Shown here piece after piece: positions 1 through 64,000 of a DNA stretch of 64,000 bases (position 1 is its first letter; each line of letters opens with the position of its first letter). Position numbers and translations under genes: made by a program. This stretch comes from Nonomuraea thailandensis. GTDB lineage: Bacteria > Actinomycetota > Actinomycetes > Streptosporangiales > Streptosporangiaceae. Under the pieces are notes generated by a model. It saw nothing but the letters and a program-made list of their open reading frames with translations. It searched no databases and was not told the DNA's origin. The DNA lies in assembly GCF_024172165.1 (NCBI RefSeq), contig NZ_JAMZEB010000002.1, positions 6,779,501 to 6,843,500 on the forward strand. The letters are read 5' to 3'.

Positions 1-400
1 TGATGTTGACGTACTGACGTCCGGCGGTGGCGTGCAGGGAGAAGGATCCGGTTCTGACCTCCGGCGCGGGGGAAAGGAAGCCGCCGGCCGTCTTGATCTC
101 GCAGGGCCGCACGGTGGTGTTCGTGCCGGAGCAGTTTCCGCTGGGAACGGTGCCCGTCCCGACGCGGGCGGCGGGCTTGCCCTGGCTCCACGCCCAGGTG
201 TCGCTGCGCACCTTGCCCGTGGAGGAGAACGCGTACGTGCCCAGGCGGACCCAGTTGCTCCCGGACTGCTCCTGCAGTGACCCGAAGGAGACGACGTAGT
301 TCGCCCTGTTGCCCGGCAACGCGGCGGCGGACGCCGAGCCGGCTGAGCAGATCAGCCCTGCCACCATCAGCAGGACACATCCCACGGAACCCACTCGCAT
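1..400 (-). CDS. Secreted protein of unknown function, 3' end outside the window
   Basis: The frame is open from an ATG at 400 to the left edge of the window (133 residues seen), so the C-terminus is missing. A GAAGGGAAC ribosome site lies about 8 bases before the ATG. Residues 1 to about 27 form a classical signal peptide: a short basic start, a hydrophobic stretch rich in L, V and M, and a cleavage site in GSASAAALPG. The mature part has two Cys (in GNCSG and RPCEI) that could form a disulfide, and many Ser, Thr, Gly and aromatic residues, as in beta-rich exported proteins. I do not recognise the family. Export is the only property I can defend. Confidence 0.7.
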   Translation of the reverse strand, partial: MRVGSVGCVLLMVAGLICSAGSASAAALPGNRANYVVSFGSLQEQSGSNWVRLGTYAFSSTGKVRSDTWAWSQGKPAARVGTGTVPSGNCSGTNTTVRPCEIKTAGGFLSPAPEVRTGSFSLHATAGRQYVNI

Positions 401-673
401 CCGTAGTTCCCTTCAGTGATCTGAGGGGAACAGACGTTAGGGCGCGGCGGTATGCCGGCGGTATGCCGGTGACCGGGCACGCACACCGTGGCGTCGGCCG
501 CCCGCGGAGCACATCCTCCCCGACGCTGCCAAGCCGCTCGCGGTGAAGTTCGCGCGCGAAGAGGCCAGCGGCACCGTCGTGCAGGACCGGCAGGCCGGCG
601 CAAGGCCCTGTCGTTCGCGCGGGCGGCTTCCCCCGCGCTGCGGTTCCCACCCGGATCGCTCTAGGATCACCTC
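401..673. other. Intergenic stretch with a possible old coding remnant
   Basis: Bases 401-500 are the promoter side of the secreted-protein gene and contain a short GGTATGCCGG direct repeat. On the plus strand, around 507-600, one frame reads like real protein (KPLAVKFAREEASG) but has no start signal and runs out of sense before 674. It may be a gene remnant. I cannot name it. Confidence 0.25.
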
Positions 674-789
674 ATGTCCGACCTCGCCACCGTGATCCCT
701 CCCGCGGAGGTCGCCGAGGCCGCGTCGCGCGCCACGCGGGAGGCGCTCCGGGCCGCGCCCGCCGCGGCCAGGCCGGGCCGGCCGGCTGC

Positions 790-993
790 ATGCGCGGCCT
801 GTTCGAGCACGATGCCGGTGCGGTCATCGAGCAGGACGAGCCGCCCATGAACGGCGAGGGGGCCGGGTGCACGGGGACGTACCACCTCGTGGTCGATGAC
901 GGCTCGCCGTACTGCGCGTGCGGCATCGACGTGTGGCGCTCGCGCGCCGGCAGGATCTGTCCCGAGGACGCCCGCAGGAAGACCCGCGGGTGA
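790..993 (+). CDS. Small Cys-containing protein coupled to the TSUP exporter gene
   Basis: This frame encodes 67 residues with four Cys (GCTG, YCACG, ICPED), a pattern that could bind a metal or form disulfides. It is probably real because its TGA (991-993) overlaps the GTG start (990-992) of the transporter in a GTGA coupling. The true N-terminus is uncertain. A well-formed start, ATG at 674 preceded by AGGA, opens a different frame (MSDLATVIPPAEVAEAAS) that ends at 850, so a one- or two-base indel around 760-790 may split one longer protein. I do not recognise the family. Confidence 0.5.
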   Translation: MRGLFEHDAGAVIEQDEPPMNGEGAGCTGTYHLVVDDGSPYCACGIDVWRSRAGRICPEDARRKTRG

Positions 994-1730
994 CGGTCGG
1001 AACCATCCTCGGCCTGCTCGGCGTGGGCGTCGTGGCGGGCGTGGTGAGCACGGTGGTGAGCCTCGCCTCGATCGTCTCCTACCCCGCCCTGCTCGCCTTC
1101 GGCCTGCCCCCGCTCACCGCGAACGTCACCAACACCGTCGCCCTCCTCTTCACCGGCGTCGGCGCGGCCGCCGGGTCCCGGCCCGAGCTGGCCGGGGAGG
1201 GCCGGCGGATGCTCCGGCTCGGCCCGATCGCCGCGCTGGGCGGCGCGGCGGGCGCGCTCCTGCTGCTGGTGACGCCGGCCAGGACGTTCGAGCTCATCGC
1301 GCCCTGGCTGATCGCGATGGCCTCGCTCCTGCTGGTCCGCCCGCCGTCCGGCGGCGGGCGGGGCGAGCACGGGACGCTGGGGCGGATCGTGTTGTTCGTC
1401 GTCACCTGCTACACCGGCTACTTCGGCGCAGCGGGCGGGATCCTGCTGTTCGCGCTCCTGACCGCGATGATCGACCAGCCGGCCGCCAAGCTGAACGCGA
1501 TGAAGAACGTGCTGTCCGGCCTGGCCAACGCGGTGGCCGCGGTCGGCTTCGCGCTTTTCGGGCCGGTGGACTGGAGCGCGGTGGCCCCGCTGGCGGCCGG
1601 CTTCCTGCTCGGCGGATGGGTCGGGCCCAAGATCGCCCGCCGCCTGCCCGGCCACAGCCTGCGTTACCTCGCCGCCGCCTGCGGGCTGGCGATCGCGATC
1701 AAGCTGGGCTGGGACTCGTACGCCGGTTGA
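990..1730 (+). CDS. TSUP (TauE/SafE) family membrane exporter
   Basis: A 246-residue polytopic membrane protein with about eight hydrophobic segments. The N-terminal repeat (VSLASIVSYPALLAFGL, then NVTNTVALLF) and the C-terminal repeat (CYTGYFGAAGGILLFALL, then KLNAMKNVLSGLAN) are the two inverted halves typical of TSUP/TauE/SafE proteins, which export sulfite or organosulfonates or carry other sulfur anions. The GTG start at 990 overlaps the stop of the preceding small gene. The substrate cannot be read from sequence. The persulfide-oxidation genes 1.8 kb downstream produce sulfite, so sulfite export is a reasonable inference. Confidence 0.85.
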   Translation: MTVGTILGLLGVGVVAGVVSTVVSLASIVSYPALLAFGLPPLTANVTNTVALLFTGVGAAAGSRPELAGEGRRMLRLGPIAALGGAAGALLLLVTPARTFELIAPWLIAMASLLLVRPPSGGGRGEHGTLGRIVLFVVTCYTGYFGAAGGILLFALLTAMIDQPAAKLNAMKNVLSGLANAVAAVGFALFGPVDWSAVAPLAAGFLLGGWVGPKIARRLPGHSLRYLAAACGLAIAIKLGWDSYAG

Positions 1731-1810
1731 GCTCGACGCGGTGAGCAGGGGTGTTCCGGTCACCGCGGTAGCTCGTATGCCCGTCATCCGGGCGAACACA
1801 CTCATCGGCA

Positions 1811-1828
1811 GGCGCACTGTTGTGCGCC
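1811..1828. repeat. Perfect inverted repeat between two genes
   Basis: GGCGCAC and GTGCGCC are separated by TGTT, giving a perfect 7-bp stem with a 4-base loop. It sits in the 249-bp gap between the convergent exporter gene and DUF4189 gene, where nothing else is visible. It could serve as a bidirectional terminator, although no T-run follows. Confidence 0.4.
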
Positions 1829-1979
1829 GTCACCGGCCATGCACTTCCCTGGAACACCCCGCCCACTGGTCACGCCGGCGACGCCGTCATCGAGCACACG
1901 CCCGCCGGTCCCGTCACCGGGGCCGCCTGACGACCGCGTCCATCCGGCTCAACCGCGAATGGCGGCTGCCGTACCGGCG

Positions 1980-2387
1980 TTATCGCCTGGTGCACTGGTA
2001 GACGATCCAGCGGCCACCGCCCGCGTTGTTGACGGCGTTCCGCTTCGCCTTGGCGGGTGTGCTTCCCCTGCCGCCCCAGTAGACGTTCCTCCTGGCGTTG
2101 TAGGCGACAGCGCCGCACCCGTTGGCGAAGGTGACCAGGACTTTGCAGCTCGAACGGCCGCATTCCTTCAGTGCCCGCCGCTTGGCGGCGGACAACGTCC
2201 CGTAGTCCCAGGACCTGCCGGTACGGCCGGTCGGCGACACGGCGATGGCCCCGTAGTAGTAACGCTGGCTCGCCGCCGTGGTGGCCGATGTGGCCGCGGC
2301 AGCCGCCGTGGGAACCGCCGTGGCCAGCGCCCCGCTCGCCATTAAGACGCAGGCGGCCATGGCGGTGAGCTTCTTGCCTAGCTGCAT
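1980..2387 (-). CDS. Secreted DUF4189-like protein
   Basis: The protein has 135 residues. The ATG at 2387 is chosen because GGGGAG lies 6 bases upstream and a signal peptide starts there at once (KKLTAMAACVLMASGALATA, cleavage near AAAA). The mature domain has the DUF4189 layout: YYGAIAVSP, a conserved W, repeated Ala-Lys/Arg helices (AAKRRALKECG, AKAKRNAV), and CKVLVTFANGCGAVAYN with paired cysteines. Family members are small exported actinobacterial and proteobacterial proteins of unknown role. The gene is isolated, with no operon partner. Confidence 0.75.
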   Translation of the reverse strand: MQLGKKLTAMAACVLMASGALATAVPTAAAAATSATTAASQRYYYGAIAVSPTGRTGRSWDYGTLSAAKRRALKECGRSSCKVLVTFANGCGAVAYNARRNVYWGGRGSTPAKAKRNAVNNAGGGRWIVYQCTRR

Positions 2388-2389
2388 GA

Positions 2390-2821
<432 letters not shown>

Positions 2822-2864
2822 AGCCGCGCCAGGAAGAGAGCGGAAATCGTAGCGTCGCCTCCGG

Positions 2865-2880
2865 ATACCCCTGGGGGTGT
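2865..2880. promoter_or_regulatory. CstR-type operator before the persulfide dioxygenase gene
   Basis: ATACCCC-TG-GGGGTGT is a near-perfect palindrome of the ATACCCC/GGGGTAT class recognised by CsoR-family repressors. It ends against a -10-like TAAGAG (2880-2885) that would start transcription at about 2891, so the dioxygenase message is probably leaderless and repressed from here. Confidence 0.55.
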
Positions 2881-2890
2881 AAGAGATATC

Positions 2891-4273
2891 ATGAGTGTTG
2901 ACGTCCATGTCATCGAGACCTCGTCGCTCGGTGACCGCAGCTATCTGGCCACCGACGGGCAGGTGGCCGTCGTGGTCGATCCCCAGCGGGATGTCGATCG
3001 CGTGCTCTCCCTGGCCGGCCGGCTCGGCGTCCGCGTCACGCACGTCGTCGAGACGCACCTGCACAACGACTACGTCTCGGGCGGGCTGGAGCTGGCCAGG
3101 CTGACGGGGGCGCACTACGGCGTCGCGTCCGCCGACCAGGCGCCGTTCCAGCACCTGCCGCTGTCCGACGGGGACGTCGTCGAGGTCTCCCCCGCGCTGC
3201 GGCTGCGCGCTCTGGCCACACCCGGCCACACCTTCCACCACCTGTCGTACGCGCTGGAGAGCGGCGAGGCGGTCGAGGGCGTCTTCACCGGCGGCTCGCT
3301 GCTGTTCGGCACGACCGGCCGTACCGACCTGCTGGGCGCCGAGCACGCCACCACGCTGGCGCGCGAGCAGCACGCCTCCGCGCGCAGGCTGGCCGATCTG
3401 CTGCCCGGCGGCGCCGCGATCTGGCCGACCCACGGCTTCGGCAGCTTCTGCTCGGCCACCCAGGCCTCCGGCGACGAGTCGACGATCGAGCGCGAGCGGC
3501 AGGTCAACCCGGCGCTGCGGCTGGCCGCCGACGCGTTCGTCACGCAGACCCTGGCCGGGCTCGACGCCTACCCCGCCTACTACGCGCACATGGGCGTGCT
3601 CAACCTGCGCGGCCCCGCGCCGGTCGATCTGCGCCGGCCCGCCCTCATCGATCCGGACGAGCTGCGCGGGCGGCTGGAGGCCGGGGAGTGGGTGGTCGAC
3701 CTGCGGCACCGCACCGCCTACGCCGAGGCCCACCTGGCCGGCACCGTCAGCCTGGGCCTGGACGGGCTGATGGCCACCTGGCTCGGCTGGCTGATCGACT
3801 GGGGCGCGCCGCTGACGCTGATCGGCGAGACACCCGAGCAGGTCGCGGCGGCGCAGCGCGAGCTCGTGCGCATCGGCGTCGACCGCGTCGCCGCCGCGGC
3901 GACCGGCACGCCGCGGGGGCTCGCCACCGATCCGGCGCAGGTGAGGTCGCTGCCCACGACGACGTTCGCCGGGCTGGCCGCCGCGCTGGCCGGTGACGTG
4001 CCGGCCGGGCTGCCCGCCCCCGACGTGATCCTCGACGTCAGGCTCGGCAACGAGTGGGAGGCCTCCCACATCGACGGCGCCGTGCACGTGCCGCTGCCCG
4101 AGCTCGCCGCCCGCGCCGGCGACGTCCCCGCGGGGGCCGTCTGGGTGCACTGCGGCAGCGGCTACCGGGCCACCGCGGCGGCCTCGCTGCTGGCCAGGGC
4201 CGGGCGGCAGGTCGTGCTGGTGAACGACGCGTTCGCCGACGCCGCCTCCTCCGGCCTGGCCATGGTCTCCTGA
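2891..4273 (+). CDS. Persulfide dioxygenase fused to two rhodanese domains (CstB-like)
   Basis: The protein has 460 residues. The N-terminal 235 or so form a metallo-beta-lactamase fold of the ETHE1 class: THLHNDYVSG (metal-binding motif), ATPGHTFHH and a later HGFG, with FTGGSLLFGTTGRTDL typical of persulfide dioxygenases. Two rhodanese-like domains follow. The first (about 255-345) lacks a catalytic Cys and looks structural. The second (about 375-460) has the active loop HCGSGYRA. Enzymes of this build oxidise persulfide to sulfite, and the rhodanese can recycle sulfite to thiosulfate. The gene lies 69 bp after the CstR-type repressor with an operator between them, and is probably induced by reactive sulfur. 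Confidence 0.88.
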   Translation: MSVDVHVIETSSLGDRSYLATDGQVAVVVDPQRDVDRVLSLAGRLGVRVTHVVETHLHNDYVSGGLELARLTGAHYGVASADQAPFQHLPLSDGDVVEVSPALRLRALATPGHTFHHLSYALESGEAVEGVFTGGSLLFGTTGRTDLLGAEHATTLAREQHASARRLADLLPGGAAIWPTHGFGSFCSATQASGDESTIERERQVNPALRLAADAFVTQTLAGLDAYPAYYAHMGVLNLRGPAPVDLRRPALIDPDELRGRLEAGEWVVDLRHRTAYAEAHLAGTVSLGLDGLMATWLGWLIDWGAPLTLIGETPEQVAAAQRELVRIGVDRVAAAATGTPRGLATDPAQVRSLPTTTFAGLAAALAGDVPAGLPAPDVILDVRLGNEWEASHIDGAVHVPLPELAARAGDVPAGAVWVHCGSGYRATAAASLLARAGRQVVLVNDAFADAASSGLAMVS

Positions 4274-4319
4274 CCCCGCCACCTGACCCCGCCACCCGAC
4301 CGACCAGAAGGACCCGCAC

Positions 4320-4886
4320 ATGAACACCCTCACCACGACCCAGGTCCGCGCTCTGCTCGACAGCGGCGCGGGCATCCGGCTGATCGACGTCCGCAGCCCC
4401 GGGGAGTTCGCGGCCGGCCACATCCCCGGCTCGGCCAACGTCCCCCTCGACCTGCTCCGCAGGCACTCCGCGCGGCTTCGCGCCGAGCACGACGATCAGG
4501 TCGTGCTCGTCTGCCGGTCCGGCGTGCGCGCCCGCGACGCTCATCGGATCGCCGCCGCGGCCGGCCTCGCGGCCGTGAGCGTGCTCGACGGCGGCCTGAA
4601 CGCCTGGGAGAGCCAGGGCGCGCCGGTGAATCGCGGCCGTGGCACCTGGGCGATGGAACGCCAGGTCCGCATGGCGGCAGGCGGCATCGTGCTCGCCGGG
4701 GTCGCCGGCAGCGTCGTCTGGAAGCCGGCCAAGTGGGTGGCGGGGGCGGTCGGCGCGGGCCTGGCCTTCTCCGCGCTCACCGACACGTGCGCCATGGCCC
4801 GGGCCCTGTCGGTCCTGCCGTGGAACAGGACGGCGGCGGCCCGGCCCGAGTCCGAGACGCTGGCGGCGCTCGTCGCACGGCCATGA
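4320..4886 (+). CDS. Rhodanese with C-terminal membrane anchor
   Basis: The protein has 188 residues. Residues 1-105 are a single rhodanese domain (LIDVRSPGEFAAGHIPGSAN) with active loop CRSGVRA. Residues 110-165 hold two hydrophobic segments separated by KWVAG, a DUF2892-like tail that would place the sulfurtransferase at the inner face of the membrane. It starts 46 bp after the dioxygenase gene in the same direction and probably shares its transcript. Its likely job is moving sulfane sulfur to or from the dioxygenase product. Confidence 0.82.
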   Translation: MNTLTTTQVRALLDSGAGIRLIDVRSPGEFAAGHIPGSANVPLDLLRRHSARLRAEHDDQVVLVCRSGVRARDAHRIAAAAGLAAVSVLDGGLNAWESQGAPVNRGRGTWAMERQVRMAAGGIVLAGVAGSVVWKPAKWVAGAVGAGLAFSALTDTCAMARALSVLPWNRTAAARPESETLAALVARP

Positions 4887-4890
4887 CAGC

Positions 4891-4911
4891 CGTTATCAGA
4901 ACTGCGTTATC
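4891..4911. promoter_or_regulatory. Direct repeats before the TetR gene, possible autoregulatory site
   Basis: CGTTATC occurs twice (4891-4897 and 4905-4911) with a 14-bp period, immediately before the TetR start at 4920. A related CGTTAGC word is repeated before the molybdenum hydroxylase operon at 9641 and 9681. This may mark one regulator acting at both places. Confidence 0.35.
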
Positions 4912-4919
4912 GTTGCTTC

Positions 4920-5621
4920 ATGAGTGATCGGGAAGAGGTCCGCCGGCGCATCATCGACGCCACGACCAGGCTGCTTCACGACAAGGGCCGCGAAGGAGTG
5001 ACGACGCGCACCGTCGGCGCGGCGGCCGGCGTCCAGGCCCCCACGCTCTACCGCCTGTTCACCGACATGGACGGGCTGCTGGAAGCGGTGGCGGCCGACG
5101 GGCTCGCGCGCTACCTGGAGCGCAAGCACAGCCAGGAGCTCTCCGACGACCCCGTGGACGACCTGCGCCGCGGCTGGGACACTCATGTCGGCTTCGGCCT
5201 GGAGAACCCGGCGCACTACCTTCTCATCTACGGCCGGCCCACTCCCGGCACCCGCAGGCGCGTCACCGAGCAGGCGATGGAGCGGCTTCACCTGCTGATC
5301 GAACGCATCGCCGTCGCCGGCCGGCTCTCCGTCGGGGTCGAGGCGGCCGCCGCCATGGTGCACGCCGCGGGCGTCGGCCTCACGCTCACCCTCATCGGCA
5401 CCCCTCCCGAGGAGCGCGACGCGGCCCTCCCCGACCGCCTGCGCGAGGCCGTCCTCGGGGCGATCACCACGGCGGCCCCGGCCGGCGACCCGGGCCTGGC
5501 CCAGCGGGCCGTGGGCCTGAAGGCGGTGCTCGACGAGGCGCCGGGCCTGTACACGCCGGGCGAGCGGGCCCTCCTCGGCGAGCTCCTGGACCGCGCCGCG
5601 GACCACGCGCCGGCCCGCTGA
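4920..5621 (+). CDS. TetR-family transcriptional regulator
   Basis: The protein has 233 residues. Residues 5-50 form the TetR helix-turn-helix (RRRIIDATTRLLHDKG, then GVTTRTVGAAAGVQAPTLYRLF). The rest is an all-helical ligand-binding and dimerisation domain that I cannot assign to a ligand. The ATG at 4920 follows two CGTTATC repeats. The gene converges on the molybdenum hydroxylase operon, with only 37 bp between the stops, and may control it. Confidence 0.85.
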   Translation: MSDREEVRRRIIDATTRLLHDKGREGVTTRTVGAAAGVQAPTLYRLFTDMDGLLEAVAADGLARYLERKHSQELSDDPVDDLRRGWDTHVGFGLENPAHYLLIYGRPTPGTRRRVTEQAMERLHLLIERIAVAGRLSVGVEAAAAMVHAAGVGLTLTLIGTPPEERDAALPDRLREAVLGAITTAAPAGDPGLAQRAVGLKAVLDEAPGLYTPGERALLGELLDRAADHAPAR

Positions 5622-5658
5622 GGTCACGCGCCACGGGTCAGAACAGCTCGGACGCGGG

Positions 5659-7839
5659 TCACAGCAGCTTGTCCCGGGTGAAGGGGACGTCGCGGAGGCG
5701 GCGGCCGATGGCGTGGTGGACGGCGTTGCCGATGGCCGCGGGCACGCCCGTCCCCGGTGTCTCGCCGAAACCGCGAGCGCCGAGCGCGACCCGCCTGTCC
5801 GGGTCCGGCCGGTCCACGAACAGCGCCTCCACCGACGGCGTGTCCGCGCAGACCGGGACCAGATAGGTGGACAGGTTCGGGTTGACGACCCGCGCCGTGT
5901 TCGGATCCACCATCGTGTGCTCCATCAGCGCGAACCCGATCCCCCACGTCACCCCGCCGATGACCTGCCCGCGAGCGGTCCGCCGGTTGAGCACCCGCCC
6001 CGGGTCGTGCGCGGTCACGACCCGGGTCACGCGCACCCTGCCCAGCCTCGGCTGGATCCTGACCTCCACGAACACCGCGCCGAACGAGTGCCCGGGCGCG
6101 TTGTCCCCGCGCCCGACGACCTCGACGGCGCTGCCGTGGCGGGCCATGACGTCGCGGTAGGTGTCCACGCGGCCGCGCTCGCCGCGGGCGAACAGGCGTC
6201 CGGCCTCGGTCACGACGTCCCCGGCGGGCACGCCGTGCAGCGGGGAGCGCGGGTCGGCGACGGCGATGTCGATCACGGCCTTGCGCGCGCTCCCCGCCGC
6301 CGCGGACACCGGGCCGACCACGCTGGGCATCGTGGACGAGCCCGCCGACACGGACGCGGTGGGATAGTCGGTGTCGCCGAGGAGCGTCGTGACGTGGCCG
6401 AGCGGAAGGCCGAGCCCGTCGGCGACGATCTGGCTGAGCACGGTGTACGTGCCGGTGCCGATCTCCTGGGTGGCGGCCCGCAGGGTGGCCCGCCCGTCCG
6501 TCCCGACGGTGAGACCGGCCTCGGACCTGATCCAGCCGTAGGTGTGGGTCTCGGTGGCCATGCCCCAGCCGACGTACTCGTCGCCGTCCCTGGTCGTCCC
6601 CGGCCTGGGGTTGCGCCGCGACCAGCCGAACGCCTCGGCCGCCGCCCGGTAGCACTCCAGCAGGTGCTTGCCGGCGTAGGGGGCGCCGGTGTGCGGGTCG
6701 ATCGGGTTGTGGTTGCGGATCCGCAGCTCGACCGGGTCGATGCCGAGTTCGTGGCTCAGCTCGTCCATGGCGGTCTCCAGGCCGAAGTGCGCGGTCGTCT
6801 CCGGTGAGCGCATGTAGCTCGACGTCGGCAGGTCCAGCCGCACGCCGAGCTGCCGCACGTGGACGTTCGGGCAGGCGTACAGGTGGAGTGTGGAGTCGCT
6901 GCCGTTGTAGACGTTCTCGTCGAGGCGGGTCACCTGGGCCGTCGAGGTGCCGGCGATCGCGGTCAGCACGCCCTGCCGGGTGGCTCCGAGCCGGAGGTGG
7001 TGGCGGTACTCGGCGCGGTGCCCGTTGGAGGTGTACATCTGCGCTCGGGACAGCACCAGCTTCACCGGCCGGCCGGACAGGCGTGCCGCCGCGGCGGTGA
7101 GCAGCGTGTGCGGGTAGGTGGGGCCCTTGGCGCCGAAACCGCCGCCCAGGTAGGGCGAGATGACCCTGACCTGCTCCGGCGCCTTGCCGAACGCCGTCGC
7201 CACGACGCTCCGGGCGAACATGACGCCCTGGGCGCTCTCGTACAGGGTCAGCTCTTCGCCCTTCCAGACGGCGATGGTGGTGTGCGGCTCGATCGGGTTG
7301 TGGTGCTGCATGGGGCTGCCGTAGGTCCGGTCGACGCGCACCTCGGCCTGTTCGAACGCGGCGGCGGCGTCGCCGCGGACGGTCTCGTTGTCCCGGTTGC
7401 GGAACTTCTTCGGCAGGAACGCCTCGTCGAGCGCGTCCGCCAGCCGCGCGACGGGCTCCTCCTCCCGGTAGCGCACCTTCACCAGGCCGGCGGCCTCCTG
7501 CGCCTGCTCCAGGGTCTGGGCCAGGACGTAGGCCACGGGCTGCCCGTGGTGGTGCACGCGCGTGTCGAGCATGGGGATGTACGGCCTGTTGTACGGGAAG
7601 TCCGGCAGCTTCAGCCCCAGCTCCGGCATGTCGGCGTGGGTGTAGACCGCGACGACGCCGGGGTGGGCCAGCGCCGCCCCGGTGTCGATCTCCACGACCT
7701 CGCCACGGGCGATCGTGCTCATCACCAGGTGACCGTGCAGCGCGCCGGGCACCTCCTGGTCGGCGGCGTAGCGGGCCGCGCCGGTGACCTTCGCCCGGCC
7801 GTCCACCCGCGCCACGCCCTGCCCCACCAGCTCGCTCAT
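5659..7839 (-). CDS. paoC: Molybdenum hydroxylase large subunit, PaoC/YagR-like
   Basis: The protein has 726 residues, close to the 730 or so of E. coli PaoC. It opens with GQGVARVDGRAKVTGAARYAAD, the usual start of the xanthine dehydrogenase molybdopterin subunit, followed by the hammerhead domain (about 20-125) and the two Mo-cofactor domains. Landmarks are GGGFGAKG, QEIGTGTYT and, near the C-terminus, the catalytic Glu in GARGFGETPGTGVPAA. The family hydroxylates aldehydes or N-heterocycles using water and a molybdenum cytosine dinucleotide cofactor. The ATG overlaps the stop of the FAD subunit gene (ATGA), so the three subunits are coupled in the order Fe-S, FAD, Mo. The substrate is inferred only as an aldehyde. 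Confidence 0.85.
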   Translation of the reverse strand: MSELVGQGVARVDGRAKVTGAARYAADQEVPGALHGHLVMSTIARGEVVEIDTGAALAHPGVVAVYTHADMPELGLKLPDFPYNRPYIPMLDTRVHHHGQPVAYVLAQTLEQAQEAAGLVKVRYREEEPVARLADALDEAFLPKKFRNRDNETVRGDAAAAFEQAEVRVDRTYGSPMQHHNPIEPHTTIAVWKGEELTLYESAQGVMFARSVVATAFGKAPEQVRVISPYLGGGFGAKGPTYPHTLLTAAAARLSGRPVKLVLSRAQMYTSNGHRAEYRHHLRLGATRQGVLTAIAGTSTAQVTRLDENVYNGSDSTLHLYACPNVHVRQLGVRLDLPTSSYMRSPETTAHFGLETAMDELSHELGIDPVELRIRNHNPIDPHTGAPYAGKHLLECYRAAAEAFGWSRRNPRPGTTRDGDEYVGWGMATETHTYGWIRSEAGLTVGTDGRATLRAATQEIGTGTYTVLSQIVADGLGLPLGHVTTLLGDTDYPTASVSAGSSTMPSVVGPVSAAAGSARKAVIDIAVADPRSPLHGVPAGDVVTEAGRLFARGERGRVDTYRDVMARHGSAVEVVGRGDNAPGHSFGAVFVEVRIQPRLGRVRVTRVVTAHDPGRVLNRRTARGQVIGGVTWGIGFALMEHTMVDPNTARVVNPNLSTYLVPVCADTPSVEALFVDRPDPDRRVALGARGFGETPGTGVPAAIGNAVHHAIGRRLRDVPFTRDKLL

Positions 7840-8819
7840 CGAAGCCCTCCCAGCTCGCCGAGGATGCTCGCCAGCGCCCGCTGGACGAGCTCGGCCTTGA
7901 ACGTGTTCCCCTCGCGCGGCCGCGCGTCCCGGAGCAGGAGCCGGCCCGCCTCGGCGATCGCCTGCGCGGTCAGCGGCCGGCCGCGCAGCGCGGCCTCGAC
8001 CCCGGGGTCCCGCCACGGGCGGGTGCCCACGCCGCCGAACGCCAGCCGCACGTCCTGCACCACGCGGCCCCTTGTCCGCAGCGCGGCCGCCACCGACACC
8101 ACCGCGAACTCGAACGTGGCCCTGTCGCGCAGCTTCAGGTAGCGCGACCGCCCGGCCAGGGCCGTGCGCGGCACCTCCACCCGGGTGATCAGCTCGCCCG
8201 GGCGCATCGCGGTCTCCCGGTCCGGGGTGGCCCCGGGCAGGAGGTAGAAGTCGGCGACGGGGACGGCGCGCTCGCCGCCGGGGCCGAGCAGGTGCACGGT
8301 GGCGTCCAGGGCGGTGAGCGCCACCGCCAGGTCGGAGGGGTGCGTGGCGAGGCAGTGGTCGCTGCCGCCGAGGACGGCGTGCCCCCGGTTGTGCCCGCCG
8401 ATCGCCGGGCAGCCGCTGCCTGGGGATCGTTTGTTGCACGGCGAGGCCTGGTCGCGGAAGTACCCGCATCTGGTGCGCTGCAGCAGGTTCCCGCCGATCG
8501 AGGCCATGTTGCGGACCTGCGGGGAGGCCGAGGCCAGCAGCGCCTGCGACAGCACGGGGAACTCCCGCCGCACCCCGGGGTGCTCGGCGACCTGCCGCAT
8601 GCGGGCCGCCGCGCCGACGCGCAGCCGGGCGGCGCCGGCGGTGATCTCGCCGATGCCGAGGTGGTTGACGTCGATGAGGTGGTCGTGGGCCTGCGCGCCG
8701 TCGCGCATCAGGTTCAGCAGGTCGGTGCCGCCCGCCACGAAGGCCGACCCGGGGGTGCTCGCGGCGATCCGCACCGCGTCGGCCGGGCTGCCCGCGACCG
8801 TGTAGCCGAACGCTCTCAC
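7836..8819 (-). CDS. paoB: FAD-binding subunit with extra Fe-S motif, PaoB/YagS-like
   Basis: The protein has 327 residues. It shows the CoxM/PaoB FAD fold: FVAGGTDLLNLMRDG, then NMASIGGNLLQRTRC, then the CO-dehydrogenase flavoprotein C-terminal domain. The insertion RCGYFRDQASPCNKR with GSGCPAIGG supplies four Cys in the spacing of the [4Fe-4S] site known in E. coli PaoB and absent from ordinary CoxM. This is the main reason for preferring a PaoABC/YagTSR assignment. The GTG at 8819 overlaps the upstream TGA by GTGA, and the stop overlaps the start of the next gene by ATGA. Confidence 0.85.
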   Translation of the reverse strand: MRAFGYTVAGSPADAVRIAASTPGSAFVAGGTDLLNLMRDGAQAHDHLIDVNHLGIGEITAGAARLRVGAAARMRQVAEHPGVRREFPVLSQALLASASPQVRNMASIGGNLLQRTRCGYFRDQASPCNKRSPGSGCPAIGGHNRGHAVLGGSDHCLATHPSDLAVALTALDATVHLLGPGGERAVPVADFYLLPGATPDRETAMRPGELITRVEVPRTALAGRSRYLKLRDRATFEFAVVSVAAALRTRGRVVQDVRLAFGGVGTRPWRDPGVEAALRGRPLTAQAIAEAGRLLLRDARPREGNTFKAELVQRALASILGELGGLR

Positions 8820-9592
8820 CGCCGCACCCCCTTCGCGGCGTCGGCGACGGCGGCGACGATGTTCTGGTACGCCGCGCACCGGCACAGGTTCCCGCTCATC
8901 CACTCGCGGATCTCGGCCTCCGAACCCGCATGCCCCTCGTCGATGCAGGCCACGGCGGACATGATCTGGCCGGGAGTGCACGCCCCGCACTGGAACGCGT
9001 CGTGCCGGATGAACGCCTCCTGCACCGGATGCAGCTCCTCGCCCCGCGCCAGGCCCTCCACCGTGGTGATCTCGGCGCCCTGCCGCATCACCGCCAGCGT
9101 CAGGCACGACTTGACCCGCTCGCCGTCGGCCAGCACCGTGCACGCCCCGCACTCGCCCCGGTCGCAGCCCTTCTTGGTGCCGGTCAGGCCGAGCCGCTCG
9201 CGCAACGCGTCCAGCAGCGTCACCCTCGGCTCCAGGACGACCTTGCGCAGCCGCCCGTTGACCGTCAGGGCGACCTCCACGGAGGCGCCGGGGGCGACGG
9301 CGTACGTCTGAGCGGCAGCGGGAGCGGCCGTGAGGCCCGTTCCGGCCACGGCCGTGCCGGCCGCCGTCACCGCGATGGCCTTGAGCACCGTACGGCGGGT
9401 GTGCCCGCCGGGTGCGCAGCCGTGCCGCCGCCATGCGGTGAAGCGCACGTCGCCGTCATGATCCCGGCCGGCGAAGAACGATCTGACCGGCGGGATGGCC
9501 CTGCCCTTGTCGCGCGGGCCTTCGGGAGCCTCCGCCCGCTGTCGCGGGGGTGTGTCCGGCCTGAAGGTGAACCGGCTGCCGTGATGGAACAT
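8816..9592 (-). CDS. paoA: Tat-exported 2Fe-2S subunit, PaoA/YagT-like
   Basis: The protein has 258 residues. The first cluster is bound by GCDRGECGACTV and a following C, the second by FQCGACTPGQIM and GNLCRCAAYQ, the standard two [2Fe-2S] domains of the xanthine oxidase family. Before them lies a twin-arginine signal, HTRRTVLKAIAVTAAGTA with cleavage near APAAA, so the assembled complex should be exported folded, as for E. coli PaoABC. The ATG at 9592 gives an unusually long 65-residue n-region. A GTG about 45 codons later (VRFTAWRRHG) is an alternative start. No PaoD-type cofactor chaperone gene is adjacent. Confidence 0.85.
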   Translation of the reverse strand: MFHHGSRFTFRPDTPPRQRAEAPEGPRDKGRAIPPVRSFFAGRDHDGDVRFTAWRRHGCAPGGHTRRTVLKAIAVTAAGTAVAGTGLTAAPAAAQTYAVAPGASVEVALTVNGRLRKVVLEPRVTLLDALRERLGLTGTKKGCDRGECGACTVLADGERVKSCLTLAVMRQGAEITTVEGLARGEELHPVQEAFIRHDAFQCGACTPGQIMSAVACIDEGHAGSEAEIREWMSGNLCRCAAYQNIVAAVADAAKGVRR

Positions 9593-9640
9593 CTCGCCCC
9601 TTTTCCTCGCAAGGCTGGCGATAGCTTTGATAGCAGTATC

Positions 9641-9689
9641 ACGTTAGCGTTCTTAAGCGTCAAGGGTTGCTAACAGAAAGACGTTAGCG
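9641..9689. promoter_or_regulatory. Repeated ACGTTAGCG motif before the paoABC-like operon
   Basis: ACGTTAGCG occurs at 9641-9649 and 9681-9689, and GTTAGC (9643-9648) is mirrored by GCTAAC at 9668-9673, all within 100 bp upstream of the Fe-S subunit start. The AT-rich bases around them contrast with the surroundings and mark the promoter region shared by the divergent kinase gene. Confidence 0.4.
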
Positions 9690-9750
9690 ATGAGACTCCT
9701 CCGGGGAGAGGGCTGATGATCTATCGTGGTGCCGAGTGGAGGTCTCGCCG

Positions 9751-11691
9751 ATGCCCGACATTTCACCGTTATCCGCGGACGATCCGCGGCGGCTCGGGGG
9801 CTACACCGTCGAGGGAGTGCTGGCCGACAGCGGTGTCTACCTGGCGCGCGACGACTCGGGCGACCCCGTCGTGATCAAGGTGTACCCGTCCGACGCCACA
9901 AGCTTCCTGCGGGCCATGCGGGCGGTGCGCGCCCAGGACGCGTACTACACCGCTGCGGTCCTCGACTCCGGCGAGACCGGCGACGGGCTGCCCTACCTCG
10001 TCACCGAGTACGTCGACGGCGAGACGCTGCAGGCGACCGTGGCCGCCCGGGGCCCGCTCCAGGGCTCCGCCCTGCACCGGCTGGCCATCGCGACGATGGC
10101 CGCCCTGGTGGCCGTGCACCAGGCGGGCGCGGTGCACGGCTCCTTCGGCCCCGGCGACGTGCTGCTCGGCCCCGACGGGCCCCGCCTGATCAACGCCGGC
10201 GTCGCCCCCGCTCTGGAGGCCACCACCGCGACCGCGACCCAGCGCGTCGGCGGCCTCGCCTACACCGCCCCCGAACACTTCGGCGGCGACGCCCCGCAGC
10301 GGGAGGAGGGCGGCGAACCCGCCGGCGGGCCGGCGGACGTGTTCGCCTGGGCTGCCACGATGGTGTTCGCCGCGACCGGCGAGGCCCCCTTCGACGGCGG
10401 CTCCACCTCGGCGACCATGAACCGCGTCCTGCGCCACGAGCCCGACCTGTCCGCCCTGGACGACCACCTGCGCGGCGTGATCGCCGACTGCCTGGCCAAG
10501 GACCCGCGGGCCCGGCCCACGGCGGGCGACGCGCTGCTCAAGCTGGTCGGCCACTCCCTGCTCACCGCCCGCACGGGCGACCTCACCGCCGTCGTGCCGC
10601 CGCCCGCCGGCCCGCCGGAGCCCGCCGCCGCGCCGCCGAGGCGTACCGGGCGGTTCGCGGCGCTCGCCGTGGCGGGCGGGCTGGTCATCGCGCTCGCCTC
10701 CGCCGGCGCGGTCTACACCCTCCAGTCCAGGACGGGCACCCCGGCCGCCGTCGCGACGCCCACGCCGTCCCCGTCCGCGACCGCCATCAGCTCGCTGGCC
10801 GCCCAGGCCCCGCCCTCACCGCCGCCCACGCCCCTCGCCCGGATCGCGGCCCCCGGCCTGGGGCTGGCCCTGCACGAGCACCCGGCCGACAGGCTCCGCG
10901 TCGTCGCCTACCAGACGGGCGACGACCTGTACGTGCGCGCCCCCGGCACCGCCCGCTTCACCAAGAGCCAGGAGAAGAGGTCGGAGGAGGTCGCCGCCTC
11001 CCCCGACGGCGCCTGGCTGGCCCTGCTCACCGGCGGCAGGCTGACCTTCGTGAGCCGGACGGGCGGCGACCGCTTCGAGGTCGAGGTCGGTCCGGCGCGG
11101 CGGCCCACCTGGTCCCGCGACGCCAAGCGCCTGCTCCTGACCACCACCAAGGGCACCGGCAAGGACGAGGACGGCACCCCGGTGCCCGGCGGGTTCGCCA
11201 TCGTCGACGTGGCCACCAAGGCGGTCACCCCGGTCGACACCGACGCCGAGACCCGCCAGGGGCGCGGCTCCTACGCCTGGCTGCCCGACGGCGCCGGCGT
11301 CGCCCTCTCCTACAGGTCCGGCGACGACTACGGCATGCGGATCTCCGACCTGACCGGGCGCGAGACGCGCGCCATGAACTGGGTCGGGTACACCGGCGGC
11401 ATCCGGATGTTCTCCCCCTCGGGGAAGCTCTTCCTCACCCACTGTCCCAGCGGCGGCACGGTGTGCGTCTGGGACACCGCCGAGGGCGTGCGCCGCGCCA
11501 GTGTCGCGATCTTCTTCGAGGGCAGCGAGTTCTGGGGCTGGTACGACGAGAACCACCTGCTGATCTACAACCCCAGCCAGGAACCCGACAGACTGGTCGC
11601 CATGGACCTGCGCAGCCAGGAGCGCCGGATCGTGCTCACCCTGCCCGGCAAGGACTTCGGCGACTTCTACGTCACGCTGGCCGAGAGGTGA
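9751..11691 (+). CDS. Membrane pseudokinase with extracytoplasmic propeller-like domain
   Basis: The protein has 646 residues. Residues 15-270 align with the Ser/Thr kinases of this locus, but the motifs are broken. The glycine loop reads GVLADSGVYLAR, the catalytic HRDxKPxN is HGSFGPGD, and DFG is NAG. Only the beta-3 Lys (VVIKVY) survives, so phosphotransfer is unlikely. A proline linker, one membrane helix (FAALAVAGGLVIALASAGAV) and a 310-residue extracytoplasmic part with repeated WSRDAKRLLL and MFSPSGKLFL blades follow. The ATG at 9751 is preferred to GTG 9736 because GGAGG lies 8 bases before it. It is the first of three tandem paralogues with gaps of 5-6 bp. Confidence 0.8.
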   Translation: MPDISPLSADDPRRLGGYTVEGVLADSGVYLARDDSGDPVVIKVYPSDATSFLRAMRAVRAQDAYYTAAVLDSGETGDGLPYLVTEYVDGETLQATVAARGPLQGSALHRLAIATMAALVAVHQAGAVHGSFGPGDVLLGPDGPRLINAGVAPALEATTATATQRVGGLAYTAPEHFGGDAPQREEGGEPAGGPADVFAWAATMVFAATGEAPFDGGSTSATMNRVLRHEPDLSALDDHLRGVIADCLAKDPRARPTAGDALLKLVGHSLLTARTGDLTAVVPPPAGPPEPAAAPPRRTGRFAALAVAGGLVIALASAGAVYTLQSRTGTPAAVATPTPSPSATAISSLAAQAPPSPPPTPLARIAAPGLGLALHEHPADRLRVVAYQTGDDLYVRAPGTARFTKSQEKRSEEVAASPDGAWLALLTGGRLTFVSRTGGDRFEVEVGPARRPTWSRDAKRLLLTTTKGTGKDEDGTPVPGGFAIVDVATKAVTPVDTDAETRQGRGSYAWLPDGAGVALSYRSGDDYGMRISDLTGRETRAMNWVGYTGGIRMFSPSGKLFLTHCPSGGTVCVWDTAEGVRRASVAIFFEGSEFWGWYDENHLLIYNPSQEPDRLVAMDLRSQERRIVLTLPGKDFGDFYVTLAER

Positions 11692-11696
11692 GCGCG

Positions 11697-13448
11697 ATGT
11701 CCGAGGAACCGGCCGGGCTCGGATACGTCGTCGGACAGGAAGCCGACTGGCCCACGCTGGAGCAGGAGGTCCAGGGACACGGCCCGTTCGGCGGCGCCGC
11801 CCTGCACCGCCTGGCCATCGCCACCATGACCGGCCTGGCGGCCCTGCACCGCGCCGGCGTCGTGCACGGGGCGGTCCGCCCGGACACGGTGCTGCTCGGC
11901 CCGCAGGGCGCGCGGCTGCGCCACCCCGTTCCCGAGGCGCCCGCCCCCGACGAGGAGACCGTCGAGGCGGGCGCCCTGGCCTGGAGCACCCCCGAGCAGG
12001 TCGACGGCCTGCCGCCGGCTCCCGCCTCCGACCTGTTCGCCTGGGCGGCCACCATGGTCTACGCCGCGACGGGCCGGTCGGCGTTCGGCGGGGGCACGAT
12101 GACCGACACGGTGAACCGGCTGCTGCACGGCGCGGCCGACCTGGGGCCCCTGGACGGCGAGCTGCGTACGCTGGCCGCCGACTGCCTGGCCGCCGAGCCG
12201 GGCGACCGGCCCGCCGCCGAGGACGCGCTGTTACGCCTGCTCGGCTACTCCGGCGCACTGGACACCGCCATCCCCACCGACCCGCCGCCGGCTGCCGAGC
12301 CCCCGCCGCCCCCGCCCGCGCGCCGGCGCTCCCGGCTCCTGATCATGACGGCCGCCGCCGTGGCCGTGGCGCTGCTGTCCGGCGGCCTCACCTACGTCCT
12401 GACGGGCGATCGCGAGCCCGCCGCCGCGCCCACGGCGAGCGCGGCGCCCGCGACGAGCGCGACGCCCGCCGCCACCGGGAGGACGACCCCCGCCGCCAGC
12501 CCGCCTGCGTCGCCGCCGCAGCCCACGAAGCGCATCGCCCTGCCCAGCGGCGGCACCCTGTACGAGCACCCCGACGACCCGGTGCGGCTGGCGTCCTACC
12601 GTACGGGCGTGGCGCCCGACCAGACCGCCGGCTACGCGCGCACGCCCGGCGCCGACACCTTCCAGCGCGTGGCCGGCGACAACACCGACGCCGTGGTCTC
12701 CCCTGACGGGCGCTGGCTCGCGGTGGTCAACGAGCTGTCGGTCGCGGTGACCGAGCGCCAGGAGGTGACGATCACCGAGCGCGCCACCGGCGCGCGGTTC
12801 TCCCTGCCCACCGCGGACGCGCCGCAGGTCGGGCAGTTCCTCACCTGGTCACGCGACAGCCGCCGCGCCCTCCTCACCGTCTTCCGCGACCTGCTCGGCG
12901 AGGACGGCAAGCAGCGCCGCCTCACCGCCGGCTACGTGATCCTCGACATCACCGCCAGGACCTCCACGTTCGTCCCCACCACGGACGCGCTGGACGCGCC
13001 CGACGCCGACGGGTCGGCTCCCGTCTACCACTGGCTCCCGGACGGGACGGGCGTCATGTCGGTCTACACGACTCCCGAGGGGACCCTCGGCGCGCGCCTG
13101 CGCGACCTGACCGGCCGGGAGACGCGCACCATGCACTGGGTGGGCCGGCCGATCGGGGAGGAGTGGTTCTCCCCGTCCGGGAAACTGTTCACGACGACCG
13201 GCTGCGGCCAGTACACGACGTGCGTCTGGGACACGGCGACCGGCGACCGGCAGGCGACGCTGCCGGCGGGCCGCACCGCGTACGCCGTCGGCTGGTACGA
13301 CGACCGGCACCTCATCCGCGCGACCTGGGCGGGCAAGAACACCTTCCGCATCACCGTGCACGACTTCGCCGGCAAGGAGGTCCGCCTGCTCGCCGAGATG
13401 AGGAGCCACGACCAGCGGGTCATCAACCTGACGTTCGCCGGGAGGTGA
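11697..13448 (+). CDS. N-lobe-deleted pseudokinase paralogue
   Basis: The protein has 583 residues. Its first 30 residues already correspond to the kinase hinge (YVVGQEADWPTLEQEV, compared with YLVTEYVDGETLQATV in the gene before). The glycine loop, the beta-3 Lys and helix C are therefore absent. The C-lobe has HGAVRPDT in place of HRDxKPxN and no DFG. A membrane helix (LLIMTAAAVAVALLSGGLTY) and an extracytoplasmic propeller-like domain like its neighbours follow. The ATG at 11697 has GAGAGG 8 bases upstream, and an in-frame GTG at 11688 overlapping the previous stop is the alternative. No N-lobe is present upstream in any frame. It has probably become a pure membrane scaffold or sensor. Confidence 0.75.
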   Translation: MSEEPAGLGYVVGQEADWPTLEQEVQGHGPFGGAALHRLAIATMTGLAALHRAGVVHGAVRPDTVLLGPQGARLRHPVPEAPAPDEETVEAGALAWSTPEQVDGLPPAPASDLFAWAATMVYAATGRSAFGGGTMTDTVNRLLHGAADLGPLDGELRTLAADCLAAEPGDRPAAEDALLRLLGYSGALDTAIPTDPPPAAEPPPPPPARRRSRLLIMTAAAVAVALLSGGLTYVLTGDREPAAAPTASAAPATSATPAATGRTTPAASPPASPPQPTKRIALPSGGTLYEHPDDPVRLASYRTGVAPDQTAGYARTPGADTFQRVAGDNTDAVVSPDGRWLAVVNELSVAVTERQEVTITERATGARFSLPTADAPQVGQFLTWSRDSRRALLTVFRDLLGEDGKQRRLTAGYVILDITARTSTFVPTTDALDAPDADGSAPVYHWLPDGTGVMSVYTTPEGTLGARLRDLTGRETRTMHWVGRPIGEEWFSPSGKLFTTTGCGQYTTCVWDTATGDRQATLPAGRTAYAVGWYDDRHLIRATWAGKNTFRITVHDFAGKEVRLLAEMRSHDQRVINLTFAGR

Positions 13449-13454
13449 CGCCCG

Positions 13455-15485
13455 ATGCCGCCCTCCGCCATGCCGCCGCGCGACGGCGACCCGGAGTCCA
13501 TCGGCGGGCACCGGATCGTGGGCAGGCTCGGCGCGGGCGGGCAGGGAGTCGTTTACCTGGCCGAGACCGAAGCGGGCGACCTCGTCGCGGTCAAGACGCT
13601 GCACGGCCCGCCCGACGAGGTGGACGCGGCCCGGTTCCGGCGCGAGGCCGAGGTGCTGCCCCGGGTGGCGTCCTTCTGCACGGCGCAGGTGCTGACGACC
13701 GGGACGGCGGGCGGGCGCCCGTACATCGTCAGCGAGTACATCGAGGGGCCCTCGCTGCAGCAGGCGGTGCGCGAGCGGGGGCCGCTGCGCGGGCGCGAGC
13801 TGCGCCGGCTCGCCATCGGCACGATCACCGCCCTGGCCGCGATCCACCGCGCGGGGGTGGTGCACCGCGACTTCAAGCCGGGCAACGTCCTGCTCGGTGC
13901 CGACGGGCCCCGCGTCATCGACTTCGGCATCGCCAGGGCCGTGGGCGGCGAGGCCACGGGCGGCGGGCCGGTCGGCACGCCGTCGTACATGGCGCCCGAG
14001 CAGTTCGACGACGTCGTGGCCGGGCCCGCGGCCGATCTGTTCTCCTGGGGCGCCACCATGGCCTTCGCCGCCAACGGCCACCCGCCGTTCGGCGCGGACG
14101 CCGTCGCCGCCGTGGTGCGCCGCGTCCTCAGCGGGGAGCCCGACGTGGGCACGCTGGACGGCGACCTGCGCGACCTCGTCACCGAGTGCCTGGACAAGGA
14201 CCCGTCCCGCCGGCCGCGCGCCAGCGAGGTGCTGCTGCGGCTGCTCGGCCGGCCCGCCGGCCCGCCCCACTCCGGCCGGCTGCCCGGCACGGCCGCCGGG
14301 GCGCCGCCCTCCGACCGGCTGCTCGCCGAGGGCGCCGGGGCGCCGCCCTCCGACCGGCTGCTCGCCGAGGGCGCCGCCGAGGCCGGGGAGGACTCGGCGC
14401 CTGCGCAGGCGCGCTCCCCCACGCGGCCGTCCGGGCCGTCCCGGGCACGGGCCTGGCGGCGGGCGGCGATGGGCGCCGGCGCGCTGGCCGTCGCGCTGAC
14501 CGCGACCGTCACGGTCGTCCGGGTGTACGCGCCGGCCGAGCCCGCCGCCAGGCCGCGGCCCGCGGCCACCACGCCCGCGCCACCGAGACTCAGCGGCGCC
14601 CCCGCCGTCCCGGCCTCCACCGTGTCCGTCCCGGGATTGAACGCCGTCTTTCGCGAGCACCCCTCCGACCCGTACCGGCTGACCTCCTTCCACTTCGAGG
14701 AGAAGGGGAAGGTCAGCAGGCCGGCGTACGTCCGGGATCCCGGGGCCGGCACCTTCCACAGGCTGACCGAGTACCGCGACCCCGTCGTCTCCCCCGACGG
14801 CGCCACGATCGCCTCCGTCTACAGCGCCCCGAAGTTCGCCTCCGAGAACAACAACGACGTGGAGGTCACCGACCGCGCGACCGGCGCCCGCCACACCATC
14901 CCGACCGTGGACCTGCCCCTCGTGGTGCGCACGCCGCAGTGGTCCCCGGACGGGCGGCGGCTGCTCCTCACCGCGGTGCTCGACGAGGACGACTCCGACG
15001 AGGCCGTCGGGTTCGTCGTCGTGGACCTCGCCGCGCGCGGCAGCCGGCTGGTCCGCGTGGCGGCGCCCGGCACCGGCACCGCGGCCTACGTGTGGCTGCC
15101 TGACGGGTCCGGCGTCATCCGCCGCTCCGGCAGGACCGGCGTGCGGGCCTACGACCTCGGCGGCCGCGTGCTGCGCAGCTACCAGGACGTGATCGCCAAC
15201 GACAGCAGCGACCAGTGGTTCAGCCCCTCCGGCCGGCGGCTCATCACCGTGTGCCCCGGCAAGGCCACGGCGGCGTGCGTCCTGGACGCCGGCACCGGCG
15301 CGCGGCAGGCGCGCGTGGCGCTGCCGGACAAGAGCGTGCTGTGGGGCTGGTGGAACGAGGACCACCTGCTCGTCTATCGCGACGGCCACGCCGGCGTCGT
15401 GGACCTGAACGGCAAGGAGGTCCGCCCGCTGGCCGACATCGGGCACGAGGGCCCCTGGTTGCTGCACTTCACGCGTACCAACTGA
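13455..15485 (+). CDS. Active-type receptor Ser/Thr protein kinase with propeller-like sensor domain
   Basis: The protein has 676 residues. Its kinase domain (about 17-265) is intact: GRLGAGGQGVVYLA glycine loop, AVKTL Lys, HRDFKPGN catalytic loop, DFGIAR and GTPSYMAPEQ. A 13-residue duplicated linker, a membrane helix near residue 340 (AMGAGALAVALTATVTVV) and an extracytoplasmic domain with WSPDGRRLLL and WFSPSGRRLI blades follow. GGAGG lies 9 bases before the ATG. As the third gene of the array it is the only one expected to phosphorylate, and it may act with or on the two pseudokinases. Confidence 0.85.
   Translation: MPPSAMPPRDGDPESIGGHRIVGRLGAGGQGVVYLAETEAGDLVAVKTLHGPPDEVDAARFRREAEVLPRVASFCTAQVLTTGTAGGRPYIVSEYIEGPSLQQAVRERGPLRGRELRRLAIGTITALAAIHRAGVVHRDFKPGNVLLGADGPRVIDFGIARAVGGEATGGGPVGTPSYMAPEQFDDVVAGPAADLFSWGATMAFAANGHPPFGADAVAAVVRRVLSGEPDVGTLDGDLRDLVTECLDKDPSRRPRASEVLLRLLGRPAGPPHSGRLPGTAAGAPPSDRLLAEGAGAPPSDRLLAEGAAEAGEDSAPAQARSPTRPSGPSRARAWRRAAMGAGALAVALTATVTVVRVYAPAEPAARPRPAATTPAPPRLSGAPAVPASTVSVPGLNAVFREHPSDPYRLTSFHFEEKGKVSRPAYVRDPGAGTFHRLTEYRDPVVSPDGATIASVYSAPKFASENNNDVEVTDRATGARHTIPTVDLPLVVRTPQWSPDGRRLLLTAVLDEDDSDEAVGFVVVDLAARGSRLVRVAAPGTGTAAYVWLPDGSGVIRRSGRTGVRAYDLGGRVLRSYQDVIANDSSDQWFSPSGRRLITVCPGKATAACVLDAGTGARQARVALPDKSVLWGWWNEDHLLVYRDGHAGVVDLNGKEVRPLADIGHEGPWLLHFTRTN
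14295..14372 (+). repeat. Two-copy 39-bp tandem repeat inside the kinase linker
   Basis: Two identical 39-bp units (14295-14333 and 14334-14372) encode AGAPPSDRLLAEG twice in the juxtamembrane linker. The repeat keeps the frame and probably arose by slippage. Confidence 0.8.
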
Positions 15486-15493
15486 CCTGCGCG

Positions 15494-16804
15494 TCACTCC
15501 CCCGCCAGCACGGCCAGGACCCCGGCCAGCAGCGTGTCGTCGTGCTCGGCCGGCACCGCGCGCAGGTCGAGCAGGCACCGGCCGTTCTCCACGCGGGCCA
15601 GGACGGGCGGCCGCGCCCGGCGTAACGCGGCGGCCACCCGCCCGTCCAGCGCGACGGCGGCGCTCGGCAGGGACACCCCCGGCGCCCCGCCGCCGCCGAC
15701 CACGCTGCGGCTGTCGACGGCCTCGGCGCCGACGCCCTTGTCACGCAGCCGGGCCGCCAGGCTCTCGGCGCGCGACCTCAGCGCGGCCTGATCGGCGTGC
15801 AGGCTCTCCCGGGTGGGGGTCGGCGGGCCGGCGACCGTGGCCTCCATGGCCGCCAGCGTGATCTTGTCCACCCGCAGCGCGCGGGCGAGAGGATGGCGGC
15901 GCAACCGCTCCACGAGGTCGGCCCGGCCGAACAGCAGCCCGCACTGGGGGCCGCCGAGCAGCTTGTCGCCGCTGGTGGTGACGAGGTCGGCGCCCTCGTT
16001 CAGCCAGCTCGTGACGTCGGGCTCGCGGGGCAGCAGCGGCTCGGGAGCCAGCAGCCCGGAGCCGGCGTCCGCGACGAGCGGGACGCCGCGCTCGCGGCAC
16101 AGCGCCGACAGCCGCTCCACCGGCACGTCGGCCGTGAAGCCCTCGATCCGGTAGTTGGACGGGTGCACCTTCAGCACCATGCCCGTCAGCGGCCCGATCG
16201 CGCCGGCGTAGTCCTCGACGGCGGTGCGGTTGGTCATGCCGACCTCCCGCAGCCGCGCCCCCGTGGAGACGAGCAGGTCGGGCAGGCGGAACCCGTCGCC
16301 GATCTCGATCAGCTCGCCCCGGCTGATCACGATCTCGCCTCCGGCCGCCAGCGCGGTGGCCGCCAGCACGAGCGCGGCGGCGTTGTTGTTCACCACGTGG
16401 ACCGCCTCGGCAGCGGGGACGGCGGCGGCCAGCGCGGCCAGCGCGGTGCGCCCCCGCCTGCCCCGGCCGCCGGTGCCGAGGTCGAGCTCGACGTCGGTGA
16501 CCCCGGCGGCCAGCTCCACCGCCTGCCGGGCGGCGGCCGACAGCGGGGCGCGGCCCAGGTTGGTGTGCAGCAGCACGCCCGTGGCGTTGATCACCGGCCG
16601 CAGGCCGGAGGCGGAGGCGGGCAGCGCCGCCAGCACCGCGGCCAGCACTTCCTCCGGCGCCAGCTCGCCCTCCCTGGCGCGCCGCTGCGCCGCGACGATC
16701 GCGCCCTTGACCTGGGCGTGGCCGAGCCGCCTGCGCGCCTCGACCAGCCGGGGGTCGGCGAGCAGCGCGTCCGTCCGCGGGATGGAGCGACGATGGTCTG
16801 CCAT
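15494..16804 (-). CDS. selA: L-seryl-tRNA(Sec) selenium transferase
   Basis: The protein has 436 residues. SelA is a PLP enzyme that converts seryl-tRNA(Sec) to selenocysteinyl-tRNA(Sec) with selenophosphate. The sequence shows the SelA hallmarks: RPVINATGVLLHTNLGRAPL, VNNNAAALVLA, SRGELIEIGDGFRLPD, HPSNYRIEGF and the PLP lysine in SGDKLLGGPQCG. The length is close to the bacterial norm of 460 or so. ATG 16804 is preferred; GTG 16807 directly before it is possible. It is divergent from selD with only 17 bp between the starts, and its 3' end abuts the kinase array without overlap. Confidence 0.95.
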   Translation of the reverse strand: MADHRRSIPRTDALLADPRLVEARRRLGHAQVKGAIVAAQRRAREGELAPEEVLAAVLAALPASASGLRPVINATGVLLHTNLGRAPLSAAARQAVELAAGVTDVELDLGTGGRGRRGRTALAALAAAVPAAEAVHVVNNNAAALVLAATALAAGGEIVISRGELIEIGDGFRLPDLLVSTGARLREVGMTNRTAVEDYAGAIGPLTGMVLKVHPSNYRIEGFTADVPVERLSALCRERGVPLVADAGSGLLAPEPLLPREPDVTSWLNEGADLVTTSGDKLLGGPQCGLLFGRADLVERLRRHPLARALRVDKITLAAMEATVAGPPTPTRESLHADQAALRSRAESLAARLRDKGVGAEAVDSRSVVGGGGAPGVSLPSAAVALDGRVAAALRRARPPVLARVENGRCLLDLRAVPAEHDDTLLAGVLAVLAGE

Positions 16805-16821
16805 CACCCTAGAGTACGATC
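16805..16821. promoter_or_regulatory. Compact bidirectional promoter between selA and selD
   Basis: The gap between the two start codons is 17 bp, including the near-palindromic TAGAGTA. Read rightward, TAGAGT is a -10 box 6 bases before the selD ATG. Read leftward, TACTCT lies 6 bases before the selA ATG. Both transcripts would then be leaderless and would compete for one site. No Shine-Dalgarno sequence fits in the gap. Confidence 0.5.
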
Positions 16822-17814
16822 ATGACGAGGCTCACACAGTACGCCCAAGGCGGCGGCTGCGCCTGCAAGATCCCCGCGGCGGACCTGGAGCTGCTGCTGA
16901 GCAGTTCGCGCCTGCCGTTCCCGCGGCACCCGGAAGCGGAGCTCCTGGTGGGTCTGGAATCCGGCGACGACGCCGCCGTGGTCCGCACCCAGGACGGCAC
17001 CGTGATCATCAGCACGGCCGACTTCTTCACCCCGGTGGTCGACGACCCCTACGACTGGGGCCGCATCGCCGCGGCCAACGCGCTCTCCGACGTCTACGCC
17101 ATGGGCGGGCGCCCGCTGGTCGCGCTCAACCTGCTGTGCTGGCCCCCCGACCGCTTACCCTACGAGCTGGCCTCCGAGGTGCTGCGGGGCGGCGCGGAGG
17201 TGGCCGCGCAGGCGGGCTGCCACCTGGCCGGCGGGCACAGCGTCGTCGACGCCGAGCCCAAGTACGGCCTGGCCGTCACCGGCGCCGCCGACCCCGACCG
17301 GCTGCTCCAGAACAGCACCGGCCGCCCCGGCCTGCCGCTGTCGCTGACCAAGCCGCTCGGCCTGGGCGTGCTCAACAACCGGCACAAGCGCACCGGCGAG
17401 GTGTTCCCGCACGCCGTGGAGACCATGACCCGGCTCAACGCGGAGGCCTCCCGCGCGGCCCTGGCCGCCGGGATCCGGTGCGCCACGGACGTCACCGGCT
17501 TCGGCCTGCTGGGTCACCTCCACAAGCTCGCCCGGGCCTCCGGTGTGACCGCCGTGATCCACGCCCCGGCCGTTCCGGTGCTGGACGGCGCGGCGCAGGC
17601 CGTACGGGAGGGGTTCGTGCCCGGCGGCTCGCAGCGCAACCTCGACTGGGTGACCCCCCACCTCGACCACCGCGGCGTCCCGGAGGAGACGCTGCTGCTC
17701 CTCGCCGACGCGCAGACCTCAGGAGGGCTGCTCGTCGCCGGCGAGATCCCCGGCGCCCCCGTGATCGGCGAGCTGATCGAGCACACCGGGCACACTGTCA
17801 TCGTCCGCCCGTGA
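16822..17814 (+). CDS. selD: Selenophosphate synthetase (selenide, water dikinase)
   Basis: The protein has 330 residues. It makes selenophosphate from selenide and ATP for SelA. The N-terminal catalytic motif is GGGCACKIP (Cys13, Lys16), here with Cys where some organisms encode Sec. GDDAAV, ANALSDVYAMGGRP and a late TSGGLLVA are family landmarks of the AIR-synthase-like ATP-binding fold. It diverges from selA and is followed 42 bp later by tRNA-Sec, so the cofactor and the tRNA are made from adjacent units. Confidence 0.95.
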   Translation: MTRLTQYAQGGGCACKIPAADLELLLSSSRLPFPRHPEAELLVGLESGDDAAVVRTQDGTVIISTADFFTPVVDDPYDWGRIAAANALSDVYAMGGRPLVALNLLCWPPDRLPYELASEVLRGGAEVAAQAGCHLAGGHSVVDAEPKYGLAVTGAADPDRLLQNSTGRPGLPLSLTKPLGLGVLNNRHKRTGEVFPHAVETMTRLNAEASRAALAAGIRCATDVTGFGLLGHLHKLARASGVTAVIHAPAVPVLDGAAQAVREGFVPGGSQRNLDWVTPHLDHRGVPEETLLLLADAQTSGGLLVAGEIPGAPVIGELIEHTGHTVIVRP

Positions 17815-17856
17815 ACGGCGGGAAATGCGGTCGTTCGCGGGTCTATGATCAGCTTC

Positions 17857-17949
17857 GGAGGCGTTCAGGAGTCTGGTGACCCTCCTGGTCTTCAAAACCA
17901 GTGGCGCCGAGCATCTCGGCGCGGCGGGTTCGATTCCCGTCCGCCTCCG
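17857..17949 (+). tRNA. selC: tRNA-Sec (anticodon TCA)
   Basis: This 93-nt tRNA has the bacterial selenocysteine-tRNA shape. It has a GGAGGCG/CGCCTCC acceptor stem, an extended six-pair D stem (CAGGAG/CTCCTG), and an anticodon arm CTGGT-CTTCAAA-ACCAG with anticodon TCA. The long variable arm GCGCCGAG-cat-CTCGGCGC and the T arm with GGTTCGATTCC follow. The discriminator is G and CCA is not encoded. It reads UGA as Sec. Confidence 0.97.
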
Positions 17950-18009
17950 CTGATCCGGAAAATCGAGGCATCGTTTGCGAGCAGACCGACGCGGCGCGGT
18001 GGAGCACGC

Positions 18010-19746
18010 GTGCACGTGATCGCGACGGCCGGGCACGTGGACCACGGCAAGTCGACGCTGGTCCGGGCGCTGACCGGCATGGAGCCGGACCGCTGGGCCG
18101 AGGAACGCCGCCGCGGCATGACGATCGACCTCGGGTTCGCCTGGACCACGCTCGGCTCGGGTGAGCGGATCGCGTTCGTCGACGTTCCCGGGCACGAGCG
18201 GTTCGTCACCAACATGCTGGCCGGGGTCGGGCCCTGCCCCGCGGTGATGCTCGTCGTGGCGGCCGACCAGGGCTGGCAGGCCCAGTCGGCCGAGCACCTG
18301 GCCGCCCTGGAGGCCCTGGGCGTGCGGCACGGGCTCGCGGTCGTCACCCGCGCCGACCTCGCGGATCCCGGGCCCGCCCTGAGCCAGGTCCACGATCACC
18401 TCCGCGGGACCGGGCTGGCGGGGATCGGCAGCGTCGTCGTCAGCGGGCGGACCCGGCAGGGGCTCGGCGAGCTGGAGACCGCCCTGGCCCGGCTCGCCGC
18501 CGCGTTACCCGAGCCGGACACCGGCGGCGCCGTCCGGTTGTGGATCGACCGGGTGTTCACCGTCACCGGGGCGGGGACCGTCGTCACCGGCACCCTGACC
18601 GGGGGAACGCTGCGCGTCGGCGACGAGCTGGAGGCGGGCGGGGCCCGGGTCGCGATCCGGGGGCTCCAGACGCTCGGCGAGAAGGCGGAGCGGGTCCGCG
18701 CGACCGCCCGCGTCGCCGTCAACCTGCGGGGCGTCGGCCGCGGCGACCTGTCCCGCGGCATGGCGCTGGTGACACCACGGGCGTGGCTGCCGGCCCGGGT
18801 CATCGACGTACGGCTCGATCCCGCGATGAGCCGCAGGCGGGAGGAGGCGGTGCTCCACGTCGGATCGGCCGCCGTTCCCGTCAGGATCCGCGTGCTCGGC
18901 CCCGACACCGCCCGGCTCACCCTCGGCCGCCCGCTGCCGCTCAGGACCGGCGATCGGGGCCTGCTCCGCGACCCCGGCAGGCGGGAGATCGTCGCCGGGC
19001 TCCTCGTGCTGGACGTCCGCCCGCCCGCGTTACGGCGCCGGGGCGCCGCGGCGGCCAGAGCCGCCGCGCTCGGCGAGGTGCGCCTGCCCGACGCCGCGGC
19101 GCTGCTGCGCTGGCACGGCCTGCTGACGGCCGGCGAGCTCACGGCGATGGGCTGTCCTCCTGGCGGGACTCCGGTGGCCGGCGACTGGCACGCCGACCCG
19201 GAGCACTGGTCGTCGCTGGCACGCCGGCTCGCCGAGCACGTCGCGCGACGGCCCGCGCACGATCCGGGGATCACCGTGGACGCCGCGGCCCGGCTGCTGG
19301 GGCTGCCCGACCGGCGGCTCGCCGAGGCGCTCGTCGCGCCGCCGCTGGTGATCGAGGGCGGGCGTGTCCTGCCCGCCGGCAGGTCGCTGCCTCCCGCGAT
19401 CGCCACGGCGGTCGCGAAGCTGGCCGCCGACCTCGCCGGGCGCCCCTTCGCCGCGCCCACCGCCGAACGCCTGGACGAGCTCGGCCTCACGGGCAGGACG
19501 CTGGCGGCCGCGATCCGCGCGGGCGCGGTGTTGTCGATCGGAAAGAACGTCGTGCTCCTGCCCGACGCGCTGGACCGGGCCGCGGACGCGCTCGCGGCGC
19601 TGCCCTCGCCCTTCACCGTCAGCGACGCGCGGGTGGCCCTGGCCACCAGCCGCCGCGTCGCCCTGCCTGTCCTGGAGTGTCTCGATGCCCGCGGAATCAC
19701 CCATCGCGTCGACGACGACCGGCGCGCCCTCCGCCCGCGCGCCTGA
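18010..19746 (+). CDS. selB: Selenocysteine-specific elongation factor
   Basis: The protein has 578 residues and starts at GTG 18010 (VHVIATAGHVDHGKST), 60 bp after tRNA-Sec. SelB carries Sec-tRNA to the ribosome at UGA codons marked by a SECIS hairpin. The N-terminal 170 residues are the GTPase (GHVDHGKST, DVPGHE, VTRADLAD in place of the usual NKxD). EF-Tu-like beta-barrels follow to about 340. The C-terminal 230 residues are winged helices with RLLGLPDRRLAEAL and LDELGLTGRTLAAAI, which in SelB bind the SECIS loop. Its presence shows that this genome decodes UGA as Sec. Confidence 0.95.
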   Translation: MHVIATAGHVDHGKSTLVRALTGMEPDRWAEERRRGMTIDLGFAWTTLGSGERIAFVDVPGHERFVTNMLAGVGPCPAVMLVVAADQGWQAQSAEHLAALEALGVRHGLAVVTRADLADPGPALSQVHDHLRGTGLAGIGSVVVSGRTRQGLGELETALARLAAALPEPDTGGAVRLWIDRVFTVTGAGTVVTGTLTGGTLRVGDELEAGGARVAIRGLQTLGEKAERVRATARVAVNLRGVGRGDLSRGMALVTPRAWLPARVIDVRLDPAMSRRREEAVLHVGSAAVPVRIRVLGPDTARLTLGRPLPLRTGDRGLLRDPGRREIVAGLLVLDVRPPALRRRGAAAARAAALGEVRLPDAAALLRWHGLLTAGELTAMGCPPGGTPVAGDWHADPEHWSSLARRLAEHVARRPAHDPGITVDAAARLLGLPDRRLAEALVAPPLVIEGGRVLPAGRSLPPAIATAVAKLAADLAGRPFAAPTAERLDELGLTGRTLAAAIRAGAVLSIGKNVVLLPDALDRAADALAALPSPFTVSDARVALATSRRVALPVLECLDARGITHRVDDDRRALRPRA

Positions 19747-20170
19747 GGTCGACCGGCTGCTGGCCCGGGCCCGCGCGGGCCTGCGGCGCCTGCCGCCCGC
19801 GGAGGCCTGGGCCGCCGTGGGCCGCGGCGCGAAGATCGTCGACACCCGGCCCGAGCACCAGCGCAGGGCCGCGGGCGAGATCCCCGGAGCCGTCGTGGTC
19901 GAACGCAACCACCTGGAGTGGCGGCTCGACCCCACGTGCGAGTCCCGCATTCCCGAGGCGGCCTCCCGCCACGTCCAGTGGATCGTGATCTGCGCCGAGG
20001 GGTACTCGTCCTCGCTGGCCGCGGCGGCGCTGCGCGAGCTCGGCCTGCACGACGCCACCGATGTCGTCGGCGGGTTCGGCGCCTGGGTGGAGGCCGGCCT
20101 GCCGACGGTGCGCCCCGCCAGGCCCACGGCGCCGCGCGGGCCCGGAGAGGGCGCCGTCCCGGCGGGCTAG
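19685..20170 (+). CDS. Rhodanese-like protein overlapping selB
   Basis: The protein has 161 residues. The rhodanese domain (about 40-145) contains KIVDTRPEHQR, GEIPGAVVVERN and the active loop ICAEGYSSS with the catalytic Cys, then LHDATDVVGGFGAW. The only suitable start is ATG 19685, giving a 62-bp overlap with the selB 3' end in another frame and hence probable co-translation. Rhodaneses can carry perselenide as well as persulfide, so supplying selenium to SelD is a plausible role from position. This is inference. The stop shares the CTAG at 20167-20170 with the stop of the opposing lipoprotein gene. Confidence 0.85.
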   Translation: MPAESPIASTTTGAPSARAPEVDRLLARARAGLRRLPPAEAWAAVGRGAKIVDTRPEHQRRAAGEIPGAVVVERNHLEWRLDPTCESRIPEAASRHVQWIVICAEGYSSSLAAAALRELGLHDATDVVGGFGAWVEAGLPTVRPARPTAPRGPGEGAVPAG

Positions 20171-20673
20171 GACGGCAGGGTGTCCAGATGGGTGCGCGCG
20201 GTCTCCGCGAACTGCTGGAGCCGCGTGTCCGGCACGGTGCCGCCGAGCACGATGAACCTGTCCTTCGACATCGCCGCCACCTCCACCTCGCCGTCGTGGC
20301 GGGCGACGTTCTTGGGGCCCACCACCGAGTCGACGCTGCCCGCGGCGCCGCATTCCGCGTGGAAGGACTTGAACGCGTCCATGGCGTCCACCCCGCTCAC
20401 CACGATCTGCGTCACCGTGGCACCGTCCGTCGCCTTGAAGGATCGCCACCGGGTCACCGCCTCCGCCGGCGCGATGCCCGGTTTCCCGCAGGGCACCAGG
20501 GCCGCGTCCAGGTCCTGCCAGGTCCCCTCCGAGGTGCCCGTGACCGTCCACGTGCGGCCGTCGTCGAGCTGGCCCGGTTCCAGGAGGAGCGGGGCGGGCC
20601 CGGTCTTCTGCGCCGTCGCCGTGCCGCAGGCGGTGCAGAGCAGCGCGATGACGATCGCGATCGTGCGGTTCAT
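20167..20673 (-). CDS. Small exported lipoprotein or secreted protein
   Basis: The protein has 168 residues. The N-terminus MNRTIAIVIALLCTACGTA is a signal peptide with a lipobox-like LCTAC. The mature domain (GRTWTVTGTSEGTW, MDAFKSFHAECG, DRFIVLGGTVPDTRLQQF) resembles small PknH-like extracytoplasmic sensor lipoproteins with two conserved Cys, but the match is weak. It is the last gene of the minus-strand redox operon, 32 bp after the MauE-like gene. Its function is unknown. Confidence 0.7.
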   Translation of the reverse strand: MNRTIAIVIALLCTACGTATAQKTGPAPLLLEPGQLDDGRTWTVTGTSEGTWQDLDAALVPCGKPGIAPAEAVTRWRSFKATDGATVTQIVVSGVDAMDAFKSFHAECGAAGSVDSVVGPKNVARHDGEVEVAAMSKDRFIVLGGTVPDTRLQQFAETARTHLDTLPS

Positions 20674-20705
20674 TGTCTGGTCCTCCCGGGGGTTCGTCGC
20701 AGTGA

Positions 20706-21239
20706 TTACCGCCCGTGGGCCGTGGAGGTTCCGTGCAGGTCGGCGACCTTTCCCGCCACGATCACGAACGCCGCCGCGAAGCCGGCCAGCCCGCAGGCGA
20801 CCAGCCGCGCGCCCGGCTCGGCCGGTACCGGCGGCCATCCTGCCACGAGCGGCGCCGTCGCCAGAGCGAGCAGCGCGGCGCGGCCTACCTTGGCGGCCGA
20901 CACCGGGCTGGTGCCGTCCAGGCATCCGCACGGCACCCCGCCCCTGCGCCGCAGCAGTACGGCCAGGTAGCCGGCCAGCGCCACGTACCACAGTGCCACG
21001 GCCGCGGCGGCGGGCCGCAACAGCCGGGCCTCCCCGGTCGCCCACCCGGCCAGGACGGCCGCGCCGGCCAGGCCCTCGGCGGGCCCGATGAGCGGCGTGA
21101 GCCGTACCAGGAAGGAGGGGAGCAGGCCGTGCGACCTGATCACCCGCGTCAGGTCGCCGCGGCGGCGCACCGCCGCGACGACCAGCAGCACGGCGCCCGC
21201 CAGGGCGAAGCAGGCAGCCAACGTGTCGAGGATCGTCAT
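20706..21239 (-). CDS. MauE-like (DoxX/VKOR-type) redox membrane protein
   Basis: The protein has 177 residues with four or five hydrophobic segments. The family MauE is needed for disulfide formation in methylamine dehydrogenase light chain. The match rests on the size, the N-terminal LAACFALAGAVLLVVAAV helix, a GPAEGLAGAAVLAG segment and the redox motif GVPCGCLDG between helices three and four. Its ATG directly follows the TAG of the upstream membrane protein with no gap, so the two are translated as a pair. Confidence 0.65.
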   Translation of the reverse strand: MTILDTLAACFALAGAVLLVVAAVRRRGDLTRVIRSHGLLPSFLVRLTPLIGPAEGLAGAAVLAGWATGEARLLRPAAAAVALWYVALAGYLAVLLRRRGGVPCGCLDGTSPVSAAKVGRAALLALATAPLVAGWPPVPAEPGARLVACGLAGFAAAFVIVAGKVADLHGTSTAHGR

Positions 21240-21953
21240 CTACGTCCAGAGGAGCGCGAGTGACAGCAGGAAGCCGGTGGCGCACAGGCGCCCCACCCAT
21301 GCCGTCGAGGCCAGCAACTTCGTGTCCCACCGGCGCGGGTCGCCGCTGAGCGCGCGGGAGAGCGGCATGAGCGCCCTGCCCACGCCGAAGCCCAGCCCGG
21401 CCAGCAGGCCCGGCCCCAGCCCTCCGGCCAGCACGATCACCAGGACGAGCAGCTGGGGCAGCGCCGTCGGGGTGAAGGTGCGCACGCCGGTGCCCATCTC
21501 GAAGCCGAACTGCAGCGGCCCGGAGAAGTCGGCGCGCGGGATGACGTCCTGCGGCACGAGCCGGCGGTTCTGCGGCAGCGACAGCGGCCGCCCGGCCAGC
21601 TCGAAGAGCATGATGACGACGACGATCGGGGCGAGCAGCCACAACCGCGCCGTTTCCGGAATGATCGACGCCAGCCCGCCGAGCGCTCCGGTGACGAGCC
21701 CGGCCAGCAGCGCGCCGAGCATGAGTCCGGTGCTGAACACCGGCAACTTGCCTCGCCAGACCGACGAGGTCAGCAGGTCCGCTGAGTTGAGGCTTCAAAC
21801 GGAGCCGGACAGCGAGAACCCGGCCGTCACCCCCAGCAGCGCCCAGGCGAGCGGGGTGAACGACGGGGTCCAGAGTTGGTGGGCGGCCGCCACCAGAGCC
21901 GCGCTCAGCGCGATGCCGAGCGCGACCCGGGTGGCGGCGTAGGTGTTGCCCAT
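21240..21953 (-). CDS. Polytopic membrane protein with in-frame TGA at codon 53, candidate selenoprotein
   Basis: From ATG 21953 (7 bp after the previous stop) the frame gives 52 residues with two membrane helices (ALGIALSAALVAAA; WALLGVTAGFSLSGSV). It then meets TGA at 21797-21795 and continues open for another 184 codons to TAG at 21240. The downstream part (LPVFSTGLMLGALLAGLV, LLAPIVVVIMLFEL, LLVLVIVLAGGLG) reads naturally as helices 3-6 of the same protein, with no frame change. It lies between MauA-like and MauE-like genes, 1.4 kb from the end of selB. Sec insertion is supported by the Sec locus and by a hairpin just after the TGA. Alternatives are a nonsense mutation or two proteins, the second starting at TTG 21746. 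The only Cys is in GRLCATG near the C-terminus. Confidence 0.6.
21750..21797 (-). promoter_or_regulatory. SECIS-like hairpin after the in-frame TGA
   Basis: Nine bases after the TGA, TCAGC (21785-21781) pairs with GCTGA (21774-21770) around the six-base loop GGACCT. The loop opens with G and closes on GC/GC, as in the E. coli fdhF element (loop AGGUCU, quoted from memory). An outer stem GCCTC (21793-21789) can pair with GAGGC (21754-21750). The two codons ending in A here, TCA and CGA, fall inside these stems in an otherwise strongly GC3 gene. The TGA-to-loop distance (14 nt) is slightly short for bacterial SECIS elements. Confidence 0.4.
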
Positions 21954-21960
21954 CCTGGAA

Positions 21961-22455
21961 CTACAGAGCCCAGGAGCAGATGTAGAAGTAGGTGCCGCCG
22001 CAGGTGGCGACGTTTCCGTCGGCGCAGCGGTAGCTCCTGCCGCTGTGCGTCCACCGCCAGGCGTTCCTGGCGGCCAGGCCGCCCGTGCCGCACGCCTTGA
22101 CCGCGTAGCTGTTGTAGCAGGTGCCCGAGGAGCGCAGGAACCAGCCGTCGGAGCCGCAGTAGCTCCTGGAGTAGGTGCCGCCGACGCAGACCTTGGTGTT
22201 GTTGTTGTAGCCGGTCCAGCTTCCGTAGTTGGCGCAGCTGGTGTACTCGGTGCCCACCGCCGCGTGGGCGCTGTTGTTCCTGCCCGGCAGGGCGGACAGC
22301 ACGTTCAGGGCCAGGGCGCCGCCCAGCGCGCCCATGGTCTTGAAGACGGTGCGGCGGGAGGGCGCCGACCAGGTCAGGCGGCTGCGCCCGCCGGTGTCGG
22401 GCTCGTCGTCCACGGAGGGCACGTCGGCCCAGTAACGGTCGACATCGACTGTCAT
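21961..22455 (-). CDS. Tat-exported Cys-rich protein, MauA (methylamine dehydrogenase light chain)-like
   Basis: The protein has 164 residues. After a 30-residue n-region comes a twin-arginine signal (SRRTVFKTMGALGGALALNV, cleavage near HAA). The mature 110 residues hold eight Cys and many Trp, Tyr and Gly (YTSCANYGSW, KVCVGG, SYCGSDGWF, CSWAL), the composition of the disulfide-stitched MauA light chain, though shorter and with 8 rather than 12 Cys. MauD- and MauE-like genes flank it, supporting a related folding route. No MauB heavy chain or MauG is present, so it is probably not an amine dehydrogenase as such. The ATG overlaps the upstream TGA (ATGA). Confidence 0.6.
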   Translation of the reverse strand: MTVDVDRYWADVPSVDDEPDTGGRSRLTWSAPSRRTVFKTMGALGGALALNVLSALPGRNNSAHAAVGTEYTSCANYGSWTGYNNNTKVCVGGTYSRSYCGSDGWFLRSSGTCYNSYAVKACGTGGLAARNAWRWTHSGRSYRCADGNVATCGGTYFYICSWAL

Positions 22456-22958
22456 GCGCTTGACCTCTCTGAGTGGCTGACGGCGAGGAAGGCGTCGAGG
22501 TCGTCGTCGGAGCCGACGACCCTGCGCCATTCCTCCGTCCCGTCGGCGGAGTACTTGACCAGCGTCGGGGTCGCGCCGACGGCGACCTTGCCGAGCAGGG
22601 CGGCGTCGATGAGGGACAGGACGTGGCTGCCGGCCACCCACTCGCCGCACCGCTCGGCGGCGGCCAGCAGCACGGCGTGCCCGGGCAGGTCCGGCCCGGC
22701 CACGGCGGCCAGGCGGTGGGCCCGCTCCCGGCAGTTGGGGCAGTGCTCGGAGACGACCAGCACGAACGTCGGCAGGCCGTCGTCGGAGCCGAACCGGTCC
22801 ACCGATCTGACGGCGGGCGCCGCCGGAACGGCCGCCTGCGCCTGGAGCAGCTTGCCCTGCAGCTCGCGCACCATGTTCAGCAGCGCGGCGAAGGCGAACA
22901 GCAGCAGCACCGTCCCCAGGAAGGACAGCACCGCCAGCGAGTCGAGGAACGCCCTCAT
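22452..22958 (-). CDS. Membrane-anchored thioredoxin-like protein, MauD-like
   Basis: The protein has 168 residues. A single N-terminal helix (LAVLSFLGTVLLLFAFAALL) anchors a thioredoxin fold with the redox motif SEHCPNCRERA and the cis-Pro region VGATPTLVKY. MauD proteins of this size deliver or maintain disulfides in the exported MauA subunit. The gene sits 4 bp after the first gene of the operon and overlaps the MauA-like gene, so the redox protein and its presumed Cys-rich substrate are made together. Confidence 0.7.
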   Translation of the reverse strand: MRAFLDSLAVLSFLGTVLLLFAFAALLNMVRELQGKLLQAQAAVPAAPAVRSVDRFGSDDGLPTFVLVVSEHCPNCRERAHRLAAVAGPDLPGHAVLLAAAERCGEWVAGSHVLSLIDAALLGKVAVGATPTLVKYSADGTEEWRRVVGSDDDLDAFLAVSHSERSSA

Positions 22959-22962
22959 CGAG

Positions 22963-23640
22963 CTAGCTCAGCCTGCACGAGATGGACTCCACGACGTCGA
23001 TGAAGCGCACGTCGTCCGGGCGGGCGGCGATCACGGTCGTCGCGGTGGTGTCGTTGACCATGAAGGCCGAGCGGGTCTGCACGGCGCCGGCGCCGTCCCG
23101 CTCGTCCACGCGCCACATCGAGCCGCCGCGCACGCGCTTGCCCTTGGCGCGCGGGACCGAGTCGGAGGCGTCCGCGAGCGGCTTGACCTGGACGTTGCAG
23201 ACCTGGTCGATGGTGTTGACCGCCAGCAGGTTGGCGAGCGTCAGGCCCGAGCCCGCCCGCGGCAGCATGGTCAGGCCTTCCGGGGTGTCCTGGATGTCGA
23301 ACTTGGCGAGGATGTCCATGAAGGTCTCGAAGGGGACGCCCGTGCCGGTGAAGAAGGTGGAGATCTCGTTGTGCGGCCCCACCCACACCATGTTGGTGCC
23401 GCTCTCCGGGTCCTCCAGGGACAGCAGCCGGCCGCCGTTCCACTGGGCCTCACGCACGGTGTAGCGCGACCAGTCGCCCATCTGCTTGGAAACGATTTCA
23501 GCAGACCCGGCCGGAGTCACCTGGAACCGGATGCCCTCGGTGGGGCCGTGTGCCCAGATGAGGTAGGCCCAGCCGCCGATGAAGGGCTGGGAGTTGCCGT
23601 CGACGACGAGACTCTGTCCGTTCGGTGCACGCACTTGCAT
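22963..23640 (-). CDS. Unknown protein, first gene of the Mau-like redox operon
   Basis: The protein has 225 residues, starting at ATG 23640 with GGAAGG 7 bases upstream. There is no signal peptide and no clear membrane segment. It is mixed alpha/beta with an N-terminal beta-rich half (WAYLIWAHGPTEGIRF, WSRYTVREAQWNGG) and two Cys (VCNVQ, SISCRLS). I do not recognise the family. Its lead position suggests a cytoplasmic partner, perhaps for regulation or for handling the exported MauA-like protein. Confidence 0.75.
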   Translation of the reverse strand: MQVRAPNGQSLVVDGNSQPFIGGWAYLIWAHGPTEGIRFQVTPAGSAEIVSKQMGDWSRYTVREAQWNGGRLLSLEDPESGTNMVWVGPHNEISTFFTGTGVPFETFMDILAKFDIQDTPEGLTMLPRAGSGLTLANLLAVNTIDQVCNVQVKPLADASDSVPRAKGKRVRGGSMWRVDERDGAGAVQTRSAFMVNDTTATTVIAARPDDVRFIDVVESISCRLS

Positions 23641-24036
23641 GGTGTTGCCTTCCACGAGGGGAAAACGGCACGCCGGAATGGCGTCCGCATGGGCGTCGAG
23701 CTGCGAGGGGGGTGCATGCGTGCCGGGCGCCTTGCCGGGCACCACCAGAATGATCGTCGGAAATATCTCACGGCGATCCACAGCCGGTCAAGATCTTGCT
23801 CAGGCCTCGGGACGGAGGTGATTCTCCGGAATGCGCAGGGGCCGCCCGGACCCAGCCTCGGCCCTTGTTTCCGCACGTCAGGCGGCGTTCGTCAGTCTCA
23901 CCCTCTCGCCGCCAGAGGCGCCGGCTGCTCCCCGGATCGGGGCTCTCGACGCCCCGTGGTGGCAGGGCATGGTGAACTCGGGGCGTGGCGGGGGTTCAGC
24001 GCCCCGGCGATGCGTCCGTCGTCGGGCTCGCGCGCC
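23641..24036. other. 396-bp intergenic region
   Basis: The region holds the Mau-like operon promoter and leader (23641-23791). Towards the VOC gene stop lies a CGGGGCG/CGCCCCG inverted pair on the minus strand that may end the VOC transcript. I see no additional gene. Short open frames here lack start signals and protein-like composition. Confidence 0.5.
23762..23791 (-). promoter_or_regulatory. Sigma-70-like promoter for the Mau-like operon
   Basis: On the minus strand TTGACC (23791-23786) is followed after 18 bases by GATATT (23767-23762), a good -35/-10 pair for a high-GC actinomycete. It leaves a leader of about 115 bases before the ATG at 23640. No other promoter is evident within the six-gene operon. 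Confidence 0.5.
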
Positions 24037-25083
24037 TCAGCCCTCCTGGCGGAAGATGATCGCGACGCCCAGGGCGGCGTCCGCGGGCACGAACAGCTCT
24101 CCGGGGCCGGTGCGGGTGATGGGGACGTCGTTGCGGCGCAGGAACCGCTCGGTCGCGGCGAGGTCGCCCACCGACACCGCGTACGCGACGAACGCCGGCA
24201 GTGCCGCCGGACGCTCGCCGGGCAGCAGCTCGGCGAGCTCCGAGGCGGGGACGACGGTGACGCCCGCCCGCTCGAAGCGGGCCGCGCCCGGCGCCCGGCC
24301 GTCATGCGCCCGGCCGTCATGCGCCCGGCCGTCCCGCGCCCGGCCGTCCCGCGCCCGGTCCTCATGCGCCCAGCCGTCGCGTGGCCGGCCGAAGTACGCG
24401 CCGTAGCGCCGCCTCAGCTCGGGCGTCGCCGCGTCGGGGGCGCACAGCACGCATTCGACCAGCCCGGTCGCACCGTTGGGATGGCCGGTGCGTGGCGGGT
24501 CGTCGTGCGGCCCGGCCGCGGTGTTCTCGGCGAACCCGATCCTGCCTTCCGGCACGCGCCCCTCGGGCAGCCCGGGATCGGAGATCTCCAGGTAGCGGGC
24601 GGGCTCCATCCTGGTCCCCGCGCTCGTCTCGACCGGCCGCTGAACGGTGTGCACGCCACCGTGGCGGACACCGGCGGCGGTCAGCCGCGCCGCGACCCGG
24701 TCGAGGTCCGGCGTGTCCGCGATCATGATGTGCAGCCCCTCGAAGCGCCGCAGGAACGAGGCGATGTTCCCGGCGGTGGCGCGGATGGCGGCCACCAGCC
24801 CGGGCAACCTGTCGCCGGGGACCCGCAACGGGATCGGGCGGACCGCGCCGGGCGCGGGGCCGGTCTCGGGCAGCACGGCGACCAGCTCGACGAAGTTGCC
24901 GGGGAAGTACACGTGGGTGTTGGCCACCCCGAACGGCTCGGCGGGGCCGCCCGCCACGCGGGGCAGCACGGGACAGGCGGGCGCCGGCACCGTGAAGCCG
25001 AGCCGCCGATACCGCTCCATCGCCTGGTCCAGATCCCGCACGATGTGCCCCACATGATGCAGGCCGTTGACATCGTCACCCAT
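24037..25083 (-). CDS. Glyoxalase-like (VOC, Glyoxalase_3) protein with repeat insert
   Basis: The protein has 348 residues. Residues 8-175 form the first VOC half (LHHVGHIVRDLDQAMERY, TVPAPACPVLPRV, NTHVYFPGNFVELVAVL), typical of glyoxalase-like domain 3 proteins. A second VOC-like half follows. An Asp-Arg-Ala-Gly-rich insert (about 230-262, DGRAHDGRA-type repeats) lies between them and looks disordered. The ATG at 25083 is preferred over upstream in-frame codons because the domain starts right after it. Function is unknown beyond the metal-dependent VOC fold. It diverges from the AraC gene across a palindrome. Confidence 0.8.
   Translation of the reverse strand: MGDDVNGLHHVGHIVRDLDQAMERYRRLGFTVPAPACPVLPRVAGGPAEPFGVANTHVYFPGNFVELVAVLPETGPAPGAVRPIPLRVPGDRLPGLVAAIRATAGNIASFLRRFEGLHIMIADTPDLDRVAARLTAAGVRHGGVHTVQRPVETSAGTRMEPARYLEISDPGLPEGRVPEGRIGFAENTAAGPHDDPPRTGHPNGATGLVECVLCAPDAATPELRRRYGAYFGRPRDGWAHEDRARDGRARDGRAHDGRAHDGRAPGAARFERAGVTVVPASELAELLPGERPAALPAFVAYAVSVGDLAATERFLRRNDVPITRTGPGELFVPADAALGVAIIFRQEG
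24291..24380. repeat. Six-unit 15-bp tandem repeat within the VOC gene
   Basis: Units of 15 bp (GCGCCCGGCCGTCAT and close variants) run from 24291 to 24380. They encode a five-residue periodicity on the minus strand (DGRAH, DGRAR). The frame is kept, and copy number is likely to vary between strains. Confidence 0.85.
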
Positions 25084-25125
25084 CACGAGCCACCTTCCGT
25101 CGCCGTCGCCGAGCCGCGAGCGATA

Positions 25126-25143
25126 TTGAGAGTACGCTCTCAA
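25126..25143. promoter_or_regulatory. Palindromic operator between VOC and AraC genes
   Basis: TTGAGAGTACGCTCTCAA is a perfect palindrome (7-bp arms, TACG centre) in the 145-bp divergent gap, in a locally AT-rich stretch. It looks like a dimeric repressor site. The binding protein is not identified. Confidence 0.5.
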
Positions 25144-25228
25144 ATAGGAGTCCGCCACCATTTTCTTCGCCGGACGGTGTGCGTCCTTTTACCTGGAACG
25201 CCTGGAGCGACGACCACGATCATCTGGT

Positions 25229-26212
25229 GTGCTCCTCAGCAATCGCGCCGTCTTCGCCAGCTCCGACCTCGACGAGGTCCGCGGCGAGGTCGCCAAGGTG
25301 TTCTGCCCGCACCGGCTGGACCTGGCCGGGGACGCGGACCTGCTGTCGGCCCGGTTCAACTCCGTCCAGCTCGGCTCGGTCCGCGTCAGTTACCTGGACT
25401 ACGGGGCCGACGTGCACATCGAGCCGGGCGACCTCGACACGTTCTTCCTGGTCATGATCCCGCTCGCCGGCCGCAGCCTGATCCGCGCCGGCGGCGAGGA
25501 GATCGTGTCCACCCCGTCGCTGGCCTCGCTGCCCTCGCCCACCCGTCACCTCGACATGCGCTGGGCCGCCGGCTGCCCCCAGTTGCTGGTCAAGTTCGAG
25601 CGCGCCTCGATCGAGCGCTCGGTGGAGCAGATGCTCGGCGAGCGGCTCGACCATCCGGTCGTCTTCGGCCTCGGCATGGACCTGACGGCGGGCTGGACCC
25701 GGTCCTGGCGGGACATGGCCGACCTGCTCGTCAGGGAGGCCGAGCGCGACGACGGGCTGGCCGGCCATCCGCTGGCCATCGCGCACCTGGAGAACGCCCT
25801 GATCACCCTGCTGCTGACCATGCAGCCCTCCAACTACCGCGAACGGCTGACGGCGCCCCGGCCGGCCGCCCTGCCGAAGGTCGTGCGCCGGGCGATGGAG
25901 TTCATCGAAGGGCACGCGCACCTCCCGCTCACCACCACCGACATCGCCGGCGCCGTCGCGGTCAGCAGCCGCTCCCTCCAGGAGGGTTTCCGCGCGCACC
26001 TCGGCCTGACGCCCATGGCCCACCTCAGGCAGGTACGGCTGGCGCGGGTGCACGACGAGCTCAGGACGGCCGATCCGGCCAGGGCCACGGTGACCACGGT
26101 GGCCGCCCGATGGGGATTCCTGCATCAGGGACGCTTCGCCGCCCAGTACCGCGACAGGTACGGGCGCACGCCGTCGGAGACGCTGCGCGGAGGCTCCGCG
26201 TCAGGTGGATGA
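25229..26212 (+). CDS. AraC-family regulator (AraC-binding-like plus HTH_18)
   Basis: The protein has 327 residues and starts at GTG 25229. The N-terminal two-thirds is the cupin-like AraC-binding-like domain (SYLDYGADVHIEPGDLDTFF, LIPLAGRSLI-type strands). The C-terminal 100 residues are the two-helix AraC DNA-binding module (TTTDIAGAVAVSSRSLQEGF, TVTTVAARWGFLHQGRFAAQYRDRYGRTPSE). It ends 103 bp before the two-component monooxygenase genes in the same direction and is their likely activator, by analogy with other AraC-adjacent catabolic operons. Confidence 0.85.
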   Translation: MLLSNRAVFASSDLDEVRGEVAKVFCPHRLDLAGDADLLSARFNSVQLGSVRVSYLDYGADVHIEPGDLDTFFLVMIPLAGRSLIRAGGEEIVSTPSLASLPSPTRHLDMRWAAGCPQLLVKFERASIERSVEQMLGERLDHPVVFGLGMDLTAGWTRSWRDMADLLVREAERDDGLAGHPLAIAHLENALITLLLTMQPSNYRERLTAPRPAALPKVVRRAMEFIEGHAHLPLTTTDIAGAVAVSSRSLQEGFRAHLGLTPMAHLRQVRLARVHDELRTADPARATVTTVAARWGFLHQGRFAAQYRDRYGRTPSETLRGGSASGG

Positions 26213-26315
26213 GATCCGCGCTCAGCGGATGGCTCCGGCGCGAGCGCCGGCCGTACCGTTCTTGTCAGGCGCCGATCACCACCTCCGTCCAAGACTGCGA
26301 AGGGACACCTCCACC

Positions 26316-27539
26316 ATGCGCGACATCCTCATCGTCGGCGCCGGCCAGGCCGGCCTCCACCTGGCGATCGGCCTGCTCCAGCACGGCTACGACGTCACCG
26401 TGGTCTCCAACCGCACCCCCGAGTCCATCCGCGACGGCCGGGTGATGTCCGGCCAGGCCATGTTCGGCACCGCGCAGGCCCACGAGCGCGAGCTCGGCCT
26501 GGACCGGTGGGCGGACGTCTGCCCGCCCATCGACGGCATCGCGCTCACCGTTCCGAGCCCGGAGGGCGGCAAGGCCCTCGACTGGGCGGCGCGGCTGCAC
26601 GTCCCGGCCCGCTCGGTCGACCAGCGGCTGAAGATGCCCGCGTGGATGGAGGAGTTCGAGCGGCTCGGCGGCAAGCTCGTCCTGCACGACGCCACGCCCG
26701 AAGACCTGGAAGGCTACGCGGCCCGGTACGACCTGGTCCTGGTCGCCGCGGGCAAGGGGCAGATCGCCTCGCTCTTCGAGCGGGACCCCGCGCGCTCGCC
26801 GTACGCGGCCCCGCAGCGGGCTCTGGCGGTCACCTACGTCAACGGGCTGGCCCCCCGCCCCGGCCACTCGGCGGTCTGCTTCAACCTGCTTCCCGGCGTG
26901 GGCGAGTTCTTCGTCTTCCCCGCGCTCACGCACACCGGCCCCTGCGAGATCATGGTGTTCGAGGGCGTGCCGGGCGGCCCCATGGACTGCTGGGGCGACG
27001 TGCGCGGCCCCGCCGAGCACCTGGCGCGCAGCCGGCAGATCCTGGAGACCTTCTTCCCGTGGGAGGCCGAGCGCTGCGCCGGGATCGAGCTCACCGACGC
27101 CAACGCGGTCCTGACCGGCCGCTTCGCCCCCACGGTGCGCCGGCCCGTCGCCGTCCTGCCCTCCGGCGCGCCGGTGCTCGGGGTCGCCGACGTGGTGGTG
27201 CTCAACGACCCGATCACCGGGCAGGGCAGCAACAACGCCGCCAAGTGCGCGGCCACCTACCTGCGGGCCATCGTGGAACGGGGCGGGCAGCCGTTCGACG
27301 CCGAGTGGATGCGGCGGACCTTCGACCTCTTCTGGGCGCAGGCCCAGCACGTCACGAGCTGGACCAACGCCCTGCTGGCGCCGGCCGAGCCGCACCACCT
27401 GGCGCTCCTGGGCGCCGCCGGGCAACGCCCGGAGATCGCCTCCCGGTTCGTCAACGGCTTCGACGACCCGGCCGACTACGCCGACTGGTTCATGGACGCC
27501 GGCCGGGCCGAGGCCTACCTGAGCAGGGTCGCGGCATGA
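26316..27539 (+). CDS. StyA-type FAD-dependent monooxygenase
   Basis: The protein has 407 residues. The Rossmann motif DILIVGAGQAGLHLAIGL opens the protein. RTPESIRDGRVMSGQAMFGTA and the C-terminal LNDPITGQGSNNAAKCA match the styrene/indole monooxygenase (StyA) group, which epoxidises alkenes using FADH2 supplied by a separate reductase. The start ATG at 26316 follows GAAGGGA. The next gene overlaps its stop by ATGA and encodes the reductase. Styrene catabolism is not implied, since no isomerase or dehydrogenase partner is present. Indole or another aromatic alkene is equally possible. Confidence 0.82.
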   Translation: MRDILIVGAGQAGLHLAIGLLQHGYDVTVVSNRTPESIRDGRVMSGQAMFGTAQAHERELGLDRWADVCPPIDGIALTVPSPEGGKALDWAARLHVPARSVDQRLKMPAWMEEFERLGGKLVLHDATPEDLEGYAARYDLVLVAAGKGQIASLFERDPARSPYAAPQRALAVTYVNGLAPRPGHSAVCFNLLPGVGEFFVFPALTHTGPCEIMVFEGVPGGPMDCWGDVRGPAEHLARSRQILETFFPWEAERCAGIELTDANAVLTGRFAPTVRRPVAVLPSGAPVLGVADVVVLNDPITGQGSNNAAKCAATYLRAIVERGGQPFDAEWMRRTFDLFWAQAQHVTSWTNALLAPAEPHHLALLGAAGQRPEIASRFVNGFDDPADYADWFMDAGRAEAYLSRVAA

Positions 27540-28033
27540 GAGCGCTGCGTGACGCCTTCGGGCAGTTCGCGACCGGGGTGGCGGTGATCACGACGGCCAC
27601 CCCGGGCGGGGAGCGGGCCGGCGTGACCGTCAACTCCTTCACCTCGGTCTCGCTCGATCCGCCGCTGCTGCTCTGGTGCCTGTCGAGCCGGGCGCCCAGC
27701 GCGCCGCTCTTCCTGCGGGCCGGGCGGTTCGCCGTCAACGTCCTGGCCGCCGGCCAGGACCACCTGTCCAGGCGCTTCGCCACGCCGTCGGCCGACAAGT
27801 TCGCCGGGGTGGAGCTGCTCGGCGCTCCCCTGCCGATCCTGGCCGGGACGCTGGCCAGCTTCGTCTGCCGGACGGAGCGCGTCCACGACGGCGGCGACCA
27901 CCACATCTTCGTCGGGGCGGTGGAGCGCTACCAGCGGGCCGAAGGGGAGCCGCTCGTCTTCCACTCCGGCCGCTACCGGGAGTTCTGGCCGGAGCTGTCC
28001 ATCAGCGCGAGCCACGTGGCCGACTGCGCCTGA
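27536..28033 (+). CDS. StyB-type flavin reductase
   Basis: The protein has 165 residues of the HpaC/DIM6 flavin reductase fold: RDAFGQFATGVAVITT, GVTVNSFTSVSLDPPLLLWCL, HHIFVGAVERY and the C-terminal FHSGRYREF. It should reduce FAD with NAD(P)H and pass it to the StyA-type partner, whose stop overlaps its ATG. The C-terminus ends 7 bp from the stop of the opposing ABC-F gene. Confidence 0.88.
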   Translation: MRALRDAFGQFATGVAVITTATPGGERAGVTVNSFTSVSLDPPLLLWCLSSRAPSAPLFLRAGRFAVNVLAAGQDHLSRRFATPSADKFAGVELLGAPLPILAGTLASFVCRTERVHDGGDHHIFVGAVERYQRAEGEPLVFHSGRYREFWPELSISASHVADCA

Positions 28034-28040
28034 ACGGGTC

Positions 28041-29699
<1,659 letters not shown>

Positions 29700-30073
29700 C
29701 GGCGGGCCCTCCCGTCTCCAGCGGGCGGCAGGGAAAAGAGGGACGGCAACAGACGATCAACGTCTCGGACATGCGGGAAGACCTCAGGGGAGAGCACGGG
29801 CGCGCGCCGGGGCCGCCCGGTGGGAGGACAGGGATTCAGGGAACGACGACCGGGGCCGCGTCGGCGGCGCTCAGGTGCGCCCGCCGGGGCCGGTCAACCT
29901 CCGGTATCACCCGGAGATGTCGTCGTCACCTGCCATGCCCGGTCTTCTCCTGCCTCTTGATCGGCCTTCACCCTAGCAGCCGCCGGGGCACGTGACCGGC
30001 GGGGAGTGCGCCGCATGCCCGCGTATACGCGTCCTCAACGTCGTGCATGCGGGCGGTGCCTAGCGTGGGCGCC
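29700..30073. other. 374-bp divergent control region
   Basis: The region lies between the ABC-F gene and the hydrolase gene. It contains a possible leader peptide frame and hairpin for the ABC-F gene, and a promoter for the hydrolase at about 30061 (TAGCGT, 7 bases before ATG 30074). The centre, 29770-29890, shows only GC-rich short repeats and no gene. Confidence 0.5.
29899..29936 (-). promoter_or_regulatory. Possible leader peptide and hairpin upstream of the ABC-F gene
   Basis: On the minus strand an ATG at 29936, about 10 bases after AGGAG, opens a nine-codon frame (MAGDDDISG) ending at TGA 29907. The stop lies in the loop of a perfect hairpin CTCCGG-GTGATA-CCGGAG (29916-29899). A TAGGGT -10 box is about 35 bases upstream. 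This is the arrangement of ribosome-stalling attenuators of antibiotic-responsive ABC-F genes, but no anti-terminator alternative was worked out. Confidence 0.35.
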
Positions 30074-30964
30074 ATGTCGAACCACCAGACGGCGCTGTCG
30101 CCCGGCACGCACACTGTCGACCTCGGGAACGTCGCCCAGCGCTACCACGTCGCGGGAAGCGGGCCCGTCGTGCTCGCCCACCCGGGCGGGCCCGGCCTGT
30201 CGTGGGAGTACCTGCGGATGCCGGCCGCCGAGAGCCACGTCACCATGGTGTACGTCGAGCCGATCGGCACGGGCGCCTCCGGCCGGCTGCCGGCGCACCC
30301 GCACGGCTACACCCGCGAACGTTACGCGCAGGCCCTGGACGGGCTGATCGACCACCTCGGCGCGGACCGCGTGCACCTGCTCGGCCACTCCCACGGCGGC
30401 TTCGTCGCCCAGCACTACGCCCTGACCCGTCCCGACCGGCTCGCCGGCGTCATCCTCTACGACAGCGCCCCGGTGACGGGCCCCGAGCACTACGCCGAGG
30501 CGGCCCGCAACATGGAGGAGTTCGCCCGGCGCAACGCGGGCAGGCCGGGGCTGGATGGCGTCCTGGCCACGTGGGAGTCGCTGGGCGCGCTCGCGGACGA
30601 CGAGGGCACCACCCGCGCCGCCCGCGGCATCCTGCCCGCCTACCTCGCCGACTACTGGGACCACCAGGAGAGGTACGCGCCCCTGTTCGCCATCACCGGC
30701 ACCTACATCTCCGGCCTGGACGACCGGCTCGCCCCGGATCTCGTCGACGACCGGGACGCGCTCGGCTCGATCAGGGCGCCCGCCCTGGTCGTCGCGGGCC
30801 GCCACGACGTCATCTGCGGCCCGCGCTGGGCCGGGGAACTGGCCGCCGGGATCCCCCGCGCCGACCTGGTCGTGCTGGAGAACAGCGGTCACCTCGGCCA
30901 CGTCGAGGAGCCGGACGCCTTCGCCCGGGCGGTGACAACCTTCGTCTCGGCCACGGCCCGGTGA
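30074..30964 (+). CDS. Alpha/beta hydrolase, proline iminopeptidase-like
   Basis: The protein has 296 residues. It has AHPGGPG (oxyanion region), the nucleophile elbow LLGHSHGGFV with Ser, the acid region VAGRHDVICGP and the His in NSGHLGHVEEP, a complete Ser-Asp-His triad in the peptidase S33 order. ATG 30074 is chosen because TAGCGT lies 7 bases upstream, giving a leaderless start. An in-frame ATG at 30047 lies upstream of that promoter. It has no export signal. Its substrate is unknown. Confidence 0.82.
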   Translation: MSNHQTALSPGTHTVDLGNVAQRYHVAGSGPVVLAHPGGPGLSWEYLRMPAAESHVTMVYVEPIGTGASGRLPAHPHGYTRERYAQALDGLIDHLGADRVHLLGHSHGGFVAQHYALTRPDRLAGVILYDSAPVTGPEHYAEAARNMEEFARRNAGRPGLDGVLATWESLGALADDEGTTRAARGILPAYLADYWDHQERYAPLFAITGTYISGLDDRLAPDLVDDRDALGSIRAPALVVAGRHDVICGPRWAGELAAGIPRADLVVLENSGHLGHVEEPDAFARAVTTFVSATAR

Positions 30965-30977
30965 CGCAGCCGGCGGC

Positions 30978-31529
30978 TCAGCGCGATTGCGGCGCGCCGA
31001 CGCCGCGCAGCAGGGTGTCGACCACGACGTCGGCGGCCTGTGCGGCGCTCAGCTCCGGCAGGTTGCCCGCGGCGTGCTCCATCAGCGGCGGCAGGACCGT
31101 CGCCACCCAGCCGGGCGGCAGGTCGTCGCGCAGCAGGCCCTCGCCGGTGGCGCGGCGCAGGAAGGCGTCCACCTCCTCGACCAGCCGGCGGCGCCGCTCG
31201 CGCAGCGTCTCCTCGCGGAGCATGCGGCTGGTCTCCACGGGCCACTTGCGGTTGACCGCGATGATGCCTTCGACGTAACGGTGCAGCGCGACCGCGACCG
31301 GCGCCTCGCGCAGCCGGGCGGCCTCGACGGCCTCCTCGACCGCGTCGTAACGTGCCCCGTAGACGGCGGCCATCAGGTCTTCGCGGGAGGCGAAGCGGCG
31401 GTAGACGGTGCGGCGGTCGACTCCCGCCGCGGCGGCGATGGCGGCGATGCTGGCCGAGGGATCGTCGGCGAGCATGCGGGCACCCGTGCTCAGGACCCGT
31501 TCGAGATTGCGCGTCGCGTCTGCTCTCAC
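30978..31529 (-). CDS. TetR-family regulator
   Basis: The protein has 183 residues from GTG 31529 (VRADATRNLERVLSTGARML). The helix-turn-helix is at about 23-50 (ASIAAIAAAAGVDRRTVYRRFASREDLM). An in-frame ATG at 31568 would add 13 residues of unlikely composition, so GTG is preferred, with a TATCTT box just before it. It diverges from the Tat-hydrolase, VOC and flavoprotein-disulfide-reductase genes at 31790 onward and probably represses them. A GTAGCA/TGCTAC word pair in this gap recurs at 34825-34882. Confidence 0.8.
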   Translation of the reverse strand: MRADATRNLERVLSTGARMLADDPSASIAAIAAAAGVDRRTVYRRFASREDLMAAVYGARYDAVEEAVEAARLREAPVAVALHRYVEGIIAVNRKWPVETSRMLREETLRERRRRLVEEVDAFLRRATGEGLLRDDLPPGWVATVLPPLMEHAAGNLPELSAAQAADVVVDTLLRGVGAPQSR

Positions 31530-31551
31530 CTGCCCAAAGATACTCCGTTCC

Positions 31552-31615
31552 GTAGCAGATGACGCCATTTACCGCCATCCATGTGAGGCGTTTGCAGCTA
31601 TAAGAGCGGTGCTAC
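31552..31615. promoter_or_regulatory. GTAGCA...GTGCTAC word pair in the TetR divergent gap
   Basis: GTAGCA (31552-31557) and GTGCTAC (31609-31615) face each other in the AT-richer gap between the TetR gene and the Tat-exported hydrolase gene. The same pair, GTAGCAC and GTGCTAC, brackets the SDR promoter at 34825-34882. Both would fit one dimeric regulator, probably this TetR protein. Confidence 0.35.
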
Positions 31616-31789
31616 TGAGGCGGTTATGACGCGGGACAGTCGAATGACCCAACGCCGCCCCGCGCGGCCGGCTGGGCGGCGGGGACGCCGTACGTCGTGT
31701 CTCACCGTCATCTGACTGATGTGCCGGAGCCCGCCGCCCGAAACAGTAAGAACGCCGCATCACCTGTGAAACGACACGGAGGACCCCTC

Positions 31790-32848
31790 ATGATGGATAG
31801 GCGAACCTTCGGCAAGGTCGTCGGTCTGGCCACCGGCGCGACCGTCGCCTCGCTGGCGGGCCTGCAGGCGTTCCCGGCGGCCTCGGCCGCCGCCCGGGGG
31901 GCGGCCCCGGCGTTGCCCGCGGTCACGCCCGGCACGCACACGTCCTTCGCCTCGCTGAAGCAGGTCAAGGCCGGGCTGCTGGACATCGGTTACGCCGAGG
32001 CGGGCCCGGCCGGGGGGCCGGTGGTGATCTGCCTGCACGGCTGGCCGTACGACATCCACAGCTTCGTGGACGTCGCCCCGCTGCTGGCGGCGCAGGGTTA
32101 CCGGGTGATCGTGCCCTACCTGCGCGGTCACGGCACGACGCGGTTCCTGTCCGCCAAGACGTTCCGCAACGCCCAGCAGTCGGCGATCGCGCTGGACATC
32201 ATCGCGCTGATGAACGCGCTCAGGATCGACCAGGCCGTGCTCGCCGGCTTCGACTGGGGGTCGAGGACCGCCGACATCATCGCGGCCCTGTGGCCGGAGC
32301 GCTGCAAGGCCCTGGTGTCGGTGAGCGGCTACCTCATCACCAACCTCGAGGCCAACCTCGCCCCGCTGGCTCCGAAGGCCGAGTACGCCTGGTGGTACCA
32401 GTACTACTTCGCCACCGAGCGGGGCCGCCAGGCCATGCGGGACAAGGGCAAGCGGCACGACCTCAGCCGGCTCGTCTGGGACACCGTCTCGCCGACGTGG
32501 GACTTCGACGACGCCACCTTCGAGCGCACGGCCGCGGCCTTCGACAACCCCGACTACGCCGCCATCGTGATCCACAACTACCGCTGGCGGCTGAGCCTGG
32601 CCGAGGGCGAGCGCCGCTACGACGCCGTCGAGCGGCGGCTGCAGGCCCGGCCGCGCATCAACGTGCCGACGATCACCCTCGACGCGGAGCTCGACCCCTT
32701 CACCGCCCCGCCGGGCGACGGCTCGGCCTACCGGGACATGTTCACCGGCGCCTACGACCACCGCACGCTCAAGGGCATCGGCCACAACCTGCCGCAGGAG
32801 GCGCCCACGGCCTTCGCCCAGGCCGTGGTGGACGCCGACCGCCTCTGA
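31790..32848 (+). CDS. Tat-exported alpha/beta hydrolase, epoxide hydrolase-like
   Basis: The protein has 352 residues. The start MMDRRTFGKVVGLATGATVA is a twin-arginine signal, with cleavage near ASAAA. The fold shows CLHGWPYDIHSF, the nucleophile elbow LAGFDWGSRTA with Asp rather than Ser, and a late GIGHNLPQE His. An Asp nucleophile places it with epoxide hydrolases and dehalogenases. GGAGG lies 7 bases before the ATG. It leads a three-gene set with the VOC and flavoprotein genes. Exporting such an enzyme by Tat suggests an extracellular electrophile as substrate. Confidence 0.8.
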   Translation: MMDRRTFGKVVGLATGATVASLAGLQAFPAASAAARGAAPALPAVTPGTHTSFASLKQVKAGLLDIGYAEAGPAGGPVVICLHGWPYDIHSFVDVAPLLAAQGYRVIVPYLRGHGTTRFLSAKTFRNAQQSAIALDIIALMNALRIDQAVLAGFDWGSRTADIIAALWPERCKALVSVSGYLITNLEANLAPLAPKAEYAWWYQYYFATERGRQAMRDKGKRHDLSRLVWDTVSPTWDFDDATFERTAAAFDNPDYAAIVIHNYRWRLSLAEGERRYDAVERRLQARPRINVPTITLDAELDPFTAPPGDGSAYRDMFTGAYDHRTLKGIGHNLPQEAPTAFAQAVVDADRL

Positions 32849-32894
32849 GCGGCACGTGACAGAACCCGCAACCCCCGAAAGGAAGACCACCACC

Positions 32895-33341
32895 ATGGAC
32901 ATGAAGCTCGAAGTCGTCGTCCTGCCCGTGACCGACGCCGACCGCGCCCAGGACTTCTACACCCGGCGGCTCGGTTTCCGCCTCGACGCGGACTTCCCGA
33001 TCAAGGACGGCTACCGGATCATCCAGGTCACTCCCCCGGGCTCGGCCTGCTCGATCATCTTCGGCGAAGGTCTCACCGACGCCGCACCCGGCACGGCGCA
33101 GGGGCTGCACCTGATCGTGTCCGACATCGAGCAGGCCTGCGAGGAGCTGGCGGGCCGCGGCGTCGAGGTCACCGGCCCGTTCCACGACGCCACGGGCGCC
33201 TTCCACCAGGCCGGCGAGACCGGCCGCGTCATGGGCGCGCACCCGGAGCGCGCCAGCTACGGCTCGTTCGCCGCGTTCGCCGACCCCGACGGCAACCGCT
33301 GGTTCCTGCAGGAGATCACCGTACGGCTGCCCGGCCGCTGA
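32895..33341 (+). CDS. VOC-family protein (glyoxalase/bleomycin resistance fold)
   Basis: The protein has 148 residues of a single VOC module: LEVVVLPVTDADRAQDFYTRRLGFRLD at the start, LHLIVSDIEQACEELAGRGVEV in the middle, and FAAFADPDGNRWFLQEI at the end. It has no signal peptide. It lies 46 bp after the hydrolase and 41 bp before the flavoprotein gene. Members include glyoxalases, dioxygenases and drug-binding proteins, and I cannot choose between them. Confidence 0.85.
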   Translation: MDMKLEVVVLPVTDADRAQDFYTRRLGFRLDADFPIKDGYRIIQVTPPGSACSIIFGEGLTDAAPGTAQGLHLIVSDIEQACEELAGRGVEVTGPFHDATGAFHQAGETGRVMGAHPERASYGSFAAFADPDGNRWFLQEITVRLPGR

Positions 33342-33382
33342 CCGGCGACGTTCCCGAGACCCGGCCACACCATGGAGGACCA

Positions 33383-34828
33383 GTGACCGCCGAAGACACC
33401 CGCAGCTATGACGTGGTCGTGATCGGGGCCGGCCCGGTCGGCGAGAACGTCGCCGACCGGACCACCGCCGCCGGCCTGAGCACCGTCATCGTGGAGAGCG
33501 AGCTCGTGGGCGGCGAATGCTCGTACTGGGCGTGCGAGCCGAGCAAGGCCCTGCTGCGGCCCGCGCTCCTGCGCGCCGAGGTCGCCCGCGTGCCGGGGGT
33601 GCAGGCGGGCGGCGCGCCCCTGGACGTCGACGCCGTGCTGGCGCACCGCGACCGCATGGCCGCCCACTGGGACGACGACGGCCAGGTCGAATGGCTCAGG
33701 ACGGCCGGCGTCGACCTCCAGCGCGGCCACGGCCGCCTCGACGGGCCACGGCGCGTGGCCGTGAGCACCCCCGGCGGCGGCACCGTCCACCTGCTGGCCA
33801 GGCACGCCGTGGCCGTGTGCACCGGCAGCACGGCCGCCCTGCCCGCCCTGCCCGGGCTCGCCGGGCTGCGCCCCTGGACCAGCCGCGAGGCCACCAGCGC
33901 CACGAAGCCGCCCGGCCGCCTCGTCGTCGTCGGCGCGGGCGTCGTGGCCGCCGAGATGGCCACCGCCTGGCAGGCCCTCGGCAGCCAGGTCGTGCTCCTG
34001 GCCCGCGGCAACCGGCTGCTGCCGCAGCTCGAGCCCTTCGCCGGCGAGCTCGTCGCCGAGCGGCTGCGCGAGGCGGGCGCCGACCTGCGGTTCGGCGTGA
34101 CCGTGAGCAGCGCCGTCCGCATGGGCGGCGGGGTCGGCGTCCTGCTGTCCGACGGCGGCAGGCTCACCGCGGACGAGATCCTCTTCGCCACCGGCCGCGC
34201 GCCCAGGACCGGCGACCTCGGCCTCGAGACCGTCGGCCTGGCCCCCGGCGACTGGCTCACCACCGACGACACCTTCACCGTCACCGCCGTCCAAGGTGAC
34301 TGGCTCTACGCCGCCGGCGACGTCAACCGGCGGGCCCTGCTCACCCACCAGGGCAAGTACCAGGCCCGCATCGCCGGCGCCGTCATCGCCGCCCGCGCCT
34401 CCGGGACGCCGCTCGACACCGCGCCGTGGGGCACCCACGCGGGCACCGCCGACCTCGCGGCGGTGCCTCAGGTGGTCTTCACCGATCCCGAGATCGCCAG
34501 TGTCGGCCTCACCACCGCAGAGGCGCGGCGCACCGGGCGGCACGTGGACGTCGTGGACTACGACCTCGGCCACGTCGCCGGCGCCCTCCAGCACGACCCG
34601 GGTTACCGGGGCAGGGCGCGCGCGCTCATCGACCCCGATCGCCGCACCGTCGTCGGCTGCCACTTCGCCGGGCCGGGCGTGGCCGAGCTCCTGCACTCCG
34701 CCACCGTCGCGATCGCCGGTGAGATCCCCCTGGAACGCCTCTGGCACGCCGTTCCGCCCTTTCCCACGATCAGCGAGGTGTGGTTGCGGCTGCTGGAGAC
34801 GTACCGGGATCAGCGCGCTGCGCTGTAG
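33383..34828 (+). CDS. FAD-dependent pyridine nucleotide-disulfide oxidoreductase
   Basis: The protein has 481 residues of the mercuric reductase / lipoamide dehydrogenase group. It shows VVVIGAGPVGENVADR for FAD, the redox-active pair in GGECSYWACEPSK (Cys46 and Cys51), a second Rossmann motif VVVGAGVVAAEMA for NAD(P), LYAAGDVN, and a dimerisation domain (QVVFTDPEIASVGLT). The usual C-terminal His-Pro motif is replaced by HAVPPFPTISEV. It lacks an N-terminal metal-binding domain and the terminal Cys pair of MerA, so a general thiol or quinone reductase is more likely than Hg(II). GGAGG precedes the GTG start at 33383. Confidence 0.85.
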   Translation: MTAEDTRSYDVVVIGAGPVGENVADRTTAAGLSTVIVESELVGGECSYWACEPSKALLRPALLRAEVARVPGVQAGGAPLDVDAVLAHRDRMAAHWDDDGQVEWLRTAGVDLQRGHGRLDGPRRVAVSTPGGGTVHLLARHAVAVCTGSTAALPALPGLAGLRPWTSREATSATKPPGRLVVVGAGVVAAEMATAWQALGSQVVLLARGNRLLPQLEPFAGELVAERLREAGADLRFGVTVSSAVRMGGGVGVLLSDGGRLTADEILFATGRAPRTGDLGLETVGLAPGDWLTTDDTFTVTAVQGDWLYAAGDVNRRALLTHQGKYQARIAGAVIAARASGTPLDTAPWGTHAGTADLAAVPQVVFTDPEIASVGLTTAEARRTGRHVDVVDYDLGHVAGALQHDPGYRGRARALIDPDRRTVVGCHFAGPGVAELLHSATVAIAGEIPLERLWHAVPPFPTISEVWLRLLETYRDQRAAL

Positions 34829-34882
34829 CACATGGAGAGATTCCTGTCACAATAGGCCGGATGTTCATAGTCTAAGTGCTAC
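34825..34882. promoter_or_regulatory. GTAGCAC...GTGCTAC inverted words before the SDR gene
   Basis: GTAGCAC (34825-34831, overlapping the flavoprotein stop) and GTGCTAC (34876-34882) bracket the promoter region of the SDR gene. They repeat the words seen in the TetR divergent gap 3 kb upstream. Confidence 0.35.
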
Positions 34883-34921
34883 ATTGATGAGGCAGTTGTT
34901 CGTGAGTACGGAGGAACCCTC

Positions 34922-35764
34922 ATGGCCAGGACATGGCTCATCACCGGAGCGTCGCGCGGCTTCGGACGTCGCCTCACCGAGGCCGTCCTCGACGCGGGCG
35001 ACCGGGTCGTCGCCACCGCACGCAGCCCCAAGCAGCTCGACGACCTGGTGGCCCGGCACGGCGACCGGATCCGGGCGGTCGCGCTCGACGTCACCGACGC
35101 CGCCGCGGCCTCCCGGGCCGTCGAGGAGGCCACCACCGCCTTCGGCCGCCTCGACGTGGTCGTCAACAACGCCGGTTACGGCAACAGCGCGCCGATCGAG
35201 GAGATGGCCGAGGACGACTTCCGCGCCCAGATCGAGACGAACTTCTTCGGCGTCGTGAACGTCACCCGGGCCGCCCTGCCCGTCCTGCGCACCCAGCGCT
35301 CAGGGGTGTTCGTGCAGTTCTCCTCCATCGGAGGGCGCGTCGGCGGCACGCCGGGCATGGGCGCCTACCAGAGCGCGAAGTTCGCCGTGGAGGGCTTCTC
35401 CGAGGTCCTGGCCAGGGAGGTCGCGCCCTTCGGCGTCAAGGTCGTCATCGTCGAGCCGGGCGCGTTCCGTACCGACTGGCAGGGCTCCTCCATGGAGATC
35501 CACCCCGTCGGCCCCGACTACGAGGAGACCGTGGGGGCCATCCACCGCTACCGGCGCGAGACCGACGGCGCCCAGCCCGGCGACCCGGCCCGCGCGGCGA
35601 GGATCATCATCGACGTCGTCGGCCACGACGACCCGCCGCGGCGGCTCCTGCTGGGCAGCGACGCCGTCGCCGCCGCCCAGCAGGCGGCCGGGATCCGCGC
35701 CGCGGAGACCGAGAAGTGGGCCGGCGTGAGCCGCTCGGCCGACTACCCCGCCGACGAGCGCTAG
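34922..35764 (+). CDS. Short-chain dehydrogenase/reductase
   Basis: The protein has 280 residues of a classical SDR: LITGASRGFGRR for cofactor, VVNNAGYG, a Ser in FSSIGG, and the catalytic YQSAKFAVEGFSE. The Arg residues after the first beta strand (TARSP) suggest NADP. GGAGG lies 8 bases before the ATG. It has its own promoter region, flanked by words shared with the TetR gap upstream, so it is probably co-regulated with the hydrolase set. Confidence 0.88.
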   Translation: MARTWLITGASRGFGRRLTEAVLDAGDRVVATARSPKQLDDLVARHGDRIRAVALDVTDAAAASRAVEEATTAFGRLDVVVNNAGYGNSAPIEEMAEDDFRAQIETNFFGVVNVTRAALPVLRTQRSGVFVQFSSIGGRVGGTPGMGAYQSAKFAVEGFSEVLAREVAPFGVKVVIVEPGAFRTDWQGSSMEIHPVGPDYEETVGAIHRYRRETDGAQPGDPARAARIIIDVVGHDDPPRRLLLGSDAVAAAQQAAGIRAAETEKWAGVSRSADYPADER

Positions 35765-35777
35765 CCGCACCGCCCGG

Positions 35778-36125
35778 TCAGGACGGCCCGTCCCAGACGG
35801 GGCGGATCTCGATGCCCGCGCCCAGGGGGCAGTGGCGTGCGATCTCCTCGGCCTCGTCCAGGTCCGCGCAGTCGATGAGGTAGTAGCCCGCCAGGTCCTG
35901 GCTCAGCGCCACGAACGGCCCGCCGGTCGAGACCGGCCCCTGGTCCGAGGGGCGCAGCGACCTGGCCTGCGCGGCGGGCTTCAGCGCCTCCCCCGAGAAC
36001 GCGATGCCGCGCTCCCGCAGATGACTGCCGAACGCCGCGTGCTCGGCCAGCGCCGCCTCCATCTCCTCCTCCGAGACCGACTCCCAGTAGTTCTCCGGAT
36101 CGAAGAGCAGCAGTGCGAACTTCAT
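35778..36125 (-). CDS. YCII-related (YciI/DGPF) domain protein
   Basis: The protein has 115 residues of one ferredoxin-like YCII domain: KFALLLFDPENYW at the start, then HLRERGIAFSGEAL, VSTGGPFVAL (the DGPF-like motif) and GYYLIDCADLDEAEEIARHCP. The domain often accompanies sigma factors in actinomycetes. Here it faces away from the LAL regulator across 170 bp. Function is unknown. The ATG at 36125 is preceded by a GAGG site. Confidence 0.85.
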   Translation of the reverse strand: MKFALLLFDPENYWESVSEEEMEAALAEHAAFGSHLRERGIAFSGEALKPAAQARSLRPSDQGPVSTGGPFVALSQDLAGYYLIDCADLDEAEEIARHCPLGAGIEIRPVWDGPS

Positions 36126-36295
36126 CGTGAACCTCCTCATCCTGACGGCGAAGGAGCGTGCCCGGGACGGGCGCCGCGGGGGCCGGCGACTCGCGGCCCC
36201 ATGACCGGATCATCCGAACCGTACCCGTCCGGTGCATAATTGGGACGAGCCGAATCATCCAGAGTCTGGCTCACCTGACCTGCGCGGGGTGGTGA

Positions 36296-39058
36296 ATGTC
36301 GAGCGGCGCTCCTCGGCTCGGCCTGCGTGGCAGGCGCAGCGAGTGCGAGGCGCTGGATCGGCTGCTCGCCGAGGCCAAGGCGGGCCGGAGCCAGGTGCTG
36401 GTGCTGCGCGGCGAGGCCGGGGTGGGCAAGTCCGCGCTGGCGGACCACCTGGTGGGCAACGCGGCGGGATGCCAGACGTTGCGGGTGGCCGGCGTCGAGT
36501 CCGAGATGGAGCTGGCGTTCGCCGGGCTGCACCAGTTGTGCCTGCCGATGATGGGGCAGCTCGATCGGCTGCCCGGCCCGCAGCGGGAGGCCCTGTCCGT
36601 CGCGTTCGGCCTCAGCGCGGGCAGCGTGCCCGACCGTTTCCTGGTCGGGCTGGCGGTGCTCAGCCTGCTGGCCGAGGTGGCGGAGAAGCAGCCGCTCGTC
36701 TGCGTCGTGGACGACGCCCAGTGGCTCGACCAGGTCTCCGCTCAGACGCTGGCCTTCGTCGCCCGCCGGCTGCTCGCCGAGCAGGTGGTGCTGGTGTTCG
36801 CGGTGCGCACCTCGGAGGCCGGTCAGGGCGAGGACCGGTTGCGGGGGCTGCCGGAGCTGACGATCCGGGGGCTGGGCTACGACGACGCCCGCGCGCTGCT
36901 GGACTCGGTGGTGCCCGGCCGGCTGGACGAGCGGGTCAGGGACCGGATCGTCGCCGAGACCCGCGGCAACCCGCTGGCGCTGCTGGAGCTGCCGCGAGGG
37001 CTGACGGTGGCCGAGCTGGCCGGCGGGTTCGGCCGCCCTGACGCGCGCCCGCTGGCTAGCAAGATCGAGCAGAGCTTCGTGCGGCGGATCGGGGAGCTGC
37101 CGGCCGCGACGCAACGGCTGCTGCTGGTCGCGGCCGCCGAGCCGGTGGGGGACATCTCGCTGCTGAGACGGGTGGCCGAGCGGCTCGGCATCAGGGCGGA
37201 CGCCACGGCGGCGGCCGAGGCGGCGGAGCTGATCGAGTTCGGCACGCGGACGCGGTTCCGCCATCCGCTGGTGCGCTCGGCGGCCTACCGGGCGGCGGAC
37301 CTGGAGGAACGCCAGGACGTGCACCGTACGCTGGCCGAGGCGACCGATCCGGAGTCCGACCCGGACCGCAGGGCCTGGCATCGCGCGCACGCGGCGGTCG
37401 AGCCCGACGAGGCCGTGGCCGGCGAGCTGGAGCGCTCCGCCGACCGGGCCCAGGCGCGCGGCGGCATGGCGGCGGCGGCCGCGTTCCTCAAGCGCGCGAC
37501 CGAGCTGACGCCCGATCCGGCCAGGCGCGGAGCCCGGGCGGTGGCCGCGGCGCAGGCCACGTTCGAGGCCGGGGCTCCTGACGCGGCGCTGGAGCTGCTC
37601 TCGGCCGCGGAGATGTGCCCGCTGGACGAGCTCCGGCGCGGGCGGCTGGCCCGGCTGCGCGCCCAGATCCTCTTCGCCCGCAGGCGCGGCGGCGAGGCGG
37701 CGCCGTTGCTGCTCGACGCGGCCGGCCGGCTCGAACGGGCCGACGAGGGTCAGGCGCGCGAGGCGTACCTCGACGCGATCGGGTCGGCGATGTTCGCCGG
37801 CCGCCTCGGCGAGCCCGGCGGGCTGCGGCGGGTCGCCGAGGCCGCCCGCGCCGCGCCGCGCGGGCCCGAACCGCCACGGCTGGCCGACGCGCTGCTCGAC
37901 GGCCTGGCGACGCGGTTCGCCGACGGCTACGTCGCGGGCGCGCCGCTGCTGAAGCGCGCGCTGGAGGCGTTCAGGCAGGACGCCGGGCGCAACGGCGAGG
38001 ACGTCATGCGCTGGCTCTGGCTGGCCTGGCCGGCCGCCGGCGACATGTACGACGACGAGACGTGGCACGAGCTGACCACGCACGCGGTCCGCACGGCTCG
38101 CGAGGCCGGCGCGCTCAACTTCCTGCCGCTGGCCCTGACCTACCGCGCCGCCGTGCACGTGCACGCCGGCGAGTTCGACGCGGCCTCCACCCTGATCGAG
38201 GAGTCCGACGCGCTGCTGAAGGTGACGGGCAACTCGCACCTCGGTTACGCCTCGGTCCTGCTCCTGTCGTGGCGTGGCGCGAACACCGAGGCGGTGGGCG
38301 TGGTGGACGCCGGCGCCGAGTGGGCGAGCACCTGGAACGAGGGGCGGGCGATAGGCGCGCGCCCCTACCTGCGCGCGGTCGTCTACAACGGTTTCGGCCG
38401 CTACCAGGACGCCCTGGCCGGCGCGGAGCAGGCGTACGAGTACGACGACCTGGGGCTCTTCGGATTCTCCCTCATCGAGCTGGTCGAGGCCGGAGCCCGC
38501 GGCAACGCCCCCGAGGCGGCCTCGACCGCGCTGCGCCACCTCGAGGAACGGACCCTGGCCAGCGGCACGGGCTGGGCGCTCGGCCTGCTGGCCCGGTCGA
38601 GAGCGCTGGTGTCCGAGGGCCGGGCCGCCGACCTGCTGTACCGCGAGGCCATCGAGCACCTGCGGCGCAGCCGGGTCGCCGTCCACCTCGCGCGCACGCA
38701 CCTGGTGTACGGCGAGTGGCTGCGCCGCGAGAACCGGCGGGCCGAGGCGCGCGAGCACCTGCACACCGCCCACGAGATGTTGCAGGGCTTCGGCGCCAGG
38801 GCCTTCGCCGACCGCGCCCGCCGCGAGCTCGTGGCGCTCGGCGAGTCCGTACGCCGGCACGCGGCCGAGGAACGGCAGGTCCTCACGGCGCAGGAGGCGC
38901 AGATCGCGCGGCTGGCGGCCGGCGGGAAGACGAACTCCGAGATCGGCGCCGAGCTGTTCATCAGCCCGCGCACCGTCGAGTGGCACCTGCGCAAGGTGTT
39001 CGCCAAGCTCGACGTGGACTCGCGCAACAAGCTGCGCGGGGTGCTGACCGGCTCCTGA
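36296..39058 (+). CDS. LuxR-family LAL-type transcriptional regulator
   Basis: The protein has 920 residues. An N-terminal AAA-type ATPase module has Walker A GEAGVGKSAL (about residue 42) and Walker B LVCVVDDAQWLD (about 140). The long middle is alpha-helical, TPR-like repeats. The C-terminal 60 residues are a LuxR helix-turn-helix (TAQEAQIARLAAGGKTNSEI, ISPRTVEWHLRKVFAKLDV). LAL proteins integrate a ligand with ATP binding to activate pathway genes. No obvious target cluster is next to it. A CATAAT -10 box lies at about 36234. Confidence 0.92.
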   Translation: MSSGAPRLGLRGRRSECEALDRLLAEAKAGRSQVLVLRGEAGVGKSALADHLVGNAAGCQTLRVAGVESEMELAFAGLHQLCLPMMGQLDRLPGPQREALSVAFGLSAGSVPDRFLVGLAVLSLLAEVAEKQPLVCVVDDAQWLDQVSAQTLAFVARRLLAEQVVLVFAVRTSEAGQGEDRLRGLPELTIRGLGYDDARALLDSVVPGRLDERVRDRIVAETRGNPLALLELPRGLTVAELAGGFGRPDARPLASKIEQSFVRRIGELPAATQRLLLVAAAEPVGDISLLRRVAERLGIRADATAAAEAAELIEFGTRTRFRHPLVRSAAYRAADLEERQDVHRTLAEATDPESDPDRRAWHRAHAAVEPDEAVAGELERSADRAQARGGMAAAAAFLKRATELTPDPARRGARAVAAAQATFEAGAPDAALELLSAAEMCPLDELRRGRLARLRAQILFARRRGGEAAPLLLDAAGRLERADEGQAREAYLDAIGSAMFAGRLGEPGGLRRVAEAARAAPRGPEPPRLADALLDGLATRFADGYVAGAPLLKRALEAFRQDAGRNGEDVMRWLWLAWPAAGDMYDDETWHELTTHAVRTAREAGALNFLPLALTYRAAVHVHAGEFDAASTLIEESDALLKVTGNSHLGYASVLLLSWRGANTEAVGVVDAGAEWASTWNEGRAIGARPYLRAVVYNGFGRYQDALAGAEQAYEYDDLGLFGFSLIELVEAGARGNAPEAASTALRHLEERTLASGTGWALGLLARSRALVSEGRAADLLYREAIEHLRRSRVAVHLARTHLVYGEWLRRENRRAEAREHLHTAHEMLQGFGARAFADRARRELVALGESVRRHAAEERQVLTAQEAQIARLAAGGKTNSEIGAELFISPRTVEWHLRKVFAKLDVDSRNKLRGVLTGS

Positions 39059-39067
39059 CGGCCGGGC

Positions 39068-39943
39068 TCACCGGTCCGCGCGCGTCCGTGGACGGGAGCG
39101 GGCGAGGCGGGCCACCAGGACGATCACGACGAGCACGGCGAACGCGAGGGCGACCAGGCCGGGGCCGAGGGACTCCAGCCATCCCGCGACGACGGCCTGC
39201 ACGGCGGTCGCCGCGCCGACGATCGGGTCATCGGTGGCGGCGCCCGCGTAGACGCGCAGCTCGTACCAGCCGTAGTAGGCGACGTACAGGCCCGCGGGCA
39301 CCAGCAGCCCGCCGCTGATCCGCGACACGTACGGCAGCATGACCCGCGCCCTGGCCACCACCGCCGACCGGGCCAGCGCCACCACCAGCGACAGCACGGC
39401 CACGACCAGCCCCATGCCGAGCGCGTAGGCGACGAAGACCAGCAGCCCGCCCAGGATCCCGCCGGCGGCCAGCGAGGCGGAGGTGACGGCGAGGAACGGG
39501 CCGATGGTGCACGACAGGGAGGCCACCGCGTAGCTGAGGCCGTACCCGTACAGGGAGGGGAGCGAGGCGACGGGCCGCCCGGTGGCCAGCCGGGGGGTGC
39601 GGACCAGCAGCTCGCGGCCGGCCAGCAACCACACCCCCAGCCCGCACAGGGCGGCGCCGATCAGGATCGTCACCCACGGCAGGTACCGGCCGACCGACAC
39701 CGCCAGCGGCGTCACCACCAGCCCGAACAGCCCGAACACCGTGACGAACCCCGCGGTCATGGCCGCCCCGAGCAGCAGCGCCCGCGCCACCGGCCCGCGC
39801 GCGAAGGCGCCGCCCGCGCCTGGCCGGGGGTCGTCGGCGACCAGCATCGTGAGGTACGCGGGCAGCAGCGCGAACCCGCACGGGTTGAACGCGGCCACCA
39901 GCCCCGCCGTCAGGGCCAGCGCCAGCGGCAGCTCACCGGTCAT
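39068..39943 (-). CDS. ccdA: CcdA-type thiol:disulfide transport membrane protein
   Basis: The protein has 291 residues with about seven hydrophobic segments. The paired Cys-Pro motifs of the DsbD/CcdA family are visible: AAFNPCGFALLPAY in the first helix and SLSCTIGPFLAV in the fourth. It would carry reducing equivalents from cytoplasmic thioredoxin to an extracytoplasmic acceptor. The acceptor gene, a TlpA-like lipoprotein, is 21 bp upstream but carries a frameshift, so the pathway may be broken. Confidence 0.88.
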   Translation of the reverse strand: MTGELPLALALTAGLVAAFNPCGFALLPAYLTMLVADDPRPGAGGAFARGPVARALLLGAAMTAGFVTVFGLFGLVVTPLAVSVGRYLPWVTILIGAALCGLGVWLLAGRELLVRTPRLATGRPVASLPSLYGYGLSYAVASLSCTIGPFLAVTSASLAAGGILGGLLVFVAYALGMGLVVAVLSLVVALARSAVVARARVMLPYVSRISGGLLVPAGLYVAYYGWYELRVYAGAATDDPIVGAATAVQAVVAGWLESLGPGLVALAFAVLVVIVLVARLARSRPRTRADR

Positions 39944-39964
39944 GCCCGCCCCCGGCGGCGTGCG

Positions 39965-40566
39965 CTACGCGGCGCGCAGGCCGGCGACATGGCGATCGAG
40001 GTCGTCGGAGCCGAGCGGCCCCGAGGCCTTCTGGGTGGATCCGTCCGGTTTCATGAACACGAACGTGGACTGCCGGCTGACGCCGAGCCGGGTCCACACC
40101 GCGCCCTTCTCGTCCGAGAGGTGGACGAAGCCGCCGGTCCCGGTGCGCTGCACGAAGTCCTTCATGGCGGCCTCGCCGTCCAGCCCGGCGACACCGACGA
40201 AGGCCACGTCGGCGTACTTGGCGGCGGCGGCCTTGACGGCCGGGGCCTCCGACTGGCACTTCGGGCACCACGGCGCCCAGAACCAGAACACCACGGGCTT
40301 GCCCGCCAGGCTGGAGCCGTCGAACCGCTGGCCGTCCAGGGTGGTGGCGGTGAACCGCAGCGCCTGCGGAACGTCCGCCTGCCCCGGGAGGCCGCGGGCT
40401 CAGAAGTGGCCGGGGCGTCGGAGGTGGCCGGGGCGTCGGAGGTGGCCGATGTCGTGCCGGCCGGAGCCGACGCAGCGCCGCCGCTGCCGGTCTGCCCTGC
40501 CGCGCCGCACGCGGCCGTCAGCAACCCCGCCGCGACCATGGCGGCCACCGCACGAATCCTCATCAT
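39965..40566 (-). pseudogene. TlpA/ResA-like thioredoxin lipoprotein, frameshifted
   Basis: From ATG 40566 the frame gives a lipoprotein signal (AVAAMVAAGLLTAACG) and a Ser-Thr-Ala-Pro linker (SATSDAPATSDAPATSEPA). Near 40390 the sense passes to another frame, which reads ADVPQALRFTATTLDGQRF and the redox site FWFWAPWCPKCQSEA, and ends at TAG 39965. The total of 602 bp is not a multiple of three. The break lies in a G/C-rich run directly after a short direct repeat, so either slippage mutation or a sequencing indel is possible. Intact, it would be the reductant acceptor for the CcdA gene downstream. Confidence 0.75.
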
Positions 40567-40601
40567 GCCGCGAGCATAGGCACGGACGGGGGGCCCGGAT
40601 C

Positions 40602-41252
40602 TTACGAGCCGATGACGCGCCGCATGTCGGCGACGGCGCGCAGCGTCCCGCGCACGGTGCCGGTCACCTTGGAGCGTCCCGTCCTGGCCAGGTAGTCCAC
40701 CTCGACCTCGGCGATCCGCCACCCGGCGGCGGCGGCGCGCAGCACCATCTCCAGCGGGTAGCCGAAGCGGCGGTCGGTCAGCTCCAGCGCCAGCAGCGCC
40801 GAGCGGCCGGCCGCCCGCATGGGGCCGAGGTCGTGCAGCGGAGCCCCCGTACGGCGGCGCAGCTGCGCGGCGAGGACGGCGTTGCCCAGCCGGGCGTGCG
40901 GCGGCCAGGCGCCCGCGGCCTTCGGGACGCGCCGGCCGAGCACGAGGTCGGCGCGCCCGCCGAGCACCGCCGCGGTCACCCGGGGCAGCTGGGCGGGGTC
41001 GAGCGAGGCGTCGGCGTCCATGAAGCAGACCGTTTCGGCCGAGGCGGCCAGCAGCCCGGCGTGGCAGGCGGCGCCGAAGCCGCGCCTGGGCTCGTGGACC
41101 ACCTCGGCCCCGAGGTCGCGCGCGACCCGCGCGGAGCGGTCGGTGGAGCCGTTGTCGACCACGATGGGGCGGTAGCCGCCGGGCATGCGGCCGAGCACCC
41201 AGCCGAGCGCGGCCTCCTCGTCCAGGCAGGGCAGGATCACGTCGATCGTCAT
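40602..41252 (-). CDS. Family 2 glycosyltransferase
   Basis: The protein has 216 residues. The GT-A core is compact: IDVILPCLDEEAALGWVLGR, the acceptor region VVDNGSTDRSARVA, and the metal-binding motif CFMDADASLDP (DXD). PLEMVLRAAAAGWRIAEVEV closes the domain. There is no membrane segment. Its ATG overlaps the epimerase stop (ATGA). It is probably a dolichyl-phosphate-hexose-synthase-like enzyme acting on a lipid- or nucleotide-linked sugar. Confidence 0.85.
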   Translation of the reverse strand: MTIDVILPCLDEEAALGWVLGRMPGGYRPIVVDNGSTDRSARVARDLGAEVVHEPRRGFGAACHAGLLAASAETVCFMDADASLDPAQLPRVTAAVLGGRADLVLGRRVPKAAGAWPPHARLGNAVLAAQLRRRTGAPLHDLGPMRAAGRSALLALELTDRRFGYPLEMVLRAAAAGWRIAEVEVDYLARTGRSKVTGTVRGTLRAVADMRRVIGS

Positions 41253-42229
41253 GACCGGGCGAACTCCTTCATGCCCGCCTCGAAACCGACCTCGGCGCGG
41301 AAGCCGAGCTCGGCCGCGGCCCGTCCGGGCGAGGCCACGATGTGCCGGACGTCGCCCAGCCGGTACTCGCCGGTGATCAGCGGTCCTGGCCCGCCCCGTT
41401 CCGCGGCCAGCGCGCGGGCCATCTCGCCCACGGTGCGGGGCGTGCCGGAGGCGATGTTCCAGGCCCGCAGCTCACCGGGCGGGACGGGCGCGGCCAGGGC
41501 GGTGAGGTTCGCCCTGGCCACGTCGCGCACGTGGACGAAGTCGCGCAGCTGCCGGCCGTCCTCGAACACCTTCGGCGCCCTGCCCGCCTCCAGCTCGGAG
41601 CGGAAGATCGCGGCCACTCCCGCGTAGGGGGTGTCGCGGGGCATGCGGGGGCCGTACACGTTGTGGTAGCGCAGCGCCGCCACCCTTCCGCCCGTCTCCC
41701 TGGCCCAGTTGGCGGCCAGGTGCTCCTGCGCGAGCTTGCTGGAGGCGTAGGCGTTGCGCGGGTCGGCGGGCGCGTCCTCCTCGATCGCGGTCCAGAGCAG
41801 GGGCTCGCCGCACCGCGGGCAGGCGGGGTCGAAGCGGCCCCGCTCCAGGTCGTGGACGGCCCGGGGCCCCGGCCTGGCCTGGCCGTGCATGGCGCAGGCG
41901 TAGCGGCCCTCGCCGTAGACGACCATCGAGGAGGCCAGGACCAGGCGTGCGATTCCGTGCCTGGCCATGGCGGCCAGCAGGACGGCGGTGCCGTAGACGT
42001 TGACCGAGGCGTAGTCGGGCAGGTCGGCGACGTGCACGCCGAGCCCCACCTTGGCGGCCTGGTGCACGACGGCGCCGGCGCCCGGCAGCAGCGTGTCCAG
42101 CAGGGCCGCGTCGCGCACGTCGGCGCCGTGCCGCAGGTCCAGGCCGACGACGTCGAGCCCAGCGGCACGCAGGGTCTGGCTCACGTGCCCGCCGATGAAA
42201 CCGGCCGAGCCGGTGACCATCACTCTCAC
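41249..42229 (-). CDS. NAD-dependent nucleotide-sugar epimerase/dehydratase
   Basis: The protein has 326 residues of an extended SDR: MVTGSAGFIGGHV for NAD and the catalytic YASSKLAQEHLA. A Cys-containing insertion (RYACAMHG, then FDPACPRCGEPL) lies between them and could bind zinc. It is a feature of a sub-group of actinobacterial epimerases. Gene order suggests that it prepares the sugar donor for the glycosyltransferase genes on either side. Confidence 0.87.
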   Translation of the reverse strand: MRVMVTGSAGFIGGHVSQTLRAAGLDVVGLDLRHGADVRDAALLDTLLPGAGAVVHQAAKVGLGVHVADLPDYASVNVYGTAVLLAAMARHGIARLVLASSMVVYGEGRYACAMHGQARPGPRAVHDLERGRFDPACPRCGEPLLWTAIEEDAPADPRNAYASSKLAQEHLAANWARETGGRVAALRYHNVYGPRMPRDTPYAGVAAIFRSELEAGRAPKVFEDGRQLRDFVHVRDVARANLTALAAPVPPGELRAWNIASGTPRTVGEMARALAAERGGPGPLITGEYRLGDVRHIVASPGRAAAELGFRAEVGFEAGMKEFARS

Positions 42230-42359
42230 GCCGCCGACGCTAAGCCTCCGCCGGGGGCGGCCTGAAGCGACGTCAGCGTTCCGTAAGGGTTGTTACGGAC
42301 CTCGAACGGCGGCGGCCACGGCGGTCCCGGCCGGGCTCCGGCGTGCGAGGCTGCCGCCT

Positions 42360-43775
42360 GTGAGCCGGTACCTGCTCGCCGTCGGCGGGGTTCTCGCGGC
42401 CCTGGCGATCGTCCTGATCGGGATGGCCGCCGGGCACTCCGGGCCGGGCCCGCACCTGGCGGCCTGGGCGCTGTTCGCGTGCGCCCTGTGGCTGGCGCGG
42501 CGGGTTCCCGCGGAACGGATCGGCGCGCTGGTCATGGCCGGGGGGACCGTGCTGGCCGCGACCGGGCTGGCGGGGCCGCCGAGCAGCAGCACCGACTCCT
42601 TCAGGTACGCCTGGGACGGCCGGGTGCAGGCCGCGGGCGTCTCCCCCTACGATCATCCGCCGTCCGCGCCGGAGCTCGCGGGGCTGCGCGACGGCTGGCT
42701 CTTCCCGGCCGGCTGCGCCGACCGCTATCCCCTGCCGGACGGCGGCTGCACGCGGATCAACCGGCCCACGGAGCCGACCATCTACCCGCCGGTGGCGCAG
42801 GGCTACTTCCTGCTGGTCCACTGGCTGTCGCCGGAGGGCGTGCGGCACAAGGCCCTGCAGGCCGGCGGCTGGGTGATGGCCGTGCTGGCGCTGGTGGCGC
42901 TGTGCCGGCTGGCGGGCGCCCGGCGGGCGGCGTACTGGGCGTGGTGCCCGGCGGTGCCGGTCGAGGCGGTGAACAACGCGCACGTGGACATGCTGGGCGT
43001 GCTGCTGGTCGTGCTGGCCTTCTGCGCCGCCCGGGCCGGCCGCGCCCGCGGGGCGCTGCTCGGCGCGGCCGTGGCGGCCAAGCTGCTGCCCGCGACGGCG
43101 CTGCCCGGCGCCCTGTCCGGGGTGCTCGCCGGCGGCGTCGCGTGGCGGCGCGCCGCCGTCACCGTCGTGCCCGCCGCGCTCGTGGTGACGCTGTCCTACC
43201 TGCCGTACGTCCTGGCCTCGGGCGGCTCCGTGGTGGGCTACCTGCCCGGCTACCTGGAGGAGGAGCGCTACGACGGCGGCGGCGACGACCGGTACGCGGT
43301 CCTGCGGCTGGTCCTGCCGGACTCGTGGGCGCCGTACGCGGCGATCGCGTCGCTCGGCCTGATCGCCCTCCTCGTCCTGCGCCACGGCGACCCCGACCGG
43401 CCCTGGCGGGGCGCGCTGCTCGTCAGCGGCTCGCTGCTGCTGCTCTTCACCCCCGGCTACTCCTGGTACGCGCTGCTGGTCGTCGCGCTGGTCGCCATGG
43501 ACGGGCGGTGGGAGTGGCTGGGCGCGGCCCTGGCGGGCGCGGTCGCCTACAGCGCCGGCCCCGGAACGCTCTTCTACGCGGCCGCCGCCCTGGCCGTGCT
43601 GATCGGCTGGGCCGTCCGATCACCTGCCGACCCCCATCCTCTGAGGACTGAGCACACTGAGCCACCAGATCGTGATCATCGCCAAGGAACCGCTGCCCGG
43701 GCGGGTCAAGACCCGGCTGACCCCGCCGTACAGCCCGGCCGGGGCCGCGGCGCTGGCCGAGGCGGCGCTGCGTGA
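42360..43775 (+). CDS. Polytopic glycosyltransferase (GT87-like mannosyltransferase)
   Basis: The protein has 471 residues from GTG 42360, with ten or more hydrophobic helices. Signatures of the membrane GT-C group are the early acidic loop DSFRYAWDGRVQAAGVSPYD, PTIYPPVAQGYF and PVEAVNNAHVDMLGVLLV. It should transfer a hexose from a polyprenyl-phosphate donor at the outer face. The reading frame overruns the next gene by more than 100 bp with a polar tail of unlikely composition. A one-base shift near 43620 would instead end it at 43651, just before the next gene, so a small frameshift is suspected. Confidence 0.8.
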   Translation: MSRYLLAVGGVLAALAIVLIGMAAGHSGPGPHLAAWALFACALWLARRVPAERIGALVMAGGTVLAATGLAGPPSSSTDSFRYAWDGRVQAAGVSPYDHPPSAPELAGLRDGWLFPAGCADRYPLPDGGCTRINRPTEPTIYPPVAQGYFLLVHWLSPEGVRHKALQAGGWVMAVLALVALCRLAGARRAAYWAWCPAVPVEAVNNAHVDMLGVLLVVLAFCAARAGRARGALLGAAVAAKLLPATALPGALSGVLAGGVAWRRAAVTVVPAALVVTLSYLPYVLASGGSVVGYLPGYLEEERYDGGGDDRYAVLRLVLPDSWAPYAAIASLGLIALLVLRHGDPDRPWRGALLVSGSLLLLFTPGYSWYALLVVALVAMDGRWEWLGAALAGAVAYSAGPGTLFYAAAALAVLIGWAVRSPADPHPLRTEHTEPPDRDHRQGTAARAGQDPADPAVQPGRGRGAGRGGAA

Positions 43776-44433
43776 CACCGTGCGCGCCGTGGCCGCGACG
43801 CCGGCGGCCCAGAGGGTGCTCGCCCTGGACGGGCTGCCCGGCCGCTGGCTGCCGCCGGGATTCGTGGTGGTGCCGCAGCGCGGCGCGGGGCTGGACGAGC
43901 GCCTGGCGGCGGCCTTCGCCGACGCCCACCGGCTGTGTCAGGAGCCCGTCGTGCTGATCGGCATGGACACCCCGCAGGTCACGCCCGCGCTGCTGGGCGA
44001 GGCGGGGCGGGCGCTGGAGCGGCACGACGCGGTGTTCGGCCCGGCGGCCGACGGCGGCTTCTGGCTGCTCGGCCTGCGCCGTCCGGACCCGGCGCTGCTG
44101 CTGGGGGTGCCCATGTCGCATCCGGAGACCGGCAGGCGCCAGCTCGACCGGCTCGAACGCGCCGGGCTGGACGTGCACCGCCTGCCCGTGCTGACCGACG
44201 TCGACACCGCGGCGGACGCCGCCGCCGTCGCCGCCGCCGCGCCCGCCACCCGCTTCGCCGCCGCCGTGGCCTCCATGGCACCCACCACCCGCACCGCCGA
44301 CGCCGTGGCCGCCGCGGCACCCGCCGACCACTCCGCCGCACCTACGGCACCCGCGATCCGCTTCACCGACGCCATCATCGCCGTGGCCCCCGCCACCCGC
44401 TTCACCGCCGCGCCGTGGGAGGTGGACCGGTGA
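43657..44433 (+). CDS. DUF2064 (TIGR04282-type) glycosyltransferase-like protein with Ala-rich tail
   Basis: The protein has about 258 residues. The domain start QIVIIAKEPLPGRVKTRLTP requires a start before the GTG at 43672. The CTG at 43657 (LSHQIVIIAKEP), with GAGGA 8 bases upstream, is proposed. The nucleotidyltransferase-like core contains PVVLIGMDTPQVTP and GPAADGGFWLLGLR. The last 75 residues are a low-complexity extension in which AP-A/T-TRF-like words recur. The function within this glycan cluster is unknown. Confidence 0.82.
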   Translation: MSHQIVIIAKEPLPGRVKTRLTPPYSPAGAAALAEAALRDTVRAVAATPAAQRVLALDGLPGRWLPPGFVVVPQRGAGLDERLAAAFADAHRLCQEPVVLIGMDTPQVTPALLGEAGRALERHDAVFGPAADGGFWLLGLRRPDPALLLGVPMSHPETGRRQLDRLERAGLDVHRLPVLTDVDTAADAAAVAAAAPATRFAAAVASMAPTTRTADAVAAAAPADHSAAPTAPAIRFTDAIIAVAPATRFTAAPWEVDR

Positions 44434-45041
44434 TCGGCGATCTCTACGCCGACGCTCTCGCCGGCGAGAGCGCCGAGATCGAGTACGTCGACGGCTCCCG
44501 CGTGCCGCTGGAGGCCGCGCGCTGGTCCGAGCCGATCGACGGCGACGAGGAGCTGCTGAGCCGCTGCTCCAGCCCCACGCTGGACGTCGGCTCCGGCCCC
44601 GGGCGGCTCACGGTGGCGCTGACCCGGCGCGGGATCCGCTCGCTCGGCATCGACATCACCCCGCGCGCCGTCGCCCTGACCCGCCGCGCCGGAGGGTTCG
44701 CCCTGCTCAGGAACGTCTTCGAGGACGTCCCGCACAGCGGCCGGTGGGCCACCGCGCTGCTCGCCGACGGCAACATCGGCATCGGCGGCAACCCCGCGGC
44801 GCTGCTGCACCGGGTCAGGCACCTCCTGCGGCCGGGCGGCGCCGTCCTGGCCGAGGTCGCGCCGCCCGGGACCCGGAGCCGGGTCGACCGGCTCCGGCTG
44901 CGCCGCGGGCCGCTGGTCGGGCCGTGGTTCGGCTGGGCGACCGTCTCGGCGGACGACGTCCGGCGCGTCGCTCCGGACGCCGGCTTCGCCGGGGCCGACT
45001 GCTGGACCGCCCACGACCGCTGGTTCGCCCGCCTTTCCTGA
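44430..45041 (+). CDS. Class I SAM-dependent methyltransferase
   Basis: The protein has 203 residues from GTG 44430, overlapping the previous stop (GTGA). Motif I is TLDVGSGPGRLTVALTRRG, followed by the acidic end of strand 2 (LGIDITPRAV). ALLADGNIGIGGNP replaces the usual post-motif region and is typical of a small actinobacterial group found beside DUF2064 genes. It is the last gene of the glycosylation cluster. The substrate is unknown. Confidence 0.85.
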   Translation: MIGDLYADALAGESAEIEYVDGSRVPLEAARWSEPIDGDEELLSRCSSPTLDVGSGPGRLTVALTRRGIRSLGIDITPRAVALTRRAGGFALLRNVFEDVPHSGRWATALLADGNIGIGGNPAALLHRVRHLLRPGGAVLAEVAPPGTRSRVDRLRLRRGPLVGPWFGWATVSADDVRRVAPDAGFAGADCWTAHDRWFARLS

Positions 45042-45235
45042 TACGGGCCCGCGGAGCCCGGTGCCCGCCCGTGCCGCAACGGCCGAGAAGGCCGAGCCCG
45101 GCACGTGCCGGGACGGCCGGGAAGGCCGGGTCCGGGCGGCCCCCGTGCGTGCCTGGATCGCCGTGGAATCCGGCCCGGGAGGCCCGGTACGTGCGGGATC
45201 GCCGTGGAATCGCCGAGCGTGTATCGTCGGGAACC
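45042..45235. repeat. Intergenic direct repeats before the WD40 kinase gene
   Basis: GGATCGCCGTGGAATC occurs twice about 42 bp apart (near 45155 and 45197) among GGCCGGG-rich words. The gap also carries the kinase promoter. No gene is seen. Confidence 0.5.
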
Positions 45236-47539
45236 ATGTTCCGCCCCCTCCGTGCCGGCGAGCCGACCCGGCTGGGTGACCACCGCATCATCGCGGGGCT
45301 CGGTGAGGGCGGGCAGGGCGTCGTCTACCTGGCCGAGGACACCTCCGGCGAGCGGGTGGCGATCAAGGTGCTGCATGCCAGGCTGGCGGGCGACACCGAG
45401 GCGCGGGAGCGGTTCTTACGCGAGGTCGACGCGGCCATGCGGGTGGCGGCGTTCTGCACGGCCCGCGTGCTGGACGTGGCGGTCGACGGCGACAGGCCGT
45501 ACATCGTCTCCGAGTTCATCGACGGCCCGTCGCTGGAGGACGCCGTCCGCGAGCACGGGCCCAGGTCGGGAGGGGCGCTCGACCGCATCGCGGTCAGCAC
45601 GGCCACCGCGCTGGCGGCCATTCACCGGGCCGGGGTCGTGCACCGTGACCTCAAGCCGTCCAACGTCCTGCTGGGCCCCGACGGCCCCCGCGTGATCGAC
45701 TTCGGCATCGCGCGCGCGATCGACATGACACTCACCGGCGGCTCGGTGGGCACCCCGACGTACATGGCGCCCGAGGTGATCGCCGGAGAGCCGGCGCAGC
45801 CCGCGTCCGACGTGTTCAGCTGGGCCGTGACCGTGGGCTTCGCCGCGACCGGGCGGCCGTCCTTCGGCCGGGACACGGTGCCGGCGGTGATGTACCGCAT
45901 CCTCAACGCCTCTCCGGATCTGGACGGCGTTCCCGAGGCGCTGCGTGCCCTGCTCGCCCGCTGCCTGGCCAAGGCCCCGCAGGAGCGCCCCACGGCGGCG
46001 GAGGCCCTGCACCTCCTGCTCGGCCATGACCAGACCTCGACCAGGCCCATCGGCTGGCCCTCGGCCGCCCGCCCGGGCACTGCCGCACCGAACCCAGCCC
46101 CACCGAACCCAGCCCCACCGAACCCAGCCCCACCGAACCCAGCCCCACCGAACCCAGCCCCACCGAACCCAGCCCCACCGGGGGCTGCCTCACCGGGCGC
46201 AAGCCCGCCGAACGCGGCCCCACCGGGCGCAATCCCGCCGGGCGCGGCGGGGTCGTGCCCGGCGGCGGCGGCCGCACCGGCCGGAGCTTCGCCGGGTGGA
46301 GCGGCACATGGGTGGAGCCCCACCGCTGTGACGCCGGCCGGTCCTCCTTATGCAGGTCCCGCCGCTCCAGGAACGCCGCCCACGGGTGAGGCGCCGTCCG
46401 CCGCCCCCCGCAGGCGGTCCAAGCTCGTGGTGGTGGGCGCGGCGGCCTCCGTGGCGGTGCTCGTGAGCGTGATCGTGGTGGCCCTGCGGTGGGGAGAAGG
46501 CGGCGCTCCGACGGCGTCCAGACCCTCGGCCGGGACGACGGCCGTCGCGCCGTCGGTGACCCCCAGCGCCACCGCCCGGCCGTACGGCAGGAGGTTCGGC
46601 AGGGCCACGCTCGGCGGCGAGGTCAACACGGTGGCGGTGAGCACCTACGACGGGCAGCGCGTGGTGCTGGCCGGCAGCACCAAGGGGGTGGCCAAGGTGT
46701 GGAAGTTCGACACGCGCGCCGCCGAGCTGGCCAAGGTGCAGAACTCCGGCGGCGAGGAGACGGGCGCCGCCATCGACGTCGGCGAGGTGGACGGGGAGGC
46801 GGCCACGTTCAGGCGGCTGCAGAACGGCGGGGTCGTCGTCTCCGGCGCGGAGGGCGACGAGCCGCTCGGCCCCACCTACCAGGGCCACCAGCGGATCGTC
46901 TACGCGCTCGCGCCCGTGCAGGTGTCGGGCAGGACGGTGGTCGTCAGCGGCGACGAAGCCGGAAAAATCCATGTATGGGACCCGAAGACGGGCAAGGACT
47001 TCGGGCCCCAGCCCGAGGCGGCGGGCGGCGACCCGGTGTTCGGCGTCGCGACCGGCACGATGGACGGGCATCCGTTCGCGGTGGTCGCGGCGGCCGACGA
47101 CACCGCGCGGGTGTGGGACCTGGAGACCGGCGCCATGGGCGCCACCTTCCGAGGCCACGGCAACGACGTCTTCGCCGTGGCGACCGCCGTGATGGACGGC
47201 GGCCCCGTCGGGATCAGCGGAGGGGCCGACCACAAGGTCCGCGTCTGGGACCTGCGCGACGGCAAGGAGCTCACCTCGTTCTCCGGCCACACCGCCGAGG
47301 TCGCCTGCCTGGCGGTGGGCAGGGTGAAGGGCCGCGCGGTGGTCGCCTCCGGCGCCTTCGACGGGACGATCCGCGTCTGGGACCTGCGCAGCGGCGAGCA
47401 GCTCGGCGACCCGCTGAAGGTCCCGGGCGCCCGCGTCTACTCGGTCACGGTCGCCGAGGACGACGGGGAGTCGTGGCTGGCCGCCGGCGACCGCGACGGC
47501 AACATCACCGCCTGGACCCTCGGCCCGGCCTCCCCCTAG
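45236..47539 (+). CDS. Receptor Ser/Thr kinase with WD40 domain
   Basis: The protein has 767 residues. The kinase domain (about 17-265) is complete: GLGEGGQGVVYLAE, VAIKVL, HRDLKPSN, DFGIARAI and GTPTYMAPE. A proline-rich linker with six NPAPP-type units and further Ala-Pro segments leads to a membrane helix (LVVVGAAASVAVLVSVIVV, near 400). The outside part is a WD40-type propeller with IHVWDPKTG, ARVWDLETG, VRVWDLRDG and IRVWDLRSG. It is a paralogue of the 9.7-15.5 kb array but stands alone. The ligand or partner of the propeller is unknown. Confidence 0.9.
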   Translation: MFRPLRAGEPTRLGDHRIIAGLGEGGQGVVYLAEDTSGERVAIKVLHARLAGDTEARERFLREVDAAMRVAAFCTARVLDVAVDGDRPYIVSEFIDGPSLEDAVREHGPRSGGALDRIAVSTATALAAIHRAGVVHRDLKPSNVLLGPDGPRVIDFGIARAIDMTLTGGSVGTPTYMAPEVIAGEPAQPASDVFSWAVTVGFAATGRPSFGRDTVPAVMYRILNASPDLDGVPEALRALLARCLAKAPQERPTAAEALHLLLGHDQTSTRPIGWPSAARPGTAAPNPAPPNPAPPNPAPPNPAPPNPAPPNPAPPGAASPGASPPNAAPPGAIPPGAAGSCPAAAAAPAGASPGGAAHGWSPTAVTPAGPPYAGPAAPGTPPTGEAPSAAPRRRSKLVVVGAAASVAVLVSVIVVALRWGEGGAPTASRPSAGTTAVAPSVTPSATARPYGRRFGRATLGGEVNTVAVSTYDGQRVVLAGSTKGVAKVWKFDTRAAELAKVQNSGGEETGAAIDVGEVDGEAATFRRLQNGGVVVSGAEGDEPLGPTYQGHQRIVYALAPVQVSGRTVVVSGDEAGKIHVWDPKTGKDFGPQPEAAGGDPVFGVATGTMDGHPFAVVAAADDTARVWDLETGAMGATFRGHGNDVFAVATAVMDGGPVGISGGADHKVRVWDLRDGKELTSFSGHTAEVACLAVGRVKGRAVVASGAFDGTIRVWDLRSGEQLGDPLKVPGARVYSVTVAEDDGESWLAAGDRDGNITAWTLGPASP
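46088..46177 (+). repeat. 15-bp tandem repeat in the kinase linker
   Basis: The 15-bp unit CCGAACCCAGCCCCA is repeated six times with almost no variation and encodes the pentapeptide PNPAP. It keeps the frame and looks recently expanded. Confidence 0.85.
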
Positions 47540-47548
47540 CCGACCGGC

Positions 47549-48907
47549 TCATCCGGCCACCTCGAACAGCGCGTTGAGCTGCTGGTTGAGAGGGGTGAGC
47601 GAGGAGGCGGGGGCCTCGCCGAGGAAGAGGGCGTCCAGGGCGGGCCGCATCAGGGCGGTGATGTCGGCCGCGTTCGAGGTCACCGGCAGGGGGAACGTGG
47701 TGCCGTCCCTGATGTGGTCGGTGAAGGCCGACACGTCCAGGTTCCGCTCGTTCCTGTTGTACTCGATCGCCAGCTCGGTGCCCGCCGGCCGGGCGGGGAA
47801 CACCACGCCGGTCCGGCCGATGATGTTCTGGCACTGCTCCCCTGACAGGAACTTCACCCACTTCGCGGCGTTCTCCGGCTGCCTGGAGAACGTCGTGATG
47901 GAGTCGGCCAGGCCGTTGAACATGGAGGCCCGCTTCCCCGTCGGCCCGATCGGGGTCGGCGCCACGCCGATGTCGAGCCTCTTGCCGCTCGCGTCGGTGA
48001 GCCTGGTGAACGACGAGATCGTCCACGAGCCGCTCAGGCCCATCGCGGCGATGCCGGACTGGATCTGCGTGTCGGCGGTGATCGCGTTGTTGCCGCCGAT
48101 CGCGGCGAAGTTCGCCATGTAGCCCTTGCTCACCAGGCCGAAGTACCAGCCCAGGGTGTCCTGCACGACCGGGTCGTCCAGGTTGAAGCGGGTGCCCCAG
48201 GGGTTCTGGTCGGTGGCCTGCCAGCCGGCGCTGCCGGTGAAGGCCGACCACTGCGTCTGCCCCCAGTTGTCGCCGCCGCTGCCGTTCGCGGCCAGCCCGT
48301 ACGTCTTGACCTTCGTCCGGTCGAAGCCGGGCTCGTCGCCGCGCACGCCGTTCCTGTCGATGGTCAGGCGGGCGATCGTCTTCTCGAAGGTGCCGCCGTC
48401 GCGCGGGTTCCAGGTCAGCTCGTCCAGGGTGGCCGGGTCGATGCCGGCGGCCCTGAGCGCGGCGGCGTCGTAGAAGATCGCGATGGTGTCCCAGTCCTTC
48501 GGGGCGCCGTACCGCTTGCCGTCCTTGCCCTTCCACAGCGCGGCCAGGCCCTCCTGGTAGTCGGAGTCCTTGATGTCGCTGGTGGGGCCGAGGTCGTCGA
48601 GCGGGCGCAGCACCTGGAGGTCGACGAACTGGGGGAACTTCGCGAGCTGGTCGGTGAAGACGTCGGGGGCGGTGTCGGCGATGAAGCTGGCGGTCAGCTT
48701 GGACCAGTACTCGTCCCAGCCGTACTGGGAGATGTGGATGCGCAGGCCGGGGTTCTGCTGCTGGAAGGCGTCCGCGCACTTCTGGTAGCCGGGCTGCTGG
48801 GCGGAGTCCCAGAGCCAGTATTCGATGGTGCCACCGGCGCCGCCGCTGCCGCCGCCACCGCAGGCGGTCGTCAGCAGGAGCGCGGTCAGGAGGAGTCGTC
48901 TGAGCAT
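47549..48907 (-). CDS. Sugar ABC transporter solute-binding lipoprotein
   Basis: The protein has 452 residues. The N-terminus MLRRLLLTALLLTTACGGGG is a lipoprotein signal with lipobox TTAC. The body is a family 1 extracellular solute-binding protein: IEYWLWDSAQQPGYQ, IADTAPDVFTDQLAKFPQFVDLQ-type lobe, MGLSGSWTISSF and a C-terminal MRPALDALFLGEAPA. Its ATG overlaps the MalG-type permease stop (ATGA). It is unusual in being the last gene of the importer operon rather than the first. An ATPase is not encoded here and is probably the shared MsiK type. Confidence 0.9.
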   Translation of the reverse strand: MLRRLLLTALLLTTACGGGGSGGAGGTIEYWLWDSAQQPGYQKCADAFQQQNPGLRIHISQYGWDEYWSKLTASFIADTAPDVFTDQLAKFPQFVDLQVLRPLDDLGPTSDIKDSDYQEGLAALWKGKDGKRYGAPKDWDTIAIFYDAAALRAAGIDPATLDELTWNPRDGGTFEKTIARLTIDRNGVRGDEPGFDRTKVKTYGLAANGSGGDNWGQTQWSAFTGSAGWQATDQNPWGTRFNLDDPVVQDTLGWYFGLVSKGYMANFAAIGGNNAITADTQIQSGIAAMGLSGSWTISSFTRLTDASGKRLDIGVAPTPIGPTGKRASMFNGLADSITTFSRQPENAAKWVKFLSGEQCQNIIGRTGVVFPARPAGTELAIEYNRNERNLDVSAFTDHIRDGTTFPLPVTSNAADITALMRPALDALFLGEAPASSLTPLNQQLNALFEVAG

Positions 48908-49836
48908 CACTTGATCCCGCTGAAGCCGATGGAGTTGACGATGCGGCGCGCGAAGACGAAGAACAGCAGCAGCATGGGCAGCGCCGCCACCAGGGTGGCC
49001 GCCATCAGGCCCGCCCAGTCGGGCCCCGCCTGCGGCTTCTGCGACTTGAACACGCCGAGGGCCACGGTGAGCACGCGCGAGTTGTCGGTGTAGCTGACCA
49101 TGAGCGGCCAGAAGTACTCGTTCCAGGAGGTGATGTAGGTGAGGATCGACAGCGTGGAGATCGGCGCCGCCGAGATCGGCAGGATGAGCCGGAAGAAGAT
49201 CCGCGTCTTGGAGGCGCCCTCGACCAACGCGGCCTCCTCGACCTCGCGCGAGATGCCGAGGAAGAACTGGCGCAGGAAGAACACCGCGAACGGCGTCATC
49301 AGCATGCTGGGCAGCGCGATGCCGAGCACGGTGTCGATCAGGCCGAGCTCCTTGATGAGCACGAAGTTGGGCAGCAGGGTGAAGATCGCGGGGATCATCA
49401 GGCCGGCCAGGAAGACGGCGAAGACCTTCTCGCGGTGACGCCAGCGCAGCCGGGCGAAGGCGTAGGCGGCCATCGCGGAGAAGAACACCTGCCCGGCGGT
49501 GACCAGCGTCGCCACCAGCACCGAGTTGAGCAGGTAGCGCCAGAACGCGATCGGCTGCCCCGCGCCGCCCGCGTCGATCGCCTCCTGCCCGGTCTGGAGG
49601 CCGAAGACGCGCTCGAAGCCGCCCCACGAGAATTGCACGGGCAGCAGGCTGTCGCCGCCCGCGTAGAGCGCGTTGTTGTCGGACAGCGCGGTCCGCAGCA
49701 TCCAGTAGAACGGGAACAGGCTGGCGATCATCACCAGGATCATGAACGCCCAGGCGAGGGCGCGGCGCGGGCTGAACGGCGGCTTCGGCGGCGGTTTGCG
49801 GGCGTCGCTCGCGGCGGGCGCGGTCACGGTCGCCAT
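48907..49836 (-). CDS. Sugar ABC transporter permease, MalG-type
   Basis: The protein has 309 residues with six membrane helices. The binding-protein-dependent permease signature EEAALVEGASKTRIFFRLILP (EAA loop) sits before the fifth helix. NSVLVATLVTAGQVFFSAMAAYAFARL precedes it. The start lies 1 bp after the MalF-type stop, and its own stop overlaps the binding-protein start. It forms the importer channel with the MalF-type partner. Confidence 0.9.
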   Translation of the reverse strand: MATVTAPAASDARKPPPKPPFSPRRALAWAFMILVMIASLFPFYWMLRTALSDNNALYAGGDSLLPVQFSWGGFERVFGLQTGQEAIDAGGAGQPIAFWRYLLNSVLVATLVTAGQVFFSAMAAYAFARLRWRHREKVFAVFLAGLMIPAIFTLLPNFVLIKELGLIDTVLGIALPSMLMTPFAVFFLRQFFLGISREVEEAALVEGASKTRIFFRLILPISAAPISTLSILTYITSWNEYFWPLMVSYTDNSRVLTVALGVFKSQKPQAGPDWAGLMAATLVAALPMLLLFFVFARRIVNSIGFSGIK

Positions 49837-49837
49837 G

Positions 49838-50755
49838 TCACCCTCCCGCCAGGTCGGAGGTGCCGGCCCGGGTCAGCCGGTACTGCACGAACGTGATGAT
49901 CATCAGGACGACCAGCAGCGCGACGGACATCGCCGAGGCGTAACCGAACTGGAAGCGGCTGAAGGCGACCTCGTAGATGTAGTACTGCAGCACCCTGGAG
50001 GAGTCGACCGGCCCTCCCCTGGTCGTGATCGCGACGGTGTCGAACACCTGGAACGAGCCCACCACGCTGATGATCAGCACCACCGCCATGACGGGCCTCA
50101 GCAGCGGCAGCGTGATGCTGCGGAACATGCGCAGCTCGCCGGCGCCGTCCATGCGGCCGGCCTCGTACAGGGTCTCCGGGATCGTCTGCAGGCCGGCGAA
50201 GATCAGCAGTGCGGTGTAGCCGACGTGCCGCCACACGTTGATCAGCGCCATCGTCGGGATGACCCAGGCGGAGTCGGCCAGGAAGCCGATCCGGTCCATC
50301 CCGATCAGCTCCAGCACCTTGTTGCCGATGCCGAGCTGGTAGTCGAGGATCCACAGGAAGACCAGCGCCGCGACGACGTTCGAGACCAGGTACGGCGTCA
50401 GCACCATGCCGCGCAGCCACGTCTTGCGCGTCAGCCGCTGCATCATGACCGCGATGACCAGCGCCAGCGCCGTCTGGACGGCGATGTTGACGACCACGTA
50501 GTACACGGTCACGGCCAGCGCGTTCCAGAACACCGGGTCCTGGAGCATGCGCACGTAGTTGTCGAACCCGGTCCAGCGCGCGGGGGTGAGCAGGTTGAAC
50601 CTGGTGAAGCTCAGGTAGATGCCCCGCAGCGTCGGCCAGAGCAGGAAGACCAGGAAGCCGATCAGCGCGGGAAGGATGAACAGGAGCGCCAGCCGGGTGT
50701 CGTCTCGCGCTCGTCTGGCGGTGCCGGTCGTCGCCGGCCTGGTGGGGGTGGCCAT
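49838..50755 (-). CDS. Sugar ABC transporter permease, MalF-type
   Basis: The protein has 305 residues. ATG 50755 is chosen because GGAGG lies 5 bases upstream. Six membrane helices and the EAA loop (LYEAGRMDGAGELRMFRSITLP) identify it. The early LLWPTLRGIYLSFTRF is typical of the MalF/UgpA group. It is the first gene of the three-gene importer. A LacI-type palindrome lies about 90 bp upstream. Confidence 0.9.
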   Translation of the reverse strand: MATPTRPATTGTARRARDDTRLALLFILPALIGFLVFLLWPTLRGIYLSFTRFNLLTPARWTGFDNYVRMLQDPVFWNALAVTVYYVVVNIAVQTALALVIAVMMQRLTRKTWLRGMVLTPYLVSNVVAALVFLWILDYQLGIGNKVLELIGMDRIGFLADSAWVIPTMALINVWRHVGYTALLIFAGLQTIPETLYEAGRMDGAGELRMFRSITLPLLRPVMAVVLIISVVGSFQVFDTVAITTRGGPVDSSRVLQYYIYEVAFSRFQFGYASAMSVALLVVLMIITFVQYRLTRAGTSDLAGG

Positions 50756-50840
50756 GGTGCCTCCTTCGCGGTCACCGTAGACCCTCCTGCGGGCGGTTTC
50801 TACCCCGTGCTGCGCGTTCGACCGATTCTCCCGGCTTACC

Positions 50841-50854
50841 GGCAAGCGCTCGCC
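50841..50854. promoter_or_regulatory. LacI-family-like operator before the sugar importer
   Basis: GGCAAGCGCTCGCC is palindromic at 12 of 14 positions around a central GC, the pattern of LacI-family sugar repressor sites. It lies 86 bp upstream of the MalF-type start. No LacI gene is in the window. Confidence 0.45.
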
Positions 50855-50881
50855 GTCCGCCCTTGAAACCCGATCGCGCCG

Positions 50882-50950
50882 TCAGCGGCCGGTGGAGCCG
50901 TCGAGCTGCTCGCGGAGGATGTCGGCGTGACCTTCTCGTCGGCGCCCGTC
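50882..50950 (-). pseudogene. Remnant of a DinB/DUF664-like protein C-terminus
   Basis: The minus strand ends with REGHADILREQLDGSTGR before a stop at 50882. This closely resembles the conserved C-terminal GHADLLREAIDG words of DUF664/DinB-type thiol-dependent proteins. Upstream in this frame the sequence is not domain-like and there is no start signal, so only the tail of a lost gene seems to remain. Confidence 0.4.
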
Positions 50951-51063
50951 GGCGGGGGCTTGGGCGTCCTCGGAGGAGCGTCGCGGCGCGCAGGACGAAG
51001 ACCCTACGCGAGCAATGACACATTCACCCTGCGTCATACATCCCTGGCACAGATACTCAGGAG

Positions 51064-51369
51064 GTGAGCACTGCATCCCCCGAAAGAGGCAAGTGGTTCG
51101 AACACGCCCTTGAATGGGAGTCGGACCCCGAACATGGCGAACGGCCCGCACGCTGCCTGGTCACCCGGATAGCCGAGACCGTCAGCTCAGCGCTTCCCCA
51201 GGTGTGCTACCGGCGCGTGGACGACCCGGGCGGGCACCGTCCGAGCTCCATCGACATCGATCTCTTCGACCACATCCTGCGTCGCTGGCTCACCGCCGAA
51301 GAAGCCGAGCTGGCCGGAAGGCAGGCCCGCTTCCTCCGCAACGGCCACCTCCCCTCGGATCTCACCTGA
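51064..51369 (+). CDS. Conserved-looking hypothetical protein, 101 residues
   Basis: The GTG start at 51064 lies 7 bases after GATACT and would be leaderless. The AGGAG just before it is too close to act as a ribosome site. The product is soluble and acidic to neutral, with WFEHALEWESDPEHGERPAR, SIDIDLFDHILRRWLTAEEAELAGRQARFLR and no signal or membrane segment. The composition is protein-like throughout. I do not recognise the family and the neighbours give no hint. Confidence 0.65.
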   Translation: MSTASPERGKWFEHALEWESDPEHGERPARCLVTRIAETVSSALPQVCYRRVDDPGGHRPSSIDIDLFDHILRRWLTAEEAELAGRQARFLRNGHLPSDLT

Positions 51370-51564
51370 GCACCCGGAAGATCGACTTTCACTATGGGTG
51401 AAAAGGAGGTGACAATTCGCAGCACTTGCCGCAATGTTGGGAGTCGTCGATGAGTTTCGTCAGCGGTGCCGGTCAGTTTGTGTATGACCACGACTTCATG
51501 TGAGACCGAAGGCCGCGAGACCGGCCGTGACCGCATAGTGTCCGACAGCCCCGATCGAGGTGCC

Positions 51565-53013
51565 GTGTCCCGCTCCCAGCTCGACTCCACCGCCGACCCC
51601 GAGGCCGCCGTCGCGGGACGCACCCCAGCCGTGATCCGGCTGCTGGTGCTGGCCACGTTCGTGGTCATCCTCAACGAGACGATCATGATCAACGCGATCC
51701 CGCGGCTGATGAGCGCGCTGCACATCACCGAGCAGACCGCGCAGTGGCTCTCGACCGCCTTCATGCTGACCATGGCCGCGGTCATCCCGATCACCGGCTG
51801 GTTCCTGCAGCGGGTCTCCACCCGCGGCGCGTACGTCACCGCCATGAGCCTGTTCCTGCTCGGCACGGCCCTGGCCATCGTGGCGCCCTCGTTCGAGGTG
51901 CTGCTCGGCGCCCGCATCATCCAGGCGTCGGGCACGGCCGTGATGATGCCGCTGCTGATGACCACGCTGATGCAGGTGGTGCCCGAGTCGGACCGGGGCC
52001 GGGTGATGGGCAACGTCACCCTGGCCATCTCGGTCGCGCCCGCGATGGGGCCGACGGTCTCGGGGGTGATCCTCCAGTTCGGGTCGTGGCGCCTGCTGTT
52101 CGCCGTGGTGCTGCCCATCGCCGCCCTGATCACCTGGGGCGGCCTGCGGCGGCTCAGGAACGTCGGGGAGCCGCGGACCGGCACGATCGACTGGTTCAGC
52201 GTGGTGACCGCGGCGGCCGGGTTCGGCGGCCTGGTCTACGGCCTGAGCCGGTTCGAGGGCGGCGACGTGCGGGTGGCCGCGGCGATCGTGGCGGCCGGCC
52301 TGGTCACCATCGCGGTCTTCGTGGTGCGGCAGATGTCGCTGCAGAAGCGCGGCGCGCCCCTGCTGGACCTGCGCACCCTGCGCCACCGCACCTACACGGT
52401 CGCGCTGATCCTGATGTCGGTGGCGTTCATGTCGATGCTCGGCTCGATGATCCTGCTGCCGCTGTACCTGCAGAACGTGCGCCAGCTCAGCGCCCTGGAG
52501 ACCGGGCTGCTGGTGATGCCGGGCGGCCTGGCGATGGGGCTGCTCGGCCCGTCCGTCGGGCGGCTGTTCGACAAGTTCGGCGGGCGGGTGCTGGTCGTCC
52601 CGGGCGCGGTCGGCATCATGCTCGCCCTGGCCGGCTTCACCCAGGTCTCGATGACGACGCCGTTCTGGCAGCTCCTCGGCATGCACGCGCTGCTGATGGT
52701 GAGCCTGGCCGCCACCTTCACCCCGGTGTTCACCCTCGGGCTCGGAGCGGTCCCGCCGCGGCTCTACTCCCACGGCAGCTCGATCCTGAGCACGTTGCAG
52801 CAGGTGTCGGCGGCCTTCGGCACCGCGCTCGTGGTCACCGTGATGAGCGCGCGGGCCGACGCCCTGAAGTCGTCGGGCGTCACCGAGGCGCTCGCCAGCC
52901 TCGGCGGCATGCGGCTGGCCTTCGTCATCGGCGCGGTGCTGTCCGTGGCCGTGGTGATCGCCGCCCTGCTCCTGCCGGCCCGCGCGGACCACGCCGCCGA
53001 GCCGGAGGGCTAG
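51565..53013 (+). CDS. MFS drug exporter, DHA2 family (EmrB/QacA-like)
   Basis: The protein has 482 residues from GTG 51565, with about 14 hydrophobic segments. FVVILNETIMINAIPRLM (first helix), WLSTAFMLTMAAVIPITGWF, the motif A region and GRIIQASGTAVMMPLLM are DHA2 landmarks. Starts at 51484 and 51538 are in frame, but bases 51484-51564 lose the GC3 bias, so 51565 with GAGG upstream is preferred. The final TAG shares the CTAG at 53010-53013 with the stop of the opposing lipoprotein gene. It probably exports an amphiphilic drug. Confidence 0.87.
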   Translation: MSRSQLDSTADPEAAVAGRTPAVIRLLVLATFVVILNETIMINAIPRLMSALHITEQTAQWLSTAFMLTMAAVIPITGWFLQRVSTRGAYVTAMSLFLLGTALAIVAPSFEVLLGARIIQASGTAVMMPLLMTTLMQVVPESDRGRVMGNVTLAISVAPAMGPTVSGVILQFGSWRLLFAVVLPIAALITWGGLRRLRNVGEPRTGTIDWFSVVTAAAGFGGLVYGLSRFEGGDVRVAAAIVAAGLVTIAVFVVRQMSLQKRGAPLLDLRTLRHRTYTVALILMSVAFMSMLGSMILLPLYLQNVRQLSALETGLLVMPGGLAMGLLGPSVGRLFDKFGGRVLVVPGAVGIMLALAGFTQVSMTTPFWQLLGMHALLMVSLAATFTPVFTLGLGAVPPRLYSHGSSILSTLQQVSAAFGTALVVTVMSARADALKSSGVTEALASLGGMRLAFVIGAVLSVAVVIAALLLPARADHAAEPEG

Positions 53014-53948
53014 GAGAACCAGTTGGCGCCGAGCTCCTGGATGGTCCTGCTCCCCTTGGGCACCAGCAGCGCCTCGCTCAGCACCTGGTTGACGCTCTTG
53101 GGGTCGTTGATCATGGCGAACAGGAAGAAGGAGCCGCCGTCCGCCGTGCGGAAGCCGAAGATCGAGCCGTGGCCGGCGAACGAGACGTACAGCCCCTTGT
53201 ACACCGCGGGGAACGCCTTGCGGCTGTAGCTGTCCTTGGCCAGGCGGTAGCCGGAGGCGCCCTCCTTCTTCTCGTTGTTCCAGAAGTTCTGGTACTCCTT
53301 GGCCACGGCGCGCGCCATGGCGTCGTCCGTGTCGGTGATGTAGCCGTCGGCGTCGAGCCGGGGCTCGGGCAGGCGCTGGCCCCAGTGGATCGGGGTCGCG
53401 ACGGCCAGCCTGAAGGGCTGACCGGGCGTGCGGAGGAAGGCGAGCACGTGGGGGCGGGCGTGGCCCTTGGCGTCCTTGTAGGTCGCCCGCGCGATGAACC
53501 AGTCGCCGATCCGCGGCTGCCGCTCCGGCCTGGGCAGGTAGAACGCCGCGGTGCCGGTCGGGTTGATCGGCTTGTGCCCGGGCTTCCAGCCGAAGCCCTC
53601 GTGGTTGCGTTCGAGCACGCCCTCGTGCAGCGCCCCCTCCACGAACAGCGCGTCGAGCGTGCTGTTCTTGCGCCACCACTTGCGCTTCTTGATCGTCGCG
53701 TTGTACCTGCTCACCCACTCCCGCATGGCCTGCCTGGCCTGGGGGGCGGTCAGCGCCGCCCTCGTGGGGGTCGCCGTCGTGGCGCTCGGCGCAGGGGACG
53801 GTGACGTGACCGCCGGCGAGGGGCTGCGCGAAGGGCTCGGCGAGGGGGCGGCCACGCTGACGGGCCAGCCGGGCGGCCCGGGGATCGCGCCGCAGCCGGC
53901 CAGGCTCACGGCGCAGGCCGCGATCAGCAACGAGCCGCGCACCGGCAT
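53010..53948 (-). CDS. Lipoprotein of unknown function
   Basis: The protein has 312 residues. MPVRGSLLIAACAVSLAGCG is a lipoprotein signal with lipobox LAGC, followed by a Pro-Ser-Thr linker to about residue 65. The folded part (ALTAPQARQAMREWVSRYNA to the end) is mixed alpha/beta with many aromatics (KKRKWWRKNSTLDALFVEG, FGWKPGHKPINPTGTAAFYL). It resembles a lipoprotein family widespread in Streptosporangiales, of unknown role. It is not in an operon. Confidence 0.8.
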   Translation of the reverse strand: MPVRGSLLIAACAVSLAGCGAIPGPPGWPVSVAAPSPSPSRSPSPAVTSPSPAPSATTATPTRAALTAPQARQAMREWVSRYNATIKKRKWWRKNSTLDALFVEGALHEGVLERNHEGFGWKPGHKPINPTGTAAFYLPRPERQPRIGDWFIARATYKDAKGHARPHVLAFLRTPGQPFRLAVATPIHWGQRLPEPRLDADGYITDTDDAMARAVAKEYQNFWNNEKKEGASGYRLAKDSYSRKAFPAVYKGLYVSFAGHGSIFGFRTADGGSFFLFAMINDPKSVNQVLSEALLVPKGSRTIQELGANWFS

Positions 53949-54005
53949 CGACCCCCAAGACCGAGTAAAGACAGCGCCGAACAGAACATATCGGACAACC
54001 GGAGG

Positions 54006-54962
54006 TCACGGCCGTCCCGGGGACAGGGCCCCGTTCCCGCGCTTCCAGAGGCGGTAGTCGCGCGGGGACACGCCGGCGACCCGCTTGAACGCGTTGCTCA
54101 GCGCGCTCACCGAGCCGTAACCCACCTGATCGGCGATGGCCGCCACCGTGTCGTCGCCGCTGCGCAGGCGGTCGGCGGCCAGCTCGATCCGCCAGCCGGT
54201 CAGGTACTCCAGCGGCCCCTGCCCGACGACCTGCTTGAACCGGGCGGCCAGCGTCGAGCGGGACACCGCCGCCACCGCGGCCAGCTCGGAGACCGTCCAG
54301 GCGTGGGCGGGCCGGGCGTGCATGGCGCGCAGCGCCGGCGCCACGACCGGGTCGGCGATTCCGGCCAGCCAGCCGGACGTCTCCCCCGGCCCGGCGGTGG
54401 CCAGGTGCAGGCGCAGCAGGTGGATCAGCATGACCAGGGCGAGGTGCTCGGTGACCAGGGTGGCGGCGAGCGGGCGCTCGCGCAGCTCGGCGTCGATCAG
54501 GTCGAGCGCCCAGCGCACGGTCGCGGCCTCGGCGGTGCCGCCGGGCACGTGCATCACCGGCGGCAGCAGGTCCAGCAGCAGCTCCTGGGCGCGCTCGCCG
54601 AAGCCGAACCGGCCGCCGGCGAAGATCACGTCCTCGCCCTCGCCCACGCGGGCCACGCCGCCGGTGGCCGCGGCGAAGACCGGGCCCGCCGGGAGCGGGC
54701 GCACCCCCGGCTCGCTGGCCAGGGTGAAGGCGCGCGGCTGGATGAGCAGGAAGCAGTCGCCCTCGGCGAGCGGGATCGGCTCCGGCAGGCCGTCCACGGT
54801 GAGCACGCAGTGGCCGCGGAGCACCGCGTTGAACTTGACCCCCGCGGGAGGCTCGAACGACAGTGCCCACCGCCCGCCGGCGACCAGCCCGACGGACAGG
54901 CGGCTGGTCGTGCCGATGAGCGTGAGGATGTCTTCGAGCGGATCGACTCCATGGACGTTCAC
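54006..54962 (-). CDS. AraC-family regulator (cupin_6 plus HTH_18)
   Basis: The protein has 318 residues. The N-terminal AraC-type cupin (RWALSFEPPAGVKFNAVLRG, VDGLPEPIPLAEGDCFLL) is followed by the paired DNA-binding helices (WTVSELAAVAAVSRSTLAAR, DTVAAIADQVGYGSVSALSNAF with KRVAGVSPRDYR). It diverges from an SDR gene with 60 bp between starts. This pairing is common for AraC regulators that activate the neighbouring oxidoreductase. Confidence 0.9.
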   Translation of the reverse strand: MNVHGVDPLEDILTLIGTTSRLSVGLVAGGRWALSFEPPAGVKFNAVLRGHCVLTVDGLPEPIPLAEGDCFLLIQPRAFTLASEPGVRPLPAGPVFAAATGGVARVGEGEDVIFAGGRFGFGERAQELLLDLLPPVMHVPGGTAEAATVRWALDLIDAELRERPLAATLVTEHLALVMLIHLLRLHLATAGPGETSGWLAGIADPVVAPALRAMHARPAHAWTVSELAAVAAVSRSTLAARFKQVVGQGPLEYLTGWRIELAADRLRSGDDTVAAIADQVGYGSVSALSNAFKRVAGVSPRDYRLWKRGNGALSPGRP

Positions 54963-55022
54963 GCAACTATGGTGGACTCACGAGTATTCCAAGTCCAAAT
55001 CGGGGTCCATACGGTGGTGTTC

Positions 55023-55931
55023 ATGACGCTCATCACCACTCCTTTCAACGCCAAGACCACCGCTGCGGAGATCCTCGCCGGCGTCGATCTGACCGGACGC
55101 AGGATCATCGTCACCGGCGGCGCCTCCGGGATCGGCCTGGAGACCGTGCGGGCGCTGCGAGGCGCCGGGGCCGAGGTCACGGTCGCCACCCGCAACCCCG
55201 GCGACGGCGAGCGGGCGCTGGACCTCAGTGATCTGGCGTCGGTGCGCTCGTTCGTGGCCGGGTGGAGCGGGCCGGTGCACGCGCTCGTGGCGAACGCCGG
55301 CATCATGGCGCTGCCTGCCCTCCAGGTCGCCGCCAACGGCTGGGAGCTGCAACTGGCGACGAACTTCCTCGGGCACTTCGCGCTGATCACCGGGCTGCGC
55401 GACAACCTCCGGCAGGCCGGCGGCGCGCGGGTGGTCACGGTCAGCTCGGGCGCCCAGCTCCGCGCGCCGTTCGACTTCGACGACCCGCACTTCGAGCGGC
55501 GCCCGTACGACCCGTGGGACGCCTACGCCCAGTCGAAGACGGCCGACGTGCTGCTCGCGGTCGGCCTGGCCCGGCGCTGGGCCGCCGACGGCATCGCCGC
55601 CAACTCCTTCGAGCCCGGCTACGTGCACACCAACCTGCAGCGCCACATCGACGACGACGCCAAGCGCGCGCTGGGCATCATGGACGACGAGGGGAACCTG
55701 CTGACCCCGGACCACTTCACCACCCAGGAGCAGGGCGCGGCCACCGCGGTGCTGCTCGCCGCATCCCCGCTGGTGGAGGGGGTGACCGGCCGCTACTTCT
55801 CGCACGACAACCAGGAGGCCGAGGTCGTGCAGGGCGGCCCCGGCGTGATGACCGGCGTCGCCGCGTGGTCGGTGGACCCGGCCGCCGCCGACCGTCTCTG
55901 GGACTACGCCGCCGAGGCGAGCCGCGGCTGA
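55023..55931 (+). CDS. Short-chain dehydrogenase, retinol dehydrogenase-like
   Basis: The protein has 302 residues with IIVTGGASGIGLETVRAL for cofactor, LVANAGIMALP, NFLGHFALI, VTVSSGAQ (Ser) and the catalytic YAQSKTADVLLA. This is the pattern of RDH/WWOX-like SDRs. The ATG at 55023 is used; an earlier in-frame ATG at 54948 lies inside the divergent promoter. It is probably activated by the divergent AraC gene. Confidence 0.88.
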   Translation: MTLITTPFNAKTTAAEILAGVDLTGRRIIVTGGASGIGLETVRALRGAGAEVTVATRNPGDGERALDLSDLASVRSFVAGWSGPVHALVANAGIMALPALQVAANGWELQLATNFLGHFALITGLRDNLRQAGGARVVTVSSGAQLRAPFDFDDPHFERRPYDPWDAYAQSKTADVLLAVGLARRWAADGIAANSFEPGYVHTNLQRHIDDDAKRALGIMDDEGNLLTPDHFTTQEQGAATAVLLAASPLVEGVTGRYFSHDNQEAEVVQGGPGVMTGVAAWSVDPAAADRLWDYAAEASRG

Positions 55932-55987
55932 CCGGCCGGGGCCCGGGGGCGAGCGGCCCGCCAGCAGTAGAGTAATGTTCGGTAATT

Positions 55988-56695
55988 GTGGGAGCTGAGA
56001 ACGGCGAGCCGGTCGAGTACCGGCAGAGCCGGTTCCGTACGCCGCCAGGGGCCACCGAGATCCTGCTGGTGAGGCACGGCGAGTCCGAGCCCGCACGCCC
56101 CGACCGGCCGTTCCCGCTGGTCGACGGCCAGGGCGACCCGGAGCTCGCGCCCGAGGGGCACGAGCAGGCGGCGCGGGTGGCCCTGCGGCTCGCCGCGGAG
56201 CGCATCGACGCGATCTACGTGAGCTCGCTGCGGCGCACGTCCCAGACGGCCGCGCCGCTCGCCGCCCGGCTGGGCCTGACGCCGGTGATGGACCCCGAGC
56301 TGCGCGAGGTGCATCTGGGCGAGTGGGAGGGCGGGCTGTTCCGGCGCATGGTCGCCGAGGGGCATCCGACCGCCAAGCGCATGTCCGCCGAGGAGCGCTG
56401 GGACGTGATCCCGGGCGCCGAGCCCGCCGAGGCGTTCGCCGAGCGGGTGCGCAAGGCGCTCGGCAGGCTCGCCGCCGCGCACCCCGACCAGCGGATCGTC
56501 GTGGTAACCCACGGCGGGGTGATCGCCGAGGCGCTGGCCGCGGCCACCGGGTCGCGGCCGTTCGCCTTCCTCGGCGCCGACAACGCGTCGGTGTCACACC
56601 TGGTGCTGACCGAGGTCCGGTGGATCCTGCGCCGCTTCAACGACACCGCGCACCTCGACGGGGCCTTCTCCACCACGGCCGCGCTGCCCACCTGA
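55988..56695 (+). CDS. Histidine phosphatase family protein
   Basis: The protein has 235 residues. The catalytic RHG is in TEILLVRHGESEPARPDRP. VSSLRRTSQTAAPLA, an acidic LREVHLGEWEGG and the second His in VVVTHGGVIAEALAA complete the phosphoglycerate-mutase-like site. The GTG start at 55988 has a TAATGT box nearby. Its last 102 bases overlap the 3' end of the convergent Nudix gene. Confidence 0.88.
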   Translation: MGAENGEPVEYRQSRFRTPPGATEILLVRHGESEPARPDRPFPLVDGQGDPELAPEGHEQAARVALRLAAERIDAIYVSSLRRTSQTAAPLAARLGLTPVMDPELREVHLGEWEGGLFRRMVAEGHPTAKRMSAEERWDVIPGAEPAEAFAERVRKALGRLAAAHPDQRIVVVTHGGVIAEALAAATGSRPFAFLGADNASVSHLVLTEVRWILRRFNDTAHLDGAFSTTAALPT

Positions 56696-57139
56696 CGACT
56701 CGATCAGCAGGCGGTGCGGCTCCAGCAGGCCGTCCGGGAGGTCGCCGGGGGCGCACCAGCGGGCCTCCAGGATCTCCATCGAGTTCAGCCGCATCGTGCC
56801 GCCGCCGGCGTACTCGGCCGCGTACGCGACCTCGATCCTGAGCCGGAACCCGCTCCTGAGGTGCACCAGCTCCCCCACGCTCACCTCCAGGCCGGTCTCC
56901 TCGCGCACCTCGCGCACCACCGTCTGCTCGAAGGTCTCCCCCCGCTTGGTCCCGCCCGTCGGCAGCCCCCACTGCCGGTGCTCGGGCCAGAAACGGTGCC
57001 GCAGCAGCAGCACGTTGCCGTCACGGTCGCGGACGACGCCCGTGACGCCGACCATGAACTTGGCCTGGGACAGGTAGAGCAGCCGCCATTGCGTCGACCC
57101 GCGCATGCCGCGCCAGAGCCGGGCGATCAGCCTCTTCAC
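56594..57139 (-). CDS. Nudix hydrolase
   Basis: The protein has 181 residues. It has a full Nudix box, GGTKRGETFEQTVVREVREE followed by TGL, after WGLPT. FMVGVTGVVRDRDGNVLLLRH is the leading strand. The final 30 residues are Gly-rich and overlap the histidine phosphatase gene head-on by 102 bp. Either both ends are real or the stop has been lost recently. It probably cleaves a nucleoside diphosphate derivative. Confidence 0.87.
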   Translation of the reverse strand: MKRLIARLWRGMRGSTQWRLLYLSQAKFMVGVTGVVRDRDGNVLLLRHRFWPEHRQWGLPTGGTKRGETFEQTVVREVREETGLEVSVGELVHLRSGFRLRIEVAYAAEYAGGGTMRLNSMEILEARWCAPGDLPDGLLEPHRLLIESSGGQRGRGGEGPVEVRGVVEAAQDPPDLGQHQV

Positions 57140-57141
57140 CG

Positions 57142-57568
57142 GTGTCCTCCATGATCAGGTGCCGACAGCCGTTGCAGCGTACCGGCCTTTCAGAACGGCG
57201 GCAGGACGAGCTCGGCCGCCGACGTCCGGCGGAAACCGTAGGGCCCCGCACGTCCAGCCCCGCCCGTACGAGCAGGCGCCGCAGCGTGCGGCCGGCCGCC
57301 GGCTGGGCCACCTTGAGCCGGAACGCGGGCAGCACGCGCCCGGTCAGCGCCTCGCCGGGCCCGTCGGCTTCCAGCCCGCAGACGTCCCGACCTCGTACGT
57401 CACCGCCGCCGCCCCCGGCGTCGAGCGCCCGCTCGCCACCGCCGGCAGGTCCGGCGCCGAGGCCCGTGACGCGCGCGCCGCCTCGTGCTGCGCCGCCCGG
57501 CCGAGATACCGCTCCGCCTCCGGTTGTTCCTCCGCCGTTCCGAAGATCCGCTCGCTCACGCCGCCCAC
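57142..57568 (-). pseudogene. Degenerate gene downstream of the Gfo/Idh/MocA gene
   Basis: Two minus-strand frames carry protein-like sense in turn. From about 57562 (SERIFGTAEEQPEAERYLGR, overlapping the upstream gene end) to about 57390 one frame is good. Then a different frame gives GEALTGRVLPAFRLKVAQ and runs to about 57200. The second piece recalls the C-terminus of Uma2-type endonuclease-fold proteins (RVLPGFRL), but the match is weak. I read it as a frameshifted remnant, with no intact product. Confidence 0.4.
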
Positions 57569-58629
57569 GCCTCCTTGCCGGTGGTGACCGGACCGCCGGT
57601 CCTGACCGACTCACCAATGGCGAGGCTGATCAGATGATCCTGGCAGGCCTCGGCGAGGGGGTACGGGGCCGGGCCCTCCTGCCGGGCCCAGGCGCCCGTG
57701 CGCTCCAGGATGTCGGCGACCGCGATGTCGTCGTCGGACAGGCCGGCGCCGTCGAACGGGTTTCGGTAGAGCACGCGGCCGTCGAAGCTGATGTGCTTCA
57801 GGTCGCGGAACTCCAGGCTGAGGTCCACGCCGGTGTCGCGCCGCACCAGGTGCGACTCCACCGGCGTCGCCGGGTCCAGCAGCCGGACCACCCGGTCGTC
57901 GACCAGCTCGCCGATCGAGCCGCGCACCACGATGCGGCGCATGCGCAGCGGGTTCCACCACTGGTTGTCGGTGAAGTCGTACAGGCCCATGCGGCCGCCG
58001 AAGTCGAGGGTGGCGATGGTGGTGGTGAGCCGTTGCGGGGTGCCGTCGCCCGTCCAGCCGCCGGGGCCCAGCGGGTTCGCCAGCGGCGCCTCGAACGCGC
58101 CCGCACGCACCTCGGCGGCCTCGAACCCGACGCCCAGCAGGCCGCGGATCATCGACACCGCGTGGTAGAGGTGGGTCGAGGAGACCTGGACGGAGGTCGG
58201 CTCGCCGATCACGCCCTCGCGCACGAGCGCCAGCCGGGCCGCGTGCCCGGGCATCAGCAGGTACTGCTCGGCCACCTGCACCAGGCCGGTGGCGCCCACG
58301 TCGCGCCACAGCTCGCGCAGCGCCGCCAGGTCATGGGCGGGCGGCGTCTCGGCCAGGACCGGTGTCCCGTGCTCGGCCACCGCGCGGATCGCGTCCGGCA
58401 TCGCGGGCCACGGCACCGCCGCGGTGACGTAGTCGGGCCGCTCGTGCCGCAGCAGCTCGCCGACCGTGCGGAAGGCCGGCACGCCCCACTCGTCGGTGAT
58501 CTGCCTGCCCCGCTCCTCGCCGCGGGTGACGACGCCGCTGACGCGCAGCCGGTCGGGCATGGCCGCGGCCAGCCGCAGGAAGAACCGGGTCCGCCGCCCG
58601 CTGCCGATCGCGCCGAACGTCGTGGTCAT
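57556..58629 (-). CDS. Gfo/Idh/MocA-family oxidoreductase
   Basis: The protein has 357 residues. The N-terminal half is the NAD(P)-binding fold (TTFGAIGSGRRTRFFLRLA, GVPAFRTVGELL, PDYVTAAVPWPAM). It has AETPPAHDLAALRE in place of the family EKP motif and a second domain rich in beta strands. The Lys of EKP is missing (ETPP), which is unusual and may mean a changed mechanism. It stands with a degenerate gene downstream and no sugar-catabolic neighbours. The substrate is unknown. Confidence 0.85.
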   Translation of the reverse strand: MTTTFGAIGSGRRTRFFLRLAAAMPDRLRVSGVVTRGEERGRQITDEWGVPAFRTVGELLRHERPDYVTAAVPWPAMPDAIRAVAEHGTPVLAETPPAHDLAALRELWRDVGATGLVQVAEQYLLMPGHAARLALVREGVIGEPTSVQVSSTHLYHAVSMIRGLLGVGFEAAEVRAGAFEAPLANPLGPGGWTGDGTPQRLTTTIATLDFGGRMGLYDFTDNQWWNPLRMRRIVVRGSIGELVDDRVVRLLDPATPVESHLVRRDTGVDLSLEFRDLKHISFDGRVLYRNPFDGAGLSDDDIAVADILERTGAWARQEGPAPYPLAEACQDHLISLAIGESVRTGGPVTTGKEAWAA

Positions 58630-58693
58630 GAGGGCCAGACCTCCTCGGGGAGCCGGAACGCTTCGGCAGCAGCGTACTCGGGGGCCTGGCTGG

Positions 58694-58745
58694 TCGCGGG
58701 AGCGCGTCAGCGGGCCAGTCTCGCGGGAACGCGTCAGCGGGCCAG
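58694..58745. repeat. 25-bp near-identical direct repeat at the permease 3' end
   Basis: The word TCGCGGGAGCGCGTCAGCGG and following bases (58694-58718) recur with one change at 58721-58745, the second copy covering the stop of the ABC-2 permease gene. It looks like a small tandem duplication. Confidence 0.7.
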
Positions 58746-59553
58746 GCGGCCCAGCAGGGCCGAGGCCGCCGTGATGCCGAGGGCCGCGGCCACGACGAGC
58801 ACCGCGAAGTCGAGCGGCAGGTTCGCGGGGACGCCCAGCAGCAGTCCGCGCAGCGCGTTCACCTCGTAGGTGAGCGGGTTGATCGCGCTGACGGTCTGCA
58901 GCCAGCCCGGCATGGCCGTCGTCGGGTAGAGCGCGTTGGAGGCGAAGAACAGCGGCATCGTGATGGCCTGGCCGATGCCCATCAGGCGGTCGCGGGTGCG
59001 TACGATGCCGGCGATCGTCACCGACAGGCAGGCGAAGAACGCCGAGCCGAGCAGCACCGCCACCAGCACCCCCAGCAGGTGCAGCGGGTTGAGGTCGAGT
59101 GCCACGCCCAGCAGGGCGGCGATGAGCACGACCACCACGGCCTGCACGATCGCCTTCACCCCCGCCGCGAACGCCTTGCCCGCCACGAGCGCGGCGCGCG
59201 GGGTCGGCGTGACCAGCAGCTTGGTCAGCACGCCCGAGTCGCGCTCCCAGATGATGTGGATGCCGTAGAAGATCGCGATGAACATCGTGGACTGGGCGAT
59301 GATCCCCGGCGCCAGGTAGTCGCGGTACGGGATGCCGCCCGTCGGGATCACGTTGATGCGGGTGAACGTCTCACCGAAGATCAGCAGCCACAGCGCCGGC
59401 TGGACGGCTCGGGTGTACAGCTCCGTACGGTCGTGGCGCAGCTTCTGCAGCTCCACCACGCACATCGCGGCCACCCTGGCCGGGATCACCCGCCACGCGG
59501 GCCGGGAGCGCGGCGGGACGAGCAGCAGCCCGAGCCCTCCGGGCGCCGGCCCG

Positions 59554-60533
<980 letters not shown>

Positions 60534-60537
<4 letters not shown>

Positions 60538-60989
60538 TCCGCCGTCACCTCCTCTCTCAGGCTGTCGGCCAGCCTCCGCAGTACCGGGAGCGCGGCGGCC
60601 AACGCGGCCCTGTCGTCCTCACCGAGCAGTTCCACGTGCTCGCGGACGATCGCCGCCCGCCGCTCCTGCCACGCCCGCAGCCGCGCCTCGGCCTGGGGCG
60701 TGGGCAGCAACCGGGCCGAACGGCGGTCGTCACTGCGGGTCTCACGACGCAGCAGGCCGGCGGCCGTGAGCTGGTTGACCAGCGTGGACACCGAGTTGCC
60801 GGCCAGGTAGAGCTCCTTGGCCGCGGCCGAGACGCTGATGCCTGGGCTCGACTCGACCAGCCGCAGCAGCTCGGCCTGCGCGCCACGCAGCGGCGGCACG
60901 GCCATCTGCCGGCGCACCCTGCGCCGGATCAGCCGGTTGAGCCCGGCTATGACGCCCGCAAAGGCATCGGACAGGTCTTCCGTCCCCAT
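60534..60989 (-). CDS. MarR-family regulator
   Basis: The protein has 151 residues of a winged helix: RGAQAELLRLVESSPGISVS, AAKELYLAGNSVSTLVNQLT and the wing RRETRSDDRRSARLLPT. It is the first gene of the exporter operon and probably represses it until an exported compound binds. A promoter with TAATAT lies just upstream (about 61005), close to the imperfect palindrome TTAAGCAGAGCTAA, a likely operator. Confidence 0.9.
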
Positions 60990-61268
60990 ATCCCGAAATA
61001 TTAGCTCTGCTTAAGAGGTATTGAGAAGTGCCCAGGTCAGCCGGATATACCCGAACACATCCCCTTACACCCACCCACCGCCCCGAGCCACCACAACCCG
61101 CGTCGGGACGCGCGGGGGCGGGGTGCACAGGGGTACGAGGCGCGAGCGCGCGTCGCGGGGCGCAGGACCACGTGGCGCAACGGCGCGTGACGCAATGGCG
61201 CGTGGAACGAGGGCGCGTGACGCGCAGGCGCGGCGCGAGGGCGGGGAGGTCGCGGAAGCGGCGGTGGC
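60990..61268. other. 279-bp gap with GCGCGTGACGC repeats
   Basis: Apart from the MarR promoter (60990-61030), the stretch holds irregular repeats of GCGCGTGACGC and GGCGCGTGGAACG words (61170-61260). No gene is seen. Confidence 0.45.
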
Positions 61269-61898
61269 TCAGGTGTCGGTGTCGTCCGCGTAGATGCGCA
61301 GCCGGAGCTCCCGCGCCTTCGTCATGTGCTCACGCGCCAGCCCGTAAGCCCGATCGGCATCCCGCTCCCCGATGGCCTCGATGATCTCGGCGTGCTCGGC
61401 GATGGCCTCGTCCCACCGCCCAGGCGCCGACAGGGTGGTCTGCGGATAGCGGGTGAGGTGGTTGTTGAGCCGGGTGAGCAGGTCGACGATGGTGCCGTTG
61501 TGGCTGGCCGACCAGATCGCCTCGTGCAGGGCCCGGTTGGCCTCGGCCATCGCGGCCGCGTCGGAGGCCGGCGTGGCGATCATGGCTTTGTGGGCGCGGG
61601 CGAGGCGGACGAGGTCGAAGTCGCTGCGGCGCTGGGCGGCACCGGCGGCGGCGGTGGCCTCCAGGGCGATCCGCGCCTCGTAGATCTCCAGGATCTCCTC
61701 GGGGCTGCGGGTGCGCACCCGCATGCCGCGGTCCGCGCGCTCGACCAGACCGTCCTGCTGGAGCCTGCGCAGTGCCTCTCGTACGGGGGTGCGGCTGGTG
61801 CCGTAGCGTTCGGCGAGCGTGATCTCCACGAGGGATGCCCCCGGAGTCAGCGTGCCGTCGACGATCTCGGCTCTCAACCGGTCGTAGACCTCGGACAG
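61269..61898 (-). CDS. GntR-family (FCD) regulator, probable CTG start
   Basis: The protein has about 209 residues. The winged helix covers LSEVYDRLRAEIVDGTLTPG to RTPVREALRRLQQDGLVERA, followed by the all-helical FCD ligand domain (EEILEIYEARIALEA, HAEIIEAIGERDADRAYGLAREH). The first codons of the domain lie before any ATG, GTG or TTG. In this frame a TGA occurs about 45 bp upstream, and CTG 61898 has GAGGAGGA 4-5 bases before it, so CTG is proposed. TTG 61877 would cut helix 1. It follows tctA by 54 bp and probably controls the transporter. Confidence 0.8.
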   Translation of the reverse strand: MSEVYDRLRAEIVDGTLTPGASLVEITLAERYGTSRTPVREALRRLQQDGLVERADRGMRVRTRSPEEILEIYEARIALEATAAAGAAQRRSDFDLVRLARAHKAMIATPASDAAAMAEANRALHEAIWSASHNGTIVDLLTRLNNHLTRYPQTTLSAPGRWDEAIAEHAEIIEAIGERDADRAYGLAREHMTKARELRLRIYADDTDT

Positions 61899-61934
61899 GG
61901 CGTCCTCCTCACCTCGCTGCCGTACCGGAGCTGA

Positions 61935-61950
61935 GCATACCGTTGTATGC
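61935..61950. promoter_or_regulatory. Palindromic GntR-type operator
   Basis: GCATAC-CGTT-GTATGC is a perfect 6-bp-arm inverted repeat 37 bp upstream of the GntR start and just after the tctA stop. It resembles FCD-GntR sites and suggests autoregulation. Confidence 0.5.
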
Positions 61951-61952
61951 AG

Positions 61953-63470
61953 TCACTCGTTCTCCTCGCCCGCGCGCGCCGGCGTGCTGCGTCGCCGGCG
62001 GACGACCGGCAGCAGCACCGGGACGAGCAGTGCCAGGGCCGCCGCGATCCAGAGCACGATCGTGATCGGCCCGGACACCAGGATGGACGGGTCGCCCTCC
62101 GACAGGATGAGCGCGCGGCGCAGCTGCTGCTCGGCGATCGGCCCGAGGATCAGGCCCACCACGGCGGGAGCCGGCGGGATGCCCGCCTCCCGCATGAGCA
62201 GCCCGAGCAGGCCGAGCGCGCACAGGACGAGCAGGTCCGTCGCGGTGCCGCCGGCCGCGTACGCGCCCAGGGCGGAGAACATGAGCACCGCGGCGTAGAT
62301 CAGGCAGGGCGGGATGGTGAGCAGCCTGGCCCACACCTTCGCCAGCGGGAGGTTGAGCAGCAGCAGCATCACGTTGCCGACGTACAGGCTGGCGATCAGG
62401 GTCCACACCAGCGGCCCCGACTCCTCGAACAGCGCGGGCCCCGGCTGCAGCCCGTACGACTGGAACGCGGTGAGGATCACCGCGGCGGTGGCCGAGGTCG
62501 GCAGCCCGATCGTCAGCAGCGGCACGAGCACGCCGGCCGCGGCGGCGTTGTTGGCCGCCTCGGGCCCGGCGACGCCTTCGATCGCGCCCCGGCCGAACTC
62601 CTGCCGGTGCCGCGACAGGCGCTTCTCCACCGTGTAGCTGAGGAACGTCGGGATCTCGGCGCCGCCCGCGGGCAGGCTGCCGATCGGGAAGCCCAGCGCG
62701 GTGCCGCGCAGCCAGGCGGGCCAGGAGCGGCGCAGGTCGGAGCGGGTGAGCGCGGCGCGCTCGCGCAGCGGCTGCACGGTGGAGCGGCCGATGCCGGCCA
62801 TGACGCGGGCGAACGTCTCGCCGAGCGCGAACAGGGCGACCACCACGATCACCACGTCGATGCCGTCGAGCAGGGACTCCACCCCGAACACCAGCCTGGG
62901 CTGCCCGGTCTGGGAGTCGATGCCGATCAGCCCGACGGTGATGCCGACGAGGAGGCCGGCCAGGCCCTTGAGCAGGTTCGGCCCCAGGAGGGCGCTGACG
63001 GTGGTGAAGGCGACCGCCATCAGGGCGACGTACTCGGGCGGGCCGAAGCTGGTGGCGAAGCCGGCGACGGCGGGGGCCAGGAAGGTCAGGGCGACGGTGC
63101 CGATCGTGCCGGCCACGAAGCTGCCGATCGCCGCCGTGGCCAGCGCCGCGGCGGCACGGCCGGCCCGCGCCATCTTGTTTCCCTCGATGGCCGCGATGAT
63201 CGAGGCGCTCTCGCCGGGGGTGTTGAGCAGGATCGAGGTGGTGGATCCGCCGTACATGCCGCCGTAGTAGATGCCGGCGAAGAGGATGAGCGCGGCGGAG
63301 GCCTCCAGCCTGAACGTGATCGGCAGCAGCAGCGCCACGGTGAGGGCGGGGCCGATGCCGGGCAGCACGCCGACCGCCGTGCCGATGGTCACCCCGATCA
63401 GCGCCCACAGCAGGTGCATCGGGGTCAGCGCGCCGGCGAAGCCCTCCAGGAGGAGCCCGAGCTGCTCCAT
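61953..63470 (-). CDS. tctA: Tripartite tricarboxylate transporter large membrane subunit
   Basis: The protein has 505 residues with 11-12 membrane helices. The two conserved TctA signatures are present: [20 protein letters not shown] near the start and [25 protein letters not shown], with a second half-repeat containing [23 protein letters not shown]. It forms the channel of the TTT system for citrate-like carboxylates. It starts 1 bp after the tctB stop. Confidence 0.92.
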
Positions 63471-63471
63471 G

Positions 63472-63996
63472 TCAGAACCCCCAGGGTCCGGCGGGCAGGG
63501 TGAGCCCGATGAGGCGGTCGAAGGTCAGGAAGGCCAGCGCCGCCAGCGTCCAGCCGCCGGCGTAGAGCCGCCAGCCGTGCGGCGCGCCGAGCAGCAGGGC
63601 CGTGACGACGAAGAGGGCGGCCGAGCCGAGCACGTACCCGAGGACGGGCAGCAGCAGGGCGAAGGCGGCGAGCGCGGCGGCCAGCGCCCCCACCCGGAGC
63701 GCGGCGTGGCTGCGCAGCGGGTGCCCGCGGACGGCCGTGCGCAGGTCGCGCAGGGAGCGCAGCATCAGCCAGAACCCGGTGAGCGCGAGCAGCACGCCCA
63801 GCGCCAGCGGCATCACGGCGGGGCCCATCGCGCCGGCGTCGCCGGGCAGCCGCCGCGCGTCCACGATCATCACCGGCCCGGCCACGACCATGAGCCCGCC
63901 GAAGATCGCCGAGCTGATCGCGGTCCTCCTGTCGCAGGACAGATCGGGCTCGGGCTCGGCGGGCGCCGGGGCGGGCTCGTTCGTCTGCGTGGTCAC
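63472..63996 (-). CDS. tctB: Tripartite tricarboxylate transporter small membrane subunit
   Basis: The protein has 174 residues from GTG 63996, with four membrane helices ([76 protein letters not shown]) in the TctB pattern. It pairs with TctA. The periplasmic binding protein TctC, usually encoded just upstream, would lie beyond the right edge of the window. Confidence 0.87.
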
Positions 63997-64000
63997 AATC

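Follow-up and report, generated by a model that had tools for sequence, protein, structure and literature searches.

The in-frame TGA at codon 53 of a membrane protein gene in Nonomuraea thailandensis is very probably read as selenocysteine, which would make the gene a member of an uncatalogued family of membrane selenoproteins. The gene (21240..21953, minus strand) lies in a window of 64,000 nucleotides, the whole stretch of DNA that was analysed. An ATG at 21953 opens a frame that crosses a TGA at 21797-21795 (21795..21797, minus strand), stays open for 184 further sense codons and closes with a TAG at 21242-21240, giving 237 residues with U53. An earlier note on this DNA had described a single frame through the TGA and proposed a new selenoprotein. 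The frame was confirmed on the sequence, and the proposal gained support from an alignment of 80 loci taken from named records, 79 of which have TGA at this codon, and from an exchange of Sec and Cys that follows SelA, with Cys in five SelA-less genomes. Judged from these sequence comparisons, residue 53 is almost certainly Sec.

The genes of the selenocysteine pathway lie on one side of the TGA gene, with selB, tRNA-Sec, selD and selA all within 5.8 kb. Profile matches bore out the claim that this genome encodes SelA (15494..16807, minus strand; TIGR00474, 434 bits), SelD (16822..17814, plus strand; TIGR00476, 384 bits), SelB (17845..19746, plus strand; TIGR00475, 266 bits) and tRNA-Sec (17857..17948, plus strand; 78.3 bits). 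Both selB and tRNA-Sec had been placed less than 2 kb from the TGA gene; this holds for the end of selB (1.5 kb) and not for tRNA-Sec (3.3 kb). The mechanically called selB open reading frame starts before tRNA-Sec and contains 17857-17948, so the real selB start lies further down. A rhodanese domain (PF00581, 47.3 bits; 19733-20170, plus strand) directly 3' of selB could supply the Sec pathway with selenium or sulfur. A formate dehydrogenase gene of N. thailandensis (7172413-7173180, minus strand, contig C2) has one in-frame TGA in the context ARVUHGPTV, which we take to be the classical Sec site of that enzyme; the Sec machinery therefore has at least two likely clients.

Relatives of the window's protein that are close in sequence keep the TGA. 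Within the genus, 23 of 54 genomes matched, with exactly one TGA in 32 of 33 places, and within the family 82 of 298 genomes matched at 99 places, 95 of which had one in-frame TGA. Three of the other four places have a TGA immediately before the matched stretch and the fourth is a broken copy. A pattern scan of genome contigs confirmed 144 relatives; among the best 80 of these 144, all actinomycete, the TGA stood at the aligned codon in 79, the exception being the same broken copy. Because one aligned codon carries the TGA in 79 of 80 loci, its occurrence at codon 53 is, on this alignment, not due to chance. Genera with family members include Nonomuraea, Streptomyces, Micromonospora and Amycolatopsis. 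Among 52 diverse close-branch sequences 24 columns were invariant, including S49, G50, S51, U53, N56, S57, R67, F149, G150, E152 to G156, R158 and T159. The close branch had only TGA at the site, and a Cys form was not found there. The broken copy, in Nonomuraea sp. SYSU D8015 (L045 / L012), has lost about the first 60 codons including the TGA; this strain also carries a second, TGA-bearing member.

TGA is a stop in translation table 11, and the codon could be a true stop or a sequencing error, so that the gene would be a pseudogene or would encode two proteins. The part before the TGA evolves fast, with a median Ka/Ks among 13 close relatives of 0.82 for residues 1-52 vs. 0.30 after the TGA, and 31 of 80 genes have an in-frame GTG 7 codons past the TGA. 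Across the diverse sequences, pN/pS was 1.0 for residues 1-35, 0.72 for 36-52, 0.58 for 54-68, 0.83 for 69-141, 0.61 for 142-200 and 1.05 for 201-236. From the two sets of values taken together, selection on the pre-TGA part is weak, its last 17 residues excepted. However, the majority identity of residues 36-52 (62%) falls within the range spanned by the segments of residues 54-200 (50 to 76%), and the first in-frame ATG or GTG after the TGA, found 6 to 68 codons downstream, has no place shared among the genes. With the aligned TGA in loci from many genera, the exchange of Sec and Cys, and the SECIS element described below, a stop or pseudogene was rejected as extremely improbable.

The occurrence of the protein follows that of the Sec machinery. 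Each of the 82 family genomes that encode the protein had a strong tRNA-Sec match, and the protein was present in none of the 117 genomes without one (Fisher 1.8e-22). The strong class was delimited by the gap between E values of 4.5e-13 and 6e-9, a stricter split than the cut-off of the tool, which 194 of 298 genomes exceeded; at E 0.001 the search matched nearly every genome, controls included. All 11 of the named-locus genomes tested for tRNA-Sec were positive, with 64 to 80 bits. Amycolatopsis vancoresmycina NRRL B-24208 (L071) carries a Sec member together with a 73.5-bit tRNA-Sec, although A. vancoresmycina DSM 44592 is entered as an orphan-SelD organism in Table 1 of a published paper (PMC5029168).

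A search across 396 genomes of the phylum matched 43, most of them through a distant branch of about 200-230 residues, which profile comparison with hhalign joined to the close branch (probability 99.35, E 6.6e-21). The reading of the site covered 29 loci beyond the window's own genome, and the site could be read in 27 (L144 ends with its contig and L153 is masked). The codon was TGA in 22 and Cys in 5 of these, mostly within a WSP-U/C-G motif. SelA was searched for in 30 of the 43 matched genomes; among 14 controls, four gave a match and one was over the cut-off. SelA was found in 25 of the 30, in all 22 TGA genomes and in none of the five Cys genomes, which are exactly the five that lack it. 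The chance of such a split among 27 genomes is 1 in 80,730 if relatedness is ignored. For 21 of the 22 TGA genomes the tRNA-Sec scores lay between 56 and 81 bits, and for the five Cys genomes between 42.6 and 49.7. The remaining TGA genome (G461, 87% complete) has SelA, and its best tRNA-Sec match, 51 bits, is not clear. Two Cys genomes (G446 and G367; 48.7 and 49.7 bits) exceed the Rfam tRNA-Sec cut-off of 47; their matches were read as other tRNAs because second-best matches in TGA genomes reach 53 bits, and the absence of SelA agrees with this reading.

The earlier note had named as decisive Cys in homologues from genomes without sel genes and TGA in genomes with them, and, for SelA and tRNA-Sec, this is what was found: five Cys genomes without SelA or a clear tRNA-Sec, and 22 TGA genomes with SelA. 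Cys homologues occur in the distant branch (5 of 27 sites) and not in the close branch, which has TGA only. An in-frame TGA with conserved flanks would also be expected if the codon were read as another amino acid through suppression or a change of code. The tie of the gene to tRNA-Sec and SelA, the Cys codons in SelA-less genomes and a SECIS of the published bacterial type all argue against such a reading, which was rejected as having a negligible likelihood.

The distant loci also differ among themselves. Four loci of the window's family (L139-L142) form a third sub-branch with the motif [VI]LSP-U-GRSMAG and a Cys-rich partner of its own; some genomes carry it as an additional, distinct selenoprotein. 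In two Cys-type genomes (L162:511-2028, minus strand, and L167:1474-2898, plus strand) the membrane protein has a C-terminal extension of about 250-290 residues, which in L162 is weakly beta-propeller-like (Gmad1, E 0.0022).

The RNA 3' of the UGA has the form of a bacterial SECIS element. An alignment of 59 genes (53 distinct) shows two hairpins after the UGA; the apical loop of the second, 32 nt downstream, is GGUCU in most. In the window the upper SECIS hairpin, CCUCGUC-GGUCU-GGCGAGG (21751..21769, minus strand; -10.0 kcal/mol), has a loop that starts 32 nt past the UGA. A first hairpin of 5 pairs (21770..21785, minus strand; 85.3% of cells paired) lies between it and the UGA and may contribute to the element. 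Standard pairs made up 88.8% of pair cells vs. 35 to 48% when the structure was slid along the alignment. None of 500 shuffles attained the covariation score, in a test that ignores relatedness and does not give a probability, and 36 of 500 attained the count of further pair types. The outermost pair fails in 30 of the 53 distinct genes. Codon choice at S63 and R67 points to pressure on the RNA: among 52 genes, all 48 with Ser at position 63 use TCG, and CGA encodes R67 in 31 of 52, compared with 51 of the 740 remaining Arg residues of these genes (Fisher 3.5e-20).

Published rules for bacterial elements place the hairpin 16-37 nt after the UGA with a G in the first two loop positions, as given in the 2026 catalogue (PMC13188914). 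We implemented these rules for unbroken stems only, and the recodings used close-branch codon usage. In the close branch 43 of 52 genes satisfied the rules and in the distant branch 24 of 25 TGA genes did, compared with 16.8% and 26.2% of the respective synonymous recodings; of the five Cys genes one did. Taken gene by gene, only 16 of 52 close and 8 of 25 distant genes exceeded their own recodings at the 5% level, and the SECIS evidence is thus collective. A SECIS covariance model run over the whole genome of N. thailandensis returned 40 matches up to E 10, with the site in the TGA gene at 72.7 bits and the next at 24.9 bits; the latter lies at the start of a gene that by eye resembles an ABC-transporter permease. 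In the close branch, 44 of 52 genes have T immediately before the UGA (21798 and its homologues), where the background is about 7%. T also precedes the UGA in the organism's own fdhA and in only 5 of 25 distant-branch genes, and a U before the UGA was rejected as a general feature.

The window's protein matched no Pfam family. Its 52 close-branch relatives gave scattered weak Pfam matches, the best at E 0.00035 for one member (SoxE_N), and none of the 52 matched DsbD. The distant branch matched DsbD_2 in 12 of 26 members (best 2.1e-6), DsbD_TM in 4 of 26 (best 3.8e-6) and the NCBIfam DsbD model NF001419 in 2 of 26. Compared with actinomycete CcdA, the distant-branch profile gave a probability of 91.9 (E 7.1e-7) with WSP-U/C over SPC, so that its Sec or Cys, Sec in most members, aligns with the first redox Cys of CcdA; direct comparison of the close branch with CcdA by hhalign gave nothing. 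The second CcdA redox Cys (TPC) is missing: outside the Sec column, neither branch has a Cys that is invariant or nearly so.

The AF2 model of the Sec protein (pLDDT 94.5, pTM 0.92) has two interrupted helix pairs, 33-46/52-62 around U53 and 144-155/165-176, and U53 starts the short helix 52-62 after a break at 47-51. In the model, residues 33-46 and 52-62 may form one kinked transmembrane helix, and the two broken pairs may correspond to the two kinked helices of CcdA. Sec53 had been placed at the outer end of helix 2 or in the loop after it, a placement that the model corrects to the start of helix 52-62. The accompanying proposal that Sec53 is a redox residue gains from the homology of the distant branch to CcdA and DsbD. 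A Foldseek search of the model against the PDB yielded 271 matches with E values of 10 or less, and none reached E 0.001; the best was a ZIP transporter (E 0.1, TM 0.17). The resemblance to CcdA and DsbD (PF02683, PF13386) lies in the DsbD matches and aligned SPC motif of the distant branch and in the interrupted helix pairs of the window's model. The family differs from them in having Sec for the first Cys, in a second Cys that is not conserved and, in the window's branch, in an extra N-terminal helix and the lack of a direct Pfam DsbD or CcdA match. Descent of the family from CcdA-like conduits appears highly likely from these profile comparisons.

The TGA gene belongs to a closely packed series of same-strand genes. 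The series begins with a gene of an unknown family (22963..23781, minus strand; its start is uncertain, with one near 23640 possible), which has a homologue in 77 of 81 close loci. Next is a thioredoxin-like protein with an N-terminal hydrophobic stretch and a CPNC motif (22452..22958, minus strand), whose TGA stop overlaps the following ATG. A Cys-rich protein (21961..22455, minus strand) with 8 Cys, an RR signal and a WxW motif stands directly before the Sec gene; it is predicted to be exported and is the presumed substrate. The ATG of a MauE-family membrane protein with a CGC motif (20706..21239, minus strand) comes directly after the TAG of the Sec gene, and a gene that looks lipoprotein-like by eye (20167..20673, minus strand), present in only 17 of 81 loci, ends the operon.

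The neighbours had been described as MauD-, MauA- and MauE-like. The MauE assignment was borne out (PF07291, 41.9 bits against a cut-off of 27). The MauD-like protein has the CPNC motif, with a thioredoxin match that stays below threshold (Thioredoxin_2, E 0.14, 12.9 bits against a cut-off of 27). The MauA label was dropped as unsupported: the 8-Cys protein with its RR signal matched no methylamine dehydrogenase light chain in Pfam or among PDB sequences. Its one Pfam match was to TAT_signal (E 0.03, below the cut-off of that model), and a fold search with its model (pLDDT 71) gave no significant match.

The partners recur across the close branch. Counts for the MauE, MauD-like and first genes were made by HMM search alone in 81 close loci (the window, 79 others and the broken copy). 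The CPNC protein was found in 79 of the 81, with each Cys of the CxxC kept in 73 of 79. MauE was found in 60 of the 81, in 31 of these downstream on the same strand, and each Cys of its CxC was present in 53 of the 60. For the Cys-rich protein the iterated HMM drifted into wrong frames in some loci, the window's included, and a strict open reading frame test (five or more Cys and a C(x)D/G step) was therefore adopted. This test called 70 of 80 loci, two of which were discarded by eye, leaving 68. Of the 10 loci that it passed over, at least two (L060, L075) have a Cys-rich protein according to the HMM search. Under the strict test the Cys-rich protein thus lies directly upstream of the Sec gene in 68 of 80 close loci. 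All 68 partners share five Cys, an Asp and both Trp residues of WxW (D146, W133 and W135 in the window's protein); RR was present in 66, a sixth Cys in 64 and an even number of Cys in 67, with the Cys and Asp counts partly a product of the test's own demands for Cys number and C(x)D/G.

In the distant branch, other Cys-rich signal proteins were seen by eye directly upstream in 9 of 30 loci (L139-L142, L156, L161, L162, L167, L171), and a CxxC thioredoxin-like frame lies directly upstream in six others (L150, L152, L155, L158, L164, L165). The remaining distant loci had neither within their short flanks. A motif scan of the 30 loci found no separate MauE downstream; the Sec protein of L161 carries a fused MauE domain (E 2.3e-24).

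The operon partners are the main support for a role in the handling of disulfides. We consider it probable that the protein is a Sec-containing, CcdA-like electron conduit serving the disulfides of its exported Cys-rich partner. SelB and the SECIS hairpin, to judge from conservation, would insert Sec at codon 53 of a protein that is distantly related to the CcdA/DsbD transmembrane conduits and carries Sec where these have their first Cys. Electrons would then cross the membrane, most likely through a mixed selenenyl-sulfide with a partner; candidates for this partner are the CPNC thioredoxin-like protein on the outer side, MauE with its CGC motif and a cytosolic thioredoxin. As an outcome, the product of the gene directly upstream, the exported Cys-rich protein, would have its disulfides made or corrected. 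The presence of selenium in the protein, the export of the Cys-rich partner, the redox partner, the direction of electron flow and the substrate are all inferred. Several results weigh against this reading: the close branch gave neither a Cys form nor a direct match to DsbD or CcdA, the second CcdA Cys is missing, the PDB search found nothing significant, MauE and Cys-rich neighbours are patchy (60 of 81 close and 9 of 30 distant loci, respectively), G461 has TGA with a doubtful tRNA-Sec, and constraint before the TGA is weak.

A single conserved redox residue without a second Cys would also suit a selenoprotein that is a transporter or handles a metal or selenium. The gene lies beside the sel genes, the weak best Foldseek matches are transporters, and the catalogue lists Sec transporters such as YeeE/YedE with GUxSG (PMC13188914; compare SO_0444 efflux). 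Such a function is nonetheless improbable: no Pfam transporter matched above chance, the distant branch matches DsbD families, a Cys-rich signal protein lies directly upstream in 68 of 80 close and 9 of 30 distant loci, and L161 carries the MauE fusion.

MauD and MauE act in methylamine dehydrogenase biogenesis. The window's operon resembles a mau cluster in having a MauE homologue by the Sec gene, a CPNC thioredoxin-like protein and a Cys-rich signal partner, and the operon might equip the Cys-rich WxW protein with a Trp-derived or other cofactor, the Sec protein acting as conduit. The MauE family member and the partners' conserved WxW, single Asp and even Cys number are in keeping with this. 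However, in contrast to a mau cluster, neither Pfam nor PDB sequences identify the partner as a methylamine dehydrogenase light chain, no dehydrogenase subunit was recognised in the operon, and WxW could be structural; we think cofactor maturation quite doubtful. A broader proposal, which we hold to be unlikely, is a Sec-dependent transmembrane redox machine of actinomycetes for a hitherto unrecognised class of exported proteins with an invariant WxW and an even number of Cys, possibly with a Trp- or Cys-derived cofactor; the close branch would then be a rare selenoprotein lineage that has no Cys versions.

The 2026 selenoprotein catalogue lists 119 families in Table 1 (PMC13188914), and that table includes no MauE-linked or CcdA-only family. 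The earlier statement that no described selenoprotein family of this kind was known stands as far as the table goes. The families of this source share with ours the UGA, the bacterial SECIS and the exchange of Sec and Cys. The nearest is TsoB (NF045694, rhodanese/DsbD fusion-like), the sole entry in the table named as DsbD-like; TsoB, however, has UxxxxU with two Sec and, by its name, a rhodanese part, whereas the window's family has one Sec and no rhodanese match. Only 2 of 52 close-branch members reach the TsoB model, the best at E 0.065. No NCBIfam model of its own was found for the family, and in the open-licence full-text literature no title or abstract start among the matches listed reports it.

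These results add an uncatalogued selenoprotein family that extends across many actinomycete genera. Gene calling with table 11 would be expected to cut such genes at the TGA. The deep-Sep predictor, according to its description, may miss selenoproteins without Cys homologues (PMC12013277), a limit that would describe the close branch. For actinomycetes that use Sec, the family is a candidate client of the sel genes beside formate dehydrogenase. The use of Sec inside a CcdA-like membrane protein would offer a system in which to ask why a cell pays for one membrane Sec.
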